Origin: Ewingella americana ATCC 33852
GTDB taxonomy: Bacteria > Pseudomonadota > Gammaproteobacteria > Enterobacterales > Enterobacteriaceae
Direction of reading: 5' to 3'
Assembly: GCF_000735345.1 (NCBI RefSeq)
Contig: NZ_JMPJ01000026.1
Coordinates: forward strand, 62,001-126,000
DNA: 64,000 bases
In this document: positions 1 through 64,000 of the stretch, one piece after another
Layout: every line of letters begins with the position of its first letter
Numbering within the stretch: the first letter of the stretch is position 1
Translations under genes and position numbers: made by a program
Notes under the pieces: generated by a model
Databases searched by the model: none
Told to the model about the DNA's origin: nothing
What the model saw: only the letters and a program-made list of their open reading frames with translations

Positions 1-115
1 TTACTGATTGATAATTCGCGCCGCGAAAAATAGTCTAAACCTTGTTTACAGTGCTGGTTTCGCCATTAGCGACTGGCCTATTACCCGTTTGGGTTTGCGT
101 TAACTTTCAAGTCAA

Positions 116-128
116 AAAGAGGATTTCC
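116..128 (+). promoter_or_regulatory. Candidate ChiX small-RNA pairing site over the chiP Shine-Dalgarno
   Basis: The bases AAAGAGGATTTCC lie immediately before the chiP start and contain its AGAGGA ribosome-binding core. In E. coli and Salmonella the sRNA ChiX silences chiP by pairing its GAAAUUCCUCUUU seed with AAAGAGGAAUUUC in the leader. The site here matches apart from one missing A, so a bulged duplex is expected. The sequence match is seen; the regulation is inferred, and no chiX gene lies in this window. Confidence 0.55.
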
Positions 129-129
129 C

Positions 130-1611
130 ATGTTGAGTCAATTTAACAGGGGCAGGGCTGCGGCTGGCCTTAACCCAATAGCAAGAATGAAACCGATTTC
201 TCTGGCGCTGGCTGGAACCTTGTTAGGCGGTGGCTTGATGAGTATGCCGGACGCCCAAGCGGCAGGCTTTATTGACGATTCATCGCTCACCGGCGGCATC
301 TATTACTGGCAGCGTGAACGTGACCGTAAAGATCTGAATAAAACCAAAGAAGAAACCCGTCCTGACGGCAGCAAAGTGACGGTAAATAACCCCGATTATA
401 ATAAATACGCCACCAACCTCTCTCACTCCACGGCCAACTTAAACCTCGATTTCTCCTCCGGTTATGCCTGGGACATGTTCGGTATTGATCTGGCGGCCTT
501 CACCGCCGTTGAGCTCGCCGAAGCCAGTGACAGCGGCCACCCGAACGAAATCGCGTTCTCCTCCAGCAACCACGCTTATGACGAAGACTACTCCGGCGAC
601 AAAGGCGGGGTCAGCCTGTACAAAGCAGCGGGTAAATTTAAATATGGCGGCTTCTGGGGCCACGCGGGTTACATCCAGCCAACTGGCCAGACGCTGATCG
701 CACCGCACTGGAGCTTTATGCCGGGTACCTATCGCGGTGCCGAAGCGGGCTACAAACATGACTTTGGTGACCCGGGCGAACTGAGCTTCTCCTACATGTG
801 GGCCGACGAGTACAAATCCCCGTGGCACCTTGAGATGGATGATTTCCGCCGTGCTGACCGCACCACCGGCGTCTCTTACATTCACTCACTGGGCGCCAAA
901 TACGACTTCAAAAATGACTTCGTGCTGGAAGCCGCTTTTGGTCAAGCCGAGAACTATGTTGACCAATACTTTGGTAAGGCTTCTTACAAACTTGAGCTGG
1001 CGGGCAACCCATTAACTACCAGCTATCAGTTCTACGGTTCGAAAGACAAGATTGGCGACAGCAACGATCCAAACAGTCTGTACGACGGCATGGCTTGGTT
1101 GCAGGCGCTGACCTTCGGTTACACCACCGGGCAGTTTAACTGGCGTCTCGAAGGCACCATGGTGAAGGCGGATGGCAACCAAGGTTATTTCCTGCAACGC
1201 ATGACCCCTACGTATTCTTCTTCTAACGGCCGTCTTGACGTGTGGTGGGACAACCGTTCCGACTTCAACGCCAACGGCGAGAAAGCTGTGTATGCGGGCG
1301 TGCTGTATGACTTGGCGAAATGGGATCTTCCGGGCTTCGCGGTGGGCGGTTCTTACGTCTACGCGTGGGATGCAAAACCAAGCTCCAACCCGATTTATGA
1401 CCAGAGCCAGCGTTTGAAAGAGAGTGCGTGGAGCCTCGACGCGCTGTACACCGTGCAGGGCGGCCGCGCCAAAGGCACCTTGTTCAAGCTTCACTACACC
1501 CAATATGACAACCATTCCGACATCCCAAGCTGGGGCGGCGGCTACGGCAACATCTTCCAAGATGAGAAAGACGTGAAGTTCATTGTTATTGCACCATTCA
1601 CAATCTTCTAA
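130..1611 (+). CDS. chiP: Chitoporin ChiP, OprD-family outer-membrane channel
   Basis: Outer-membrane porin for uptake of chitooligosaccharides. The protein has 493 residues, starts with a signal peptide ending near DAQAAG, and continues with the [20 protein letters not shown] segment typical of ChiP/YbfM. It ends in aromatic phenylalanine (APFTIF), as expected for a BAM-assembled beta-barrel. The ATG at 130 has a good AGAGGA site and gives an N-terminal extension before a second possible ATG at 187 ([10 protein letters not shown]); either start leaves a signal peptide. chiQ follows 22 bases later on the same strand and is probably co-transcribed. In E. coli chiPQ sits between glnS and fur, matching the order here. 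Likely repressed by ChiX through the site over its ribosome-binding region. Confidence 0.95.
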
Positions 1612-1633
1612 AACACCGTCGGGATGAAAAATT

Positions 1634-1987
1634 ATGAAAATGAAATCGATTAAAAACGTGTTGTTGGTGGTGGCTTCCGTGGCGTTACTCGGAGCCTGTT
1701 CGGACCCGAGCACCAGTAAGGCTGACCAGCTGCGTCACTCTTACACCAACTGTATCAATACCTCGAATGGCGAGGCGGATAAGCTGGCGACCTGCCAAAC
1801 TATTCTCGAATCGCTGAAGAAAGAAAAAGCGCACGAAGCCTTTGCTAATAAAGAAACCGTGCGAGTGATTGATTACCAGAAGTGCCTGACGGCGCGTAAA
1901 ACCGGCGACGGACAGAGCTATGCCGAAGATTGCGGCAAAATCTGGCAAGAGATCAAAGCCAACAATTCACCAAGCGCGATGAAATAA
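1634..1987 (+). CDS. chiQ: ChiQ (YbfN-like) lipoprotein
   Basis: A small protein of 117 residues with a lipoprotein signal: a hydrophobic stretch ending in LLGAC, so the cysteine near residue 22 would be lipidated. The mature part is hydrophilic, with several more cysteines (CINTS, CQTIL, CLTAR, CGKIW) that could form disulfides in the periplasm. It follows chiP in the same operon, as in E. coli chiPQ. The precise function is unknown; a role assisting the chitoporin is inferred only from operon position. A terminator follows the stop codon by about 55 bases. Confidence 0.85.
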   Translation: MKMKSIKNVLLVVASVALLGACSDPSTSKADQLRHSYTNCINTSNGEADKLATCQTILESLKKEKAHEAFANKETVRVIDYQKCLTARKTGDGQSYAEDCGKIWQEIKANNSPSAMK

Positions 1988-2042
1988 AGTGAGTTTGAAG
2001 CTGTAGCGGCAGGGCAGTAGCGTTCGCCGCGAGCCAAAAAAT

Positions 2043-2077
2043 AACCCCGATTTCTAATTAAGACGTCGGGGTTTTTT
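2043..2077 (+). terminator. Intrinsic terminator of chiPQ
   Basis: A CCCCGA / TCGGGG stem with a 15-base loop runs directly into six T residues. It lies just past chiQ and fits termination of the chiPQ transcript. Confidence 0.75.
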
Positions 2078-2122
2078 AATGTCTGCAGCGAGCGGGGAGA
2101 AGTTGGGGAGAAGTTTAGGCAT

Positions 2123-2144
2123 AAAAAAACCGCTTTTCAGCGGC
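2123..2144 (-). terminator. Intrinsic terminator of fur
   Basis: Read on the minus strand, an AGCCGCT / AGCGGT hairpin with a short A-rich loop is followed by seven T residues. It lies about 60 bases past the fur stop codon. Confidence 0.75.
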
Positions 2145-2201
2145 TAATTTTAGTTCTGCTCCATCTCAGGCAGAACATAACGCATGACTACAGAACTGCG
2201 A

Positions 2202-2657
2202 TTACAGTGCTGGTTTATCGTTATGCAGGCTGTCATCTTCACGGCAGTCACCCAGTTCGCAGTGGCCGTACAGATAGAGGCTGTGGTTAGTCAATTTAAT
2301 GCCGTGTTTCTTGGCAATTTCACGCTGACGCGCTTCGATTGACTCATCGCGGAATTCAATAACGCGGCCGCAATCAAGGCAAATCAGGTGGTCATGGTGA
2401 TGCTGTTGGGTCAGTTCGAAAACAGATTTGCCGCCTTCGAAGTTATGACGGGTAACAATACCTGCGTCATCAAATTGGTTCAGAACGCGGTAAACCGTCG
2501 CCAGACCAATCTCTTCACCCATATCAATTAATTGCTTGTACAAATCTTCCGCGCTGACGTGATGACCTTCCGGCGCTTGCAGCACTTCCAGGATCTTAAG
2601 TCGCGGAAGCGTGACTTTTAAGCCAGCTTTCTTCAGTGCGGTATTATTGTCAGTCAT
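2202..2657 (-). CDS. fur: Ferric uptake regulator Fur
   Basis: Iron-responsive global repressor, 151 residues. The N-terminal winged helix (about residues 1-80, with the LKVTLPRLKILEVLQ helix) binds Fur boxes. The HHHDHLICLDCGRVIEF segment near residues 86-102 holds the regulatory metal ligands and the CxxC structural zinc pair. A second CELGDC pair lies near residues 132-138. Length and sequence match enterobacterial Fur. The start is an ATG preceded by an ACAGGA site. It lies downstream of fldA on the same strand, as in E. coli, where fur is transcribed both from its own promoter and from fldA. A short overlapping upstream reading frame may couple its translation. Confidence 0.98.
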   Translation of the reverse strand: MTDNNTALKKAGLKVTLPRLKILEVLQAPEGHHVSAEDLYKQLIDMGEEIGLATVYRVLNQFDDAGIVTRHNFEGGKSVFELTQQHHHDHLICLDCGRVIEFRDESIEARQREIAKKHGIKLTNHSLYLYGHCELGDCREDDSLHNDKPAL

Positions 2658-2698
2658 GCGGATTCAGTCCTGTTACTATGCTTGTCACGTTGAGGCAT
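2654..2698 (-). CDS. Possible uof-like leader peptide overlapping the fur start
   Basis: A 14-codon frame, MPQRDKHSNRTESA, ends with a TGA that overlaps the fur ATG (ATGA). In E. coli a leader frame called uof, 28 codons, also overlaps the fur start and couples fur translation to RyhB repression. The frame here is shorter, because an in-frame TGA lies six codons upstream of its ATG, and its ribosome-binding site (CAGGC) is weak. Stop-start overlap is seen; homology and function are inferred. Confidence 0.35.
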   Translation of the reverse strand: MPQRDKHSNRTESA

Positions 2699-2765
2699 GA
2701 AGCCTGTGGTATCAGTTCATGGTGAATAGGGGGATCTGTTAACGAAGATCACACTTTTCACGACT

Positions 2766-2784
2766 GTTGCGATCAGATCGCAAC
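2766..2784. repeat. Perfect 19-bp palindrome between fldA and fur
   Basis: GTTGCGATC-A-GATCGCAAC is a perfect 9-1-9 inverted repeat about 110 bases upstream of fur. It has no T-tract on either side, so it does not look like a terminator. It has the 19-bp length and symmetry of a Fur box but almost none of its sequence. It is probably a protein-binding site of unknown specificity. Confidence 0.5.
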
Positions 2785-2937
2785 GGCTTGATCAATAGAA
2801 TAAACCAAGATCTAAGTGTACCTTGATACCGCTGAAAGTTACAATTTTGTAGCGGTTAAATTGTTAATTTCAGTAATAGATTGGCCCTTTCGACGTGTAA
2901 TCAACGACTCAGGGCCTTTCTTGCCATCAGCCAATGA

Positions 2938-3465
2938 TTAGCCAATGATTTCAGCTAAACTCAATTCTTCGGTGATCTGTTTCACCCATGCATCCACGCG
3001 CTCATTGGTCAGTTCTGGCTGACGGTCTTCGTCAATCGCCAAGCCGATGAAGTGGGTGTCATCCGCCATACCTTTTGACGCTTCGTAGTGGTAACCGGCA
3101 GTTGGCCAGTGACCTACGATAACCGCGCCGCGTGGCTCGATGATGTCACGCACGGTGCCCATCGCGTCACAGAAGTATTCGGCATAATCTTCCTGATCGC
3201 CACAGCCAAACAGGGCAACCAGCTTACCTTCGAAATCTATCTCTTCCAGCGATGGGAAAAAGTCGTCCCAGTCACACTGTGCTTCGCCGTAATACCAGGT
3301 TGGAATGCCGATCAGCAAAATGTCGAATTTTTCCAAATCCTCTTTGCTGCTTTTCGCAATGTCATGTACCTCGGCAACATCTTTACCCAACTGCTTTTGG
3401 ATCATTTTTGCGATGTTTTCGGTGTTACCTGTATCGGATCCAAAGAAGATTCCTACTACGGCCAT
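2938..3465 (-). CDS. fldA: Flavodoxin 1
   Basis: FMN-binding electron carrier of 175 residues. It donates electrons to radical-SAM and other reductive enzymes after reduction by flavodoxin reductase. The phosphate-binding loop is GSDTGNTENIAK near residues 9-20, and the isoalloxazine-contacting loops include PTWYYGEAQCDWD near residue 55 and GCGDQEDYAEYFCDA near residue 90. Length equals E. coli FldA. The ATG is preceded by an AAGAGG element about 12 bases away, a rather long spacing. It lies upstream of fur on the same strand, with a 280-bp gap. In E. coli ybfE directly follows fldA on its upstream side; here a chemoreceptor gene intervenes. Confidence 0.97.
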   Translation of the reverse strand: MAVVGIFFGSDTGNTENIAKMIQKQLGKDVAEVHDIAKSSKEDLEKFDILLIGIPTWYYGEAQCDWDDFFPSLEEIDFEGKLVALFGCGDQEDYAEYFCDAMGTVRDIIEPRGAVIVGHWPTAGYHYEASKGMADDTHFIGLAIDEDRQPELTNERVDAWVKQITEELSLAEIIG

Positions 3466-3754
3466 AAGATTTCTAACCTCTTGTTCTCAATGAAAAGCCT
3501 GATCCTGACTATCCGCGTCGTTGCCACTCTGACTGGCCGACTGTGGATAGCGGAAATATACCCTAGGCAATAATGCCGCAAATAATAACAAACTCATCGC
3601 ACAGAGAACATGCCTCCGCGCAGCTTGCAGTTAACTAACAAGTTTATCGGGCATTGATGACGAGCGTTATCGCCTTTGTGTGTTTTGTGTGGCTATTCGG
3701 CATACGTCTGCCGCTCACTCCCTAAGCAAAACTGAAAGAATTTCACGTTGTTCC

Positions 3755-3781
3755 TAAATTTTACCCACTCAGCGCCGATAG
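3755..3781 (+). promoter_or_regulatory. Sigma-28 (FliA) flagellar class 3 promoter of the chemoreceptor
   Basis: TAAATTTT, an 11-base spacer, and GCCGATAG. The sigma-28 consensus is TAAAGTTT-N11-GCCGATAA, so the spacer is exact and each element has one mismatch. Transcription should start near 3788-3790, about 147 bases before the chemoreceptor start, placing this gene in the flagellar/chemotaxis regulon. Confidence 0.8.
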
Positions 3782-3788
3782 ATGAAGC

Positions 3789-3936
3789 GAGAGGAAACTC
3801 GTCAGTACAAGCAATCGATGCCCGGAGAGGTGTTCACCCTGTCCCGAGGCATATGCCTTCCGGCGACCTGTGTGATTCTCCGCATCCCCGTTAATACACA
3901 TAAAAAGAAACAGAGCTGTTTCACGAGAGGCACATC
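3789..3936 (+). other. Structured 5' leader of the chemoreceptor mRNA
   Basis: The transcript predicted from the sigma-28 promoter begins with a CGAG / CTCG hairpin near 3788-3802. A nested structure follows: GATGC (3817-3821) can pair with GCATC (3882-3886), and CCGGA (3822-3826) with TCCGG (3859-3863). Inside these lie a GGT-GTTC-ACC hairpin and the AGGC-ATAT-GCCT hairpin (3847-3858). GGAGA (3824-3828) could instead pair with TCTCC (3877-3881), which competes with the CCGGA stem. No known riboswitch motif was recognised. Just before the start codon is GAGAGG, the ribosome-binding site. Confidence 0.45.
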
Positions 3937-5601
3937 GTGCAATTTTTGAAAAACATTACCATCAGGACCGCAATGCTGGTCATTCTCGGTACATTTAGTG
4001 TCATGTGGGCGGGCGTGGCTATCTATACCGTAACTTCACTCAATTCATTGACCAGAAATGCCGAAATCAACGTGGCATTAGTCAACGATCTCACCTTGAT
4101 CCATAAAGGAAGTGATCAATATTTTAGAACCCAAACGCGTTTGACTCGTGCGATGTCAGCGTTACAAAACGACCCTAACCAGAAACCGGAGCTGTTCGAT
4201 GGCGCGAAACTGGCGCTGAAAAATATGACTGACGCACTTAATGCGTTTAAAAATGCCCCACATCCGGGGTTGGATGATGCCGTGGTTCAGGAGCTGATAA
4301 CCGACTGGACTAATCTGGCGGAGCAGGGCGCAACGCCACTGTTCAACGCCGCCAGCAGCAAGAACGCCGAGGCGTATAAGCAGATTTCTACCGTCAGCGT
4401 TGTGCCGCTGAGCGTGAAGTTTGGTGCCTCGGTGGAGAAAGCTAACGCATTGATTGCTGATGCATTAAAGCGCACCGAGCAGCAGTCGACTCACCTGACG
4501 CAAATGAGCAAAATCATCCTGCTGGTGGCCTTCGCGCTGGGCATGGTGATCCTGTTTCTTACCGACCGCTATCTGATGTGGGGATTAGTTAAACCGCTGA
4601 ATAAAATCCGTGACCAGTTTGCGGTAATTGCGCGCGGCGACTTGACCCACAATCTGGAGGAGTTCGGCAAAAACTGTGCCGGGAAGCTGATCCCATTGCT
4701 GAACGTGATGCAAAACAGCCTGATCAACACCGTGCAAACCATTCGCAACTGCACCAATAACATCTATCAGGGCGCTTCTGAGATTTCTGCCGGTAACAAT
4801 GACCTCTCCTCGCGCACCGAGCAGCAGGCATCGGCGCTGGAAGAGACGGCAGCCAGCATGGAGCAGCTGACTGCGACGGTGAAACACAACGCCGACAATG
4901 CTCATCACGCCAGCCAACTGGTGGTGGAAGCCTCTGCCACGGCGCGCAAGGGCGGCAACATTGTCGCGGACGTGGTCAGCACCATGAAAGACATCTCCGG
5001 CAGCTCGAAAAAGATTGCTGAGATCACGGCGGTGATCAACAGCATTGCTTTCCAAACCAACATTCTGGCGCTGAACGCGGCGGTTGAAGCGGCGCGCGCG
5101 GGCGAGCAGGGGCGCGGTTTTGCCGTGGTCGCCAGCGAAGTGCGTAACTTGGCCCAGCGCAGTGCGCAGGCGGCGAAAGAGATTGAACAGCTGATCAGCG
5201 AGTCAGTCTCGCGCGTAGATAATGGTTCGAAGCTGGTGGAGCAGGCGGGTAACACCATGGATGACGTGGTGCGCTCGATAACGCATGTGACCGACATCAT
5301 GGCGGAAATTGCCTCGGCGTCGGATGAGCAGAGTAAAGGGATTAGCCAAGTGGCCGTGGCGGTAACGCAGATGGACAGCGTGACGCAGCAAAACGCCGCG
5401 CTAGTGGAAGAGGCGTCGCAGGCTGCGGTTTCTCTGGAAGAGCAGGCGGCCTTGCTGAACAACGCGGTGGCGACTTTCAAACTGCGCGACAGCGTGACGC
5501 GCGTGGCTCAGCATCAGGTTGCATCTTCGCGAGCACCGTTGCTGCGCCCGGACTTGGGGGCAACTAGCGCTAAAAGCAGTGAAAATTGGGAAACGTTTTA
5601 A
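3937..5601 (+). CDS. Methyl-accepting chemotaxis protein, Tar/Tsr type
   Basis: Transmembrane chemoreceptor of 554 residues. Order: first membrane helix (about 10-30), a periplasmic four-helix sensing domain (about 32-190) with a QTRLTRAM segment resembling the ligand-contact helix of Tar/Tsr, a second membrane helix (about 191-212), HAMP (about 213-265), and a cytoplasmic signalling hairpin with the conserved [20 protein letters not shown] tip. The C-terminus is NWETF, the CheR/CheB-docking pentapeptide of high-abundance receptors, so it probably functions like Tsr or Tar rather than as a minor receptor. The start is GTG with GAGAGG upstream. The ligand cannot be told from sequence. It is an insertion relative to the E. 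coli fldA-ybfE order and has its own FliA promoter and long leader. Confidence 0.93.
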
Positions 5602-5634
5602 CTAATTTGAACAGGTTGCAGGCAACCTAAAATG

Positions 5635-5662
5635 AGCGGGTAGCCAGAGATGGCTGCCCGCT
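5635..5662. terminator. Hairpin between convergent chemoreceptor and ybfE
   Basis: AGCGGG-T-AGCCA and TGGCT-G-CCCGCT form a strong stem with one mismatch. It lies between the stop codons of two convergent genes. There is no clear T-tract, so its role as a terminator is inferred from position. Confidence 0.5.
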
Positions 5663-5667
5663 GAGGT

Positions 5668-5949
5668 TCAGCTTTCGTGATGATTCAGATGCGCCAGAAG
5701 CATCTCTTCAATCAACTCACTACGACTGATATTGCGTTCTTCGGCTAGCTTATTGAGCGTATCAACAGCTTCTGCATTAATTTTTAGCTCGACGCGTCGC
5801 AAACCGCTCGCTTTATCGCGACGAAGTTGATTGCGCTTATTAATCCTAAGCTGCTCATCTCGTGAAAGCGGATTTGTTTTCGGACGCCCCGGACGGCGAT
5901 CATCTGCGAACAGATCAAGCGTCGTGCGATCCAGTTGTTCTTTTGCCAT
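5668..5949 (-). CDS. ybfE: YbfE, small ribbon-helix-helix-like protein
   Basis: A protein of 93 residues beginning MAKEQLDRTTL, the start conserved with E. coli YbfE. A longer frame from a GTG at 5991 exists but has no family support. The C-terminal half (VELKINAEAVDTLNKLAEER, then NISRSELIEEMLL) resembles a ribbon-helix-helix DNA-binding fold. The N-terminal half is basic, with RRPGRPKTN resembling an AT-hook. E. coli ybfE is LexA-controlled, but I found no CTG-N10-CAG site in the upstream gap here. Molecular function is not established. It is upstream of fldA in E. coli; here the chemoreceptor separates them. Confidence 0.88.
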   Translation of the reverse strand: MAKEQLDRTTLDLFADDRRPGRPKTNPLSRDEQLRINKRNQLRRDKASGLRRVELKINAEAVDTLNKLAEERNISRSELIEEMLLAHLNHHES

Positions 5950-6208
5950 AGGTAGCGGTAAAACCAGGAAAGTTACATCGGAAAACGGCACGCCGTTTCT
6001 GACGATTGCCTTACATATTTCGGGCTAATCACCCAACCCAACTTCGAGACGCCCCGCACAACGGTTACCCAGATTGGGGCGGCAAAATTTTAGCGCGCAA
6101 TCATACCCTAGCCGCGCCGCGATTCACAACGGTTAAAAGCCCAAATTTATAGCTAAATGATTAAGTTATGCAGACTTTTTGCACAATTTATCCCCAGCTT
6201 ATTAAACA

Positions 6209-6979
6209 TCAGGCTTCATCGATGAAACGGTGTACAGCGCGAAGCACGGCGTCAGGTTTTTCCGCATGGACCCAGTGACCTGTTCCGGCGACCACGTGGG
6301 CACGCGCCTGAGGGAATTGGCTGGCAATGGCGTCGCGGTACTTATCTTGCACATAAGGCGACAGGCCGCCGCGAATAAAGAGTGCAGGGTGGTTCCACGC
6401 GGGAATGTTTTCCCAGCCGATGATTTTGGCGTACTCCGCCATCAGCACCGGTACATTAAAGCGCCACTCGCCCTGCTGGAAGGATTTCAGCAAGAACTGA
6501 ATCACGCCTTCTTCATCTATATATTGACGCATGCACTCGGCGGCGGACTGGCGGTCACCAGCCTTGGCGTCGGTCACGGCGTTAACGGCGGCAAAAATTT
6601 CGTCGTGGCGGCGGGTGTCATAGTCCACCGGCGCGATATCAATCGCCACCAGCTTTTCAATGCGCTCGGGCGCCAGCGCGGTCATCGCCATCGCCGCTTT
6701 GCCGCCCATTGAGTGACCAATCACCAGCGCTTTTTCAAAGCCGACTTCATCCATGGTGTCCAATAAATCCTGCGCCATGGCGGCATAAGACATGTCATCT
6801 GAACGGCCTGACTGGCCATGGTTACGCATATCTACTTGCAGCACCTGATGCTGCTGTTTCAAGTCGCGCGCCAGCACCCCGAGATTATCCAGCGTGCCGA
6901 ACAGGCCGTGGATCAGCAAAACGGGCAGGGTTTGATTCTCAGGCTGGGCAGATTCTTGCAGACGATAATGTAATTTCAT
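6209..6979 (-). CDS. ybfF: YbfF, alpha/beta-hydrolase esterase
   Basis: Soluble esterase of the alpha/beta-hydrolase fold, 256 residues from the MKLHYRLQ start. The nucleophile elbow is GHSMGG near residue 88, the oxyanion region is HGLFGTLDNLG near residue 25, and the catalytic histidine is in GTGHWVHAEKP near the C-terminus. It acts on short acyl esters and acyl-CoA thioesters in the E. coli family member; the physiological substrate is unknown. In-frame ATGs at 6991 and 7009 are possible, but the family starts at MKL. It is divergent from seqA, as in E. coli. Confidence 0.93.
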   Translation of the reverse strand: MKLHYRLQESAQPENQTLPVLLIHGLFGTLDNLGVLARDLKQQHQVLQVDMRNHGQSGRSDDMSYAAMAQDLLDTMDEVGFEKALVIGHSMGGKAAMAMTALAPERIEKLVAIDIAPVDYDTRRHDEIFAAVNAVTDAKAGDRQSAAECMRQYIDEEGVIQFLLKSFQQGEWRFNVPVLMAEYAKIIGWENIPAWNHPALFIRGGLSPYVQDKYRDAIASQFPQARAHVVAGTGHWVHAEKPDAVLRAVHRFIDEA

Positions 6980-7170
6980 GGTGAAGTTCATGCAGATAAA
7001 CAATCTCATTAGGTTATCATGAGTTGCTGAAAATTTTTAAACCGGAAAGTTTTAGCCAGATGCCTGATTGGGATTTAGCGCTGCGAAGCAGATAGCAGAA
7101 GGCTTGAGCAGAAAGCGTGGATAAATCTGCTTTTTGTGTTGTGACCTGTTCGTTAACGCGCAGAAGTTTG

Positions 7171-7176
7171 TATAAT
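7171..7176 (+). promoter_or_regulatory. seqA promoter -10 element
   Basis: A perfect TATAAT hexamer lies 44 bases upstream of the seqA start. No good -35 hexamer is present at 17 bases (GTTCGT). The preceding GT-rich bases may help. Confidence 0.5.
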
Positions 7177-7219
7177 CCTTTTCGAACGAATTAAGTAGAA
7201 AAAACAGTACTGGAAAAAG

Positions 7220-7777
7220 ATGAAAACTATTGAGGTTGACGAAGAACTCTACCGTTATATTGCCAGCCATACGCAGCATATCGGCGAAAGTGCGTCGGAT
7301 ATTTTGCGCCGTATGCTGAAGTTTTCTGCCGGGCAGGAAGCGAAAACCACCCCTGCCGATGCGGGCGCGCAGGTTGCTGCCGCCACCGCCGCAGAAAAAG
7401 CGCCTGTCGTGGCTGCTAACACCGCGCGTGATAAAGTCCGCGCCGTGCGCGAGCTGCTGCTTTCTGATGACTATGCAGAACAGACCAAGGCAGTGAACCG
7501 TTTCATGCTGATCCTGTCTACCTTGTACTGTCTGAATCCTAAAGAATTTGCTGCGGCGACGGACTCCCTGCACGGCCGCACGCGCACCTATTTCGCCGGC
7601 GACCAGCAGACATTGCTGCAAAATGGTAACCATACGAAGCCTAAACACGTTCCTGGAACGCCGTATTGGGTTATCACGAATACCAACACAGATCGCAAAC
7701 GCAGCATGATCGAACACATCATGCAGTTGATGCAGTTCCCTCAAGAACTGACCGACAAAGTCTGCGGTACCCTCTAA
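7220..7777 (+). CDS. seqA: SeqA, replication-origin sequestration protein
   Basis: Binds hemimethylated GATC sites behind replication forks and at oriC, delaying re-initiation. The protein has 185 residues. The first 35 (MKTIEVDEELYRYIASHTQH and on to ILRRMLKF) are the dimerisation/filament domain. An alanine-rich linker follows (about 40-75). The C-terminal domain carries the GRTRTYFAGDQQTLLQNGNH hairpin that reads the methylated GATC, and ends PQELTDKVCGTL. It is 24 bases upstream of pgm and co-oriented, the conserved seqA-pgm operon. Confidence 0.98.
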   Translation: MKTIEVDEELYRYIASHTQHIGESASDILRRMLKFSAGQEAKTTPADAGAQVAAATAAEKAPVVAANTARDKVRAVRELLLSDDYAEQTKAVNRFMLILSTLYCLNPKEFAAATDSLHGRTRTYFAGDQQTLLQNGNHTKPKHVPGTPYWVITNTNTDRKRSMIEHIMQLMQFPQELTDKVCGTL

Positions 7778-7801
7778 TTTCAGCGTAAGGGAGATGCACA
7801 C

Positions 7802-9445
7802 GTGGCTAATAACCCTCGTGCAGGACAGCCTGCTCAGCAAAGCGATTTAATCAATGTGGCGCAGTTGACGTCACAATATTACGTTCTGCAACCGGACCCG
7901 GCGAACACTGCCCACGCGGTGAAGTTTGGGACTTCCGGCCATCGCGGTAGCGCGTTGCGTCATAGCTTCAACGAAAATCACATTCTGGCGATTGCTCAGG
8001 CGATTGCTGAAGTGCGCAAAGAGCAGGGCACCACGGGTCCTTGCTACGTGGGCAAAGATACCCACGCGCTGTCTGAACCGGCCTTTATTTCCGTGCTGGA
8101 AGTGCTGACGGCCAACGGCGTTGACGTGATTGTGCAGGAAGATAATGGCTACACGCCAACCCCTGCGGTTTCTCACGCTATCCTGACGCACAACCGCAAA
8201 GGCGGCATTTTGGCTGATGGCATCGTCATCACCCCGTCGCACAACCCGCCAGAAGACGGTGGCATCAAGTACAACCCAACCAACGGCGGCCCGGCCGATA
8301 CTGACCTGACGTCAGTTATTGAAAAACGTGCCAATGCGTTGTTGGCGGCCAAGCTGGCTGGCGTTCAGCGTCAGTCTCTCGACGCGGCGTGGAAAAGCGG
8401 CCATCTGCAAGCCGTAGACTTGGTTCAGCCTTATGTCGAAAGCCTTGGCGAAATCGTCGACATGAAGGCGATTCAAAAAGCGGGCTTGAAGCTGGGCGTT
8501 GACCCACTCGGCGGTTCCGGTATCGAATACTGGAAGCGTATTGCCAAGCATTACGAACTCGATCTGACGCTGGTGAACGACTCTGTCGATCAGACGTTCC
8601 GCTTTATGCATCTCGACCACGACGGCGTGATCCGCATGGACTGCTCGTCTGAATCCGCGATGGCGGGCTTGCTGGCGCTGCGCGACAAGTTCGATTTGGC
8701 CTTCGCCAATGACCCAGATTACGACCGCCACGGCATCGTCACTCCTGCGGGTTTGATGAACCCGAACCACTATCTGGCGGTGGCGATCCAATACCTGTTC
8801 CAGCATCGTCCACAGTGGGGCAAAGAGGTCGCCGTCGGTAAAACGCTGGTATCCAGCGCGATGATTGACCGCGTGGTCGAAGACTTGGGCCGCAAGCTGG
8901 TGGAAGTGCCAGTGGGCTTCAAATGGTTCGTTGACGGCCTGTTCGACGGCAGCTTCGGCTTTGGCGGCGAAGAGAGCGCCGGGGCATCCTTCTTGCGTTT
9001 CGACGGCACGCCTTGGTCCACCGACAAAGACGGCATCATCATGTGCCTGCTGGCGGCTGAGATCACCGCCGTCACCGGCAAGAATCCGCAAGAGCACTAC
9101 AATGCGCTGGCGGCTCGCTTTGGTGCGCCAAGCTACAACCGTATTCAGGCTCCTGCGACTCACGCGCAGAAAGCCGCGCTGTCCAAGCTTTCTCCTGAGC
9201 AGGTAAAAGCCGACACGCTGGCCGGTGACCCCATCACCGCCCGCCTGACCAACGCGCCGGGTAACGGGGCTTCCATCGGCGGTCTGAAAGTAATGACCAA
9301 AAATGGCTGGTTCGCCGCACGTCCGTCCGGTACAGAAGAAGCTTACAAAATCTATTGTGAAAGCTTCTTAGGTGCCGAGCACCGCGAAAAAATCGAAAAA
9401 GAAGCCGTGGATATCGTCAGCAAAGTCCTCGCCGACGCCAAGTAA
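7802..9445 (+). CDS. pgm: Phosphoglucomutase (alpha-D-glucose specific)
   Basis: Interconverts glucose 1-phosphate and glucose 6-phosphate, linking glycolysis with glycogen, trehalose and UDP-glucose synthesis. The protein has 547 residues. The active-site phosphoserine is in [11 protein letters not shown] near residue 145. The metal-binding loop is DPDYDRHG near residue 305, the sugar-binding loop is GGEESAG near residue 390, and the phosphate-binding loop is [12 protein letters not shown] near residue 505. Translation starts at GTG with a GGGAG site eight bases before. It is cotranscribed with seqA and is closed by a strong terminator. Confidence 0.98.
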
Positions 9446-9466
9446 TCCCGACCTCTGCTCCAAAAC

Positions 9467-9493
9467 AAAGCGCTGAATCTTCAGCGCTTTTTT
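9467..9493 (+). terminator. Intrinsic terminator of seqA-pgm
   Basis: AAAGCGCTGA and TCAGCGCTTT form a 10-bp stem with a four-base loop, followed by further T residues. It begins about 20 bases after the pgm stop codon. Confidence 0.9.
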
Positions 9494-9530
9494 GCTTTCT
9501 GCGCCTCGTAAAACTCCCTTCTCATAAAAA

Positions 9531-9617
9531 AGATATATCGAAATTGCATATTCGACTTGCTGACGGCTGAAATTCAATCTAGTTTAGATATATCGAAAAC
9601 ACTTCGATATATCTAAA
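9531..9617 (+). promoter_or_regulatory. Operator region of the PadR regulator: perfect 15-bp inverted repeat plus an upstream half-site
   Basis: TTTAGATATATCGAA (9583-9597) and its exact reverse complement (9603-9617) are separated by five bases, 27 bases before the padR start. The core AGATATATCGAA occurs again in direct orientation at 9531-9542. PadR proteins commonly autoregulate through AT-rich palindromes next to their own gene, so this is a probable autoregulatory operator. Function is inferred from symmetry and position. Confidence 0.75.
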
Positions 9618-9643
9618 TAACCCTATTGTTAAGGATTGAATCT

Positions 9644-10345
9644 ATGTTCAGTAAACTGTTCGAAGGCCGCCATAGCGGCCACGGATGCCGCGAAGAGGGG
9701 CATCACCGTCACGGTCATCGCGACCTGCGTCGTGGCGGGCGTCACCATTTTGGCGATCGCGATGAGCGCGGCGAAGGCCGTCGCGGTGGTCGTGGGGAAG
9801 GGCGTCACGGCGAGCGCGTGCAGCGCCTGTTTGAGCACGGTGACCTGCGCCGCGTGCTGCTGGCGCTGGTGGCGAAAAAGCCAAGCCACGGCTATGAGCT
9901 GATTAAAGCGATTGAAGAAGCTTCGTCTGGCCTCTATGTGCCAAGTCCGGGAGTGATTTACCCGACGCTGACCCTGCTGGAAGAGCAAGACTTCCTTGAA
10001 GCCGTCGCTACCGGCAATGGCCGCAAAAGCTACCAAATTACCGAAGCCGGTAAAATCGAGCTGGCGCAGCATCAGGAAGTGGTCGACATCATCTTCGCCC
10101 GTCTGGCTGGTGCAACGCGTCCGCGCGGTGGTAACTTGGCGGAAGGTATCTCCGACGCCATGCATCGCCTGAAACGCGTGCTGCGCGGCAACATGATGCG
10201 CGGCGATTTGAGTGCCGAGCAGGTGGCCCGCGTTAATGCCACACTGGTCAAAGCGGTAGAAAGCATTGAAGCCGAATTCGCCGCCATCGACGCCGAACTG
10301 GCCGCTACGTCTTCTAAAAATGCAAATTCTGAGGAGAAAAAATAA
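9644..10345 (+). CDS. PadR-family transcriptional regulator with His/Arg/Gly-rich N-terminus, NfeR (YqjI)-like
   Basis: A regulator of 233 residues. Residues 1-60 are rich in His, Arg, Gly and Glu (HSGHGCREEGHHRHGHRD and so on), suggesting metal binding. Residues about 62-145 are a PadR winged helix (LRRVLLALVAKKPSHGYELI, then PSPGVIYPTLTLLEEQ). The C-terminal helices should dimerise. The plan matches E. coli NfeR/YqjI, a nickel/iron-responsive repressor, though the N-terminus here has fewer cysteines and more arginines. The nfeF reductase usually next to nfeR is absent; a DUF3861 gene overlaps the stop instead (TAATG). The start ATG has AAGGA about nine bases before. Metal sensing is inferred, not shown. 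Confidence 0.82.
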   Translation: MFSKLFEGRHSGHGCREEGHHRHGHRDLRRGGRHHFGDRDERGEGRRGGRGEGRHGERVQRLFEHGDLRRVLLALVAKKPSHGYELIKAIEEASSGLYVPSPGVIYPTLTLLEEQDFLEAVATGNGRKSYQITEAGKIELAQHQEVVDIIFARLAGATRPRGGNLAEGISDAMHRLKRVLRGNMMRGDLSAEQVARVNATLVKAVESIEAEFAAIDAELAATSSKNANSEEKK

Positions 10346-10656
10346 TGCCGGGTTACCGTTATCGCATCACCGTAGAGCCATTAACTGACAAGCGCGGCGA
10401 GCCGCTGGAAGCCGAAACGCTGGTGTTTGAAGCTGAGAACCACGATGAGATTTTGGGCATTGTGAAGCGTTTGCAGGCGCGGGAAGATTTGGGCTTTGGC
10501 GAAGAGAAAACGGCAGCTTTTGCCGTGGGCTTGAAGCTGTTCTCCGAAACCATGATGGAGAACCGCAAGCATCCGCTGTTCGACCCTCTGCGCACCGCCT
10601 TTAAGGATTTCATGATGCTGCTGAAAACCGGCAAAGTGCGCGAGCGGGAAGAGTAA
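10345..10656 (+). CDS. DUF3861-family small protein
   Basis: A protein of 103 residues, MPGYRYRITVEPLTDKRGEP at the start, rich in acidic and basic residues with no signal peptide or membrane segment. It resembles the DUF3861 family, which has no known function. Its ATG overlaps the padR stop by one base (TAATG), so the two are translationally coupled and probably share the operator upstream. It converges with kdpE, only six bases from its stop, and no terminator is visible between them. Confidence 0.7.
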   Translation: MPGYRYRITVEPLTDKRGEPLEAETLVFEAENHDEILGIVKRLQAREDLGFGEEKTAAFAVGLKLFSETMMENRKHPLFDPLRTAFKDFMMLLKTGKVREREE

Positions 10657-10662
10657 AGCAGG

Positions 10663-11352
10663 TTAGGGCAGGAATCGGTAGCCGACACCCGTTTCAGTCA
10701 ACAGATGGCGCGGACGGGTGGCATCGACTTCCAGCTTCTGCCGCAAATGACCCATATAAATGCGCAGATAGTGGCTGTGCTCGACATAGTTTGGCCCCCA
10801 GACGTGGCTCAATAATTGCCGCTGGGTGATCACTTTTCCGCTGTTAGCCAGCAGCTCCGCCAACAGGCGAAACTCAATCGGCGTCAGGTGTAAATCTTCG
10901 CCATTACGCTGCACGCGCCGATTGACCAAATCCACGCTGACATCAGAGAAACTCACCAACGGGCTTTCCTGATGGCTTCCGGCATGACGTCGCAGCGCCA
11001 CGCGCACCCGCGCCAGCAGCTCGCCAACGCCAAACGGCTTGGTCAGGAAGTCATCGGCACCCGCGTCCAGCGCGGCAATCTTATCTTCTTCACTGGTTCT
11101 GGCCGACAGCACAATCACCGGAATACTGCTCCAGTGGCGCAAATCACGGATGTAATCCAGCCCGTCGCCATCCGGCAAACCGAGATCAAGAATAATCAAA
11201 TCAGGCTTGCGCGTACCGGCCTCAATCAGCCCGCGTTGCAGCGTGTCGCTCTCGAAAACGCGCAAACCTTCCCCCTCCAGCGCGGTTCGAACAAAGCGCC
11301 GGATCTCTTTCTCATCTTCAACAATCAAAATATTAATGGGGGATGAAGTCAC
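10663..11352 (-). CDS. kdpE: KdpE, response regulator of the potassium-transport operon
   Basis: OmpR/PhoB-type response regulator of 229 residues. The receiver domain (about 1-120) has the acidic pair in IVEDEKE, the phospho-acceptor aspartate in LIILDLGLPDGDG near residue 53, and the lysine in FLTKPFG near residue 102. The C-terminal winged helix (about 128-229) includes LTPIEFRLLAELLAN and the wing residues YLRIYMGHLRQKLE. Phosphorylated by KdpD, it activates kdpFABC under K+ limitation or osmotic upshift. Its ATG overlaps the kdpD stop by four bases (ATGA), so the two are coupled. Confidence 0.97.
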   Translation of the reverse strand: MTSSPINILIVEDEKEIRRFVRTALEGEGLRVFESDTLQRGLIEAGTRKPDLIILDLGLPDGDGLDYIRDLRHWSSIPVIVLSARTSEEDKIAALDAGADDFLTKPFGVGELLARVRVALRRHAGSHQESPLVSFSDVSVDLVNRRVQRNGEDLHLTPIEFRLLAELLANSGKVITQRQLLSHVWGPNYVEHSHYLRIYMGHLRQKLEVDATRPRHLLTETGVGYRFLP

Positions 11353-14042
11353 ATTTCCTCAATTATGTCAGTGTCCATTTCTGGCAGTGATTCCAAAGGT
11401 AGGCGGAAGCGGAAGCGTGCGCCGCCGTTAGGGCCATTTTCTGCCCAGATCTCGCCGTCGTGTACCTCAATAATGGCACGACAAATGGCTAATCCCAAGC
11501 CCACGCCGGGGATTGCTGACTCTTTATTACCGCGAGAGAATTTGTCGAAGATGGCGCGCTCGCCGCCGGACATAATTCCCGGCCCGTTATCCCACACTTC
11601 CATCTCCAGCCACTCCTGCTGCGGCGTGGCGCGAATGCCAATGGTTGCCCCCGAACCGGCGTATTTATGGGCATTTTCCAGCAGGTTGATAAACACTCGC
11701 TCAATCAGGCTGCCATCGCAATTGACCAGCAATAGCTCTTCCGGCAGCTCGATTTTGATTTCGTGGCTGCTGAGCACGGTTTCCAGCATGCGCAGCGCGC
11801 TGCCGATGATCTCTTCAACTGACTGCCACTCTTTGCGCAGGTTAAAACCGCCGGACTGAATGCGCGCCATATCCAGCAGGTTGTTCACCAGCCGGGTGGT
11901 GCTGAGGACTTGTTGGCGAATCTGATTAGCCTGCGGCGCGTGTTTCGAGCCTTCGGACGCTAAATCTAACGTCAGAATTTCTGCCTGACCGAACAGCACG
12001 GTAAGCGGCGTGCGCAGGTCGTGGGAGAGGGCGGAGAGCAGCGAGTTGCGCAGCTGTTCGCGCTCGGCGTCCAGCCGGGCACTTTCGGCGCTGGCGGCTA
12101 AATCTAAACGCTCGAGGGCGTTGGCGACCAGCACGGTGAAGGTTTGCAGCAGTCGCTGCTGCTCCGGCACCATCAGCTGGCGCGCGTTGGTCGGCTCAAC
12201 CGCCAGCAGGCCGCGCGACTGGCCGGAGGCCACCAGAGGCAGCAGTTGGTAAGGCACGCCCGCTAGCGTGTCGGTGCCTGCTCCGGCGGGCATCTGCTTG
12301 TCAAAACTCCAGCGCGCAATGGCGTCATCCACCACGATGCTGGCGCCTTCATCGCTGGCTGCCGGAGCCAGACCGCCATTCTCCTGCGGCAGTAAAACGG
12401 CGGTTTTGGCGTGCAGGCTGGAAGAGATAAAGTGGCGGCTGGTCTGGGCAATGGCGTCCGGCGTCAGTGCCTGACTCAGACCTTTCGACATTTCATACAG
12501 ATGCTGGGCGCGCTGTTCGCGGTGGCGGGCAATGCGCGCCTGATAGCGCACCCCGGCGGTAAGATTGCCAATCAGGATGCCGACAATCAGCATCACCGCG
12601 AAGGTCACCAGATACTGCGCGTCGGTGACCGCCAGCGAGCCTCGAGGCTGTACAAAGAACAGGTCGAAGCTGACGACGTTAATCACCGCAGCCAGCGCCG
12701 ACGGCCAGCGGCCATAAAATAGCGCGACAATCACCACGCCGAGCAGGTAAACCATCACTAAGTTGGCCTGATCGAACGCCGGGATCAGCCATTGGGAGAA
12801 CAGGGTGATTAGGGTACAGAGCGCCACGGCCACGGCGCAGCCCTGAAGCTGGCGGCGGAATTTCTCGGCGAAGGTGCGGGCGTCGTGCTCTTTGCGGCTC
12901 TGAATAGCTGGAGCATCTTCCAGCCCGATGATCATCAAATCTAAATCTGGCCCGATGCGCGCCAGCCGATCGGCAAAGGTGCCGCCCACTTTCCAGCGCT
13001 GCTCTTTGCGCCGCCCCATCAGCACCTTGCCCAGACGGTGCTCGCGGGCATAGCGCAGAATGGCTTTCTCTTCTTGCGGATCGGCGAGGGTGGCGGTTTC
13101 CGCTCCCAATTCTTGTGCCAGTTTTAGCGAGCGCAAAATCGCCCGCCGTTGGCCTTCGGGCAGACGGTGCAGGCGCGGGGTTTCGACATACACCGCGTGC
13201 CAGATACAGCCCAGACGCGCCGCCAGCCGCGAGGCGATTCGCACTAATTTTTCATTGCCGCCGCCGTGACCAATGCACAGTAGCAGGGCGTCGCGAGTGT
13301 GCCAGACGCGGTGAACCCCTTGGTCATCGCGGTATTCGCGCATCTGGTCATCAACCCGGTCGGCGGTGCGGCGCAGGGCCAGCTCGCGCAGAGCAATCAG
13401 ATTGCCTTTGCGGAAGAAGTGCTCGATGGCCCGCTCGGCCTGACCGGGAATATAGACTTTGCCCTCTTTCAGGCGTTGGCGCAGCGAGTCCGGCGGCAAG
13501 TCGACCAGCACCACTTCGGTGGCGTCGTCGAACAGTCGGTCAGGGACGGTTTCGCGAATAATAATCCCGGTCACGCCGCTGACCACGTCGTTTAGACTTT
13601 CCAGATGCTGCACGTTGACGGTGGTAAACACGTCGATTCCGGCATCTAAAAGCTCATCAATATCTTGCCAGCGCTTCGGGTGGCGCGAGCCGGTGGCGTT
13701 GCTGTGCGCCAGTTCGTCCATCAGGATCAGGGCAGGGTGGCGGGCGAGGGCGGCGTCGAGATCAAACTCCTGCACTTGACGGCCACGGTGCTGAATGCGT
13801 TTTGGCGGCAGCAGGCTTAGGCCGGGCAGCAGGGCCTCAGTCTCTTTACGCCCGTGGGTTTCCACCACGCCGACCAAAACATCGAGGCCCGTAGCGCGTA
13901 AACGCTGGGCCTCTTGCAACATGGCAAAGGTTTTTCCAACGCCCGCACAGGCACCGAAAAAGACTTTTAATTGACCGCGCGGCTTCTCATTAGCGAGCGC
14001 CAGAAGACTATCCGGGTCGGGGCGTTGTGATTCTTCCACCAT
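11349..14042 (-). CDS. kdpD: KdpD, potassium/osmotic-stress sensor kinase
   Basis: Inner-membrane histidine kinase, 897 residues from the MVEESQRPDP start, which has a GGGA site six bases upstream; ATGs at 14057 and 14054 would add five or four residues. Domains: KdpD sensor domain with a Walker A motif (GACAGVGKT, near 30), a Usp-like domain (about 250-365), four membrane helices (about 400-500), GAF-like region, then HisKA with SHDLRTPLTVL (His near 670) and an ATPase domain with WDNGPGI and GVGLGLAICRA. It phosphorylates KdpE when K+ is scarce. The gap to kdpC is 136 bases and contains a long inverted repeat, whereas kdpC-kdpD is compact in E. coli. Confidence 0.97.
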   Translation of the reverse strand: MVEESQRPDPDSLLALANEKPRGQLKVFFGACAGVGKTFAMLQEAQRLRATGLDVLVGVVETHGRKETEALLPGLSLLPPKRIQHRGRQVQEFDLDAALARHPALILMDELAHSNATGSRHPKRWQDIDELLDAGIDVFTTVNVQHLESLNDVVSGVTGIIIRETVPDRLFDDATEVVLVDLPPDSLRQRLKEGKVYIPGQAERAIEHFFRKGNLIALRELALRRTADRVDDQMREYRDDQGVHRVWHTRDALLLCIGHGGGNEKLVRIASRLAARLGCIWHAVYVETPRLHRLPEGQRRAILRSLKLAQELGAETATLADPQEEKAILRYAREHRLGKVLMGRRKEQRWKVGGTFADRLARIGPDLDLMIIGLEDAPAIQSRKEHDARTFAEKFRRQLQGCAVAVALCTLITLFSQWLIPAFDQANLVMVYLLGVVIVALFYGRWPSALAAVINVVSFDLFFVQPRGSLAVTDAQYLVTFAVMLIVGILIGNLTAGVRYQARIARHREQRAQHLYEMSKGLSQALTPDAIAQTSRHFISSSLHAKTAVLLPQENGGLAPAASDEGASIVVDDAIARWSFDKQMPAGAGTDTLAGVPYQLLPLVASGQSRGLLAVEPTNARQLMVPEQQRLLQTFTVLVANALERLDLAASAESARLDAEREQLRNSLLSALSHDLRTPLTVLFGQAEILTLDLASEGSKHAPQANQIRQQVLSTTRLVNNLLDMARIQSGGFNLRKEWQSVEEIIGSALRMLETVLSSHEIKIELPEELLLVNCDGSLIERVFINLLENAHKYAGSGATIGIRATPQQEWLEMEVWDNGPGIMSGGERAIFDKFSRGNKESAIPGVGLGLAICRAIIEVHDGEIWAENGPNGGARFRFRLPLESLPEMDTDIIEEM

Positions 14043-14074
14043 GTGTTTTCCCATCATAATTTAGAAAGCCGAAC

Positions 14075-14133
14075 GGGCGCAGCATGTTGCATTTTCCGAG
14101 GGGGAATCTCGAAAGGTGCAGCGTGTTGCGCCC
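14075..14133. repeat. Long imperfect inverted repeat between kdpC and kdpD
   Basis: GGGCGCA (14075-14081) pairs with TGCGCCC (14127-14133) around a further partial hairpin. Within it, GCAGC-A/G-TGTTGC occurs twice in direct orientation. There is no T-tract. A transcript stabiliser, partial attenuator or REP-like element are all possible. It would lie between kdpFABC and kdpDE messages and might separate their expression. Confidence 0.5.
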
Positions 14134-14178
14134 TAATCACTGATCCTCTTTAGCGTGAGGACATCTTTATTCGAACCC

Positions 14179-14805
14179 TTACTGCGCTTTCACATTGTCC
14201 AGCGCATGGTTTAACTCAAGTACGTTGACCACGCTCGGGCCGATAAAGCTCGCCAGCGGCGACGAGGTATTATCATCAATCAGTTTATTGACTTGCGCCA
14301 GCGTTAAGCCACGCGCCGTGGCGATGCGCTGGGCCTGCCACTGTGCGGCTTCCACCGAAATTTGTGGGTCAAGGCCGCTGCCCGATGCGGTGACTAAATC
14401 CACCGGAACCTGTGGCGAACTTTGCGGGTTCGCTTTACGCAATGCCGCCACGCGATCCGCCACGGCTTTGTCCAGCGCCGGATTGCTCACCGCCATGTTG
14501 CTGCCGCCGGACGCCATTGGATTATAGGGGGTATCGGATGTCGCCGACGGACGCCCCCAGAAATAGTTGTCGCGAGTGAAGTTCTGACCAATCAGCTCAG
14601 AACCGACAATCACGCCATTGTCACGGATAAGCGAACCTTCAGCGCGGTAGTTGAATACCGCGGTGGAGATCCCGGTGGTGACGAACGGGTAAACCACCCC
14701 GGTCGCCAGCGTCAGCAGCACCGTCATCACAATCGCAGGGCGCAGGTAGCTCATGCGGGTTGGCGCTGGAGCTTGGTTAGCAGACTGAGTACGTAAAACA
14801 GACAT
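14179..14805 (-). CDS. kdpC: KdpC, potassium-transporting ATPase subunit C
   Basis: Single-span membrane subunit of the Kdp K+ pump, 208 residues. The N-terminal helix is at about 22-45 (IVMTVLLTLATGVVYPFVTTG). The conserved periplasmic domain includes GSELIGQNFTRDNYFWGRPSAT near residue 68, NPMASGGSN, and a C-terminal LGLDPQIS-type segment (SGLDPQISVEAA). It stabilises the KdpAB complex and aids K+ transfer. It follows kdpB by 12 bases. E. coli KdpC has 190 residues; the N-terminus here is a little longer. Confidence 0.96.
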   Translation of the reverse strand: MSVLRTQSANQAPAPTRMSYLRPAIVMTVLLTLATGVVYPFVTTGISTAVFNYRAEGSLIRDNGVIVGSELIGQNFTRDNYFWGRPSATSDTPYNPMASGGSNMAVSNPALDKAVADRVAALRKANPQSSPQVPVDLVTASGSGLDPQISVEAAQWQAQRIATARGLTLAQVNKLIDDNTSSPLASFIGPSVVNVLELNHALDNVKAQ

Positions 14806-14817
14806 AGTCTTTATCCC

Positions 14818-16902
14818 TTAACTTAAGTGTAAAACGGTGAGGATCACGTCGATAATCTTGATACCGATAAACGGCACCACCAGACCACCTACGCCATAAA
14901 TCCACAGGTTGCGGCGCAGCAGCGACGCGGCACTCATGGCCTTATAACTCACACCGCGCAACGCCAGTGGGATCAGGAACACAATCACCAAGGCGTTGAA
15001 AATAACTGCCGACATAATGGCCGAGGCAGGGGAGGTCAGGTGCATCACGTTCAGCGCGTTCAGCTGCGGATAAGTTGCCGCGAACGCCGCCGGGATAATG
15101 GCGAAGTACTTCGCCACGTCGTTGGCGATACTGAAGGTGGTCAGCGAACCACGGGTCATCAACATCTGCTTACCGATATGCACCACTTCAATCAGCTTGG
15201 TCGGGTTGGAATCCAAGTCCACCATGTTGCCGGCTTCTTTCGCCGCTTGGGTACCTGAGTTCATCGCCACCGCCACGTCAGCCTGTGCCAGAGCAGGGGC
15301 GTCGTTGGTACCGTCGCCGGTCATCGCCACCAGACGGCCTTCTGACTGGTATTGGCGAATCAGCGCTAGCTTGGCTTCCGGCGTGGCTTCTGACAGGAAG
15401 TCATCCACCCCGGCTTCGGCCGCGATAGCCGCAGCGGTCAGACGGTTGTCACCGGTGATCATCACCGTTTTGATCCCCATCTTACGCAGCTCGGCAAAGC
15501 GCTCTTTAATGCCGCCTTTGACGATGTCTTTCAGCTCAACCACGCCGAGAACGCGCGCGCCTTCAGCCACAACCAGCGGCGTACCGCCTTTGCGAGCCAC
15601 GTTTTCCACCAGACCTTCGATAGCCTGCGGGAAGCTGCCGCCGTTGGTTTCAACGTGACGGCGAATCGCGTCCACCGAGCCTTTACGAATGCTGCGCTCG
15701 CCGATGTTCACGCCGCTCATGCGGGTTTGCGCTGAGAACGGAACAAAGGTGGCGTTCAGCGAATGGATATCGCGTTCGCGAAGGTTAAAGCGCTGTTTCG
15801 CCAGCACCACGATACTGCGGCCTTCCGGCGTTTCGTCCGCCAGCGAGGATAACTGTGCGGCATCGGCCAGTTCCTGTTCCGTCACCTGTGGTGCGGGCAG
15901 GAACTGCGATGCCTGACGGTTACCCAGCGTAATGGTCCCGGTCTTGTCGAGCAGCAGCACGTCAACGTCACCCGCGGCTTCAACAGCACGGCCGCTGGTG
16001 GCAATCACGTTAGCTTCCAGCATGCGGCTCATACCCGCCACGCCGATGGCCGACAGCAGGCCGCCGATGGTGGTAGGGATCAGACACACCAACAGCGCGA
16101 CCAGCACGGTGACGGTGACTGGAACGCCCATGTGGCTGGCGTCAACGCTAAACAGCGAGAACGGATACAGCGTCGCGGTGGCTAAAACGAACACCAGCGT
16201 CAGCGCGACCAGCAGAATGGTCAGAGCCACTTCGTTTGGCGTTTTGCGACGTTTTGCGCCTTCAACCATGGCGATCATTCGGTCAAGGAAGGTGTCGCCT
16301 GGGTTGGCCGTACACTCAACAATCAGCCAGTCAGACAGCACGCGAGTACCGCCGGTGACGGAGGAGAAGTCACCGCCTGACTCACGAATCACCGGCGCGG
16401 ACTCACCGGTAATGGCGCTTTCATCGACTGACGCACCGCCGACCAGCACTTCACCGTCGCACGGCACGGTATCACCGGCTTCGATCAGCACCATGTCGCC
16501 TTTACGCAGGCTGTCGGCGGCCACTTTCACCACCGGAGATTCCGGGCGTGGTTCGTAGATTTTCTTCGCCCAGCTGGTCTTCTGCACGCCTTTCAGGCTC
16601 TGTGCCTGCGCCTTGCTGCGGCCTTCTGCCAATGCTTCGGCAAAGTTGGCGAACAGCACGGTGAACCACAACCACAGCGACACGCTGCCGGTGAATCCGG
16701 CGCTGCCGTCAGTCTGTTTGAACAGAATAGCCAGCCAAATAATAGTGGTCAGAATACTGCCCAGATACACCACGAACATCACCGGGTTACGCCACTGGAC
16801 GCGCGGGTCCAGTTTCTTCACCGAGTCGAGCAGGGCGGTGCGGATCAGGCGCGGTTCAAACAGCGCACGTTGTTTACGAGTCATTTTATTAATCTCACTC
16901 AT
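14818..16902 (-). CDS. kdpB: KdpB, P-type ATPase subunit of the potassium pump
   Basis: Catalytic subunit of KdpFABC, 694 residues. It hydrolyses ATP to drive high-affinity K+ uptake. The phosphorylated aspartate is in [13 protein letters not shown] near residue 318. The dephosphorylation motif is AITGESAPV near 168, and the hinge is [21 protein letters not shown] near 525. Seven or so membrane helices flank the cytoplasmic domains. The first 25 residues are basic ([19 protein letters not shown]). It lies between kdpA and kdpC in the usual order with short gaps. Confidence 0.98.
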
Positions 16903-16927
16903 TATCAGTTCAACGGGTTACGCGGCA

Positions 16928-18616
16928 TTAATGGCCGGACCACACCTGCAAATGTTCTGCTACCGGACCGAGGGCCAGAGCTGGAACGAAGGTCAGCGCA
17001 CCAACCAGCAGAACCGTACCGACCAGCAGGCCGATAAACAGTGGGCCGGAGGTAGGCAGCGTACCGTTGCCCGCTTTCTGACGTTTTTTCGCTACCAGTG
17101 AACCGGCGATAGCCAGTACCGGCAGAATCACCCCAAAGCGACCGAAGAACATACATACTGACAACAGCACGTTATAGAACGGGGTGTTGACGCTTAAACC
17201 ACCGAAGGCGCTACCGTTGTTGTTGGCGGCAGAGGAGACGGCATACAGCACTTCGCTAAAACCATGCGCACCTGGGTTGGAAATACCGGCGCGACCTGCG
17301 TCAGTCACCAGAGCCAGCGCGGTACCCAGCAACACCAAGGTTGGTGTGACCAGAATCGCCAGCGCGGTCATTTTCATGTCGTAAACATCAATCTTCTTAC
17401 CGAGGTATTCCGGCGTACGGCCAATCATTAGGCCAGCGATGAACACCGTCAGCAGCACGAACAGCAGCATGCCGTACAGGCCAGAGCCGACGCCGCCGAA
17501 CACCACTTCACCAATCTGCATCAGCCACATCGGCACCAGACCACCGAGGGCGGTGAAGGAGTCATGCATGGCGTTGACTGCACCACAGGACGCGGCGGTA
17601 GTGACGGCAGCAAAGAAGCTAGAAGCTAAGATGCCGAAGCGGCTCTCTTTACCTTCCATATTGATGTTGCTGTTAGCACCCAACTGCGTGAAGTGCGGGT
17701 TACCCTGCAATTCCGCGTACATGATGACCACCACCGACACCACGAAAATCACCGACATCGCCCACACCAGCGCGTGACCCTGACGGTTGTCACCGACCAC
17801 GCGACCAAACGCGAAGCACAGTGCGCAAGGGATCAGGAAAATCGACAGCATCTGCACCATGTTGGTCATGGCGGTTGGGTTTTCGAACGGGTGCGCGGAG
17901 TTCGCGCCGAAGAAGCCACCGCCGTTAGTCCCGAGCATCTTGATCGCTTCTTGAGAGGCGACTGGGCCCATTGGCAACAGCTGCTGCGCGCCTTCCAGCG
18001 TGGTCACGTGCTGATAAGCTTCAAAGTTCTGAATCACCCCTTGGCTGACGAAGTAGAGCGCCATCAACAGAGAAATTGGCAGCAGCAGATAAATCGTGAT
18101 GCGCCACAGGTCTGCCCACGCGTTACCAATGGTATGAGCTGAAGGGCGCGCAAAGGCGCGGATCAGCGCGAAAGCCACGGCAATACCGGTGGCGGCGGAC
18201 AGGAAGTTCTGCACCGTCAAACCAATCATCTGGCTGAAGTAGCTCAGCGTGCTTTCGCCGCTGTACGCCTGCCAGTTGGTGTTACTCACAAAGCTGACTG
18301 CCGTGTTGAAAGCCAGATCCCATGACAGACCGCCGAAGTTCTGCGGGTTCATCGGCAACCAGCCTTGCGCCAACAACATCACCATCAAAACGACGATGCC
18401 TAAGATGTTGAACACCATGATGGCGAGGGCGTACTGCCACCAGTTCATTTCTGTTTCGGAACTACCTGCTGTGCGAAATACCCCACGATCAAAACGTTGT
18501 AACAACCCTACAGGCTGACCTTCAATCAGCTGAGCAATGAAATTCCCCAGTGGTTTTGAGAGCAGCAATAACACCAACATAAAGCTGGCGATCATTAAAA
18601 AGCCCGAAGCTGCCAT
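16928..18616 (-). CDS. kdpA: KdpA, potassium-channel-like subunit of the Kdp pump
   Basis: K+-selecting membrane subunit, 562 residues, related to the SKT (Trk/Ktr) superfamily. Four pore-loop repeats are recognisable by glycine-rich selectivity segments such as [18 protein letters not shown] near 115, [19 protein letters not shown] near 230, SCGAVNAMH near 345 and [13 protein letters not shown] near 470. About ten membrane helices. It starts only two bases after the kdpF stop. Confidence 0.98.
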
Positions 18617-18618
18617 TT

Positions 18619-18708
18619 TTAAAACTCCTCCGCATTAAGCAGGGCATAAACCAAGTAGCCGAGTAACAACAGAACCAGCAGTGCGCCGCAGATTACGCCA
18701 ACAGTCAC
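18619..18708 (-). CDS. kdpF: KdpF, 29-residue subunit of the Kdp pump
   Basis: A single-helix membrane peptide: 29 residues starting with GTG ([11 protein letters not shown], then [18 protein letters not shown]). Length and the GYLVYAL-NAE ending match E. coli KdpF, which stabilises the KdpABC complex. A strong GGAGG site lies six bases before the GTG. The stop codon is two bases from the kdpA start, so the two are coupled. Confidence 0.93.
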
Positions 18709-18791
18709 AGTCCACCTCCACAGGTGTTTTTTTATGTTGCAGCGAGGATAGGGAATCGCAGGCAAAGATCCTGAAAAGAAAGCAGTCCCTC

Positions 18792-18811
18792 GTATAAAAA
18801 TTATATAAAAA
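18792..18811 (-). promoter_or_regulatory. Probable KdpE-binding site upstream of kdpF
   Basis: On the minus strand, TTTTTATA-TAA-TTTTTATA forms a T-rich direct repeat about 85 bases before the kdpF start. The E. coli KdpE site upstream of kdpFABC is a similar T-rich 23-bp element, so this is the likely activation site. Sequence is seen; binding is inferred. Confidence 0.65.
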
Positions 18812-18822
18812 TCCCTGCGCCC

Positions 18823-18920
18823 TTTGAGTTGTCTCGGCGTTGGCTGCCCTCACTCACCCCAGTCACTTACTTATGTAAGCTCCTGGGATTCATTCAGTTG
18901 CCGCCTTGATAAAACTCAAA
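18823..18920 (+). repeat. Dispersed palindromic element, copy 1 (kdpF-ybfA gap)
   Basis: Outer ends TTTGAGTT and AACTCAAA are complementary. The centre is a hairpin CCCA-GTCA-CTTAC-TTAT-GTAAG-CTCC-TGGG. The arms read GGCGTTGGCTGC on the left and GTTGCCGCCTTG on the right. The same architecture occurs at 31609-31697 and, in the opposite orientation, at 37706-37800. Similar elements are scattered in intergenic regions of other Enterobacterales, from memory; function unknown. Confidence 0.75.
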
Positions 18921-19006
18921 TGGCTTGGGATTTGGCCCTGTGCTACTGGGGCTTACTACAACGCCAATGGCTGGGAGAATAAAAATCTGATAGGTGATCG
19001 AGTTGT

Positions 19007-19027
19007 TATAAAAATGAAATGTAAAAA
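19007..19027 (-). promoter_or_regulatory. Second KdpE-like T-rich direct repeat, on the ybfA side
   Basis: Minus strand TTTTTACA-TTTCA-TTTTTATA, 170 bases upstream of ybfA and 200 bases from the first KdpE-like site. It could serve either divergent gene or be chance in an AT-rich gap. The rest of the 18.92-19.19 kb gap holds an AT-rich promoter-like region with no further clear element. Confidence 0.3.
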
Positions 19028-19196
19028 GTGTTTTTATTTAACCTTTCTGTAACTCAATTACAGGGATAGGCAAAATTTGGTGTTTTTTTACACTTTAAGT
19101 GGTCAGATGAGTAGTAAACTTTCAGCGGTTGCGGTAAAATTTTGTTCAATTTACAGATTCCATTAATTCTTAAACATTTCCGAAAGGAGCAACGCT

Positions 19197-19403
19197 ATGT
19201 CTGATTACACGCCGTATACGCTGACCCGTATTCTTGTTCGCCGCGCTCTGGTGCTTGCCGCAGGCGTGCTGGCATTACCGGTAATGCTGTTCCGCCAAGA
19301 CCGCGCCCGTTTTTATAGTTATTTACACCGCGTCTGGCTCAAAACCAGCGATAAGCCAGTTTGGCTGTCGCATGCTGAAATGGCTTCTCAGGACTTCTTT
19401 TAA
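19197..19403 (+). CDS. ybfA: YbfA, DUF2517 small membrane protein
   Basis: A protein of 68 residues with one hydrophobic segment (about 14-33, [20 protein letters not shown]) followed by [20 protein letters not shown]. This block is nearly identical to E. coli YbfA, which also has 68 residues and is also divergent from kdpF. The ribosome-binding site is AAAGGAG, eight bases before the ATG. Function unknown. Confidence 0.9.
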
Positions 19404-19411
19404 TCCTTGCT

Positions 19412-19435
19412 CCTTCCCCTTTCAGGAGGGGAAGG
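19412..19435 (+). repeat. Purine/pyrimidine hairpin after ybfA
   Basis: CCTTCCCC and GGGGAAGG form an 8-bp stem with an 8-base loop, just after the ybfA stop. It is followed by G-rich rather than T-rich sequence, so it is not a standard intrinsic terminator. Confidence 0.4.
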
Positions 19436-19490
19436 CTGGGATGGGGTGTGGGGTTGCGTTGATGACTTCCTCCCAATAAAGAAATGACCA

Positions 19491-19522
19491 AAAAAACCTC
19501 GGCTTTTCAGTCGGGGTTTTTT
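19491..19522. terminator. Bidirectional-looking intrinsic terminator
   Basis: AAAAAACCTCG and CGGGGTTTTTT pair (one G-T wobble) around a 10-base loop, giving a T-run on either strand. It lies between ybfA and the photolyase operon promoter. Confidence 0.75.
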
Positions 19523-19540
19523 ATTACCTCAATCTAAAGC

Positions 19541-19564
19541 TGTACAACATTATTTTGTTGTATA
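19541..19564 (+). promoter_or_regulatory. LitR/PplR-type operator ahead of the photolyase operon
   Basis: TGTACA, 12 bases, then TGTATA. The published consensus for class II LitR (PplR1) of Pseudomonas putida, as I recall it, is T(G/A)TACA-N12-TGTA(C/T)A, and this site fits it exactly. Those MerR-family regulators control light-induced photolyase genes. A TATACT -10 hexamer follows at 19568-19573, so bound protein would overlap the -35 region. No litR gene is in the window. Confidence 0.6.
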
Positions 19565-19639
19565 ACTTATACTGTCTAATAACGAGGGTAAAAAGCTCTC
19601 TTCCTTACTGTCATGACTAACAACATCAGGGAGTTGCTA

Positions 19640-20593
19640 ATGAGTGAACAGATTCCAATCGGCATCAGTGCCTGCCTGCTGGGGGAGAACGTGCGTTTTG
19701 ACGGCGGCCACAAGCGGCTGGCGTTTGCCGTTGAGCAACTTGCGCCCTATGTGCGCTTCGAAGCGATTTGCCCTGAGATGGCAATTGGCCTGCCGACGCC
19801 GCGCCCCGCGCTGCGCCTTGTGCGTCAGGATGATGGCGTCGCGATGCGTTTCAGTAATGATGAATCCATTGATGTCACAGAGAAAATGCAGAGCTATGCC
19901 GAAAAGCGCATCGAGCCTCTGGTGCATTTGTGTGGCTATATTCTCTGCGCCAAGTCGCCGAGCTGCGGCATGGAGCGGGTGCGGGTATACAGCGCCAATG
20001 GCAAAGATGGCAAGAAATGCGGCGTGGGGATTTATGCCGCCGCATTGATGAAACGCTACCCGTGGCTGCCGGTGGAAGAGGACGGTCGGCTCAATGACCC
20101 GGTGCTGCGTGAGAACTTTGTCGAGCGCGTGTTTGCCTTATATGAGCTTAACCAGCTGCGGGCCAGCGGTCTGTCGCGCGGCAAACTGATGGCTTTCCAC
20201 AGCCGTTACAAGCTTTCGCTTCTGGCTCACTCCCAGCCGCAATATCGCGAGTTAGGCCGATTTGTGGCGGGCATGGCCGAGTGGACCTCGCTGGAAGATT
20301 ACTTCATCGAGTATCGCCAGCGGCTGATGAACCTGTTGCAGCACAAAGCCACGCGCCGCAATCACACCAACGTGCTGATGCATGTTCAGGGCTATTTCCG
20401 CCGCCAGCTTAATGCACACCAGCGCCAAGAGTTGACCCAGCTTATCGACCGCTACCGTCAGGGCGTTCAGCCTCTGCTGGCACCTATTACCCTGCTTAAA
20501 CACTATATGGCTGAGTATCCGGACGCTTATCTGGCGGATCAGCGATATTTTGAGCCGTATCCAGAGGCTCTCCGGTTACGTTATGGCCATTAA
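19640..20593 (+). CDS. TudS-like (DUF523) and DUF1722 fusion protein
   Basis: A soluble protein of 317 residues with two domains. The N-terminal domain (about 1-150) is DUF523, the TudS thiouracil desulfidase family. Its three [4Fe-4S] ligands appear present: the cysteines in GISACLLGE near 12, AICPEMAIGLPTPRP near 48, and KSPSCGMERV near 105. The C-terminal domain (about 190-310) is DUF1722, which alone makes up the shorter YbgA of E. coli. The ATG at 19640 has an AGGGAG site and matches the family; an upstream ATG at 19613 does not. phr follows after 12 bases, as ybgA-phr does in E. coli. Desulfidase activity is inferred from the cysteines. Confidence 0.85.
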   Translation: MSEQIPIGISACLLGENVRFDGGHKRLAFAVEQLAPYVRFEAICPEMAIGLPTPRPALRLVRQDDGVAMRFSNDESIDVTEKMQSYAEKRIEPLVHLCGYILCAKSPSCGMERVRVYSANGKDGKKCGVGIYAAALMKRYPWLPVEEDGRLNDPVLRENFVERVFALYELNQLRASGLSRGKLMAFHSRYKLSLLAHSQPQYRELGRFVAGMAEWTSLEDYFIEYRQRLMNLLQHKATRRNHTNVLMHVQGYFRRQLNAHQRQELTQLIDRYRQGVQPLLAPITLLKHYMAEYPDAYLADQRYFEPYPEALRLRYGH

Positions 20594-20605
20594 TGAAGGA
20601 TCACT

Positions 20606-22045
20606 ATGACTACCCACCTCGTCTGGTTCCGTAACGACTTGCGTATCACCGATAACCGCGCGCTGCACGCCGCCTGCGAAGACCTGCATGCTAAGGTGAT
20701 TGCGCTATTTATCGCCACGCCGAAACAGTGGCAGCAGCACGTGATGGCGCCGCGTCAGGCGGCGTTTATTTACCAGCACGTTCAGGCTTTACAGGCTTCG
20801 CTGGCCGAGCGCGGCATTCCGCTGTTCTACCACCAGTGCGACGACTTCGCCGCCAGCAATGCTTGGTTGAAGGAGTTCTGCGCCGAGCAAAAAGTGTCAG
20901 CGCTGTTTTACAACCGCCAGTATGAAATCAACGAGCGTGAGCGCGATGCCGCTCTCGAAAAGCTGATTTCCGGCGAGATAACTTGCCGCAGTTTTGATGA
21001 CAGCCTGCTGCTGCCGCCCGGCTCGGTTACTACCGGCGAAGGCAGCATGTATAAGGTCTACACGCCGTTTCGCCGCGCCTTTCTTGAGCGCCTGACCGAG
21101 TCCGACAGCCGCTCGCTGCCTGCGCCGCAGGCCCGCGACATCGACGGCGAAGTCAAACTGCACGCGCTGACTCCCTTCGATCACCCGCAGCAGGAGATTG
21201 GCGATGACTTCCCGATCGGCGAAGAGGCGGCGCGTGACCGTTTACGCCGTTTCTGCCGTGAACAGGTGCAGGATTACCTCGAGCAGCGCGACCTGCCTGC
21301 CATCGATGGCACCAGCTCGCTTTCCCCTTATTTAGCCATTGGCGTGCTGTCGCCGCGCCAGTGCTTTAACCGCCTGCGCACCGAATGCCCGGACGTGCTC
21401 GAACGCCGGGACGGCGGGGCCTTTGGCTGGCTGAATGAGCTGGTGTGGCGCGAGTTTTACCGCCACTTGCTGGTGGCTTGGCCGATGCTGTGCAAACACA
21501 GGCCTTTCATCGACTGGACGGATAATGTCCGCTGGCGGCACGCGCCGGAAGATTTACAGGCGTGGAAAGAGGGTAAAACCGGCTATCCGATTGTCGACGC
21601 CGCCATGCGTCAGTTGAACGCCACCGGCTGGATGCACAACCGTCTGCGGATGATTGTCGCCAGCTTCTTGGTCAAAGACCTACTGATCGACTGGCGCGAG
21701 GGCGAACGCTACTTTATGTCACAACTGCTGGATGGCGACTTGGCGGCCAACAATGGCGGCTGGCAGTGGGGCGCGTCTACCGGCACCGACGCCGCGCCGT
21801 ACTTCCGCATTTTCAACCCCACCACCCAGGGCGAGCGTTTCGACAAAGCTGGGCGATTTATCAAGGCGTGGGTGCCAGAGTTGACCGATGTCCCAGAAAA
21901 GGGAATTCACCAGCCACATCAATGGGCTGAGAAAGCCCAGCGCGTGCTAGACTATCCTCAGCCGGTTATCGATCACTCCACCGCCCGTAAAGACACATTG
22001 GCGGCGTTCGAGGCGGCGAAACGAGGGAATCAGCCACAGGGCTGA
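20606..22045 (+). CDS. phrB: Deoxyribodipyrimidine photolyase (CPD photolyase)
   Basis: Repairs cyclobutane pyrimidine dimers with blue light. The protein has 479 residues. The N-terminal antenna-binding Rossmann domain begins MTTHLVWFRNDLRITDNRAL. The C-terminal FAD domain contains TSSLSPYLAIGVLSPRQC near 235, the WNELVWREFYRHLL-type segment (FGWLNELVWREFYRHLL) near 270, the WMHNRLRMIVASFLVKDL helix, and DGDLAANNGGWQW near 380. Length and motifs match the class I enzyme of E. coli. It forms an operon with the TudS-DUF1722 gene and is probably light- or regulator-controlled through the operator at 19541. Confidence 0.97.
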   Translation: MTTHLVWFRNDLRITDNRALHAACEDLHAKVIALFIATPKQWQQHVMAPRQAAFIYQHVQALQASLAERGIPLFYHQCDDFAASNAWLKEFCAEQKVSALFYNRQYEINERERDAALEKLISGEITCRSFDDSLLLPPGSVTTGEGSMYKVYTPFRRAFLERLTESDSRSLPAPQARDIDGEVKLHALTPFDHPQQEIGDDFPIGEEAARDRLRRFCREQVQDYLEQRDLPAIDGTSSLSPYLAIGVLSPRQCFNRLRTECPDVLERRDGGAFGWLNELVWREFYRHLLVAWPMLCKHRPFIDWTDNVRWRHAPEDLQAWKEGKTGYPIVDAAMRQLNATGWMHNRLRMIVASFLVKDLLIDWREGERYFMSQLLDGDLAANNGGWQWGASTGTDAAPYFRIFNPTTQGERFDKAGRFIKAWVPELTDVPEKGIHQPHQWAEKAQRVLDYPQPVIDHSTARKDTLAAFEAAKRGNQPQG

Positions 22046-22083
22046 GAACCAACAGACATCTTCACCACACACGGAGCGATGTG

Positions 22084-23064
22084 ATGAGAAACAAAATGTT
22101 GGCGCTGATCCTGGCGTGTTCCGCGAGTCAGGCATACGCAGGTTTTGACGTGGTGGCGCTGGGCGTTCACGGCGGCGTTGAGGAGGGCAATTTGACCTCC
22201 TATTTGATTCGCAGCGATGACCAAAAACTCTATCTCGGGCTGGATGCCGGTTCGGTTCTGCCGGGGATCAGCAAGGCGCTCGACAAGGGCGCTTTTCCTC
22301 AGGTGACGGCAGAAAACGCCGCGCCTTACACCCCGCAGGGCGCGGTTTTCCGCAATCTGATTGGCGGCTACTTCATCAGCCACGGCCATCTCGACCACCT
22401 TGCCGGGCTTATTATTAGCTCTCCGGAAGACAGTAAAAAACCGATTTACGGCACGGCCGATACCATCGGCACCCTCCGCCAGCACTACTTCAACGGCAAA
22501 GTGTGGCCGAACTTCACGGATGCTGGCAGCGGCCTGCGTATCGGCACTTACCGCCTGAATGCGCCGCGCCCGGCCCAGCGTTTTTCCGTCGGACTCACCG
22601 GGCTTGATGGCGTGATTTACCCCCTCAGCCACGGCGGCACGGCGTCGAGCATGATCCTGCTCAGTCGCAATAAAGAGTCCTTTGCCTACTTTGGCGATAC
22701 CGGCCCGGATGCCGTGGAGAAGTCGAACAATCTGGCGACGGTGTGGCAGGTGCTGAGTGCCGAGGTGAAAGCCAAGCGGCTCAAGGGCATCATCATCGAA
22801 ACCTCTTATCCCGACGACGTCGCCGACGGCAAGCTGTTTGGTCATCTGACTCCCGAGTGGCTGCTGAAAGAGCTGAAAGTGTTGGAAACCGGCAGCGGCG
22901 GCAAAGGCTCTCTCGACGGGCTGAGTGTGATCATCAGCCACATCAAGCCTAGCCTGAAAGCCGGTGAAAATCCGGAGGCTGAAATCATGCGGCAGTTGCA
23001 GGAAGGCAATGACCTTGGCGTGAAGTTTGTCAGGATGCAGCAGGGCGACTCGCTGAAACTCTAA
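22084..23064 (+). CDS. Periplasmic class II 3',5'-cyclic-nucleotide phosphodiesterase, CpdP-like
   Basis: Predicted to hydrolyse 3',5'-cAMP outside the cytoplasm. The protein has 326 residues and starts with a cleavable signal peptide (MRNKMLALILACSASQAYA). The metallo-beta-lactamase fold carries HGHLDHLAGLIISSP near residue 100, which fits the class II phosphodiesterase signature fully. Further metal ligands are in PLSHGG near 182, YFGDTGPD near 205 and the late SHIKPS histidine. The closest characterised example I know is CpdP of Vibrio fischeri, a secreted cAMP phosphodiesterase. The start is ATG at 22084; a GTG three bases earlier is less likely. It follows phr by 38 bases and may be read from the same transcript. 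Confidence 0.85.
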   Translation: MRNKMLALILACSASQAYAGFDVVALGVHGGVEEGNLTSYLIRSDDQKLYLGLDAGSVLPGISKALDKGAFPQVTAENAAPYTPQGAVFRNLIGGYFISHGHLDHLAGLIISSPEDSKKPIYGTADTIGTLRQHYFNGKVWPNFTDAGSGLRIGTYRLNAPRPAQRFSVGLTGLDGVIYPLSHGGTASSMILLSRNKESFAYFGDTGPDAVEKSNNLATVWQVLSAEVKAKRLKGIIIETSYPDDVADGKLFGHLTPEWLLKELKVLETGSGGKGSLDGLSVIISHIKPSLKAGENPEAEIMRQLQEGNDLGVKFVRMQQGDSLKL

Positions 23065-23109
23065 AGCAAGCAAAGTGAAAAGGGGAAACCGCAGCTTCCC
23101 CCTCGTCGG

Positions 23110-24558
23110 TCAGTCAACCAGCGGGCTGAGCGCCTGCAACAGCGGGTCTAACTGCGCATTAACCCGTTGATAAACCCGCTGATTAAGCTGGTTATACAAC
23201 TGATGGTGGGCGGCGTTAGGGCTGAAATGCTCACCCATTCGCACCATTTTCTGCGTGGCCTTTGCATAATCGTCGAACACGCCCACCGCCATTCCGGCAT
23301 TGATGGCGCATCCCACGGCGGCCGAGCCTTTCATCGCATTGCGCCGGGTGGGGATGCCAAAGATGTCGGCAAATATCTGCATAAACACGTCACTGTTGGC
23401 GCCGCCGCCGGAAATAATCAAATTCTTGAAGGGAATGCCCAGCTCCTCGGCCATCTTATCCATATGATTTTTCATGGTGAAGGCGATGCCTTCGAGCATT
23501 GAGCGATACATATGCCCACGGGTGTGGCGGCCATCAAAGCCAATCATTGCGCCTTTGCGGAACTCGGCTTCCGATGGCGGTGCCCAGTCATGTACGGTCA
23601 GCAGCCCCTCGCAGCCCGCCGGAACTTGGCTGGCTTCCAGATTGAGCAAATCTTCGATGCTCAAATCTTGCCGTTGGGCATCTGCCTGCGCCGCCGCGCC
23701 AAACTGGTCGCGGAACCAACTGACGGTCCACATGCCGCGCCGCACCCCCATGCACTCATACAAATAGCGGCCCGGCACCGAAGCCTGAAACGGCCAGAAA
23801 TTCTTCGCGTCCTGACGGTTTTCTTTGCCATGCACCATCGCGCCGATATAAGTGCCAAGCGAGATAAGCGCCACGCCCGGCTCCAGGGTTCCCGCGCCGA
23901 GCGCTTCGACGGCTTTGTCATGCGCCGTGGCAATCACCGGAATGCCCGCATGCAGCCCGAGGCGGCGGGCGGCGGCTTCAGTCAACGTGCCGAGCACCTC
24001 GCCGGGCTTCACCACGTCAAACACCGCATCGCGGGTCAGGTTGCAGCTTTGCCACTGCGCGGGATCGGTGCTCCAGTCAAGGGTGTCATTGTCCATCGGC
24101 CACCACCCGATGTAGTTGGCGCAGGTGTCGCGGAACTCGCCGGTAAGGCGATGGGTGATGTAACCCGAGGTGGTGGTGACGTATTTCACCCCGCGATACG
24201 CCTCTTGATACTCATAAGGCTTGTTCAGGCGTTTATCCATCCAGTTAATCACCGGATAGGCTAACTCACCGTTTTCCTTCAGTAAAACCCGGCAGCAGCG
24301 AATTACGCACAGCCCCATTGCCAGAATATTTTGCGATTTACCCCCCAACGCCTGAAAGTTCTCCATCACTCTGTTAAAGGCGCTAGTGAGGGAGGCCCAC
24401 AGGTCATCGTCGGGGTGCTCCGCCAGCTGCGGCGCGGGGATATCCAGCTTGCGCAGTGCCTGTTTCCCTTCACAAATCACATTGCCGTCGGTGTCGAAAA
24501 TCACCACTTTGGCACTCTGCGTACCGACGTCGATGCCCATTAAATATTTCTTGTCCAT
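23110..24558 (-). CDS. ygcE: FGGY-family carbohydrate kinase, YgcE-like
   Basis: Predicted sugar kinase of 482 residues. The N-terminal phosphate motif is MGIDVGTQSAKVVIFD at residues 7-22. The AEHPDDDLW segment is near 46, and the second ATP-binding half has SLGTYIGAM near 245 and the adenosine motif ISGGGANSDVFMQI near 385. It resembles E. coli YgcE, an uncharacterised kinase that neighbours yqcE and ygcW in that genome. Substrate is unknown; a ketose or polyol is plausible for the family. It is the second gene of the transporter-kinase operon, 29 bases after the transporter stop. Confidence 0.85.
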   Translation of the reverse strand: MDKKYLMGIDVGTQSAKVVIFDTDGNVICEGKQALRKLDIPAPQLAEHPDDDLWASLTSAFNRVMENFQALGGKSQNILAMGLCVIRCCRVLLKENGELAYPVINWMDKRLNKPYEYQEAYRGVKYVTTTSGYITHRLTGEFRDTCANYIGWWPMDNDTLDWSTDPAQWQSCNLTRDAVFDVVKPGEVLGTLTEAAARRLGLHAGIPVIATAHDKAVEALGAGTLEPGVALISLGTYIGAMVHGKENRQDAKNFWPFQASVPGRYLYECMGVRRGMWTVSWFRDQFGAAAQADAQRQDLSIEDLLNLEASQVPAGCEGLLTVHDWAPPSEAEFRKGAMIGFDGRHTRGHMYRSMLEGIAFTMKNHMDKMAEELGIPFKNLIISGGGANSDVFMQIFADIFGIPTRRNAMKGSAAVGCAINAGMAVGVFDDYAKATQKMVRMGEHFSPNAAHHQLYNQLNQRVYQRVNAQLDPLLQALSPLVD

Positions 24559-24587
24559 GTCAGGCTCCGGTAAAAATCAGGATGAAA

Positions 24588-25886
24588 TTAGTCTGCAAGA
24601 TGAGTCGGTAAAACGGTTTTGGCCGAGGCATTGCGGCTGCGCGCCATGTTGCTAAACAGCAGGGCGGTGAAAATAATCACCAGCGCGGTGGCGGCCAGCC
24701 CCATCAGCCACATATTGCGATAAGCCTCGGCGGCGGGCAGGGTGTCTTGCCAATGTCCGACCAAAGGATAGACGAAGACGTCGGGTAAAAAGCCGATCAC
24801 CGAGCAGATACCCACCGTGGTCCCCATAATGTACTTCGGCGTGCGCGCTTCGCCGATACAGGCGAAATAGAGGCCGCGCGAGGCGTAGCAGGCAAACGCC
24901 AGCAGCAGGATCAGGCCAACGCCGACCGCCACCGAAGTGGGATGCTGATTGGTGACCAGCAGCGCGCAGAGTGTCACCACGCTGACCAATGACAGCAGCT
25001 GGATCACCCGAGTGGGCGACTTTAACTTGGTGTAAGTGGTGATGATGCCGCCCCACGGGCCGCAGAGCGCGCGGAAAATTTTATTGATCACAATGCCCAT
25101 ATAGCTGGCGGCGACCAGCGACATGCCATACATCTCGGTTAAATAATTGGTGGAGTAGCTGAGGATGGCGAAGACGGTGTAGACGCCAAAGATGATCATG
25201 CTGCAATACCACGTGGTACTGATTTTCAGCACCGCGATGATGTCTTTCAGGCCAAAGGTCGGGTGTTGTGACTTCGCCTCTTGTGGCGCGGCGCGGGTAA
25301 AACCGTCGCTGACCAAGAACCAGCACAGCACGCCGAGCAGGATATAGGCCAGACTGTAGACCAGAATAGCCGCCTTCAAACTATTGGGGTTATCGGGTGC
25401 GAACAGCGAGAAAACCCACATGCTTAAGACCGCGAGGGACATCACGCCGACGCCGCGCAAGCCTTCCATCCAGCCCATTATTTTCCCCTGTTCCTCGTGG
25501 CTGCCCAATAATGACGCGGCTTTAATCGACACGGACCAGAGTAATAATACCGTGGTAATGGCAAAGGCAACTTGAATTAAAATCATCACCCACAGCGGCG
25601 GATAGGTAGCCATTAATAACCCCAGCAGGCCAGTAGCTATCATGGAAAATGTCATCATTTTGCGATGAGAAAACTTGTCAGCAATAATCCCGCTGGGTGC
25701 ATAAAGAATAATCGCCGCGATGCCGAAAGTGCTCATAATTAAGCCGATTTCGGTGTTGGAGAATCCCATAAATTTCGCCATGGGGATTTGATAAATATAA
25801 CGCAGGTAGGCTAAGTCAAAGCTGACACCGCCACTGATACTTATTGTGATGAGTGCCAACCAGCGACGAAAATTAGATTGTTCCAT
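24588..25886 (-). CDS. yqcE: Major facilitator transporter, YqcE-like
   Basis: Inner-membrane transporter of 432 residues with about 12 helices. The motif between helices 2 and 3 is GIIADKFSHRKMM near 72-84. The N-terminus (VSFDLAYLRYIYQIPMAKF) resembles E. coli YqcE, which also pairs with a YgcE kinase. It probably imports the substrate phosphorylated or oxidised by this island. The ATG has GAGG seven bases upstream. It is the first gene of the minus-strand operon and is preceded, within 36 bases, by an intrinsic terminator that should limit its expression unless relieved. Confidence 0.82.
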   Translation of the reverse strand: MEQSNFRRWLALITISISGGVSFDLAYLRYIYQIPMAKFMGFSNTEIGLIMSTFGIAAIILYAPSGIIADKFSHRKMMTFSMIATGLLGLLMATYPPLWVMILIQVAFAITTVLLLWSVSIKAASLLGSHEEQGKIMGWMEGLRGVGVMSLAVLSMWVFSLFAPDNPNSLKAAILVYSLAYILLGVLCWFLVSDGFTRAAPQEAKSQHPTFGLKDIIAVLKISTTWYCSMIIFGVYTVFAILSYSTNYLTEMYGMSLVAASYMGIVINKIFRALCGPWGGIITTYTKLKSPTRVIQLLSLVSVVTLCALLVTNQHPTSVAVGVGLILLLAFACYASRGLYFACIGEARTPKYIMGTTVGICSVIGFLPDVFVYPLVGHWQDTLPAAEAYRNMWLMGLAATALVIIFTALLFSNMARSRNASAKTVLPTHLAD

Positions 25887-25921
25887 GATGTAGCCTCAAT
25901 GTTCTTAGATTTATTCAGGCC

Positions 25922-25973
25922 AAAAAAAAGAGAAAAGCAAGCTTCCCACCAAAATGGGAAGTTACTTTTCTCT
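25922..25973 (-). terminator. Leader terminator / candidate YgcP antitermination target, transporter-kinase arm
   Basis: Minus strand: AGAGAAAAG-TAA-CTTCCCA, a six-base loop, TGGGAAG-CTTG-CTTTTCTCT, then T residues. A 9-bp outer stem and a 7-bp inner stem are separated by a 3x4 internal loop. It lies 36-87 bases before the yqcE start, in the transcribed leader. The stems and the 5' internal-loop TA are shared with the hairpin at 26128-26176 on the other arm. Confidence 0.8.
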
Positions 25974-26023
25974 TTATCTCTGGTAACTAAAATTAGTAGT
26001 AACACGGCGTTCTTCTTGCTTAC

Positions 26024-26039
26024 CGTGAGAATAATCACA
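26024..26039. promoter_or_regulatory. CRP-like site in the divergent ygc promoter region
   Basis: CGTGA-N6-TCACA, one mismatch from TGTGA-N6-TCACA. It sits midway between the two leader hairpins, where an activator could serve both divergent promoters. Confidence 0.55.
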
Positions 26040-26059
26040 AAATTGCCAAAGATTTTTTC

Positions 26060-26075
26060 TGTGATCCAGATCGCT
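26060..26075. promoter_or_regulatory. Second, weaker CRP-like site
   Basis: TGTGA-TCCAGA-TCGCT: a perfect left half and GATC flanks, but the right half has two mismatches. It is 36 bases from the better site. Confidence 0.35.
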
Positions 26076-26127
26076 TTATCACCGCGATTTAATGTGGTAC
26101 TTCTTTAAGCCAGTTACTAGAGACGAT

Positions 26128-26176
26128 GAGAAAAGTAGCTTCCCCTAGGGGAAGATCTGCTTTTCTCTTTTTTTTT
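26128..26176 (+). terminator. Leader terminator / candidate YgcP antitermination target, dehydrogenase-oxidase arm
   Basis: GAGAAAAG-TAG-CTTCCC, loop CTAG, GGGAAG-ATCTG-CTTTTCTC, then nine T residues. It ends 28 bases before the ygcW start. The outer 8-bp stem and inner 6-bp stem are identical to those of the minus-strand hairpin at 25922-25973, while loop and 3' internal-loop bases differ. A terminator between promoter and first gene implies regulated read-through. Confidence 0.8.
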
Positions 26177-26204
26177 GGTTTTTTTCCAGACAAGGAACTT
26201 CACC

Positions 26205-26990
26205 ATGTCATTAAATGCGCTCAACGAATTCTCGATGGACTTTTTCTCGCTGAAAGGGAAAACCGCCATTGTCACCGGCGGGAATAGCGGTTTAGGTCAG
26301 GCTTTTGCTGTCGCGCTGGCCAAAGCCGGAGCCAATTTATTTATCCCAAGCTTCATCATGGATAAAGGCGAGACTCGCGAGCTGATTGAAATGCAAGGAG
26401 TTCGCGTCGAATTTATGCAGGTTGATATCACCGAAAAAGGCGCACCGGCGCGGGTGATTGCCCAGTGTCTGGAGACTTACGGCACGGTGGATATTCTGGT
26501 CAATAACGCCGGGATTTGTAAGCTGAATAAGGTGCTAGATTTCGACCGCGCAGATTGGGACCCGATGATTGATATTAACCTCACGGCGGCGTTTGAATTA
26601 AGCCACGAGGCGGCGAAAATTATGATCCCGAATAATCAGGGAAAAATAATCAATATCTGTTCGCTGTTTTCTTATTTGGGCGGGCAGTGGTCACCGGCTT
26701 ATGCCGCCACCAAACACGCGCTGGCCGGATTCACTAAGGCTTATTGTGACGAGCTTGGCCAATATAATATTCAGGTCAACGGTATCGCGCCGGGTTATTA
26801 CGCCACGGATATTACGGCGGAAACCCGTAAAAATCCGGTCACCAATCAGCGCGTCTTAGACCATATTCCCGCCAATCGCTGGGGCGAAACTCAGGACCTG
26901 ATGGGCGCCATGGTATTCCTCGCCAGTCGCGCATCCAATTATGTCAATGGCCATCTGTTAGTGGTGGATGGCGGTTATTTAGTTCGCTAA
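26205..26990 (+). CDS. ygcW: Short-chain dehydrogenase/reductase, YgcW-like
   Basis: NAD(P)-dependent oxidoreductase of 261 residues. The cofactor motif is TGGNSGLGQAFA near residues 20-31. NNAG is near 100, the catalytic serine is in NICSLFSYLGG near 152, and the YxxxK pair is in YAATKHALAGF near 168. It is very close to E. coli YgcW, annotated by similarity as a 2-deoxy-D-gluconate-type dehydrogenase. Substrate is not proven. The start at 26205 has AAGGAA upstream and is the family start; the frame extends back into the terminator T-run, which cannot be coding. First gene of the plus-strand operon, followed by ygcU. Confidence 0.9.
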   Translation: MSLNALNEFSMDFFSLKGKTAIVTGGNSGLGQAFAVALAKAGANLFIPSFIMDKGETRELIEMQGVRVEFMQVDITEKGAPARVIAQCLETYGTVDILVNNAGICKLNKVLDFDRADWDPMIDINLTAAFELSHEAAKIMIPNNQGKIINICSLFSYLGGQWSPAYAATKHALAGFTKAYCDELGQYNIQVNGIAPGYYATDITAETRKNPVTNQRVLDHIPANRWGETQDLMGAMVFLASRASNYVNGHLLVVDGGYLVR

Positions 26991-27079
26991 TTCGTTATTT
27001 CCGGTGTGCCAGCGAGTGACCGGCAAGATTATATTTTTTTGAAAATTCATTTTAATTTAATAAGCAGAAAGGATCACTT

Positions 27080-28534
27080 ATGTCTTTATCACGCGAAGCT
27101 ATTGTTGAGAATTTAAAAGAGATCGTCGGCCCCGCGCAGGTGATCACCGATGAAGAAGTATTAAAGAAAAACAGCGTTGACCGTTTCCGCAAATATGCTG
27201 ATATCCATAATGTTTTCACTCTGCCATTACCGGCGGCGGTGGTGAAATTACAAAATACTCAGCAAGTCTCCGAGGTGCTGGCTTTTCTAAATCAGCATCA
27301 GATTAACTGCGTGCCGCGCACCGGGGCGTCAGCCACTGAAGGCGGGCTTGAAACCGTGGTGAAAAACTCGGTGGTGCTCGACGGCTCCGGGCTGAACAAG
27401 ATTATTAAGATTGATATTCGCAACATGCAGGCCACCGCCGAGTGCGGCGTGCCGCTGGAAATCCTCGAAAACCAGCTGCGTGCTCAGGGCTACACCACCG
27501 GACACTCACCGCAATCTAAGCCGCTGGCGCAGATGGGCGGTCTGGTCGCCACCCGCAGTATTGGGCAGCTCTCCACACTGTACGGTGCGATTGAAGATAT
27601 GGTGGTGGGGCTGGAGGCGGTCTTCCCCGACGGCACTATCACCCGCATTAAAAACGTGCCGCGCCGCGCGGCGGGCCCGGACATTCGCCACGTGATCATC
27701 GGCAACGAAGGGGCGTTGTGCTACATCACTGAAGTGACGGTGAAAATCTTCAAATACATGCCGGAAAACAACCTGTTCTATGGCTACACCCTCGACAATA
27801 TGCAGACCGGTTTCGACATCCTGCGTGAAGTCATGGTGGATGGCTATCGCCCGTCAATTGCCCGTTTATACGACGCGGAGGATGGCAGCCAGCACTTCAC
27901 CCATTTTGCCGACGGCAAGTGCGTGCTGATCTTCATGGCCGAAGGCTCGGCGGGCATCGCGCGCGCCACCGGCGAGGGAATTGAAGCGATTGTTGCCCGC
28001 CACGCCGAGTGCAAAAAGGTCGACAGCAAGCTTATCGAGGCGTGGTTCAACCAACTGAACTGGGGGCCTGAGAAAGTCGCCGCCGAGCGCGAGCAGATCC
28101 TGCGTACCAACAACATGGGCTTCACCACCGAAGTCTCCGGCGACTGGTCAAGCATTCACACGATTTATGCCAACGTGATTCAGCGTATTCGCACCGAGTT
28201 CCCGCACGCCAAGGACATCACCATGCTCGGGGGCCACTCCTCGCACAGCTACATTAACGGCACCAATATGTACTTTGTGTATGACTACAACGTGGTGGAT
28301 TGCAAGCCGGAGGAGGAGATCGACAAGTACCATAATCCGCTGAATAAAATCATCGTCGAGGAGACGATTAAGCAGGGCGGCTCGATGGTGCATCACCACG
28401 GTATCGGCAAGCACCGCACCCACTGGACGCGCGACGAACACGGCAGCGCCTACTATATTCTCAAGGCGCTGAAGGAAGTCTATGACCCACAGGGGATCAT
28501 GAATAGCGGCACGATTTACCCGATTGAGAAGTAG
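27080..28534 (+). CDS. ygcU: FAD-linked oxidoreductase, YgcU-like
   Basis: A protein of 484 residues, the same length as E. coli YgcU and very similar. The N-terminal half is a PCMH-type FAD domain with PRTGASATEGGLE near 78, GHSPQSKPLAQMGG near 140 and GAIEDMVVGLEAVFPDG near 165. The C-terminal half is an FAD-linked oxidase C domain, with HHHGIGKHR near 438 and DPQGIMNSGTIYP at the end. It is related to alkylglycerone-phosphate synthase, D-lactate and glycolate dehydrogenases, so a 2-hydroxy-acid or polyol-phosphate substrate is plausible. It has an AAAGGATC ribosome-binding site. The 89-bp gap to ygcW contains a short CCGGT/ACCGG hairpin. Confidence 0.9.
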   Translation: MSLSREAIVENLKEIVGPAQVITDEEVLKKNSVDRFRKYADIHNVFTLPLPAAVVKLQNTQQVSEVLAFLNQHQINCVPRTGASATEGGLETVVKNSVVLDGSGLNKIIKIDIRNMQATAECGVPLEILENQLRAQGYTTGHSPQSKPLAQMGGLVATRSIGQLSTLYGAIEDMVVGLEAVFPDGTITRIKNVPRRAAGPDIRHVIIGNEGALCYITEVTVKIFKYMPENNLFYGYTLDNMQTGFDILREVMVDGYRPSIARLYDAEDGSQHFTHFADGKCVLIFMAEGSAGIARATGEGIEAIVARHAECKKVDSKLIEAWFNQLNWGPEKVAAEREQILRTNNMGFTTEVSGDWSSIHTIYANVIQRIRTEFPHAKDITMLGGHSSHSYINGTNMYFVYDYNVVDCKPEEEIDKYHNPLNKIIVEETIKQGGSMVHHHGIGKHRTHWTRDEHGSAYYILKALKEVYDPQGIMNSGTIYPIEK

Positions 28535-28552
28535 CTCCCAACCTTGATTTTG

Positions 28553-28576
28553 GCGGGCAGAAAGCCTTCTGCCCGC
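28553..28576. terminator. Strong hairpin between convergent ygcU and ygcP
   Basis: GCGGGCAGAA and TTCTGCCCGC form a 10-bp stem with a four-base loop. It lacks a clear T-tract on either strand. Position between stop codons suggests transcript ends. Confidence 0.6.
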
Positions 28577-28586
28577 TCTATCACGC

Positions 28587-29168
28587 TTAGAATTTTAACT
28601 GCCAGACGCCGGTGTTGGTGGTGGAAACCGCCACCGCACCGGCATTCAGCGCGCCCACTGCGTCTTCATGGTCACACACCAGCCCGCCAGCAATAATCGG
28701 CAAATTTATCTTCTCTGACACCCATCCCAGCACTTTCGGCATGCAGCCGGGCAAAATCTCCACGCAGTCAGGATTCGACTGCGCCACCTGTTTATCAATA
28801 TTGTGGAAGGAGATGGAGTCGAGCAGAAACATGCGATGAATGCCGAAAAATCCCTGCGCCTTAGCAGCTTTAATCATCGATGCCTTGGTGCTAATGATGC
28901 CGTCGGCGGTGGTCACGATTTTCAGAAAGTTAATCACAATCTCTTTGTTTGAGGTGCCGTCCAGCAAATCGACATGGATAAAGGCGTACTTTTCAGCTTT
29001 TTTGATGCGCTGAACAATCGCCCCAATGTTGCAGATATTGCCATACAGCACGGAGATGATTTTGCAGTCAGACTCCAGCGCGGCATTCAGGCTTTCGGTG
29101 TCTTTGACGGCGGCGATAACCGGGTGTTGGTTGAGTAATTGCAAAATTGACAAGGTGACAGGCTCCAT
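28587..29168 (-). CDS. ygcP: YgcP, GlpP-family predicted RNA-binding antiterminator
   Basis: A protein of 193 residues with the (beta/alpha)8-like GlpP fold: QHPVIAAVKD near 14, FIHVDLLDG near 67, ISTKASMIKAAK near 95, CVEILPGCMPKV near 140 and PIIAGGLV with a final GAVAVSTTNTGVW. B. subtilis GlpP binds glpD leader mRNA when glycerol 3-phosphate is present and prevents termination. E. coli YgcP lies in the corresponding ygc cluster. The ATG at 29168 has no good ribosome-binding site; a TTG at codon 6, with GGAG upstream, is an alternative. The two leader terminators at 25922 and 26128 are its likely targets. Ligand unknown. Confidence 0.85.
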   Translation of the reverse strand: MEPVTLSILQLLNQHPVIAAVKDTESLNAALESDCKIISVLYGNICNIGAIVQRIKKAEKYAFIHVDLLDGTSNKEIVINFLKIVTTADGIISTKASMIKAAKAQGFFGIHRMFLLDSISFHNIDKQVAQSNPDCVEILPGCMPKVLGWVSEKINLPIIAGGLVCDHEDAVGALNAGAVAVSTTNTGVWQLKF

Positions 29169-29370
29169 TTCTGTTTTATGTTTATGCCCAAGCTGTAGGG
29201 GTTTAGGCTCCACAAAACATAGCAGTTTTATGCTGCTACAACCTCGCAACAACTCACAAAGCCGTGGCGAGCGGGCGCGAATAGCACAGCAGGATGCTGC
29301 GCCAAGGTTGGGTGTTGGCGGCTTGTCAGTTATCATCACCCTAAATATTCAGACCCCATGAGAGACCGAT

Positions 29371-30117
29371 ATGATCAACAACCTTCAGCTTGAATCCTTG
29401 ATTAATCAGAAACTTGATGTCAGCAGCTTCCATGACTACGCGCCGAACGGCTTGCAGGTGGAAGGGCGCAAGGAGATCAAACGCGTCGTGACCGGCGTGA
29501 CGGCTTCTCAGGCTTTACTGGACGCGGCGGTGGAGCACAAGGCCGACGCTATCCTAGTTCACCACGGCTATTTCTGGAAAAACGAGCCAGCCGTGGTGCG
29601 CGGCATGAAGCGCAACCGTTTGAAAACCTTGCTGCTGAATGACATTAACCTCTACGGCTACCACTTGCCGCTCGACGCCCATCCGGAGCTGGGCAACAAC
29701 GCACAGCTGGCAAAAATGTTTGGCATTGAGGTGCTGGGTGAGGTGATGCCGCTGGTGCCTTTCGGCGAGCTGAAAACGCCACTCAGCGGCGAAGCGTTGC
29801 GCCAGCGTATTGAAGTGCTGCTGGACCGCAACGTGCTGCACAGCGCGCAGGGCGGCCCGGCGGAGATCCGCCGCGTGGCTTGGTGTTCCGGCGGCGGTCA
29901 GGGCTTTATTCAGCAGGCGGCGGAGTTTGGCGTCGATGCCTTTATCAGCGGCGAAGTCTCCGAGCAGACCATTCACATTGCCCGCGAAATGGGCCTGCAC
30001 TTCTACGCCGCGGGCCACCACGCCACCGAGCGTTATGGTGTGAAAGCCTTGGGCGAGTGGCTACAAGCCGAGCATGGATTGGATGTGACGTTCATCGACA
30101 TCGACAACCCGGCCTAA
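29371..30117 (+). CDS. ybgI: YbgI, NIF3-family dinuclear-metal protein
   Basis: A protein of 248 residues of the NIF3/DUF34 family. Metal-binding histidines and acids are in DAILVHHGYFWKNE near residue 62, LDAHPELGNN near 100 and SGEVSEQTIHIARE with AAGHHATERYG near 210-220. E. coli YbgI is a ring-shaped hexamer with a dinuclear site per subunit. It has been proposed to be a GTP-cyclohydrolase-like or metal-insertion protein, and the function is unsettled. In E. coli ybgI heads the ybgIJKL-nei run; here an inverted transporter gene separates it from pxpB. Confidence 0.95.
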   Translation: MINNLQLESLINQKLDVSSFHDYAPNGLQVEGRKEIKRVVTGVTASQALLDAAVEHKADAILVHHGYFWKNEPAVVRGMKRNRLKTLLLNDINLYGYHLPLDAHPELGNNAQLAKMFGIEVLGEVMPLVPFGELKTPLSGEALRQRIEVLLDRNVLHSAQGGPAEIRRVAWCSGGGQGFIQQAAEFGVDAFISGEVSEQTIHIAREMGLHFYAAGHHATERYGVKALGEWLQAEHGLDVTFIDIDNPA

Positions 30118-30134
30118 GAGTCTATTTTTAGCCA

Positions 30135-31586
30135 TTAAAGCACCCGCCGCTCTTTCTCTTCGGGCGGCTCCTCCGGCGCGCTTTCTTCTAACAGGGTGAA
30201 GGCGCGCTGCAAGCCGGTATCGGCGTCAGGGTCTGCTCCCTGTGGCGCGAAGGCGCTCGGCTCTTCCTCTTCTTCCTTCTCAATATCATCATTGGCGGCG
30301 GCGTCTTCATTGGCCATTTCCGGTGCGGGCATGGTTTCCTGAATCAACTGCTCATCAAAGGCCGGGTTCAAAGCTGGCGACAGCGGCGAACTGCTCAAGC
30401 TGTCTGGCATGGCGATATGCGGCAGTGGCGCATCCACCGCCATCACTGTCTCTTCCTCTTTGGCTGACGTCCGACTCAGGGCCACAATCCCGCCGCCGCA
30501 CAGGGCGAAGAAGGCATACAGAATATTGCCGCCCAGCGGCTCAATCAGCGCACCCACCGCCAGCGGGCCGATACAGGCACCCACGCCAAAGGCCATCAAC
30601 AGACAGGCGGAAAGGGAAACGCGCCGCTCCGGCTCAATCATGTCATTCGCCAAGGCCACCACCAGTGGGTAGAGGGTGAATTGCATCAGGCTGACCACAA
30701 AGCCGACGCCGAGCAGCACCGGGAAAGAGATATGAGTGAAGATAGCCAGCGGCAGCGCGGTGACCGCCAGCAGCACGGCGTTAATGCGCATCAGCATGTT
30801 GCGGTTGTAGTGGTCCGACAGCCAGCTGAGGGGGAATTGCGCCAGCAGCCCGGCGAAAATCGCCAGCGCCATAAACAGGCCGGTTTGCTGGGTCGTCAGC
30901 TCTTGCTGGCTGGTGTAAATCGGCGCCAGACCATAGAACGACCCGACCACCATGCCAATCAGCAGGGTAGTAGCCAGCACCTTGGGAATGGCGCCAATAA
31001 AGAACTTCAGCTCCATCGGCGCGGGGGACATATGGCTGACATTGGTGCGAGTGGTCAGAGCAATCGGCACCAGACAGAGGGAGAAGCAGAGTGCGATGAT
31101 AATCAGCGTGCTGACCCCCAGCCCGTCGTTAATCATCAGCACCACTTGCCCCAGCGCCATGCCGAGATAAGAGGCGACCATGTAGAAGCCAAACACCACG
31201 CCGCGCTGGGCGGCTTCCGCCTGATCGTTCAGCCAGCTCTCCAGCACCATATATTGGCACATCATGCACAGGCCGATGATCAGGCGCAGCACTACCCAAA
31301 TCGGGATCATCTCAGTCAGGCCGTGGCCTAGCACGGCGGCGGTGATGATCCCCGAGCAGGAGACATAGGCGCGGATATGGCCGACGCGGGCGATAAGGAT
31401 ATGGCCGATTTTGCCACCAATCACCAGCCCGATGTAGTTGGCGGCAATAATGGCACCAATCATTGCGCCGCTGACGTGGATAGCCGACAGCCGCAGGGAG
31501 ATGTAAGTAGTGAGCAGCCCCGAGCCGAGCAGCATCAGCAGGGTAGTGGTGTAAAGCGGAAAGAATAATGCCAGCGGCTTTTTCAA
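30135..31586 (-). CDS. Major facilitator transporter (YcaD-like) with acidic C-terminal tail
   Basis: Inner-membrane transporter with about 12 helices, 483 residues from the TTG at 31586 (KKPLALFFPLYTTTLLML). That TTG has GGGAG upstream, whereas the frame from 31634 would begin inside a dispersed repeat element. The core of about 380 residues resembles the YcaD/DUF1228 group of MFS proteins. After the last helix, about 110 residues form a soluble, very acidic Pro/Ala/Glu tail, including EKEEEEEPSAFAP and EESAPEEPPEEKERRVL. YcaD-type proteins usually end soon after the last helix, so the tail is unusual. Substrate unknown. It is an insertion between ybgI and pxpB, on the opposite strand. Confidence 0.8.
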   Translation of the reverse strand: MKKPLALFFPLYTTTLLMLLGSGLLTTYISLRLSAIHVSGAMIGAIIAANYIGLVIGGKIGHILIARVGHIRAYVSCSGIITAAVLGHGLTEMIPIWVVLRLIIGLCMMCQYMVLESWLNDQAEAAQRGVVFGFYMVASYLGMALGQVVLMINDGLGVSTLIIIALCFSLCLVPIALTTRTNVSHMSPAPMELKFFIGAIPKVLATTLLIGMVVGSFYGLAPIYTSQQELTTQQTGLFMALAIFAGLLAQFPLSWLSDHYNRNMLMRINAVLLAVTALPLAIFTHISFPVLLGVGFVVSLMQFTLYPLVVALANDMIEPERRVSLSACLLMAFGVGACIGPLAVGALIEPLGGNILYAFFALCGGGIVALSRTSAKEEETVMAVDAPLPHIAMPDSLSSSPLSPALNPAFDEQLIQETMPAPEMANEDAAANDDIEKEEEEEPSAFAPQGADPDADTGLQRAFTLLEESAPEEPPEEKERRVL

Positions 31587-31608
31587 ATCATCTCCCTCTG
31601 TCCTTGAC

Positions 31609-31697
31609 GTTGCAGCGGTGTTCGCCGCGCTCAAGAACCCGAATCACTGACTTCAGTCAGCTCATCGGGATTCTTTCCCTTGCTGCCTTGCTGCAAC
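31609..31697 (+). repeat. Dispersed palindromic element, copy 2 (MFS-pxpB gap)
   Basis: Outer ends GTTGCAGC and GCTGCAAC are complementary. The centre is CCCGA-ATCA-CTGAC-TTCA-GTCAG-CTCA-TCGGG. Compared with copies 1 and 3, stem bases differ in compensating pairs while ATCA/CTCA in the internal loop is kept. It ends about 23 bases upstream of the MFS start codon, on the 5' side of that gene. Confidence 0.75.
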
Positions 31698-31795
31698 ACC
31701 AATGCCAGCGATTAACAAAACAACAACAGAATGAGAGTAGCAGTTGAAACACGCGGGCGAAACCTGAAAGGGGTCCGAAAGCGGCGGTTGGCGAG

Positions 31796-31825
31796 TTGAC
31801 ATCGTCCGTCCGTTTCCCGCATAAC
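31796..31825 (+). promoter_or_regulatory. Candidate sigma-70 promoter of pxpBCA-pcp-nei
   Basis: A perfect TTGACA is followed, after 18 bases, by CATAAC. It lies 90 bases before pxpB. The rest of the 31.70-31.92 kb gap shows no other clear element. Confidence 0.45.
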
Positions 31826-31915
31826 TGTTTCCAGTCTAACGATTTTCTTTCTACGGTTTATTTAACAGCTGCTTTTACGGCTGCATCAACAACGGCTTTT
31901 TTGAGGAGTGTTTGA

Positions 31916-32572
31916 GTGCAACGAGCACGGTGTTACCTGTTGGGCGAACGCGCGGTGGTACTGGAACTTGAACCGCCAGTTTCATTAGCCAGTCAGCAAC
32001 GCATTTGGGGACTTTCCCAGCGTTTGCAGGACTATCCCGGCGTGCGCGAAGTGATCCCCGGCATGAATAATCTGACGGTGTTATTGACCGACCCTGAAAG
32101 CTTTGTGCTGGACGCCATCGAGCGTCTTCAGCAGTGGTGGGAAGAGAGTGAGTCGGTCGAGCTGGAGTCGCGAGTGGTTGAAATCCCGGTGATTTACGGC
32201 GGCAAGCACGGCCCTGACTTGGAATTTGTAGCCCAGCATACCGGCATGAAACCGCGCAAAGTGGTGGAGTGCCACGCCAGCGCCGAGTACATCGTCTACT
32301 TCCTCGGCTTCCAGCCCGGTTTCCCTTATCTCGGCGGCATGCCGGAGAAGCTCAACACCCCGCGTCACGCGGAGCCTCGGCTGGCGGTGCCTGCTGGCTC
32401 AGTGGGCATTGGTGGCAGCCAAACTGGCATTTACCCACTGATCACCCCCGGCGGCTGGCAAATTATTGGTCACACGCCGCTGGCGATGTTCGACGCGCGC
32501 CAGCCTCAGCCAAGCCTGCTGCGTCCCGGAGATAAAGTGCGCTTTGTGCCGCAAAAGGAGGGGGTATGTTAA
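31916..32572 (+). CDS. pxpB: PxpB, 5-oxoprolinase subunit B
   Basis: Subunit of the ATP-dependent bacterial 5-oxoprolinase, 218 residues, formerly YbgJ/KipI type. Characteristic segments are GMNNLTVLL near 50, [19 protein letters not shown] near 127, and [21 protein letters not shown] near 155. The start is GTG with GAGGAG seven bases before. pxpC begins inside its last codons. PxpABC converts pyroglutamate to glutamate. Confidence 0.96.
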
Positions 32573-33495
32573 GCATTATTCGCGCAGGTATTTTTACCAC
32601 AGTTCAAGATTTAGGCCGCGGCGGCTACCGCCAGCTGGGTGTCAGCCAGACCGGCGCGCTGGACGCCCCGGCGCTGCGCATCGCTAACCTGCTGGTTGGC
32701 AATGAACAAAACGCCGCCGGGCTGGAAATCACCCTCGGTCAGTTCAGCGCCGAATTCAAACGCGCGGGCTGGATAGCCCTGACCGGCGCAGGCTGCCATG
32801 CCGAGCTGGATGGCAAAGTGCTGTGGACCGGCTGGCGCTATCCAGTGAAAGCCGGGCAGGTGATCACCCTCAAAACCCCGGCGCGCGGCATGCGCAGCTA
32901 TCTGGCGGTGTCCGGCGGTATCGACGTGCCGGAGGTGCTCGGCTCGCGCAGCACCGACCTTAAAACGGCCTTTGGTGGCTTAGAAGGCCGCCCGCTGCGC
33001 GATGGCGATAAGCTGCCGCTCGGCAAGAAAGGCCAGACCCCGCAGCAGTCGACCGGCATCAAACAGCTGCTGTTTGGCAACCGCATTCGCGCTCTGCCGG
33101 GGCCGGAATATCTGGAATTTAGCGAAGAGGCGCGCGAGGCGTTTTGGCGCACCTCGTGGCAGCTCAGCCCGCAGAGCAACCGCATGGGGTATCGCCTGCA
33201 CGGCCATAGCCTGAAGCGTGAGAGCGACCGCGAAATGTTGTCCCACGGCCTGATCCCAGGCGTGGTGCAGGTGCCGCACGGCGGCCAGCCAATCGTGCTG
33301 ATGGCCGACGCGCAGACCACCGGTGGCTATCCGCGCATTGCCTGCGTGATTGAAGCGGACCTCTACAACTTGGCGCAGATCCGCCTCGGCGAGCCGGTGC
33401 ATTTCGTCAAATGCTCGCTGGAAGAAGCCCAACAGGCGTCGAAAGAGCAAGAGCGGTTTATCGAACAGATTAAGTGGGGGCTGCATGGCCGCTAA
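32566..33495 (+). CDS. pxpC: PxpC, 5-oxoprolinase subunit C
   Basis: Partner subunit of PxpB, 309 residues, formerly YbgK/KipA type. It carries [20 protein letters not shown] near 10-29, a family hallmark. Others are [20 protein letters not shown] near 110 and the [24 protein letters not shown] region near 228-250. It overlaps pxpB by seven bases at the start and pxpA by eleven bases at the end, so the three are translationally coupled. Confidence 0.96.
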
Positions 33496-34231
33496 TATCA
33501 AAGTGGATTTAAATGCCGATCTCGGCGAGGGCTGCGACAACGATCAGGCCCTGCTGCAACTGGTGAGTTCAGCCAATATTGCCTGTGGCTTCCACGCCGG
33601 TGACGCCCAAACCATGCTGCAATCGGTGCGTTGGGCGCTGCAATATGGCGTGGCGATTGGCGCGCACCCGAGCTTCCCGGATCGCGAAAACTTTGGCCGC
33701 ACGGCGATGCAGCTGCCGCCGGAAACGGTCTATGCGCAGGTGGTATATCAGCTTGGGGCGCTGGCGGCGATCGCCCGCGCCGAGGGCGGCAAGATGGTTC
33801 ACGTCAAGCCGCACGGCATGCTCTACAACCAGGCGGCGACGGACCCGGCCTTGGCCGACGCCATCGCCCGCGCGGTTCACAGTGTAGACCCAGCCTTGAA
33901 GCTGGTGGGGCTGGCGGGCAGTGAGCTGATCCGCGCCGGAAAGCGTTTGGGGCTGGCGACGTCGCAGGAAGTGTTCGCCGACCGACGCTACCAAAGCAGC
34001 GGTAATTTGGTGCCGCGCAGCCAGCCAGACGCGCTGATTGAAAGCGATGAGCTGGCCTTGCAGCAGACGCTGATGATGGTTCAGCAGCAGAAAGTGGTCA
34101 GCCGTGAGGGTGTCGCGGTGCCGGTGCAGGCCGATACCGTCTGCCTGCACGGTGACGGCGAGCACGCTCTGGCCTTCGCCCGCAGCCTGCGCGAAGCGTT
34201 TCGCCAGCAAAATATTCAGGTTTCGGCCTGA
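33485..34231 (+). CDS. pxpA: PxpA, 5-oxoprolinase subunit A (LamB/YcsF family)
   Basis: A subunit of 248 residues that acts with PxpBC to hydrolyse 5-oxoproline using ATP. Key segments are [14 protein letters not shown] at 7-20, [13 protein letters not shown] near 32, GAHPSFPD near 62, [10 protein letters not shown] near 105 and [15 protein letters not shown] near 165. The ATG at 33485 lies inside the end of pxpC and gives the family start. A longer frame from 33350 is a shadow of pxpC. pcp follows 19 bases later. Confidence 0.96.
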
Positions 34232-34250
34232 ATCAATACAAGGATCTCTT

Positions 34251-34901
34251 ATGCGTAAAGTTCTGGTAACCGGTTTTGAGCCTTTTGACGGGGAGCGCCT
34301 TAATCCTTCGTGGGAAGTGGTGAAGAAGTTAGAAGATCTGGAGATCTCCGGCGCACGCATTGTGATCCGCCAACTGCCTTGCGTGTTCGGTAAAGCCATT
34401 GAGGCATTGAACGCGGCTATTGATGAAGTGGATCCGGCGATGGTGATCGCGGTGGGGCAGGCGGGTGGTCGGACTGATTTTAGCGTCGAACGTGTGGCGA
34501 TTAACGTCGATGATGCACGCATCCCCGACAATGACGGCAACCAGCCGGTCGACCTGCCTATCGTCGCCGACGGCCCGGCGGCCTACTTCTCACTGCTGCC
34601 AATCAAGGCGATTGTCAGCGGGTTGCGCGAGGCGGGCATTCCAGCCTCGGTGTCACAGACGGCGGGCACTTACGTCTGTAACCACATCATGTACGGCCTG
34701 CTGCATCGTCTGGCGCAGCCGGGCTGCAAGGTGGTGAAGGGCGGCTTTATTCATATCCCATATTTGCCGGAACAAGCGGCAAAACACCCCAGCCAGCCGA
34801 GTATGTCGGTGAAAACCGTGCTTGAAGCGCTCGAGCTGACCATCGCCATTGCCCTGCATACTGAGGAAGATTTGAGGGTTGCGGGAGGCGCGACGCACTG
34901 A
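34251..34901 (+). CDS. pcp: Pyrrolidone-carboxylate peptidase
   Basis: Cysteine peptidase that removes N-terminal pyroglutamate from peptides, 216 residues. Start [20 protein letters not shown] is the family N-terminus. The catalytic glutamate is in the [18 protein letters not shown] region near 70-88. The catalytic cysteine is in [11 protein letters not shown] near 143, and the histidine is in [12 protein letters not shown] near 168. E. coli K-12 lacks this gene. Its product, free pyroglutamate, is the substrate of the enzyme encoded just upstream, a coherent salvage pair. The stop overlaps the nei start (TGATG). Confidence 0.95.
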
Positions 34902-35695
34902 TGCCTGAAGGTCCTGAAATTCGCCGCGCCGCTGACCAGTTAGTGCGCGCGGTGGTCAATAAACCGCTGACCGACGTCTGGTTTGCTTTTCCCGAATTAC
35001 AGCCCTACCAGTCGGCGCTGATTGGTACGCAGATCACGGCGATTGAAACGCGCGGTAAGGCGCTGCTGACGCACTTCTCTAACGGATTAACCCTCTACAG
35101 CCATAATCAGCTGTACGGCGTCTGGCGGGTGGTTGAGGCGGGCCAGCAGCCGAAGGAGAGCAAGCGTTCGCTGCGGGTGAAGCTGCAAAGCACCGACGGC
35201 ACCATTCTGCTCTACAGTGCGTCTGAGATTGAGATGTGGGCCAGCGACGAGATAGAGAATCATCCGTTCTTGCAGCGCATTGGCCCTGACGTGCTGGATG
35301 AGACATTGACGGTGGAGCAAGTGCGCGAACGGCTAGTTTCTACCAAATTCCGCAATCGTCAGCTGGGCGGCATGCTGCTCGATCAGGCTTTCCTGGCCGG
35401 GCTGGGTAACTACCTGCGGGCGGAGATCCTCTGGCAGGCCAAGCTGCTTCCCGCGCATAAACCCAAAGACTTGAATGAACAGCAGCTAGATGACTTGGCT
35501 GACGCTTGTCTGTCGATTGCGCGTTTGTCTTACGCCACGCGCGGACAGGTGCAGGAGAACAAACACCACGGCGCGCTGTTCAGCTTTCGGGTATTTGGTC
35601 GGGCAGGCAAGACCTGTAAGCGCTGCGGCGAAACCATCGTCAAAACCTCGGTGTCTACCCGGCCATTTTTCCACTGTCCCGGCTGTCAGCACTAG
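34901..35695 (+). CDS. nei: Endonuclease VIII (Nei), DNA glycosylase/AP lyase
   Basis: Excises oxidised pyrimidines and cleaves the abasic strand, 264 residues. N-terminal [14 protein letters not shown] supplies the catalytic proline and glutamate. The helix-two-turn-helix region includes [17 protein letters not shown] near 165. The C-terminal zinc finger is [14 protein letters not shown] with CPGC at the end. The gene is coupled to pcp by a one-base overlap although the functions are unrelated. In E. coli nei also follows ybgIJKL. Confidence 0.97.
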
Positions 35696-35707
35696 GTTTT
35701 GAGCAAT

Positions 35708-35735
35708 AAAAAAGGCACTCAATGAGTGCCTTTTT
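35708..35735. terminator. Bidirectional intrinsic terminator between nei and gltA
   Basis: AAAAAAGGCACTC and GAGTGCCTTTTT pair around a three-base loop, with a T-run on both strands. It ends transcripts of the two convergent operons. Confidence 0.92.
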
Positions 35736-35752
35736 CTCGTCTGCTGACAGAC

Positions 35753-37039
35753 TTATTTCTTTTTCACCTGAGAGCTGAAATCACGTTTGTCATAGCCGGT
35801 GTACAGCTGACGTGGACGAGCGATTTTGATGCCGTCCTGGTGCATTTCGTTCCAGTGTGCAATCCAGCCCACGGTACGCGCCATCGCGAAGATAACGGTA
35901 AACATGGAAGAAGGAATACCCATGGCTTTCAAGATGATACCTGAGTAGAAGTCTACGTTCGGGTAGAGTTTCTTCTCGATGAAGTACGGGTCGTTCAGCG
36001 CGATGTGCTCAAGCTCCATCGCCACTTCCAGCAGGTTGTCTTTCAGATCCAGCTCTTTCAGCACTTCGTGGCAAGTGTCACGCATTACGGTGGCACGTGG
36101 GTCATAGTTTTTGTAAACACGGTGACCGAAGCCCATCAGACGGAACGAATCGTTTTTGTCTTTCGCACGTTTGATGAATTCTGGGATGTGATCGACGCTG
36201 CTGATCTCTTCGAGCATTTTCAGTGCAGCTTCGTTGGCGCCGCCGTGAGCCGGTCCCCACAGAGATGCGATACCCGCCGCGATACAGGCAAATGGGTTAG
36301 CGCCAGAAGAGCCTGCGGTACGCACGGTAGAGGTTGATGCGTTCTGTTCGTGGTCAGCGTGCAGGATAAGAATTCGGTCCATTGCGCGTTCCAGCACTGG
36401 GTTCACCACATACTCTTCGCAAGGGGTTGCGAACATCATGTGCAGGAAGTTGCCAGCGTAGGAGAGGTCATTGCGCGGGTAAACGAACGGTTGGCCGATG
36501 GAATATTTGTAACACATGGCGGCAACGGTCGGCATTTTGGACAGCAGACGGTAAGCAGCAATTTCGCGGTGACGCTCGTTTTCCACGTCGATAGAGTCGT
36601 GGTAGAACGCCGCCAGAGCACCGGTCACGCCGCACAGCACGGCCATTGGGTGCGAGTCACGGCGGAAACCGTGGAACAGGCGAGTAATTTGCTCGTGAAC
36701 CATGGTGTGGCGTTCAACGATTTTTTTGAAATCTTCGTATTGAGCCTGAGTTGGCGCTTCGCCGTACAGCAGCAAATAGCTCACTTCCAGGAAGGTTGAC
36801 TCTTTCGCCAACTGATCAATCGGGAAACCGCGGTGCAACAGAACGCCTTCGTCACCGTCGATGTAAGTAATTTTTGATTCGCAAGATGCGGTAGAAGTAA
36901 AGCCGGGGTCAAAGGTGAACAAGCCTTTGGAGCCGAGAGTACGAATGTCAATTTCGTCCTGTCCCAAGGTGCCAGATAGCACGTTGAGTTCAATAGGATC
37001 TTGACCTTGTAGGGTAAGTGTCGCTTTCTTATCAGCCAT
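35753..37039 (-). CDS. gltA: Citrate synthase (type II, NADH-sensitive)
   Basis: First enzyme of the TCA cycle, condensing acetyl-CoA and oxaloacetate, 428 residues. Recognisable segments are [14 protein letters not shown] near 227, [16 protein letters not shown] near 262 with a catalytic histidine, and [15 protein letters not shown] near 303 with the second. The N-terminal domain (about 1-50) with cysteines is typical of the large hexameric, NADH-inhibited Gram-negative enzyme. The ribosome-binding site is AAGGAG. It is divergent from sdhCDAB, sharing an 866-bp regulatory gap. Confidence 0.98.
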
Positions 37040-37705
37040 TTACAGTCTCCTTAGCGCCTTTATTTTAAAAATCGTCAACAACTGAACAGCCTAAAATATC
37101 ACCTCAATCCCCGTCATTATTATTTCGGTGGACTCTGCGATCGATTTTAGAAAGGGAACGTAGAGCCAATCGGCTGTGACCTTGGATCACGATTTGACGG
37201 AAAGGCGACACTTCATCGTTGTTAAAGATTCGATAGATCTTACAATTCTGTTACTCAGCTTTCGGTGGATCAGTACTTACGACAAGGTTATGGATATAAC
37301 ACAATCCCCACTTTTGCATAACTTGGCGTAACAGGGAAGGGTGGATATGTCTGTCGTAGTCATCACGGATGTGAGCGAATGGCTAATATGTAATGGAAAT
37401 GTTGATCCAATGTCAAACTACATAATTTATTTTGTTTGGATTGTGAAAAATGGGAGCCTAATCACTGTTTCGCAGAAATGTGACCAAAGCGTTTGTAGGG
37501 GAATTGTAATAGGAATGTGATCAACCTATACTTTGCGCCAGGTCTCCGGGTAACCCGAAGTAGGAGCACCCAGCATCACCTTCTTTTGTCTTTCAGGTCA
37601 ATGGAAAAGCACTGAAGGAGTTCATTTTTGCGCCGTTTAAGCACATCGGATGTCGTTGTTTGAGCGCGGAAAATGTGGAGCTTAAGCTCTAATATATCCA
37701 AGTAA
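37040..37705. other. Long gltA-sdhC regulatory gap
   Basis: No coding frame with support. It holds promoters for two divergent TCA operons. TGTGA-N7-TCACG at 37175-37191 resembles a CRP site, but the spacer is seven rather than six. Single TGTGA half-sites occur near 37480 and 37516. The stretch 37555-37620 contains a CGGGTAACCCG hairpin in what would be the sdh leader. I see nothing else I can name. Confidence 0.5.
37504..37532 (+). promoter_or_regulatory. Candidate sigma-70 promoter of sdhCDAB
   Basis: TTGTAA, 17 bases, TATACT. Transcription would begin near 37539, giving a leader of about 365 bases that includes the dispersed repeat at 37706-37800. A TGTGATC half-site lies within the spacer. 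Confidence 0.55.
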
Positions 37706-37800
37706 TTGGAATTGTGGGAAGGCGGCAATTGAGCGAGTCACGATGAGCTTACGTCGGTAAGTGATTCGTGCGAGTGAAAGCGGCCAACGCATCCACAATT
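37706..37800 (-). repeat. Dispersed palindromic element, copy 3 (sdhC leader)
   Basis: Outer ends GGAATTGTGG and CCACAATTTC are nearly complementary. Read on the minus strand the centre is CACGA-ATCA-CTTAC-CGAC-GTAAG-CTCA-TCGTG, with the same ATCA/CTCA internal loop as copy 2. It lies between the probable sdh promoter and sdhC, so it should be transcribed in antisense orientation to the other copies' reference strand. Confidence 0.75.
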
Positions 37801-37905
37801 TCAAGAACGCAGGATAGATGCTGTCTGAACACCGCCAAGGCCGGAGGAAGGAAAATAAAAAGACCTTCGTCATCACTGCGACAGCCGCGATCACGAAAAG
37901 GTTCT

Positions 37906-38304
37906 ATGAGGTGTGTGGGCAAAACCGTGAAAAAACAAAGACCTGTCAATCTGGATCTGCAAACGATCCGGTTTCCCGTAACTGCAATAGCGTCCATCTT
38001 ACACCGTGTCTCCGGCGTCATTACCTTCGTCGCTGTCGGTATCCTCCTCTGGCTGCTCGGCATGTCACTCTCTTCGCCTGAAGGGTTTGCACACGCAGCT
38101 GAAATCATGAATGGCTTCATTGTGAAATTCATCTTTTGGGGAATACTCACCGCACTGGCCTATCACGTCTGCGGTGGCATTCGTCACTTGCTGATGGATT
38201 TCGGCTATATCGAAGAGAGTTTAGCTGTCGGTACCCGTTCAGCCCAAGTGGTGATCGGTCTTACCGTCGTGCTGTCAATTCTGGCTGGAGTCTTCGTATG
38301 GTAA
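37906..38304 (+). CDS. sdhC: Succinate dehydrogenase cytochrome b556 subunit
   Basis: Membrane anchor of complex II, 132 residues with three helices. It binds heme b and ubiquinone with SdhD. Conserved parts are [16 protein letters not shown] near 9, [13 protein letters not shown]-type ([14 protein letters not shown]) near 26 holding the quinone-site serine and arginine, and [16 protein letters not shown] near 85 with the heme-ligand histidine. The ATG at 37906 has AAAGG five bases before. A GTG at 37915 would give the MGKTVKKQ start commonly annotated in relatives. sdhD overlaps its last seven bases. Confidence 0.95.
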
Positions 38305-38645
38305 ACAATGTTTCGGCATTAGGACGCAATGGTGTCCACGACTGGCTGCTGCTGCGCGCATCGGCGATCGTTATCACGCTGTATATCCTTTATATTCTGG
38401 GCTTCGTTGTGATGGCTCAGGACATTACTTTTGATGTCTGGCAAGGCTTCTTTGCTTCCTCCATTACCAAAGTATTTACCCTGCTGACGCTGCTTTCGAT
38501 TCTGATCCACGCGTGGATTGGCATGTGGCAGGTGTTAACGGACTACGTCAAGCCTCTGGCTGTTCGACTGGTGCTGCAACTGGCTATCGTCGTGACGTTA
38601 GTGGTTTATCTACTTTATGGAACAATTGTTGTTTGGGGAGCGTAG
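38298..38645 (+). CDS. sdhD: Succinate dehydrogenase membrane anchor subunit
   Basis: Second membrane anchor of complex II, 115 residues, three helices. [15 protein letters not shown] near residue 9 is conserved. The [21 protein letters not shown] segment near 64-84 holds the heme-ligand histidine and the quinone-site tyrosine. Length equals E. coli SdhD. The start at 38298 overlaps the end of sdhC; earlier in-frame codons belong to sdhC in another frame. Confidence 0.96.
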
Positions 38646-38648
38646 TCA

Positions 38649-40415
38649 ATGAGTCTGCCAGTCAGAGAGTTTGATGCTGTCGTTATCGGTGCAGGTGGCG
38701 CCGGTATGCGTGCCGCATTACAGATTTCACAAACAGGCCAAACTTGTGCCTTGATTTCTAAAGTATTCCCAACCCGCTCCCATACGGTGTCTGCGCAGGG
38801 CGGTATCACCGTAGCCCTCGGCAACACCCATGAGGATGACTGGGAATGGCATATGTACGATACCGTGAAAGGCTCCGACTATATCGGTGACCAAGACGCG
38901 ATTGAATATATGTGTAAAACCGGCCCGGAAGCGATTCTTGAGCTGGAACATATGGGTCTGCCTTTCTCCCGTCTTGACGACGGCCGAATTTATCAGCGTC
39001 CGTTTGGTGGCCAGTCGAAGAACTTCGGCGGCGAGCAAGCGGCACGTACTGCGGCAGCGGCCGACCGTACAGGTCACGCCCTGTTGCACACCCTTTATCA
39101 GCAGAACCTGAAAAACGGCACCACTATCTTCTCCGAATGGTATTCACTGGATTTAGTGAAAAACCAAGACGGCGCGGTAGTCGGTTGTACTGCAATCTGT
39201 ATCGAAACCGGCGAAGTGGTTTACTTCAAAGCGAAAGCCACCGTGCTGGCGACCGGCGGTGCAGGCCGTATTTACCAATCCACCACTAACGCACATATCA
39301 ACACCGGCGACGGCGTAGGTATGGCACTGCGTGCAGGCGTTCCGGTGCAGGATATGGAAATGTGGCAGTTCCACCCGACGGGTATCGCGGGCGCGGGCGT
39401 GCTGGTGACCGAAGGTTGCCGTGGTGAAGGTGGTTACCTGCTGAACAAAGACGGCGAGCGCTTCATGGAGCGTTACGCACCTAATGCTAAAGACCTGGCG
39501 GGTCGTGACGTGGTGGCGCGTTCCATCATGATCGAAATCCGCGAAGGTCGTGGCTGTGACGGTCCTTGGGGCCCACACGCCAAGCTGAAACTTGACCACT
39601 TGGGTAAAGACGTTCTGGAATCTCGCCTGCCGGGTATCCTTGAGCTGTCTCGTACCTTTGCTCACGTTGACCCTGTTAAAGAGCCAATCCCAGTTATCCC
39701 AACCTGTCACTACATGATGGGCGGCATTCCGACCAAGGTGACCGGTCAGGCGCTGCGTGTGAATGAGAAAGGCGAAGACGTGGTGATCCCAGGTCTGTTC
39801 GCGGTAGGTGAAATTGCCTGCGTATCCGTTCACGGTGCAAACCGTCTGGGGGGTAACTCACTGCTCGACCTGGTGGTCTTCGGCCGCGCGGCGGGTCTGC
39901 ATCTGCAAGAATCTATCAACGAGCAAGGCGACAGCCGCGATGCATCGCAAGATGATATCGACCACGCCCTTGAGCGTCTGAACCGTTGGAACAACACCCG
40001 TTCAGGTGAAGATCCGGTGGCGATTCGTAAAGACCTGCAATCCTGTATGCAGCACAACTTCTCGGTATTCCGCGAAGGCGATGCGATGGCGAAAGGTCTG
40101 CAAGAGCTGAAAGAGATCCGTGAGCGTCTGAAAAATGCCCGTCTGGATGACACTTCAACAGAATTCAACACCCAGCGCGTTGAATGTCTGGAGCTGGATA
40201 ACCTGATGGAAACCGCATTCTCCACCGCCGTTTCTGCGAACTACCGTACTGAAAGCCGTGGCGCGCACAGCCGCTTCGACTTCCCAGATCGTGATGATGC
40301 TAACTGGCTCTGCCACACGCTTTATCAACCGGAAACTGAGAGCATGACTCGCCGTGAGGTGAACATGCAGCCTAAGCTTCGCGCGGCGTTCCCGCCGAAA
40401 GCGCGTACTTACTAG
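38649..40415 (+). CDS. sdhA: Succinate dehydrogenase flavoprotein subunit
   Basis: Catalytic subunit of complex II, 588 residues, oxidising succinate to fumarate. The FAD-binding motif is [14 protein letters not shown] near 12-25. The histidine that binds FAD covalently is in [10 protein letters not shown] near 45. Substrate-binding residues are in [21 protein letters not shown] near 242 and [10 protein letters not shown] near 353; the catalytic arginine is in [13 protein letters not shown] near 287. Three bases separate it from sdhD. Confidence 0.98.
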
Positions 40416-40434
40416 GGCGTTGCGGAGACAGATT

Positions 40435-41151
40435 ATGAAACTCGAATTTTCGATTTATCGCTATAACCCAGATGTTGACGACGCGCCGTACATGAAAGAT
40501 TACGTACTGGAAGCGGAAGAAGGGCGCGACATGATGGTGCTGGACGCGTTAATCCAGCTGAAAGAGCAGGACCCAACCCTTTCTTTCCGTCGCTCCTGCC
40601 GTGAGGGCGTTTGTGGCTCAGACGGTATCAACATGAACGGTAAAAACGGTCTGGCTTGTATCACGCCAGTCTCGGCTTTACAGAAAGGCAGTAAGAAGAT
40701 TGTTATCCGTCCTCTGCCGGGTCTGCCTGTTGTGCGTGACTTGGTTGTGGATATGGGGCAATTCTACAAGCAGTATGAGAAAATCAAACCTTACCTGTTG
40801 AATGATGGGAAGAATCCTCCGGCGCGTGAGCACTTGCAGATGCCGGAAGAGCGCGAAAAGCTGGACGGATTGTACGAATGTATTCTCTGCGCCTGCTGCT
40901 CGACGTCTTGCCCGTCGTTCTGGTGGAACCCGGACAAATTCGTGGGTCCGGCCGGTTTGCTGGCTGCTTATCGCTTCCTGATCGACAGCCGTGACACAGA
41001 AACGCAATCTCGTCTGGATAATCTGGACGACGCTTTCAGTGTATTCCGGTGCCATAGCATCATGAACTGTGTCAGCGTGTGTCCTAAAGGCCTTAACCCT
41101 ACCAAGGCTATCGGTCACATCAAATCGATGCTGCTTCAGCGCGGTGCCTGA
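40435..41151 (+). CDS. sdhB: Succinate dehydrogenase iron-sulfur subunit
   Basis: Electron-transfer subunit of complex II, 238 residues as in E. coli. The [2Fe-2S] ligands are in CREGVCGSDGINMNGKNGLAC near 55-75. The [4Fe-4S] and [3Fe-4S] ligands are in CILCACCSTSCP near 149 and CHSIMNCVSVCPKGLNP near 206. The ATG at 40435 (MKLEFSIYRYNPD) has GGAGAC upstream; an in-frame start 15 bases earlier is less likely. A strong hairpin follows the stop, then a 290-bp gap to sucA. Confidence 0.98.
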   Translation: MKLEFSIYRYNPDVDDAPYMKDYVLEAEEGRDMMVLDALIQLKEQDPTLSFRRSCREGVCGSDGINMNGKNGLACITPVSALQKGSKKIVIRPLPGLPVVRDLVVDMGQFYKQYEKIKPYLLNDGKNPPAREHLQMPEEREKLDGLYECILCACCSTSCPSFWWNPDKFVGPAGLLAAYRFLIDSRDTETQSRLDNLDDAFSVFRCHSIMNCVSVCPKGLNPTKAIGHIKSMLLQRGA

Positions 41152-41172
41152 GTCAGTAAGATGATGTTCACT

Positions 41173-41194
41173 AGCGGGAACCCAGGTTCCCGCT
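41173..41194 (+). other. Hairpin after sdhB, and the sdhB-sucA gap
   Basis: AGCGGGAACC and GGTTCCCGCT form a strong stem 22 bases past sdhB, without a T-tract. It probably reduces read-through or stabilises the sdh message. The remaining gap to 41484 should hold the internal suc promoter, but I see no confident -35/-10 pair or gene there. Confidence 0.5.
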
Positions 41195-41484
41195 AACATT
41201 AAGTGAGTTATTGGTAACATATTCGCAACAAGGTGCAACAAAGTTGCCCTCGATTGGAGTAGTATAGGGACAGGAGAAAATAATAAGGTCGGATAACGCA
41301 GGGTAGCGCCAAAAGCCAACATGCAATACGAGGCAGCAAGTTGATTTTTGGAGGTTCCTTGACAGAGCCACAGGCTCCAGACCAATGAACTGAATATGTA
41401 TGGAAAACCGTCTTACCACGGTGTATCACGGTCAATATTATTAACCACGGCGAAAACTAAAGCTTCAATGCTTAAGGGATCACG

Positions 41485-44292
41485 ATGCAGAACGGCGCAA
41501 TGAAGGCCTGGCTGGATTCCTCCTATCTGGCGGGTGCAAACCAGTCTTACATAGAACAACTCTATGAAGACTACTTAACCGATCCTGGTTCCGTTGACGA
41601 TAGCTGGCGTTCAATTTTTAAACAGCTTCCGACAGTGGGTGTCAAACCAGAGCAACTCCATTCTCAAACACGCGATTATTTCCGACGTCTGGCAAAAGAC
41701 GCTTCTCGCTATAACTCCGCTATCAGCGATCCGGAAACGGATGCCAAGCAAGTTAAAGTGTTGCAGCTGATTAACGCCTTCCGCTTCCGCGGCCACCAGA
41801 ATGCAAATCTTGATCCTCTCGGCTTGTGGAAACTTGACGACGTGCCTGATTTGGATCCGGCTTTCCACAATCTGACTGAAGCTGATTTCCAGGAAACCTT
41901 CAATGTAGGTTCTTTTGCCATTGGTAAAGAGACCATGCAGCTCGGCGAGCTGTACAAAGCACTGAAGCAAACCTACTGCGGCTCTATCGGCGCTGAGTAC
42001 ATGCACATCACTAACACCGAAGAGAAACGCTGGATCCAGCAGCGTATCGAATCCGTGGTAGGGCGCGCTAACTTCAACGATTCAGAGAAGAAAACCTTCC
42101 TGAAAGAGCTGACGTCTGCTGAAGGTCTGGAACGTTACCTCGGCGCTAAATTCCCGGGAGCAAAACGCTTCTCGCTGGAAGGTGGCGACGCGCTGGTTCC
42201 GATGCTGAAAGAGATGATTCGTCACGCCGGTAAAAACGGGACGCGTGAAGTGGTGCTGGGTATGGCACACCGCGGTCGTTTGAACGTGCTGATCAACGTG
42301 CTGGGTAAAAAGCCTCAGGACCTGTTCGACGAATTTGCCGGTAAGCATAAAGAACATCTGGGCACCGGTGACGTTAAGTACCACATGGGCTTCTCCTCCG
42401 ACGTGGAAACCGAAGGCGGCATGGTTCACTTGGCGCTGGCGTTTAACCCATCGCATCTGGAAATCGTTAGCCCAGTGGTTATCGGTTCTGTTCGTGCCCG
42501 TCGTGATCGTCTGGACGAAGCGCGCAGCAACATGGTTCTGCCAATCACCATTCACGGTGACGCAGCCATCACCGGCCAAGGCGTTGTTCAGGAAACCCTG
42601 AACATGTCACTGGCTCGCGGTTATGAAGTGGGCGGTACCGTGCGTATCGTTATCAACAACCAAGTTGGTTTCACCACCTCTAACCCGAAAGATGCGCGTT
42701 CTACTGACTACTGTACTGACATCGCGAAAATGGTGCAGGCACCTATTTTCCACGTCAACGCGGATGACCCGGAAGCCGTGGCTTTCGTGACTCGTCTGGC
42801 ACTGGATTTCCGCAACACCTTCAAACGTGATGTGATGATCGACCTCGTTTGTTACCGCCGTCATGGCCACAACGAAGCCGATGAGCCAAGTGCAACTCAG
42901 CCGCTGATGTACCAGAAAATCAAAAAACATCCTACGCCGCGCAAACTGTATGCCGATATTCTGGCTGAGCAGAATGTCGCCAGTGCGGAAGATGCGACCG
43001 AAATGGTTAATCTCTACCGTGACGCGCTGGACGCGGGCGACTGCGTAGTGGAAGAGTGGCGTCAAAATGACATGCACACCTTCACTTGGTCTCCGTACCT
43101 GAACCACGAGTGGGATGAAGAGTACCCGAACAAGGTTGAACCTAAGCGCCTGCAAGAACTTGCTCGCCGCGTCAGCCATGTTCCAGAAGCCATTGAAATG
43201 CAGGCTCGCGTGGCGAAAATCTACGCCGACCGTATTGAAATGGCCGAAGGCAACAAGAAGTTTGACTGGGGCGGCGCCGAGAATCTGGCTTACGCAACAC
43301 TGGTCGACGAAGGTATTCCAATCCGTATTTCCGGTGAAGATACCGGCCGTGGCACCTTCTTCCACCGCCATGCTGTTGTTCACAACCAGAAAAACGGTTC
43401 TGTCTACGTACCGCTGTCCAACATTCATAACAGCCAAGGCGAGTTCAACGTCTGGGACTCCGTGCTGTCTGAAGAAGCAGTTCTGGCCTTCGAATACGGT
43501 TACGCCACCGCTGAACCACGCACCCTGACTATCTGGGAAGCACAGTTCGGTGACTTCGCGAACGGTGCTCAGGTGGTTATCGACCAGTTCATCAGTTCCG
43601 GTGAGCAGAAGTGGGGTCGCATGTGTGGTCTGGTAATGCTGCTGCCACACGGCTACGAAGGGCAGGGTCCAGAGCACTCCTCTGCGCGTCTGGAGCGTTA
43701 TCTGCAACTCTGCGCCGAGCAGAACATGCAGGTGTGTATCCCGTCGACCCCGGCTCAGGTTTACCACATGATCCGCCGTCAGGCGCTGCGCGGTATGCGC
43801 CGTCCGCTGGTGGTGATGTCACCTAAGTCACTGTTGCGTCATCCTCTGGCCGTTTCGACCATGGATGAACTGGCAAACGGTAGCTTCCTGCCGGCAATCG
43901 GTGAGATTGACGAGCTGGATCCGAAGCAAGTTAAGCGCGTCGTGATGTGTTCCGGTAAGGTCTACTATGACCTGTTGGAGCAACGTCGTAAGAACGAGCA
44001 AACTGATGTCGCCATCGTTCGTATCGAGCAGCTGTATCCATTCCCGCACAAAGCAATTCAGGAAGTGCTTGAGAAATTCTCACACGTTCATGATTTCGTT
44101 TGGTGTCAGGAAGAGCCACTGAACCAGGGTGCCTGGTACTGTAGCCAACACAATTTCCGTGAAGTGATTCCTTTCGGGGCTTCTTTACGTTACGCAGGAC
44201 GTCCAGCGTCTGCCTCTCCGGCAGTTGGCTATATGTCCGTTCACCAGAAGCAGCAACAAGATCTGGTCAATGACGCGTTAAACGTTAATTAA
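41485..44292 (+). CDS. sucA: 2-oxoglutarate dehydrogenase E1 component
   Basis: Thiamine-diphosphate enzyme of 935 residues, decarboxylating 2-oxoglutarate and acylating the lipoyl group of SucB. The N-terminal helix binding E2 is MKAWLDSSYLAGANQSYIEQ near 5-24. ThDP-fold segments include GMAHRGRLNVLINVLGKKPQ near 258, HGDAAITGQGVVQETLNMS near 355 and NNQVGFTT near 391. The C-terminal half has SGEDTGRGTFFHRH near 612. The start is ATG at 41485 (MQNGAMKAWLDSSYL). Confidence 0.98.
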   Translation: MQNGAMKAWLDSSYLAGANQSYIEQLYEDYLTDPGSVDDSWRSIFKQLPTVGVKPEQLHSQTRDYFRRLAKDASRYNSAISDPETDAKQVKVLQLINAFRFRGHQNANLDPLGLWKLDDVPDLDPAFHNLTEADFQETFNVGSFAIGKETMQLGELYKALKQTYCGSIGAEYMHITNTEEKRWIQQRIESVVGRANFNDSEKKTFLKELTSAEGLERYLGAKFPGAKRFSLEGGDALVPMLKEMIRHAGKNGTREVVLGMAHRGRLNVLINVLGKKPQDLFDEFAGKHKEHLGTGDVKYHMGFSSDVETEGGMVHLALAFNPSHLEIVSPVVIGSVRARRDRLDEARSNMVLPITIHGDAAITGQGVVQETLNMSLARGYEVGGTVRIVINNQVGFTTSNPKDARSTDYCTDIAKMVQAPIFHVNADDPEAVAFVTRLALDFRNTFKRDVMIDLVCYRRHGHNEADEPSATQPLMYQKIKKHPTPRKLYADILAEQNVASAEDATEMVNLYRDALDAGDCVVEEWRQNDMHTFTWSPYLNHEWDEEYPNKVEPKRLQELARRVSHVPEAIEMQARVAKIYADRIEMAEGNKKFDWGGAENLAYATLVDEGIPIRISGEDTGRGTFFHRHAVVHNQKNGSVYVPLSNIHNSQGEFNVWDSVLSEEAVLAFEYGYATAEPRTLTIWEAQFGDFANGAQVVIDQFISSGEQKWGRMCGLVMLLPHGYEGQGPEHSSARLERYLQLCAEQNMQVCIPSTPAQVYHMIRRQALRGMRRPLVVMSPKSLLRHPLAVSTMDELANGSFLPAIGEIDELDPKQVKRVVMCSGKVYYDLLEQRRKNEQTDVAIVRIEQLYPFPHKAIQEVLEKFSHVHDFVWCQEEPLNQGAWYCSQHNFREVIPFGASLRYAGRPASASPAVGYMSVHQKQQQDLVNDALNVN

Positions 44293-44313
44293 CGAATTTT
44301 AGAAGGATTGAGA

Positions 44314-45540
44314 ATGAGTAGCGTAGATATTTTGGTCCCTGACCTCCCTGAATCCGTAGCAGACGCCACGGTTGCCACCTGGCACAAAAAGCCGGGCGAC
44401 AGTGTAGAACGTGATGAAGTTCTGGTTGAAATCGAAACTGACAAAGTGGTTCTGGAAGTGCCTGCAAGTGAAGCCGGTATTCTGGACAGCATCCTCGAAG
44501 ACGAAGGTGCAACCGTGGTTTCTAAGCAGATTTTGGCGCGCCTGCGTCCGGGCAACAGCACCGGCAAACCAAGCCAAGAGAAAGCTTCTGATAAAGAATC
44601 TACTCCTTCACAGCGCCACACTGCGGCACTGGATGACGAAAGCAGCGATGCACTCAGCCCGGCTATCCGCCGCCTGATTGCTGAGCACTCCCTTGACGCC
44701 AGCGCTATCAAAGGCAGCGGTGTGGGTGGTCGTCTGACTCGTGAAGATATCGAAGCGCACTTGGCTAAGTCTGGTAAAGACGCTAAGTCTGACGCAGCTC
44801 CGGCGAAAGCTGAAACTGCGGCTGCTCCGGCTATCGGCGCGCGTAGCGAAAAACGCGTTCCTATGACTCGTCTGCGCAAACGCGTTGCCGAGCGTCTGCT
44901 GGAAGCGAAAAACAGCACCGCCATGTTGACCACATTCAACGAAATCAACATGAAGCCAATCATGGACATGCGTAAGCAGTACGGCGAAGCGTTCGAGAAA
45001 CGTCACGGCGTGCGTCTGGGCTTCATGTCCTTCTACCTGAAAGCCGTGGTTGAAGCACTGAAACGCTTCCCAGAAGTTAACGCTTCTATCGATGGCGATG
45101 ATGTGGTTTACCACAACTACTTCGACGTGAGCATTGCCGTTTCAACTCCACGTGGTCTGGTAACGCCAGTGCTGCGCGACGTTGACACTCTGGGTATGGC
45201 TGACATCGAGAAGCAAATCAAAGAGCTGGCCATCAAAGGTCGCGACGGTAAGCTGAAAGTTGAAGAACTGACCGGCGGTAACTTCACAGTGACCAACGGC
45301 GGCGTATTCGGCTCGCTGATGTCTACACCAATCATCAACCCACCGCAGAGCGCGATCCTTGGCATGCACGCCATCAAAGATCGCCCAATGGCGGTGAATG
45401 GTCAGGTTGTTATCCAGCCAATGATGTATCTGGCGCTGTCCTATGACCACCGTCTGGTTGACGGCCGTGAGTCAGTAGGCTTCCTGGTGACCATCAAAGA
45501 AATGCTGGAAGATCCGGCTCGTCTGCTGCTGGACGTCTAG
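44314..45540 (+). CDS. sucB: 2-oxoglutarate dehydrogenase E2, dihydrolipoyl succinyltransferase
   Basis: Core of the 2-oxoglutarate dehydrogenase complex, 408 residues. The lipoyl domain (about 1-80) has the modified lysine in [11 protein letters not shown] near 44. A flexible linker leads to the E3-binding domain (about 112-150, [16 protein letters not shown]). The catalytic domain (about 178-408) has [15 protein letters not shown] and the [14 protein letters not shown] active-site motif near 375. The start [14 protein letters not shown] is the family start; an upstream TTG would add two residues. It follows sucA by 21 bases. Confidence 0.98.
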
Positions 45541-45571
45541 TCCAAGCGGGTCAAGAAAAGAGATCGAAAAG

Positions 45572-45599
45572 TCTATGGCGCGGTGCGCCGTGCCATAGA
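45572..45599 (+). other. Hairpin in the sucB-sucC gap
   Basis: TCTATGGC and GCCATAGA pair perfectly around a GC-rich 12-base centre that can itself fold. There is no T-tract. It may act in mRNA processing or stabilisation between the dehydrogenase and synthetase halves of the operon. Confidence 0.5.
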
Positions 45600-45629
45600 G
45601 ATGCCTTACTACTGAATGGATAGAACATC

Positions 45630-46796
45630 ATGAATTTACACGAGTATCAGGCGAAACAGCTGTTCCTACGCTACGGCCTGCCAGCACCATCAGGCTTCGC
45701 CTGTTCCACTCCGCGCGAAGCGGAAGAAGCAGCATCAAAAATCGGTGCTGGCCCGTGGGTAGTTAAATGCCAGGTTCACGCTGGCGGCCGCGGTAAAGCG
45801 GGCGGCGTGAAAGTGGTTAAAAGCAAAGAAGAGATCCGCGCTTTTGCTGAAAACTGGCTGGGCAAACGCCTGGTGACTTACCAGACAGACGCACAAGGTC
45901 AGCCGGTAAACCAGATTCTGGTTGAAGCCGCGACTGATATCGACAAAGAGCTGTACCTCGGCGCAGTGGTTGACCGTAGCTCCCGTCGCGTGGTGTTCAT
46001 GGCTTCTACCGAAGGCGGCGTGGAAATCGAGAAAGTGGCAGAAGAAACGCCACACTTGATCCACAAAGTTGCTCTGGATCCACTGGCAGGTCCACAGCCT
46101 TACCAAGGCCGTGAACTGGCGTTCAAACTGGGTCTGACCGGTAAGCAAGTTCAGCAGTTCACCAAGATCTTCATGGGTCTGGCGACTATCTTCCTTGAGC
46201 GCGACCTGGCGCTGATCGAAATCAACCCACTGGTTGTGACCACTGCTGGCGACCTGATCTGCCTCGACGGCAAACTGGGCGCAGACGGCAACGCACTGTT
46301 CCGTCAGCCAGAATTGCGCGAAATGCGCGACCACAGCCAAGAAGATGCCCGTGAATCTCAGGCTGCGCAGTGGGAACTGAACTACGTTGCTCTCGACGGC
46401 AACATCGGTTGCATGGTTAACGGCGCGGGTCTGGCGATGGGTACTATGGACATCGTTAAACTGCACGGCGGCGAGCCAGCTAACTTCCTCGATGTAGGCG
46501 GTGGCGCAACCAAAGAGCGCGTAACCGAAGCGTTCAAAATCATCTTGTCTGATGAAAAAGTTAAAGCGGTATTCGTTAACATCTTCGGCGGCATCGTGCG
46601 CTGTGACCTGATTGCCGACGGTATCATCGGCGCAGTAGCAGAAGTGGGCGTCAACGTGCCAGTGGTGGTACGTCTTGAAGGTAACAATGCCGAGCTGGGT
46701 GCTAAGAAATTGGCGGACAGCGGTTTGAACATCATTGCAGCGACCAGCCTGACCAATGCGGCTCAACAAGTCGTCGCGGCAGTGGAGGGGAAATAA
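45630..46796 (+). CDS. sucC: Succinyl-CoA synthetase beta subunit
   Basis: ADP-forming succinate-CoA ligase beta subunit, 388 residues. It starts [20 protein letters not shown]. The ATP-grasp domain includes [19 protein letters not shown] near 45, and the phosphohistidine-contact and succinate region is [18 protein letters not shown] near 264 with [16 protein letters not shown] near 321. The stop overlaps the sucD start (TAATG). Confidence 0.98.
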
Positions 46797-47668
46797 TGTC
46801 GATTTTAATCAACAAGAACACCAAAGTTATCTGTCAGGGTTTCACCGGCAGCCAGGGTACTTTCCACTCTGAACAAGCGGTTGCTTACGGCACCAAAATG
46901 GTTGGCGGCGTAACGCCGGGCAAAGGCGGCACCGAGCATCTGGGTCTGCCAGTGTTCAACACCGTGCGCGAAGCCGTGGAATCTACAGGCGCTACCGCTT
47001 CTGTTATCTACGTTCCAGCTCCGTTCTGCAAAGACTCCATCCTGGAAGCTATCGACGCGGGCATCAAGCTTATCATCTGTATCACTGAAGGCATCCCTAC
47101 GCTTGATATGCTGATTGTGAAAGCTAAGCTTGAGCAAACTGACGTGGTAATGATCGGGCCAAACTGTCCGGGCGTTATCACGCCGGGCGAATGCAAAATC
47201 GGCATCATGCCGGGCCACATTCACAAGCCGGGCAAAGTGGGTATCGTTTCCCGCTCTGGTACCCTGACTTATGAAGCCGTTAAGCAGACCACTGACAACG
47301 GCTACGGCCAGTCAAGCTGCGTTGGTATCGGCGGTGACCCGATCCCAGGCTCTAACTTCATCGATATCCTGAAACTGTTCCAGGAAGATCCACAAACTGA
47401 AGTTATCGTGATGATCGGTGAGATCGGTGGTAACGCAGAAGAAGAAGCTGCCGCTTACATCAAAGATCACGTGACCAAGCCGGTTGTTGGCTACATCGCG
47501 GGCGTGACTGCACCTAAAGGCAAACGTATGGGCCACGCAGGTGCCATCATTGCCGGTGGTAAAGGTACTGCTGACGATAAATTTGCTGCATTAGAAGCCG
47601 CTGGCGTGAAGACTGTTCGCAGCCTGGCTGACATCGGCGACGCAGTAAAAGCGGTTCTGCCAAACTAA
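46796..47668 (+). CDS. sucD: Succinyl-CoA synthetase alpha subunit
   Basis: CoA-binding catalytic subunit of 290 residues. CoA-binding segments are [15 protein letters not shown] near 16 and VTPGKGG near 40. [20 protein letters not shown] is near 123. The phosphorylated histidine is in [18 protein letters not shown] near 246. It ends the sdh-suc gene run and is followed by a strong UUCG-loop terminator. Confidence 0.98.
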
Positions 47669-47693
47669 ATAACTTCGCGTTATTATTTAAATT

Positions 47694-47719
47694 AAGGCCA
47701 CTTTCGAGTGGCCTTTTTT
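47694..47719 (+). terminator. Intrinsic terminator after sucD
   Basis: AAGGCCACT and AGTGGCCTT form a 9-bp stem closed by a TTCG tetraloop, followed by T residues. In E. coli the sucD 3' end is the source of the sRNA SdhX. Whether a similar RNA is released here cannot be judged from sequence alone. Confidence 0.92.
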
Positions 47720-48358
47720 ATTGCTGCTATAATATTTAACAATTAGCTATTTAGATGATTATTTTTAACAATTAAACTCTGCGTTAATTGGAAAATAAAT
47801 AGTGATAATTGAATTTATAATGTGGCAATAATGATATTTGTTTCACCATAAATTCACAAATAATTAACCCGTCGGCTTCCAATAAAACCGAATGAAACCA
47901 ATAATTAACATAGTCTAAGATTTTTTGTAGAAACCCTAAGAACCATATAGAAATAAGTCGCCAGATAGGCTTAAATTGTCGCAGATCAATATCAGGGTAT
48001 CCTGATGTCTAAGCCATTAATTGACCTGTGTTAGGAATACGATTTAGCTCACGTAAAACCTATTTATTGTGTGGGATTAGTGGCGTAACATTGTGAACCT
48101 GTAATATCAGTACCCAAGAACAGATCTAGGTTGCTAACTTTCCCAATCTTCATATCCCTTAGTGCTGCGGCCTTGTTTGCAGATTCTTTGCCTCCGCATG
48201 CGGTGAGATTGGGCGTCAAACGCTACAGTTATCAGTAGCGTATTCGACAGGTTTACTTGTTTGGCAGGTTTTGAAATTGGAAGTCATGAGGCGTTCCGGC
48301 AATCGGTTCGTCAGAGAGTCGCAAGTTGGAGTCTTCCTCCGAGGAGCAAGGGGTCAAG
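47720..48358 (+). promoter_or_regulatory. AT-rich regulatory region upstream of cydA
   Basis: About 640 bases without a supported gene; the first 250 are strongly AT-rich. On the minus strand, ArcA-like GTTAATT or GTTTAATTGTTAA elements appear near 47764-47777, 47861-47868 and 47901-47910. One also reads on the plus strand at 47782-47789. TTGTC-GCAG-ATCAA near 47977-47990 resembles an FNR site (TTGAT-N4-ATCAA). This fits known ArcA/FNR control of cydAB in E. coli. The sites are seen by eye only, and the promoter itself was not placed. Confidence 0.5.
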
Positions 48359-49927
48359 ATGTTTGATATCGTTGAACTGTCGCGTTTACAGTTTGCTTTA
48401 ACTGCCATGTACCATTTCTTATTTGTCCCATTAACGCTAGGCATGGCGTTTTTACTGGCAATTATGGAAACGGTATATGTACTTTCCGGCAAACAAATCT
48501 ATAAAGATATGACCAAATTCTGGGGCAAGTTATTTGCAGTTAACTTTGCTCTGGGTGTGGCCACGGGTTTGACCATGGAATTCCAATTCGGAACCAACTG
48601 GTCATATTTCTCACATTACGTCGGTGATATCTTTGGGGCCCCGCTGGCCATCGAAGGTTTAATGGCGTTCTTCCTTGAATCCACGTTAGTCGGTTTATTC
48701 TTCTTTGGCTGGGACCGTTTATCAAAAGTCCAGCACATGACGGTAACCTGGTTTGTGGCACTAGGCTCAAACTTATCCGCACTCTGGATCCTGGTCGCCA
48801 ACGGCTGGATGCAAAACCCGATTGCTTCTGACTTCAACTACGAAACCATGCGCATGGAAATGGTCAGCTTCTCCGAGCTGGTCTTAAACCCGGTTGCACA
48901 GGTTAAATTCGTTCACACCGTGGCGGCAGGCTATGTCACCGGCGCGATGTTCATTCTGGCTATCAGCTCTTACTACCTGTTGAAAGGCCGCGACGTTGGC
49001 TTCGCTAAGCGTTCATTCGCCATCGCAGCAAGCTTCGGCCTGGCGGCTACGCTGTCCGTTATCGTGCTGGGTGATGAATCCGGTTACGAAATGGGTGACG
49101 TGCAGAAAACCAAGCTGGCGGCTATCGAAGCAGAGTGGGACACCCAACCTGCACCGGCCAACTTCACGCTGATTGGCTTGCCAAATCAGGACAAGATGGA
49201 AAACGAATACTCCATCCAAATTCCTTACCTGCTAGGCCTGATTGCCACGCGCTCCATCGATACGCCAGTCACGGGTCTGAAAGACCTGATGGCGCAGCAT
49301 GAAGTGCGTATTCGTAACGGGATGAAGGCTTACACGCTGCTGGAAGAGTTGCGCTCAGGCAATACCGACCCAACCGTGCGTAGCGACTTCGAGAGAACCA
49401 AGCAGGATCTGGGCTACGGCATGCTGCTGAAACGCTATACGCCGAACGTGGCGGATGCCACCGAAGCGCAAATCCAGCAGGCGACCAAAGACTCCATTCC
49501 TCGCGTTCTGCCGCTGTACTTCGCTTTCCGTATCATGGTGGCCTGTGGCTTCCTGATGCTGGCGATTATCGGCCTGTCGTTCTTCATGGTACTTCGCGGC
49601 AAGATTGGTCAGAAGCGTTGGCTGCACCGCGCGGCACTGTGGGGCTTACCGCTGCCATGGATCGCCGTCGAAGCAGGGTGGTTTGTTGCCGAATATGGCC
49701 GCCAGCCTTGGGCAATCGGTGAAGTCTTGCCGACGGCTATCGCTAACTCTTCGCTGACTCGCGCTGACGTGTTGATGTCGATGGGGCTGATTTGCGGTCT
49801 GTACACCTTGTTCCTTATCGCTGAGATGTTCCTGATGTTCAAATTCGCCCGTCTGGGGCCAAGCAGCCTGAAAACCGGCCGCTACCACTTTGAACAACCT
49901 TCAGCACCGCTTGAACAAGCTCGGTAA
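48359..49927 (+). CDS. cydA: Cytochrome bd-I ubiquinol oxidase subunit I
   Basis: Heme-bearing subunit of the high-affinity terminal oxidase, 522 residues as in E. coli. The high-spin heme b595 ligand is His19 in [17 protein letters not shown]. The quinol-binding Q-loop spans about 240-350 and includes [19 protein letters not shown]. The start ATG at 48359 ([12 protein letters not shown]) has AAGGGG upstream; an earlier in-frame start adds 11 unsupported residues. First gene of cydABX-ybgE. Confidence 0.98.
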
Positions 49928-49941
49928 TAGGGAGTCTAGCT

Positions 49942-51081
49942 ATGTTTGATTATGAAGTATTAAGATTCATTTGGTGGGCATTGATCGGCGTGCTGTTCAT
50001 TGGCTTCGCCGTGACCGACGGTTTCGACATGGGCGTGGGCATCTTGCTACGCATCATTGGCAAAACCGACACTGACCGCCGCGTTATGATCAACTCCATT
50101 GCTCCGCACTGGGACGGCAACCAAGTCTGGCTTATCACCGCGGGCGGTGCGCTGTTCGCCGCATGGCCAATGGTCTATGCCGCCGCATTCTCCGGCTTCT
50201 ATGGTGCGATGATCCTGGTGCTGTGCGCCTTGTTCTTCCGCCCATTAGGTTTCGACTACCGTTCGAAGCTGGAAAACGCGCGCTGGCGTGGCATGTGGGA
50301 CTGGGGCATCTTCATTGGTAGCTTCGTGCCTGCATTGGTGTTCGGCGTGGCCTTCGGCAACCTGCTGTTGGGCGTGCCATTCCACATCGACAACGACTTG
50401 CGCCTGTTCTACACCGGCAGCCTGTTCGAGTTGCTGAATCCATTTGGCCTGCTGGCGGGTATTGTTAGCCTGACCATGCTTATCACGCAGGGCGCGACCT
50501 ATCTGCAAATGCGTACCACCGGTGAACTGCACTTACGCACTCGCACGGCCTCGCAGATTTCAGCCTTGGTAATGATGGTGTGCTTCCTGTTAGCTGGCGT
50601 TTGGCTGGTGAAAGGGATCGATGGCTATCTGGTGACCTCAACGCTGGATCACGCAGGTCCATCTAACCCGCTGCATAAGACTGTCGCACATCAGGCTGGT
50701 GCATGGCTGGTGAACTTCAACAAGATGCCGGGCCTGTGGGCTATCCCTGCATTGGGCGTTATCTTGCCACTGTTCACTATCCTGTTCTCACGCATCAATA
50801 AAGGCGCACTGGCCTTCGTCAGTAACTCACTGACCATCGCCTGTGTCATTTTGACTGCCGGGATCACCATGTTCCCATTCGTTATGCCGTCGATCACTAA
50901 CCCTGACGCCAGCCTGACCATGTGGGACGCAACCTCGACATTACTGACCTTGAAAGTGATGACCGTGGTGGCCTGTATCTTCGTGCCGATCATTCTGATC
51001 TACACCAGTTGGGCGTATTACAAGATGTTTGGTCGTCTCGACAAAACTTACATCGAAAACAACAAACACTCTTTGTATTAA
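49942..51081 (+). CDS. cydB: Cytochrome bd-I ubiquinol oxidase subunit II
   Basis: Structural partner of CydA, 379 residues with about eight membrane helices. Conserved features are the MFDYEVLRFIWWALIGVLFI start, FAVTDGFDMGVGILL near 27 and NSIAPHWDGNQVWLITAGGALFAAWP near 52. It follows cydA by 14 bases. Confidence 0.98.
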   Translation: MFDYEVLRFIWWALIGVLFIGFAVTDGFDMGVGILLRIIGKTDTDRRVMINSIAPHWDGNQVWLITAGGALFAAWPMVYAAAFSGFYGAMILVLCALFFRPLGFDYRSKLENARWRGMWDWGIFIGSFVPALVFGVAFGNLLLGVPFHIDNDLRLFYTGSLFELLNPFGLLAGIVSLTMLITQGATYLQMRTTGELHLRTRTASQISALVMMVCFLLAGVWLVKGIDGYLVTSTLDHAGPSNPLHKTVAHQAGAWLVNFNKMPGLWAIPALGVILPLFTILFSRINKGALAFVSNSLTIACVILTAGITMFPFVMPSITNPDASLTMWDATSTLLTLKVMTVVACIFVPIILIYTSWAYYKMFGRLDKTYIENNKHSLY

Positions 51082-51108
51082 TCGTTCAACTGAACGGGAG
51101 ATAACACT

Positions 51109-51228
51109 ATGTGGTATTTTGCGTGGATCCTCGGGACTCTGTTAGCGTGCTCATTCGGCATTATTACGGCACTGGCTTTCGAGCACAGTGAAGAAAATAA
51201 AGCCGCTGCGGCGAAAGAGCGCGAATAA
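51109..51228 (+). CDS. cydX: CydX, small subunit of cytochrome bd-I
   Basis: A 39-residue single-helix membrane protein: MWYFAWILGTLLACSFGIIT, then ALAFEHSEENKAAAAKERE. The first 20 residues match E. coli CydX almost exactly. It stabilises the heme-containing oxidase. The ribosome-binding site is GGGAG. The stop overlaps the ybgE start (TAATG). Confidence 0.96.
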   Translation: MWYFAWILGTLLACSFGIITALAFEHSEENKAAAAKERE

Positions 51229-51521
51229 TGAGCGCGCTCGCGGATAGAGTTTATGCCGTGACTGACAAGGGCCCCCTGCGGGTCCTTTCATTAGTGATGG
51301 CGCTCGTATTAGCTGGATGCGTATTTTGGCAACCGGGTGAGTTCGCTTCTTCCACCAGTCAGTTGCAAGTCTGGCATGGGATCATTCTGATTTGGGCAGT
51401 CTGTACTGGCCTAATTCACGGCTTTGGATTCCGTCCACATCGCTCTGTATGGAAAGCGTTCTTTTCACCACTCCCGGCGATGATTATTCTGCTGGCGGGG
51501 CTGGTTTACTTTTTTAGCTAG
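51228..51521 (+). CDS. ybgE: YbgE, cyd operon membrane protein
   Basis: A protein of 97 residues with three hydrophobic segments (about 20-36, 48-66, 78-96), ending LLAGLVYFFS. It matches the cyd-operon YbgE family. Function is unknown; its position ties it to cytochrome bd assembly or regulation. It is coupled to cydX by a one-base overlap. Confidence 0.93.
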   Translation: MSALADRVYAVTDKGPLRVLSLVMALVLAGCVFWQPGEFASSTSQLQVWHGIILIWAVCTGLIHGFGFRPHRSVWKAFFSPLPAMIILLAGLVYFFS

Positions 51522-51562
51522 TTTGTTTATCTAATATTGATAGATATTTACACTACTTTTCC

Positions 51563-51583
51563 TATGGGCCATTCAGGCCCATA
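51563..51583 (+). terminator. Hairpin after ybgE
   Basis: TATGGGCC and GGCCCATA pair around a five-base loop, followed by ATTATTTTCG. A moderately good terminator for the cyd operon ahead of the ybgC-tol genes. Confidence 0.55.
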
Positions 51584-51671
51584 ATTATTTTCGTTCCTGA
51601 CTTGCAACCCATTCCCATCAAGAAATCTCTTGCGTATAGTAGGCCCGTCAAATTGCATTACGGGATGTAGA

Positions 51672-52076
51672 GTGAGTAATTCGTTGTTCCGATGGCCGGT
51701 CCGTGTTTATTACGAAGACACAGACGCTGGTGGGGTGGTTTATCACGCCCAGTACATCGCCTTTTATGAAAGGGCTCGCACAGAAATGTTGCGCCAACGC
51801 AATATTCACCAGCAACAGTTGTTGGATGAACACGTCGCTTTTGCTGTCCGCCGCATGACGGTCGAATACTTGGCTCCTGCTTGTCTTGATGACTTGCTGG
51901 ATGTCCAAAGTGAGATAACGTCTATCCGGGGGGCCTCACTTACCTTTGCACAACGAATTCTTGATGCACGTGGCAACCTTCTGAGTACAGCAGAAGTGTT
52001 GATTGCATGTATCGATCCACACCAAAAGAAGCCAAGAGCGCTTCCTAAGTCTTTTGTCGCGGAGTTTAAGCAGTGA
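51672..52076 (+). CDS. ybgC: YbgC, acyl-CoA thioesterase of the tol-pal operon
   Basis: Hotdog-fold thioesterase of 134 residues. The active-site aspartate is in [20 protein letters not shown] near 11-30, and the helix [10 protein letters not shown] follows. It starts at GTG ([12 protein letters not shown]), matching E. coli; a longer frame from 51630 is not supported. E. coli YbgC acts on acyl-CoA and associates with phospholipid-synthesis proteins. tolQ begins inside its stop codon (GTGA). Confidence 0.95.
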
Positions 52077-52762
52077 CTGACATGAACATTCTTGATTTAT
52101 TTTTAAAGGCCAGCATCCTGGTTAAGCTGATCATGCTTATTCTGGTGTGCTTCTCTGTCGCGTCTTGGGCAATCATCATTCAGCGCACTAAGGTGTTGAA
52201 TGCTGCTACGCGTGAGGCAGAAGCGTTTGAAGATAAATTCTGGTCCGGTATCGAGCTTTCACGTCTTTATCAGGAAAGCCAGGGCCGCCGTGAGACTCTC
52301 ACTGGCGCAGAACAAATTTTCCATTCAGGTTTCAAAGAGTTCGCTCGTTTGCACCGTGCAAACAGCCATGCGCCAGAGTCGGTCATCGACGGCTCATCTC
52401 GCGCCATGCGTATCTCTTTCAACCGTGAAATGGAAACTCTCGAAACCCACATTCCTTTCCTCGGCACCGTTGGTTCTATCAGCCCATACATTGGTCTGTT
52501 CGGTACCGTTTGGGGGATCATGCACGCGTTCATCGGTTTAGGCTCTGTTAAGCAGGCCACCTTACAGATGGTTGCGCCGGGTATCGCCGAAGCCTTGATC
52601 GCGACAGCAATCGGTCTTTTCGCTGCTATTCCAGCAGTTATGGCCTATAACCGATTGAACCAGCGCGTGAACAAGCTCGAGCAAAACTACGACAACTTTA
52701 TGGAAGAATTCACGGCTATCCTGCACCGTCAGGCTTTCTCTCGCGAAACAAGCAGTAACTAA
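52073..52762 (+). CDS. tolQ: TolQ, inner-membrane motor protein of the Tol-Pal system
   Basis: A protein of 229 residues homologous to ExbB and MotA, with three membrane helices (about 17-37, 138-160, 172-193). [20 protein letters not shown] near 138-157 forms the proton-channel wall with TolR. It starts GTG, overlapping ybgC. With TolR and TolA it uses the proton motive force to drive outer-membrane constriction at division. Confidence 0.98.
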
Positions 52763-52773
52763 AGGGGGATAGC

Positions 52774-53202
52774 ATGGCTCGAGTACGTGGTCGCCATCGT
52801 CGCGAATTAAAGTCAGAGATTAACATTGTTCCGCTGCTCGACGTGCTGTTGGTACTGCTGCTGATTTTCATGGCTACAGCGCCAATCATCACGCAAAGCG
52901 TGGAAGTTGATCTACCTGATGCGACAGATTCTAAAACTGTATCTACTGATGATAACCCGCCGGTCATTGTTGAAGTCTCCGGCGTGGGCCAATACACCAT
53001 CGTGGTGGATCATCAGCGTATGGAGCAGTTGCCGGAACAGCAGGTTATTGCGGAAGCAACCAGCCGCATCCAAGCCAATCCGAAGACAGTCTTCCTGATC
53101 GGCGGTGCAAAAGATGTTCCTTATGATGAAATCATCAAGGCGCTGAACATGCTCCATCAGGCAGGTGTGAAATCTGTCGGGCTTATGACACAGCCTATTT
53201 AA
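52774..53202 (+). CDS. tolR: TolR, proton-channel partner of TolQ
   Basis: A protein of 142 residues, ExbD family. One N-terminal membrane helix (INIVPLLDVLLVLLLIFMAT, about 17-36) carries the proton-conducting aspartate in LLDVL. The periplasmic domain follows and ends SVGLMTQPI. It is 11 bases after tolQ and has an AGGGGG ribosome-binding site. Confidence 0.98.
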   Translation: MARVRGRHRRELKSEINIVPLLDVLLVLLLIFMATAPIITQSVEVDLPDATDSKTVSTDDNPPVIVEVSGVGQYTIVVDHQRMEQLPEQQVIAEATSRIQANPKTVFLIGGAKDVPYDEIIKALNMLHQAGVKSVGLMTQPI

Positions 53203-53330
53203 CGATAGGTAATTTGTAACACTTATTGGAAACCCGGCTTTTCTTGGCCTGATAAAACAGTTGTCTGCAAAGCGATAACTGGTGCAGAAGAAATCCGGGT
53301 TTTTGGCAATCCTGTGTTGGGAAATCTATT

Positions 53331-54605
53331 TTGGTAAAGGCAACTGCAACTGAACAAAACGATAAGCTCAAACGCGCCGTTATTGTTTCGGTCGTTCTGC
53401 ATATCATCATAATTGCCCTGCTTATCTGGGGATCGCTGGACGAAGATACCAGCATGAGTGGCGGTGGCGGCGGGAGTGATATCTCAGCCGTTATGGTTGA
53501 TCCAAGCGCGGTGGTTGATCAGTACAATCGCCAGCAGCAGCAACAAGCCGATGCTCAACGTGCTGCACAATCCCGTCAGAAAAAGTCCGAGCAGCAGGCT
53601 GAAGAACTTCAGCAGAAGCAGGCAGCAGAGCAGCAGCGACTGAAAGAATTAGAGAAAGAGCGTTTGCAAGCACAGGAAGATGCTAAAGAGCAGCAAAAAC
53701 AGGCTGCGGAACAACAAAAGCAAGCTGCCGAACAGCAGAAACAGGCCGCTGCGGAGCAACAGAAAGAAGCTCAGGAGCAGGCGCAGAAAGCCGCCGCTGA
53801 TGCCGCTGCTAAAGCGAAAGCTGAAGCCGCCAAGCAACAGGCTGATGCTGCTGCTAAGGCGAAAGCCGAAGCGGATAAAGTCGCTAAAGCTCAGGCCGAC
53901 GCGCAGAAGAAAGCGGCTGCCGAAGCGAAGAAACAGGCTGAAGCAGAAGCCGCAGCCACTGCGGCAGCTGCCAAGAAGCAAGCCGAAGCCGAGGCCAAAA
54001 AACAGGCTGAAGCTGACGCGAAGAAACAAGCTGCTGCTGACGCGAAAGCCGCCGCAGCCGCAGAAGCGAAAGAAAAAGCAGAAGCTGCTGCTCAGGCTAA
54101 GGCCGATGCTGCTGCTAAAGCGAAGGCTGACGCCGCCGCTGAGAAGAAAGCTGAAGCTGCCGCTGCTGCTAAAAAAGCGGCTGCGGACAAGAAAGCCGCT
54201 GCCGCCGCTGCGGCGAAAGAGTCCGAGTCTGTTGATGACCTGTTTGGTGGTTTGGCTAATTCCAAAAACGCGCCGAAAGGTGGTGGTGGAGCTAGCGCGC
54301 CAGCAGGGCAGGGCAAGAACAAGGCAGCCGGTGCTTCTGGTGCAGATATCGCTAACTATGGCAGCCAAATTAAGGCAGCTATCGAAAGCCGGTTCTATGA
54401 TGCTTCTTCGTATGCAGGCAAAACCTGTACGTTACGCATTAAGATGGAACCCGATGGTACACTGAGAAGTGTGACGCCAGAGGGGGGGGATCCGGCACTC
54501 TGTCAGGCGGCTGTTGCAGCAGCTCGACAGGCCAAATTCCCGAAACCACCGACAGAAGCTGTTTACGAGATATTTAAAAATGCGCCATTGGACTTCAAAC
54601 CATAG
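53331..54605 (+). CDS. tolA: TolA, periplasm-spanning protein of the Tol-Pal system
   Basis: A protein of 424 residues. The N-terminal membrane helix is at about 17-36. A very long Lys/Ala/Glu/Gln helix (about 65-300) follows, with repeats such as QKQAAEQQ and AAAKAKAEA. The globular C-terminal domain (about 325-424) has CTLRIKMEPDG and ends NAPLDFKP, as in E. coli TolA. It connects TolQR to TolB and Pal. The start is TTG at 53331; E. coli also uses a non-ATG start. The purine-rich repeats create long antisense frames that are not genes. Confidence 0.96.
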   Translation: MVKATATEQNDKLKRAVIVSVVLHIIIIALLIWGSLDEDTSMSGGGGGSDISAVMVDPSAVVDQYNRQQQQQADAQRAAQSRQKKSEQQAEELQQKQAAEQQRLKELEKERLQAQEDAKEQQKQAAEQQKQAAEQQKQAAAEQQKEAQEQAQKAAADAAAKAKAEAAKQQADAAAKAKAEADKVAKAQADAQKKAAAEAKKQAEAEAAATAAAAKKQAEAEAKKQAEADAKKQAAADAKAAAAAEAKEKAEAAAQAKADAAAKAKADAAAEKKAEAAAAAKKAAADKKAAAAAAAKESESVDDLFGGLANSKNAPKGGGGASAPAGQGKNKAAGASGADIANYGSQIKAAIESRFYDASSYAGKTCTLRIKMEPDGTLRSVTPEGGDPALCQAAVAAARQAKFPKPPTEAVYEIFKNAPLDFKP

Positions 54606-54737
54606 TAATAGTCGAAAGTTATCGTTTTTCGGATTATTACGAAGGTAAATGTGGTCGACTTATAGTTTTGTGTGCGTTGGTTTGTTAAAATTCTGCTAAT
54701 TTATCGCGGGCAGATCGGTCCAGATAAGGGAGATACA

Positions 54738-56030
54738 ATGAAGCAGGCATTTCGAGTAGCGTTTGGCCTTTTGATACTGTGGGCGTCTGTGTTACACGCA
54801 GAAGTTCGCATTGAAATTACCCAAGGGGTCGACACCGCTCGCCCGATTGGTGTGGTGCCTTTTAAATGGGCTGGTCCTGGTAATCCGCCGGAAGATATCG
54901 GTGCTATCGTTGCTGCTGACTTGCGTAACAGCGGTAAATTCAACCCGATTGATGCATCACGCATGCCTCAACAACCGACAAGTGCATCAGAAGTGACTCC
55001 TGCTGCTTGGACGGCGCTGGGTATTGACGCGGTGGTTGTTGGTCAAGTTCAGCCAAGTGCTGACGGCAAGTATTTGGTGTCTTACCAGCTGGTTGATACC
55101 TCTGGTTCACCGGGTACTGTTCTGGCCCAGAACCAATACCAAATCACCAAGCAGTGGCTGCGTTATTCCGCACACACCGCCAGTGATGAAGTGTTTGAAA
55201 AATTAACCGGCATTAAGGGTGCGTTCCGTACTCGTATTGCTTACATCGTGCAGACCAACGGCGGTAAATTCCCGTACGAATTACGCGTTGCTGACTACGA
55301 TGGCTATAACCAGTTCGTGGTTCACCGTTCACCAGAGCCTTTGATGTCTCCGGCTTGGTCTCCAGACGGTAGCAAACTGGCTTACGTAACATTCGAAAGT
55401 GGGCGTTCTGCTCTGGTTGTACAGACTCTGGCTAATGGCGCAATCAAACAGATCGCATCATTCCCGCGTCACAACGGTGCTCCCGCGTTCTCTCCAGACG
55501 GCAGCAAACTGGCCTTCGCCTTGTCTAAAGGCGGCAGTCTGAACGTTTATGTAATGAATCTTGGCTCGGGTCAAATCACCCAAGTTACTGATGGACGTAG
55601 CAACAACACCGAACCAACCTGGTTCCCAGACAGCCAGACGCTGGCTTTCACCTCGGATCAGGGCGGTCGTCCACAGCTTTATAAAGTCGGTATTAATGGC
55701 GGTGCGCCTCAGCGTCTGACCTGGGAAGGTTCTCAGAATCAGGACTCTGATGTCAGCTCGGATGGTAAGTTCCTGGTTATGGTGAGCAGCAACAATGGCT
55801 CGCAGCACATCGCTAAACAAGATCTAGTAACGGGAGCCGTTCAAACATTGACGGACACGTTCCTGGATGAAACGCCTAGTATCGCCCCAAATGGCACCAT
55901 GGTGATTTACAGCGCCTCTCAAGGTCTGGGTTCCGTGTTGCAGTTGGTCTCGACTGATGGGCGTTTCAAAGCGCGTCTTCCGGCAACTGATGGACAGGTA
56001 AAATTCCCTGCCTGGTCGCCGTACCTGTGA
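54738..56030 (+). CDS. tolB: TolB, periplasmic beta-propeller protein
   Basis: A protein of 430 residues, same length as in E. coli. The signal peptide is about residues 1-21 ([17 protein letters not shown]). An N-terminal domain contacts TolA. Six beta-propeller blades have [13 protein letters not shown]-type repeats (near 202, 247, 290) and bind Pal. The start ATG at 54738 has AAGGGAG upstream; the longer frame from 54672 is unsupported. The 130-bp gap before it may hold an internal promoter. Confidence 0.97.
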
Positions 56031-56076
56031 TGCATATAAAACTATGTATGGCAAAAATTATAAAAGGATCAACGAG

Positions 56077-56586
56077 ATGCAACTGAACAAAGTGCTTAAA
56101 GGGCTGCTGCTGGCTGTGCCTGTACTGGCAATCGCCGCTTGTAGTTCTCACAAAAGCGCAGACAATGGCCAATCTGGTATGGGCGCTGGCGCTGGCACTG
56201 GTGCAGAGAGCGGCAACATGTCTTCTGAAGAGCAAGCGCGTCTGCAGATGCAAGAACTGCAAAAGAACAATATCGTTTACTTCGGTCTGGACAAGTACGA
56301 TATCGCTTCTGACTTCGCTCAAATGCTGGATGCGCACGCTGCATTCCTGCGCAGCAACCCTTCATACAAAGTGACTGTTGAAGGTCATGCGGATGAACGT
56401 GGTACTCCGGAATACAACATCGCTCTGGGTGAGCGTCGTGCTAACGCAGTTAAAATGTACCTGCAAGGCAAAGGCGTTTCTGCTGACCAGATCTCTATCG
56501 TTTCTTACGGTAAAGAGAAGCCAGCTGTACTGGGCCACGACGAAGCGGCTTACGCTAAAAACCGTCGTGCCGTACTGGTATACTAA
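56077..56586 (+). CDS. pal: Pal, peptidoglycan-associated lipoprotein
   Basis: Outer-membrane lipoprotein of 169 residues. The lipobox is LAIAAC, cysteine near residue 21. The OmpA-like domain (about 60-169) binds diaminopimelate in peptidoglycan through [22 protein letters not shown] near 107-128. It ends NRRAVLVY. The start is the ATG at 56077 with AAAAGGA upstream. It follows tolB by 46 bases. Confidence 0.98.
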
Positions 56587-56595
56587 GAGAGTCGC

Positions 56596-57378
56596 ATGAG
56601 CAGTAACTTCAGACATCACTTGTTGGGTCTGTCGTTACTGGTTGGCGTAGCGGTCCCATGGGCCGCTACTGCCCAAGCGCCAATCAGTAATGTCGGCTCA
56701 GGCTCGATAGACGATCGAGTCACCTCTCTGGAGCGTATTTCTAACGCTCACAGCCAACTATTAACTCAACTTCAGCAACAACTCTCTGACTCCCAACGTG
56801 ATATTGACTCTCTCCGTGGTCAAATTCAGGAAAACCAATATCAGTTAAGTCAGCTCGTTGATCGCCAAAAGCAAATCTCTCAGCAGATGGACAGCCTAAG
56901 CAGCCAGGGTTCTGGTAATGCCAATGCTGCCGCCTCAGGAGCTGCTGCCGGCGCAGCCGGTGATTCATCAACTCCTGCACCTTCGCAGGCTCCTGCCAGC
57001 ACGGGTGATGAAAACACTGACTACAATGCTGCCGTTGCACTAGCCCTGGAAAAGAAACAGTACGATCAGGCTATTTCAGCTTTCCAGGCGTTCATCAAGC
57101 AATACCCGAAATCGACTTACCTGCCTAATGCCAACTATTGGTTAGGCCAGTTGTATTACAACAAGGGTAAGAAAGATGATGCGGCTTATTTCTACGCCGT
57201 GGTGGTTAAAAGCTATCCTAAGTCTCCAAAAAGTTCGGACGCGATGTACAAGGTTGGGGTGATCATGCAGGAGAAAGGTCAGGCTGATAAAGCCAAGGCT
57301 GTCTTCTCGCAGGTCGTAAAACAGTACCCAAATACCGATGCGGCCAAACAAGCTCAAAAACGCTTGTCTTCACAGTAA
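56596..57378 (+). CDS. cpoB: CpoB (YbgF), periplasmic coordinator of PBP1B and Tol-Pal
   Basis: A protein of 260 residues. A signal peptide (about 1-26) precedes an N-terminal coiled coil (about 35-100) that trimerises. A Ser/Ala/Pro linker follows (about 112-145), then tetratricopeptide repeats (about 150-258) such as YLPNANYWLGQLYYNKGK. E. coli CpoB links septal peptidoglycan synthesis to outer-membrane constriction. It is nine bases after pal, and ends the operon. A CCAGAAAA/TTTTCTGG hairpin follows at 57393-57423. Confidence 0.96.
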   Translation: MSSNFRHHLLGLSLLVGVAVPWAATAQAPISNVGSGSIDDRVTSLERISNAHSQLLTQLQQQLSDSQRDIDSLRGQIQENQYQLSQLVDRQKQISQQMDSLSSQGSGNANAAASGAAAGAAGDSSTPAPSQAPASTGDENTDYNAAVALALEKKQYDQAISAFQAFIKQYPKSTYLPNANYWLGQLYYNKGKKDDAAYFYAVVVKSYPKSPKSSDAMYKVGVIMQEKGQADKAKAVFSQVVKQYPNTDAAKQAQKRLSSQ

Positions 57379-57473
57379 TTCGTTATTCAGGTCCAGAAAA
57401 TATCCATTTCGATGGTTTTCTGGGCTTGAATGCGTGAAGAACAAGCAGTCAGACTTTTTTCTTCAATTAAACG

Positions 57474-57501
57474 TTGCACTGAAAAGTTATATAAGTAATA
57501 T
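57474..57501 (+). promoter_or_regulatory. Candidate promoter of the tRNA-Lys array
   Basis: TTGCAC, 16 bases, TAATAT, followed by a GC-rich discriminator (GCCGCCG), as typical of stringently controlled stable-RNA promoters. Transcription would begin about 55 bases before the first tRNA. Confidence 0.55.
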
Positions 57502-57562
57502 ATGCCGCCGTTGCCTAGGCAACTGTAACGCGTTAAAGCAGCGAGAGATTTAGTGTTTGAGC

Positions 57563-57638
57563 GGGCCGTTAGCTCAGTTGGTAGAGCAGTTGACTTTTAA
57601 TCAATTGGTCGCTGGTTCGAATCCAGCACGGCCCACCA
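57563..57638 (+). tRNA. tRNA-Lys (UUU anticodon), copy 1
   Basis: A 76-base cloverleaf: GGGCCGT acceptor, AGTTGGTA D-loop, CTTTTAA anticodon loop with TTT, TTCGAAT T-loop, encoded CCA end. Anticodon UUU reads AAA and AAG. First of four identical copies after cpoB; in E. coli the corresponding site holds interspersed tRNA-Lys and tRNA-Val genes. Confidence 0.98.
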
Positions 57639-57682
57639 CTAAATCAAAATGTTTTGATGCGAAGTATTAAGAAGTAGACCGT

Positions 57683-57758
57683 GGGCCGTTAGCTCAGTTG
57701 GTAGAGCAGTTGACTTTTAATCAATTGGTCGCTGGTTCGAATCCAGCACGGCCCACCA
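57683..57758 (+). tRNA. tRNA-Lys (UUU anticodon), copy 2
   Basis: Identical in all 76 bases to copy 1, including encoded CCA. The spacer from copy 1 is 44 bases. Confidence 0.98.
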
Positions 57759-57795
57759 CTTCTTAACTACGACAGGCAGTACCGCAACACAGCGC

Positions 57796-57871
57796 GGGCC
57801 GTTAGCTCAGTTGGTAGAGCAGTTGACTTTTAATCAATTGGTCGCTGGTTCGAATCCAGCACGGCCCACCA
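57796..57871 (+). tRNA. tRNA-Lys (UUU anticodon), copy 3
   Basis: Identical to copy 1. The spacer from copy 2 is 37 bases. Confidence 0.98.
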
Positions 57872-57950
57872 CTTTTAGATAAGTGGCAGCATAGGGAGTG
57901 ATTCGTTTTCAACGAATTGCGCAGCAGTAAGAAGTATCGCGACATACCGC

Positions 57951-58026
57951 GGGCCGTTAGCTCAGTTGGTAGAGCAGTTGACTTTTAATCAATTGGTCGC
58001 TGGTTCGAATCCAGCACGGCCCACCA
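57951..58026 (+). tRNA. tRNA-Lys (UUU anticodon), copy 4
   Basis: Identical to copy 1. The 79-base spacer before it contains a small hairpin near 57901-57917 (ATTCGTT with AACGAAT). Confidence 0.98.
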
Positions 58027-58070
58027 CTTTTAAGTGGAAACAATAGTAAAACAGTGCAGGATGAGAACCA

Positions 58071-58161
58071 CTGGTTCGAGCCGAGCGAAGCGAGACGACA
58101 ACGCGAACGCGTTGCCCGCAGGGTGAGGTCGAAGACCGAATCAATCCAGCACGGCCCACCA
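58071..58161 (+). pseudogene. Broken tRNA-Lys 3' remnant split by a ~63-bp palindromic insert
   Basis: CTGGTTCG (58071-58078) and AATCCAGCACGGCCCACCA (58143-58161) are the two sides of the tRNA-Lys T-loop and 3' end. Between them lie about 63 GC-rich bases with hairpins CAACGC-GAAC-GCGTTG and GGTC-GAA-GACC. The 5' half of the tRNA is missing, so it cannot be functional. It sits in register after copy 4, suggesting a fifth copy lost by recombination or invaded by a small element. Confidence 0.7.
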
Positions 58162-58196
58162 CTTCTCTGATAAGAACCTGTTAAGAGAAGAAGACT

Positions 58197-58219
58197 AAAA
58201 CGCCTCAAGGCGTTTTTTT
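58197..58219 (+). terminator. Intrinsic terminator of the tRNA-Lys array
   Basis: AAAACGCC and GGCGTTTT pair around TCAA, followed by further T residues. A CTTCTCT/AGAGAAG hairpin precedes it at about 58162-58190. Confidence 0.9.
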
Positions 58220-58329
58220 CGTTTCTAGCCCTCCTAAACCTCCAATCTCCTCACCTTTTTTAAGTCCCTTAAACACTTTTATCTTAAAGCACAAAATACA
58301 AGCGACTTTTCTCCACATCTGCGCTATTT

Positions 58330-58347
58330 TGTTTAGCATACAAAACA
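58330..58347 (+). promoter_or_regulatory. NadR-box-like operator upstream of nadA
   Basis: TGTTTA-N6-AAAACA, one mismatch from the NadR consensus TGTTTA-N6-TAAACA. It lies 70 bases before nadA. NadR represses nadA-pnuC in enterics when NAD is abundant. Confidence 0.7.
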
Positions 58348-58416
58348 AATGGGTGTTTTATCCCATTATTGGTGCCTTTGTCAGACTGAGCCCCTGACGA
58401 CAAGAGATGATGAGCG

Positions 58417-59478
58417 ATGAGCGAGACTTTAGATCTGAACGCCGCGGTGTATCCATTTCCTCCTAAGCCTGTGCCTTTAAGCCAGGATGAAAAAGCCTTC
58501 TATAAAGCCAAGATTAAAACTCTGCTGAAGCAGCGCAATGCGGTGATGGTTGCGCACTACTACACTGATCCTGAGATTCAGCAGTTAGCCGAGGAGACGG
58601 GAGGTTGTGTGGCCGACTCGCTGGAGATGGCGCGCTTCGGCAGCCAGCATCCGGCTTCAACTCTGCTGGTCGCGGGCGTGCGCTTTATGGGTGAGACGGC
58701 GAAGATCCTCAGCCCGGAGAAAACTGTGCTGATGCCAACCCTCAATGCCGAGTGTTCTCTAGACCTAGGCTGCCCAGAGCAGGCGTTCTCTGATTTCTGC
58801 GACAGCCACCCGGATCGCACCGTGGTGGTTTACGCCAATACCTCGGCGGCAGTTAAGGCGCGGGCTGACTGGGTGGTGACTTCGAGCATCGCGGTGGAGC
58901 TGATTGAGCACCTCGACAGCTTGGGTGAGAAAATCATCTGGGCACCTGACCGCCATCTTGGCAACTACGTGCGTAAGCAGACGGGTGCCGACGTGCTGTG
59001 CTGGCAGGGCGCCTGTATCGTGCATGACGAGTTCAAGACACAGGCACTGACGCGCATGAAGGCGCTGTACCCAGACGCGGCGGTGCTGGTGCATCCTGAG
59101 TCACCGCAGGCGATTGTAGATATGGCCGATGCCGTGGGTTCTACCAGCCAGCTGATTCAGGCGGCCAAGAGCTTGCCTAACAAAAAACTTATTGTGGCCA
59201 CCGATCGCGGTATTTTTTACAAAATGCAGCAGGCGGTGCCGGATAAAGAGTTGTTCGAAGCGCCAACCGCCGGTGAAGGGGCAAGTTGCAGAACCTGTGC
59301 GCACTGCCCGTGGATGGCAATGAATGGCCTGAAAGCCATTGCCGAAGGGTTAGAGCTGGGCGGTGCCGAGCACGCGATTGAGGTGGATGAAGCACTGCGC
59401 GTGAAGTCATTGATTCCACTGAACCGCATGCTGGACTTCGCCGCACAGCTTAAGCTGCGGGTGCAGGGCAACGCGTAA
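58417..59478 (+). CDS. nadA: Quinolinate synthase A
   Basis: Condenses iminoaspartate with dihydroxyacetone phosphate to make quinolinate for NAD synthesis, 353 residues. The three-domain fold carries [4Fe-4S] ligands in [13 protein letters not shown] near 112, [12 protein letters not shown] near 200 and [19 protein letters not shown] near 293. [11 protein letters not shown] near 45 is also conserved. It has an in-frame ATG start, and pnuC follows 37 bases later in the same operon. Confidence 0.98.
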
Positions 59479-59515
59479 ACATTTTCATTAACGAAGGCTA
59501 CAGAAGGGAATCGCG

Positions 59516-60238
59516 ATGGATTTTTTCAGCACCAGCAATATTCTGGTTCATATCCCGCTCGGTAAAGGCGGCTATGACCTGTCGTGGATTGAAGCAATCG
59601 GCACGCTGTTTGGCCTGTTGTGCATCTGGTTTGCCAGCAAAGAGAAAATCATTAACTACCCGTTTGGCCTGATTAACGTCACGCTGTTCGCGGTGATCTT
59701 CTTCCAGATCCAGCTCTACGCCAGCCTGCTGCTGCAGATATTTTTCTTCGCGGCCAACATCTACGGCTGGTACGCGTGGAGCCGTCAGACAGAGGATAAA
59801 CAGGCCGAGCTGCAAATCCGCTGGCTGCCTCGTGGCAAAGCGCTGGTGTGGGGCGCGGTCTGCGTGATTGGCATTCTGTTTATGACGTTCAACATCGACC
59901 GGGTATTTGCGGCACTCAGTCTGGTTGCCGTCAACCTGATGCAAGGGCTGGGGCTGAATGTGCATATGCCTGAGCTGCAACCCGACGCTTTCCCGTTCTG
60001 GGACTCGTCAATGATGGTGTTGTCGATTATCGCCATGCTGCTGATGACCCGCAAATATGTGGAAAACTGGCTGGTGTGGGTGGTCATCGATGTGATTAGC
60101 GTGGCGATTTTCGCTTATCAGGGCGTGTATGCCATGGCGCTGGAATATGTGCTGTTAACGCTGATTGCGCTGAATGGTTCGTGGCTATGGATTAAGAGCG
60201 CCGCTCAGAATGGCTCTAAGCCGCTACAGCGCGTTTAA
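59516..60238 (+). CDS. pnuC: PnuC, nicotinamide riboside transporter
   Basis: Inner-membrane facilitator of 240 residues with about seven helices. The NFGLINV-type segment (YPFGLINVTLFAVIFFQIQLY) is near 50 and NIYGWYAWSRQ near 82. WVVIDVISVAIFAYQGVYAMALEY is near 183. It supplies nicotinamide riboside for NAD salvage, consistent with its pairing with nadA and the NadR box. Confidence 0.96.
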   Translation: MDFFSTSNILVHIPLGKGGYDLSWIEAIGTLFGLLCIWFASKEKIINYPFGLINVTLFAVIFFQIQLYASLLLQIFFFAANIYGWYAWSRQTEDKQAELQIRWLPRGKALVWGAVCVIGILFMTFNIDRVFAALSLVAVNLMQGLGLNVHMPELQPDAFPFWDSSMMVLSIIAMLLMTRKYVENWLVWVVIDVISVAIFAYQGVYAMALEYVLLTLIALNGSWLWIKSAAQNGSKPLQRV

Positions 60239-60260
60239 ACAGAAGTTAGTACGATTTACT

Positions 60261-60287
60261 CAAGAGCCTCCCATCGGGAGGCTCTTG
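60261..60287. terminator. Strong hairpin between convergent pnuC and zitB
   Basis: CAAGAGCCTCCC and GGGAGGCTCTTG form a perfect 12-bp stem with a three-base loop. There is no T-tract, but the position between two convergent stops supports a termination role. Confidence 0.6.
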
Positions 60288-60302
60288 GCGTTTGAGGCGG
60301 GA

Positions 60303-61247
60303 TTAATGATGGTGGTGCGCGTGGCTGTGACCGAGATGGCTATGGCCTTCTTCCGCCACGCTGTCGCTTATCACGCAATCCGGCGTGTTACAGGTGCCGT
60401 ATTCCATCTGAATGGTGGCGTGGCCGATACGGTATTTATCCAGAAGGTAAGCCTGAATTCGGCCTAACAGCGCGTCGTGGTCGTGAGGCGGAACTACCTG
60501 CACGTGCAGCGTCATCAGGCGTTTCTCGCCGATTTGCCAGACGTGAACGTGATGAACGCTGCGCACTTCGGGAATGGTGACGGACAAGTCTTTGCGTAGT
60601 TTCTCAATATCAATTTCCTGCGGCGTGCCTTCCAGCAGCTCGTGGAAACTCTCTTTCATCAAACGCCACGCGTTGTTCAGCACCAAGCAGGAAACCAGAA
60701 CCGACAGAATCGGGTCGATAGGCGTCCAGCCGGTTTTCATGATGATAATGGCTGCCGCCACGGCACCAATAGAACCCAGCAGATCTCCCAACACGTGCAG
60801 TGCCGCCGCGCGCACATTGATGTTGGCTTTCTCTTCGCCCTGATGCAGTAGCCAGAATGAGAACAGGTTGGCAATCAGGCCAGCAATACCAATCGCCAGC
60901 ATGGTGCCGCCCATCACGGGCTGCGGGTTGGCGAAGCGCACGATGGCTTCCCAAACAATCAAAATGACGATAACCAGCAGGGCAGCGGCGTTGACGAAGG
61001 CCGCCATGGTGGTCAGGCGCAGGTAGCCAAAGGTGTGGCTGGCGCTCGGTTTGCGTTTCGCGAAATGCACCGCCAAGAGTGCGATGAGCAGGGCCGCGGC
61101 GTCGGTCAGCATATGGCCAGCATCGGCGATCAGCGCCAGCGAGCCTGAGATCAGGCCGCCAATGACTTCGACAACCATGAAGATGACGGTGACCAAGAAG
61201 GCTAACAGTAACCGACGGCTATTTTTATCCTGTGGTAGAAATGACAT
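60303..61247 (-). CDS. zitB: ZitB, zinc efflux cation-diffusion facilitator
   Basis: Zn2+/H+ antiporter of 314 residues with six helices. Metal-site residues are in [13 protein letters not shown] near 36 (HxxxD) and [13 protein letters not shown] near 150. The C-terminal cytoplasmic domain has [18 protein letters not shown] near 222. The tail is His-rich ([14 protein letters not shown]). In E. coli zitB is also convergent with pnuC. Here it begins only eight bases after the stop of a hybrid sensor kinase gene on the same strand, whose stop is fused to the ribosome-binding site (TAAGGA). Confidence 0.96.
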
Positions 61248-61255
61248 AGCTTTCC

Positions 61256-64000
61256 TTAAGTGATGATTTGCCGGTTTTCAGCAGCCGGAGTGACTTGTCT
61301 ATCAAGCTGCTGAAGCAAATCCTGCAACAGTTGATGCATTGTAGTATAGGCCTCGGTGGCAGTCTTGCCTTGCTGACAGACGCTGATCACCGCCTGAAAT
61401 GCCTCGGCAGGCTGCTGATAGCCTAGGATCAGCAGGCTGCCTTTCATTCGGTGCGCCGCATCTTTCAGAGTTTCCCTATCTTGCTCGGCGTAAGCCTGAG
61501 CCGCGCGCAGCTGGTCTTCTCGCAGAGTACGAAGCAGCGTCTCGCGGAGCTTCTCAATCAGCACAGGGTCGTGATTGCCGGTTAGGGCCAAACGCTCGCC
61601 AATATCCTGAAATACTGACCTATTGGCGGGAAGCAGTTGGCGAATATCTTCTAGTAAAATCGGCTTGGTCAGGCAGTGTGGCACATTGAGCTGTTGCAGC
61701 GGCAGGCGGGTGAACTCCTGCACGTCCGCCGAGCAGAGCACGATTTGGCTGGCCGCAAGCTGCGGATGGTGGCGCTCGTGGCGGCGAATCAGCTTGGTCA
61801 GCAGCACGCCGTCGGGGCGCGGCATGTTGTAGTCGATAAACAGCAGTTCAAACGGGCGCTCGGCGTGAGCCTGCAACAGCGCGCGGCCATCATCAAACAG
61901 CGTCGCGGTAATGCCCAAGGCGGCAAGCTGGCGCTGCATCAGCAGCAGGTTAGTCGGGTGGTCATCAATCACCGCCACGCGGAGCTCGCCTATGCTAGGA
62001 GCCGAAGGCGCAGGCGGCGGGGCGACAACTGGCTCGTGGGTTTCAGCCGCCGGAAGCACCACTCGAACCTCGGTGCCGACATCCAGCCGCGAATGCAGCT
62101 CAATCTTGCCGGACATCTTCTCAACAATCTCTTTGCACACTGACAGGCCCAGCCCGCTGCCCTGAACCGAGAAGCGCTGGGCGCTTTTGGCGCGGTAATA
62201 GGGCTGGAAAAGCATGTCCACTTCGTCGGGATCAATGCCGCATCCGCTATCCAGCACGCGGATATCCAGTTGATCCTGCTGCCAGCGTAACTCGACCCGG
62301 ATTTCCCCTTGTGCGGTAAATTTGATCGCATTGCCAATCAGGTTATTCATCACCTGCATCAATCGATCGCTATCTATCAGCACTCTGTCGGGCAGAGAGG
62401 AGAGGGCGGTGACCTGAAAAGTCACCGGCTTCTTGCCAATCAGCGGCGGGTAGAGGCGGCTAAGCTGGGCTATCCATTCGGTGGGTGACATTGGCTTGGG
62501 TGCCAACGTCAGAATGCCGCTATCCAGACGGGCGTGGTCCTGAAGGTCATTCAGCAGGTTCATCAGCGAGGACGCCGAGCTGTAAATCACCGGCAAGTTT
62601 GAGCTGCTGGCGGGCTGGTGCTGAAGTTCCAGCTCGAGCAGGCCCAGAATGGCATGCATCGGCGTGCGCAGTTCGTGACTCAAGGTGGCGAGGAACTGGC
62701 TCTTGCTGCGGTTGGCCGCTTCGGCCTGCTGGCGTGCCAGCTCAATCATCTGCCTTTCCAGCCGCTCTTTGCGCTGTTCTCGGCGCTGTAGCCATTGGCG
62801 GCGAGCCAGAATCACCAGCAGCACCGCGACGATGCTGGCCAGCAGGCTCAACAGCCACGTGGTTTGCGGCGGCATGCGGTTGTCATTGACGGCATCAATG
62901 AGATTGCGGCGGTCGCTGGTCCAGTCGTCGCGCAGGGATTGCAGTGTCTGCGGCGGGATCTGCTGGAGGCTTTTGTCCAAAATCGACAGCAGCAGCGGAG
63001 AGGCCGCGTCGACGCCAAAGGAGATCGGATAAGAGATATTATTGGCGGCGAAGGCCAGCTTTATCTGACCGGAATAGCGCGAAAGCGAGATGAAGTTGGC
63101 CGAAACAATATTGTCGACCAGCGCGTCGATTTGGCCATTAGCCAGAGCGTTATACAGGGTTTGGGTGTCGTCGAATTCGGTTTGCTGAATATCTGCCGGG
63201 AGCAGCGAGGTGGCGAGATCGCCGCGTATCACGCCAATCCGTTTGCCAGCCAAGTTCTGCCACGTCGAGACACCTTCGCTGCTTTGGCGGACATACACGC
63301 CCCACAGTGAGCGATGAAAAGGCATGCTGCTGAGGTAGTTCTCGCGCGAATTGGCCGACAGAGGCAGTACTGCGCGGAACAGCGCCTCTCCCTGATGCAC
63401 CTGCGCATCGGCGCGCTGCGGGTTGCTTCCCCACAGAGGTTCAAACTTCAGCCCAGCGTTCTGCGCGATAATATTGAGAATATCCACCACGTAGCCGTGC
63501 GGCAGGCCGTCAGAGCCGCGATAAACAAAGGGATAATCGTTCTCGGTGGCGGCATAGGTGACCTGCGGATGCTGGCGCACCCACTCCTCTTCCATGGGGG
63601 TCAGCGAGGCGTTTCCAGCGTCCAAATAGCTGGGAATGGGCTTATTCCAGCGGCCTTGCAGGGTGTTCATTACCTCCATCGGCGTGGTGGTGATGGTCTG
63701 GTTGAGCACCGCGAGCAGGGCCGGGTTTTTACTGACGAAAACAAAAGAGAGATTGCCGAAATCCAGAGCACTTTCAATGCGATAGATTTGCCCCAGCTGA
63801 AGCTGATCCAGTATAAAACTGGCGCTGGCTTCATCGGCAATCAGGTAATCACTTTTGCCATTCAGCAGCGAGTAAATAGCCTGAAGGTTGTTATCGAACA
63901 GGTGGACATCCGGGGTTAATTTGCTAATGCGATCAAAAGCCTGCATGCCGGTCATCTTGCTAATAGCAATCTGGGCGTCGTGGGAATTGACCATCACCTG
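61256..64000 (-). CDS. BvgS/EvgS-type hybrid sensor kinase, 5' end outside the window
   Basis: Partial gene; 914 codons are visible and the frame is open to the window edge. Visible order: end of one periplasmic venus-flytrap (solute-binding) domain, a second complete one (about 135-370, [21 protein letters not shown] onward), one membrane helix (about 380-402), HisKA with [17 protein letters not shown], ATPase with [15 protein letters not shown], a receiver domain ([21 protein letters not shown]), and an HPt domain with AHRMKGSLL. No PAS domain is evident between the membrane helix and HisKA, unlike BvgS. No response-regulator gene is visible. Signal unknown; the link to zitB suggests metal or envelope sensing. 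Confidence 0.85.

Follow-up and report, generated by a model that had tools for sequence, protein, structure and literature searches.

The two divergent ygc operons in the analysed DNA, a window of 64,000 nucleotides from Ewingella americana ATCC 33852, are each preceded by a leader that is an either/or switch, in which either an antiterminator hairpin or an intrinsic terminator can be formed. The system is most likely a GlpP-type antitermination switch that acts on both divergent transcripts of a single pathway. We consider it highly probable that both arms are controlled by two-state attenuators, that the antiterminator with its twin GAG motifs is held by YgcP together with a ligand, and that catabolite control is added by CRP. 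The two structures, their overlap, the covariation, the co-occurrence with ygcP, and the number of two elements per genome were all computed in this study.

Two mutually exclusive hairpins in each leader

The minus arm carries yqcE-ygcE, the plus arm carries ygcW-ygcU, and ygcP is located in the same island (Table 1). The gene names given in the original prediction are borne out by the identities to the E. coli proteins. YgcP belongs to the GlpP family, matching PF04309 with an E value of 1.2e-63 and 214.1 bits (curated cut-off 27) over profile positions 1-173 of 173, and the GlpP structure 3kts with an E value of 3e-29. PF04309 was the only match in the domain search of YgcP, and the RNA-binding and PRD domains of the BglG/LicT type were not found.

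Table 1. Positions of the ygc genes and of the leader features in the window.
Feature	Position	Strand	Description	Basis
ygcE	23110..24558	-	FGGY-family kinase	48% identity to E. coli YgcE
yqcE	24588..25886	-	MFS transporter; first gene of the minus arm	77% identity to E. coli YqcE
yqcE-arm intrinsic terminator	25922..25972	-	Stem 25972-25930; U-tract 25929-25922	Sequence, folding, terminator scan
yqcE-arm antiterminator hairpin	25960..25988	-	5' arm AGTTAC(C) 25988-25982; loop AGAGATAAAGAGAAA; 3' arm (A)GTAACT 25966-25960; innermost C.A unpaired	Sequence, covariation, folding
CRP-like site, yqcE side	26025..26039	-	GTGAGAATAATCACA on the plus strand; centre ~44 bp before the yqcE antiterminator	By eye
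CRP-like site, ygcW side	26060..26074	+	TGTGATCCAGATCGC; centre ~45 bp before the ygcW antiterminator; one mismatch in the right half	By eye
ygcW-arm antiterminator hairpin	26112..26140	+	5' arm AGTTACT 26112-26118; loop AGAGACGATGAGAAA 26119-26133; 3' arm AGTAGCT 26134-26140	Sequence, covariation, folding
ygcW-arm intrinsic terminator	26128..26176	+	Stem 26128-26167; U-tract 26168-26176; cannot coexist with the antiterminator	Sequence, folding, terminator scan
ygcW	26205..26990	+	SDR oxidoreductase; first gene of the plus arm	86% identity to E. coli YgcW
ygcU	27080..28534	+	FAD-linked oxidase	81% identity to E. coli YgcU
ygcP	28587..29168	-	G3P_antiterm (PF04309); predicted trans-acting antiterminator; start codon position approximate	75% identity to E. 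coli YgcP

The genes ygcN, ygcO, ygcQ, ygcR, and ygcS were not found in the window, where the island spans 23110-29168; the full set of these five genes is carried by a relative of the same genus. The regulator and both switched arms are retained. The island is flanked by photolyase-like and YbgI-like genes according to the open reading frames, and by queD/queE in E. coli. Beside it, positions 22081-23064 encode what by eye appears to be a secreted enzyme of the metallo-beta-lactamase fold, for which no NCBIfam match was obtained. In 5,426 complete E. coli genomes, ygcP was found in 5,068 and the yqcE-ygcW intergenic region, counted separately, in 5,018.

Matched terminators had been claimed for the yqcE-ygcE and ygcW-ygcU leaders, with identical outer 8 bp and inner 6 bp and with 3' internal-loop segments that differ (4 vs 5 bases). 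Direct reading of the sequence confirmed the location and each of these details. The minus leader reads GAGAAAAG-TAA-CTTCCC-ATTTTGGT-GGGAAG-CTTG-CTTTTCTC-T8, and the plus leader reads GAGAAAAG-TAG-CTTCCC-CTAG-GGGAAG-ATCTG-CTTTTCTC-T9. The folding energy was -24.9 kcal/mol for the plus terminator (z -3.8) and -30.0 kcal/mol for the minus terminator (z -6.3), and none of 200 shuffles was as good in either case. Six terminator-like sites were counted on both strands, compared with a shuffle mean of 0.2. In both arms, the leader of the operon contains an intrinsic terminator, as expected of a GlpP system.

The match between the leaders extends 16 nt upstream of the terminator stems, beyond the element of the original prediction. 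AGTTACCAGAGATAAAGAGAAAAGTAACTTCCC of the minus leader and AGTTACTAGAGACGATGAGAAAAGTAGCTTCCC of the plus leader form a 33-nt inverted repeat, 85% complementary. The 16 upstream bases of each leader (AGTTACY, then AGAG) are outside the terminator stem, and most of them are almost invariant. AGTTACY can pair with RGTARCT inside the 5' arm of the terminator to form an antiterminator of 6-7 bp, the loop of which contains two GAG(A) motifs. The partner of AGTTAC is GTAACT in the minus leader and GTAGCT, with one G.U pair, in the plus leader. Since the 3' arm of the antiterminator and the second GAGA are part of the 5' strand of the terminator, the two folds cannot coexist. The same double use of the strand explains why the terminator stems are nearly identical. 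The complete switch is ~65 nt in length.

At the transcript lengths that were folded between 29 and 45 nt, the antiterminator was part of the most stable structure, with one exception, the minus leader at 41 nt. In the growing transcript, the antiterminator is formed first, and parts of the terminator prevail from 49 nt. When the antiterminator was forced at full length, the energies were -10.1 and -9.8 kcal/mol, compared with -24.0 and -30.0 kcal/mol without forcing. Keeping it at full length costs ~14 to 20 kcal/mol, which indicates that a stabiliser is needed. Similarly, the isolated antiterminator hairpin was not more stable than its shuffles (z -1.1 and -1.2), so something must hold the hairpin.

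Conservation, covariation, and co-occurrence with ygcP

The ygcP loci were collected with an alignment of five YgcP sequences, one genome per species, and the best 80 of 305 confirmed relatives were used. These were 42 loci of the Enterobacterales type and 38 others, which are titled Firmicutes apart from one titled plain 'bacterium' that was counted with them. One record titled Chryseobacterium carries such a ygc island; it was counted as the Enterobacterales type and is probably mislabelled or contaminated. By a regular expression, 40 of the 42 Enterobacterales-type loci were found to have the element in each arm, and for the two loci that were missed (L028 and L049), a divergent pair was located elsewhere by a whole-genome scan. 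Absence or poor conservation of the hairpins in relatives carrying ygcP, the outcome named beforehand as speaking against the switch, was not observed among the Enterobacterales-type loci.

For the alignment, 89 element matches were reduced to 78 distinct elements; L028 and L049 contributed none, and L094 and L096 were left out. The terminator helix was paired in 99.7%, and the antiterminator helix was paired in 93.4% of its 546 cells. Pair 2-32 is formed by G-C in 49 of the 78 elements and by A-U in 28, pair 7-27 by U-A in 51 and by C-G in 23, and pair 5-29 by A-U in 77 and by G-C in one. Compensatory double changes are therefore present at three of the seven antiterminator pairs. The double-changed cells numbered 52, compared with 18.9 in shuffles, although the 78 elements are related by descent and the double changes are a few evolutionary events inherited by many. 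None of 500 shuffles reached this number, and none reached the share of paired cells. When the partner strand was slid by 1-3 columns, the antiterminator pairing fell to 14-53%. This covariation is located in the antiterminator helix.

Other measures did not exceed the controls. The count of three double-changed pairs was not above the shuffles (mean 2.4, with 207 of 500 as high), and additional pair types in the antiterminator helix were fewer than in the shuffles. Four double-changed pairs were obtained with the slide of +3, though the pairing there was just 30%. Element positions 3-11 are not part of the terminator; with the exception of position 7, which belongs to a covarying pair, each is 91-100% constant. 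The outermost antiterminator pair is unpaired in 31 of 78 elements, and the minus leader of the window is among the four with C.A as the innermost pair. In one Firmicute ygcW leader (L222), the stem is AATTACT/AGTAATT, and the swap from G-C to A-U was apparently independent of that in Enterobacterales.

Within the order Enterobacterales, 295 drawn genomes were searched with PF04309 and with a covariance model of the element. PF04309 matched above the cut-off in four genomes and below it in five more. Strong elements, two each, were found in the same four genomes with YgcP above the cut-off. These four matches are given by construction, their elements having been used to build the model, and the independent result is the absence from the other 291 genomes under filters strict enough to drop weak matches. 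The only other matching genome was G180; its match of 27.7 bits was considered as a further target and looks like chance.

Exactly two strong elements were present in each of the 24 genomes scanned whole, which comprise the genome of the window and 23 genomes from the set of 42 loci, L028 and L049 among them. A third strong element was not found in any of these 24 genomes; the weaker matches came mostly from the strand opposite the elements, and the rest were scattered and scored at most ~23 bits. In Halobacillus and Thalassobacillus, the whole-genome scans gave one strong element each, and ygcW is preceded by the same element. One Halobacillus locus (L057) has the element before ygcW-ygcE-ygcU, with ygcP divergent. 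The link between a two-arm antitermination switch and YgcP, as originally predicted, is supported by the presence of the element at both arms of the ygcP loci and by the restriction of strong elements to the YgcP carriers of the draw; the RNA structure predicted for recognition by YgcP is a separate matter and is considered below.

The same architecture beside GlpP-family genes in Firmicutes

A second PF04309 protein is encoded in both Halobacillus and Thalassobacillus. In Halobacillus, the gene adjoins what we take to be glpF, glpK, and glpD, which were recognised from their sequences and not by a family search. The glpD leaders there share the layout of the ygc leaders but have a different stem, such as GGTC-GGAGATTTGGAGA-GACC. 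The exact glpD-type pattern was found in just two of 199 genomes of the phylum, of which 72 have a PF04309 protein above the cut-off. Since this pattern was nearly empty, the architecture was tested instead of the stem letters. The first scan of Firmicutes demanded the stem and was biased; it was replaced by two stem-blind samples. Around PF04309 genes, leaders were selected by a twin-GAG motif that runs into a strong terminator before a gene, and identical leaders were merged.

Of the 111 loci in sample 1, 66 yielded a total of 86 distinct leaders, and the other 45 gave none. At least four Watson-Crick pairs flank the motif in 49 of the 86 leaders, compared with 16.2 (sd 3.3, maximum 27) over 500 flank swaps. 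These 49 leaders have 24 different inner 4-nt stems. Sample 1 includes the loci where the pattern was first noticed, and sample 2 was taken with the same selection from 40 new loci in a phylum-wide draw. At least four pairs were found in 22 of its 32 leaders, compared with 7.6 (sd 2.2, maximum 13 of 500), and 19 of the 40 loci gave no leader. A Watson-Crick stem of 4 bp is lacking in 37 of the 86 and 10 of the 32 leaders, respectively. Applied to 52 kb of the window away from the island, the same selection gave one leader, which has no such stem. An antiterminator alternative to the terminator, as beside GlpP genes, is thus indicated by the covariation in the ygc elements and by many, not all, of the selected Firmicute leaders.

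It is likely that the ygc leaders exemplify an RNA code shared across the family of GlpP-type antiterminators. The code would consist of any stem of ~4-8 bp, a loop in which two GAG(A) motifs are separated by a few nucleotides, and a 3' arm that doubles as the 5' strand of the terminator. If so, E. coli YgcP would be a Gram-negative member of the family with a defined two-transcript regulon, and cells with two paralogues, such as Halobacillus with its ygc and glp copies, would have to separate nearly identical loops by the stem or the loop edges.

Proposed mechanism, alternatives, and known systems

The 30 bases that precede the hairpin are poorly conserved; the commonest base mostly accounts for 29-64%, except at -14, -12, -7, and -1. 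These exceptions include an apparent extended -10 element, and since this element is conserved, the transcription start is placed near the first base of the hairpin. No promoter was found in a sigma-70 consensus scan of 25880-26215. A CRP-like site is present before each antiterminator (Table 1); both were identified with a motif that we take to be the CRP consensus. The ygcW<>yqcE region is one of the targets listed by a Genomic SELEX study of CRP (PMC3105977), and ygcW and yqcE are ranked in the real-data table of PhyloScan, which comes from a scan for Crp and PurR (PMC1794230).

We propose that RNA polymerase starts at about the first base of AGTTACY. The first ~29 nt would fold as the weak antiterminator, whose loop would present the two GAG(A) motifs. 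If the hairpin is left unbound, the terminator would take the 3' arm of the antiterminator and the second GAGA as its own 5' strand, displace the antiterminator, and stop transcription. YgcP carrying its ligand would bind the twin-GAG hairpin and hold the antiterminator, and read-through would follow on both arms at once. CRP at both promoters would add catabolite control. The ligand is probably a phosphorylated compound of this pathway, for example one made by the YgcE kinase. This is a fair guess and no more, drawn by analogy: GlpP responds to glycerol-3-phosphate, and YgcE is a kinase of the FGGY family.

The GlpP system of B. subtilis (glpD, glpFK, and glpT) is the closest comparison, with YgcP homologous to GlpP. 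GlpP is described as binding leader RNA and disrupting leader terminators, with read-through in the presence of glycerol-3-phosphate (PMC9604022); leader terminators are present in the ygc operons as well. According to a review, the antiterminator is bound by GlpP carrying glycerol-3-phosphate (PMC7430163). The antiterminator structure of B. subtilis GlpP may already be described in the GlpP papers of 1991-2002 or in Chen et al. 2021. The twin-GAG hairpin overlapping a terminator was seen here beside GlpP genes of Firmicutes other than B. subtilis. The ygc system differs in that its targets are yqcE-ygcE and ygcW-ygcU and not glycerol operons, in its Gram-negative hosts, in its CRP-like sites and two divergent arms, and in its stem of 6-7 bp with a TTAC/GTAR core.

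The RAT of the BglG/SacY/LicT systems is likewise a weak hairpin of ~30 nt that overlaps the 5' half of the terminator and is stabilised by protein. However, these proteins belong to a family other than that of YgcP, which matches PF04309 alone. As described in the same review, the LicT RAT is a stem with two bulges, whereas the ygc hairpin has a single large loop with two GAG motifs (PMC7430163).

It is also conceivable, but rather unlikely, that YgcP recognises the two GAG(A) motifs in single-stranded form and masks the 5' strand of the terminator, with the flanking helix only aiding. The loop motifs are common to the GlpP-type leaders while the stems vary, the motif having been the selection criterion there. 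TRAP and HutP are ring-like oligomers that read many repeats, while the ygc leaders have two GAG motifs in a hairpin loop. The two proteins are not known to be related to YgcP. Both are ligand-activated and recognise spaced GAG/NAG triplets in leaders, as stated in the review (PMC7430163), which agrees with binding of this kind. However, in both Firmicute samples the pairing of the flanks greatly exceeds chance, and the helix covaries in the ygc elements; together these results indicate that the hairpin matters.

The original prediction had taken the asymmetric-bulge terminator hairpin itself as the target that YgcP melts or blocks. The near-identical stems in both arms, the almost invariant stem base, and a bulge or internal loop of some kind in 56 of the 78 folded terminators agree with this proposal. 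However, the remaining 22 terminators have neither a bulge nor an internal loop, for which reason the asymmetric bulge was rejected as the recognition site, and the terminator loops and upper stems vary between arms and between genomes. The almost invariant TTAC and AGAG, which are upstream and outside the terminator (segment AGTTACYAGAGA), would stay unexplained, and these letters form an alternative helix that covaries. Binding to the terminator is therefore improbable.

It is still less probable that the leaders are ordinary attenuators or protein-free riboswitches, in which the signal is sensed by the RNA or by ribosomes and YgcP is a mere neighbour. The leaders are short, and many attenuators work without a dedicated protein. 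However, ~29 nt before the terminator would leave little room for an aptamer, and at gathering score no Rfam match was obtained over the elements in the window or over the ygc/glp leaders of eight loci. Strong elements are missing from the 291 drawn genomes that have no YgcP above the cut-off, in Firmicutes the elements accompany ygcP, and GlpP is reported as an antiterminator (PMC9604022). Finally, each arm is an inverted repeat of the other, and in some genomes (L017 and L019) the terminator loops are identical too, but a mere recent inverted copy with no shared regulator is hardly credible, since two elements are retained in 42 of 42 Enterobacterales-type cases (40 by locus, two by genome) while the upstream positions vary, so that selection seems to keep the elements.

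The preferred reading, in which YgcP holds the twin-GAG antiterminator, gives YgcP a concrete candidate RNA target and a predicted regulon of two transcripts, proposes how RNA may be recognised by GlpP-family proteins, and describes a small switch. No publication mentioning ygcP together with an antiterminator was found in a search of the open literature, nor was a description of the substrate of the ygc pathway. A screen for inducers acting through the ygc leaders could reveal this substrate.

Further arrangements were noticed around PF04309 genes. In G296 and other genomes of its order, it is common to find two to four PF04309 matches per genome, so several antiterminators with similar RNA targets may need separating there. 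Tandem modules of a twin-GAG hairpin and terminator precede glpF-like genes in L228 (6406 and 6499) and L232 (8116 and 8195), which suggests double attenuators. In Clostridia, a twin-GAG hairpin and terminator are located directly 5' of the PF04309 gene in L064 at 9892 (the same place as L105 at 6462), L071 at 129, L073 at 9892, L081 at 9058, and L090 at 9896, which suggests autoregulation. Similar modules near PF04309 paralogues in L140 (1145), L154 (6565 and 9641), and L145 (3269) precede genes that do not look glycerol-related and by eye appear HAD-like or secreted.
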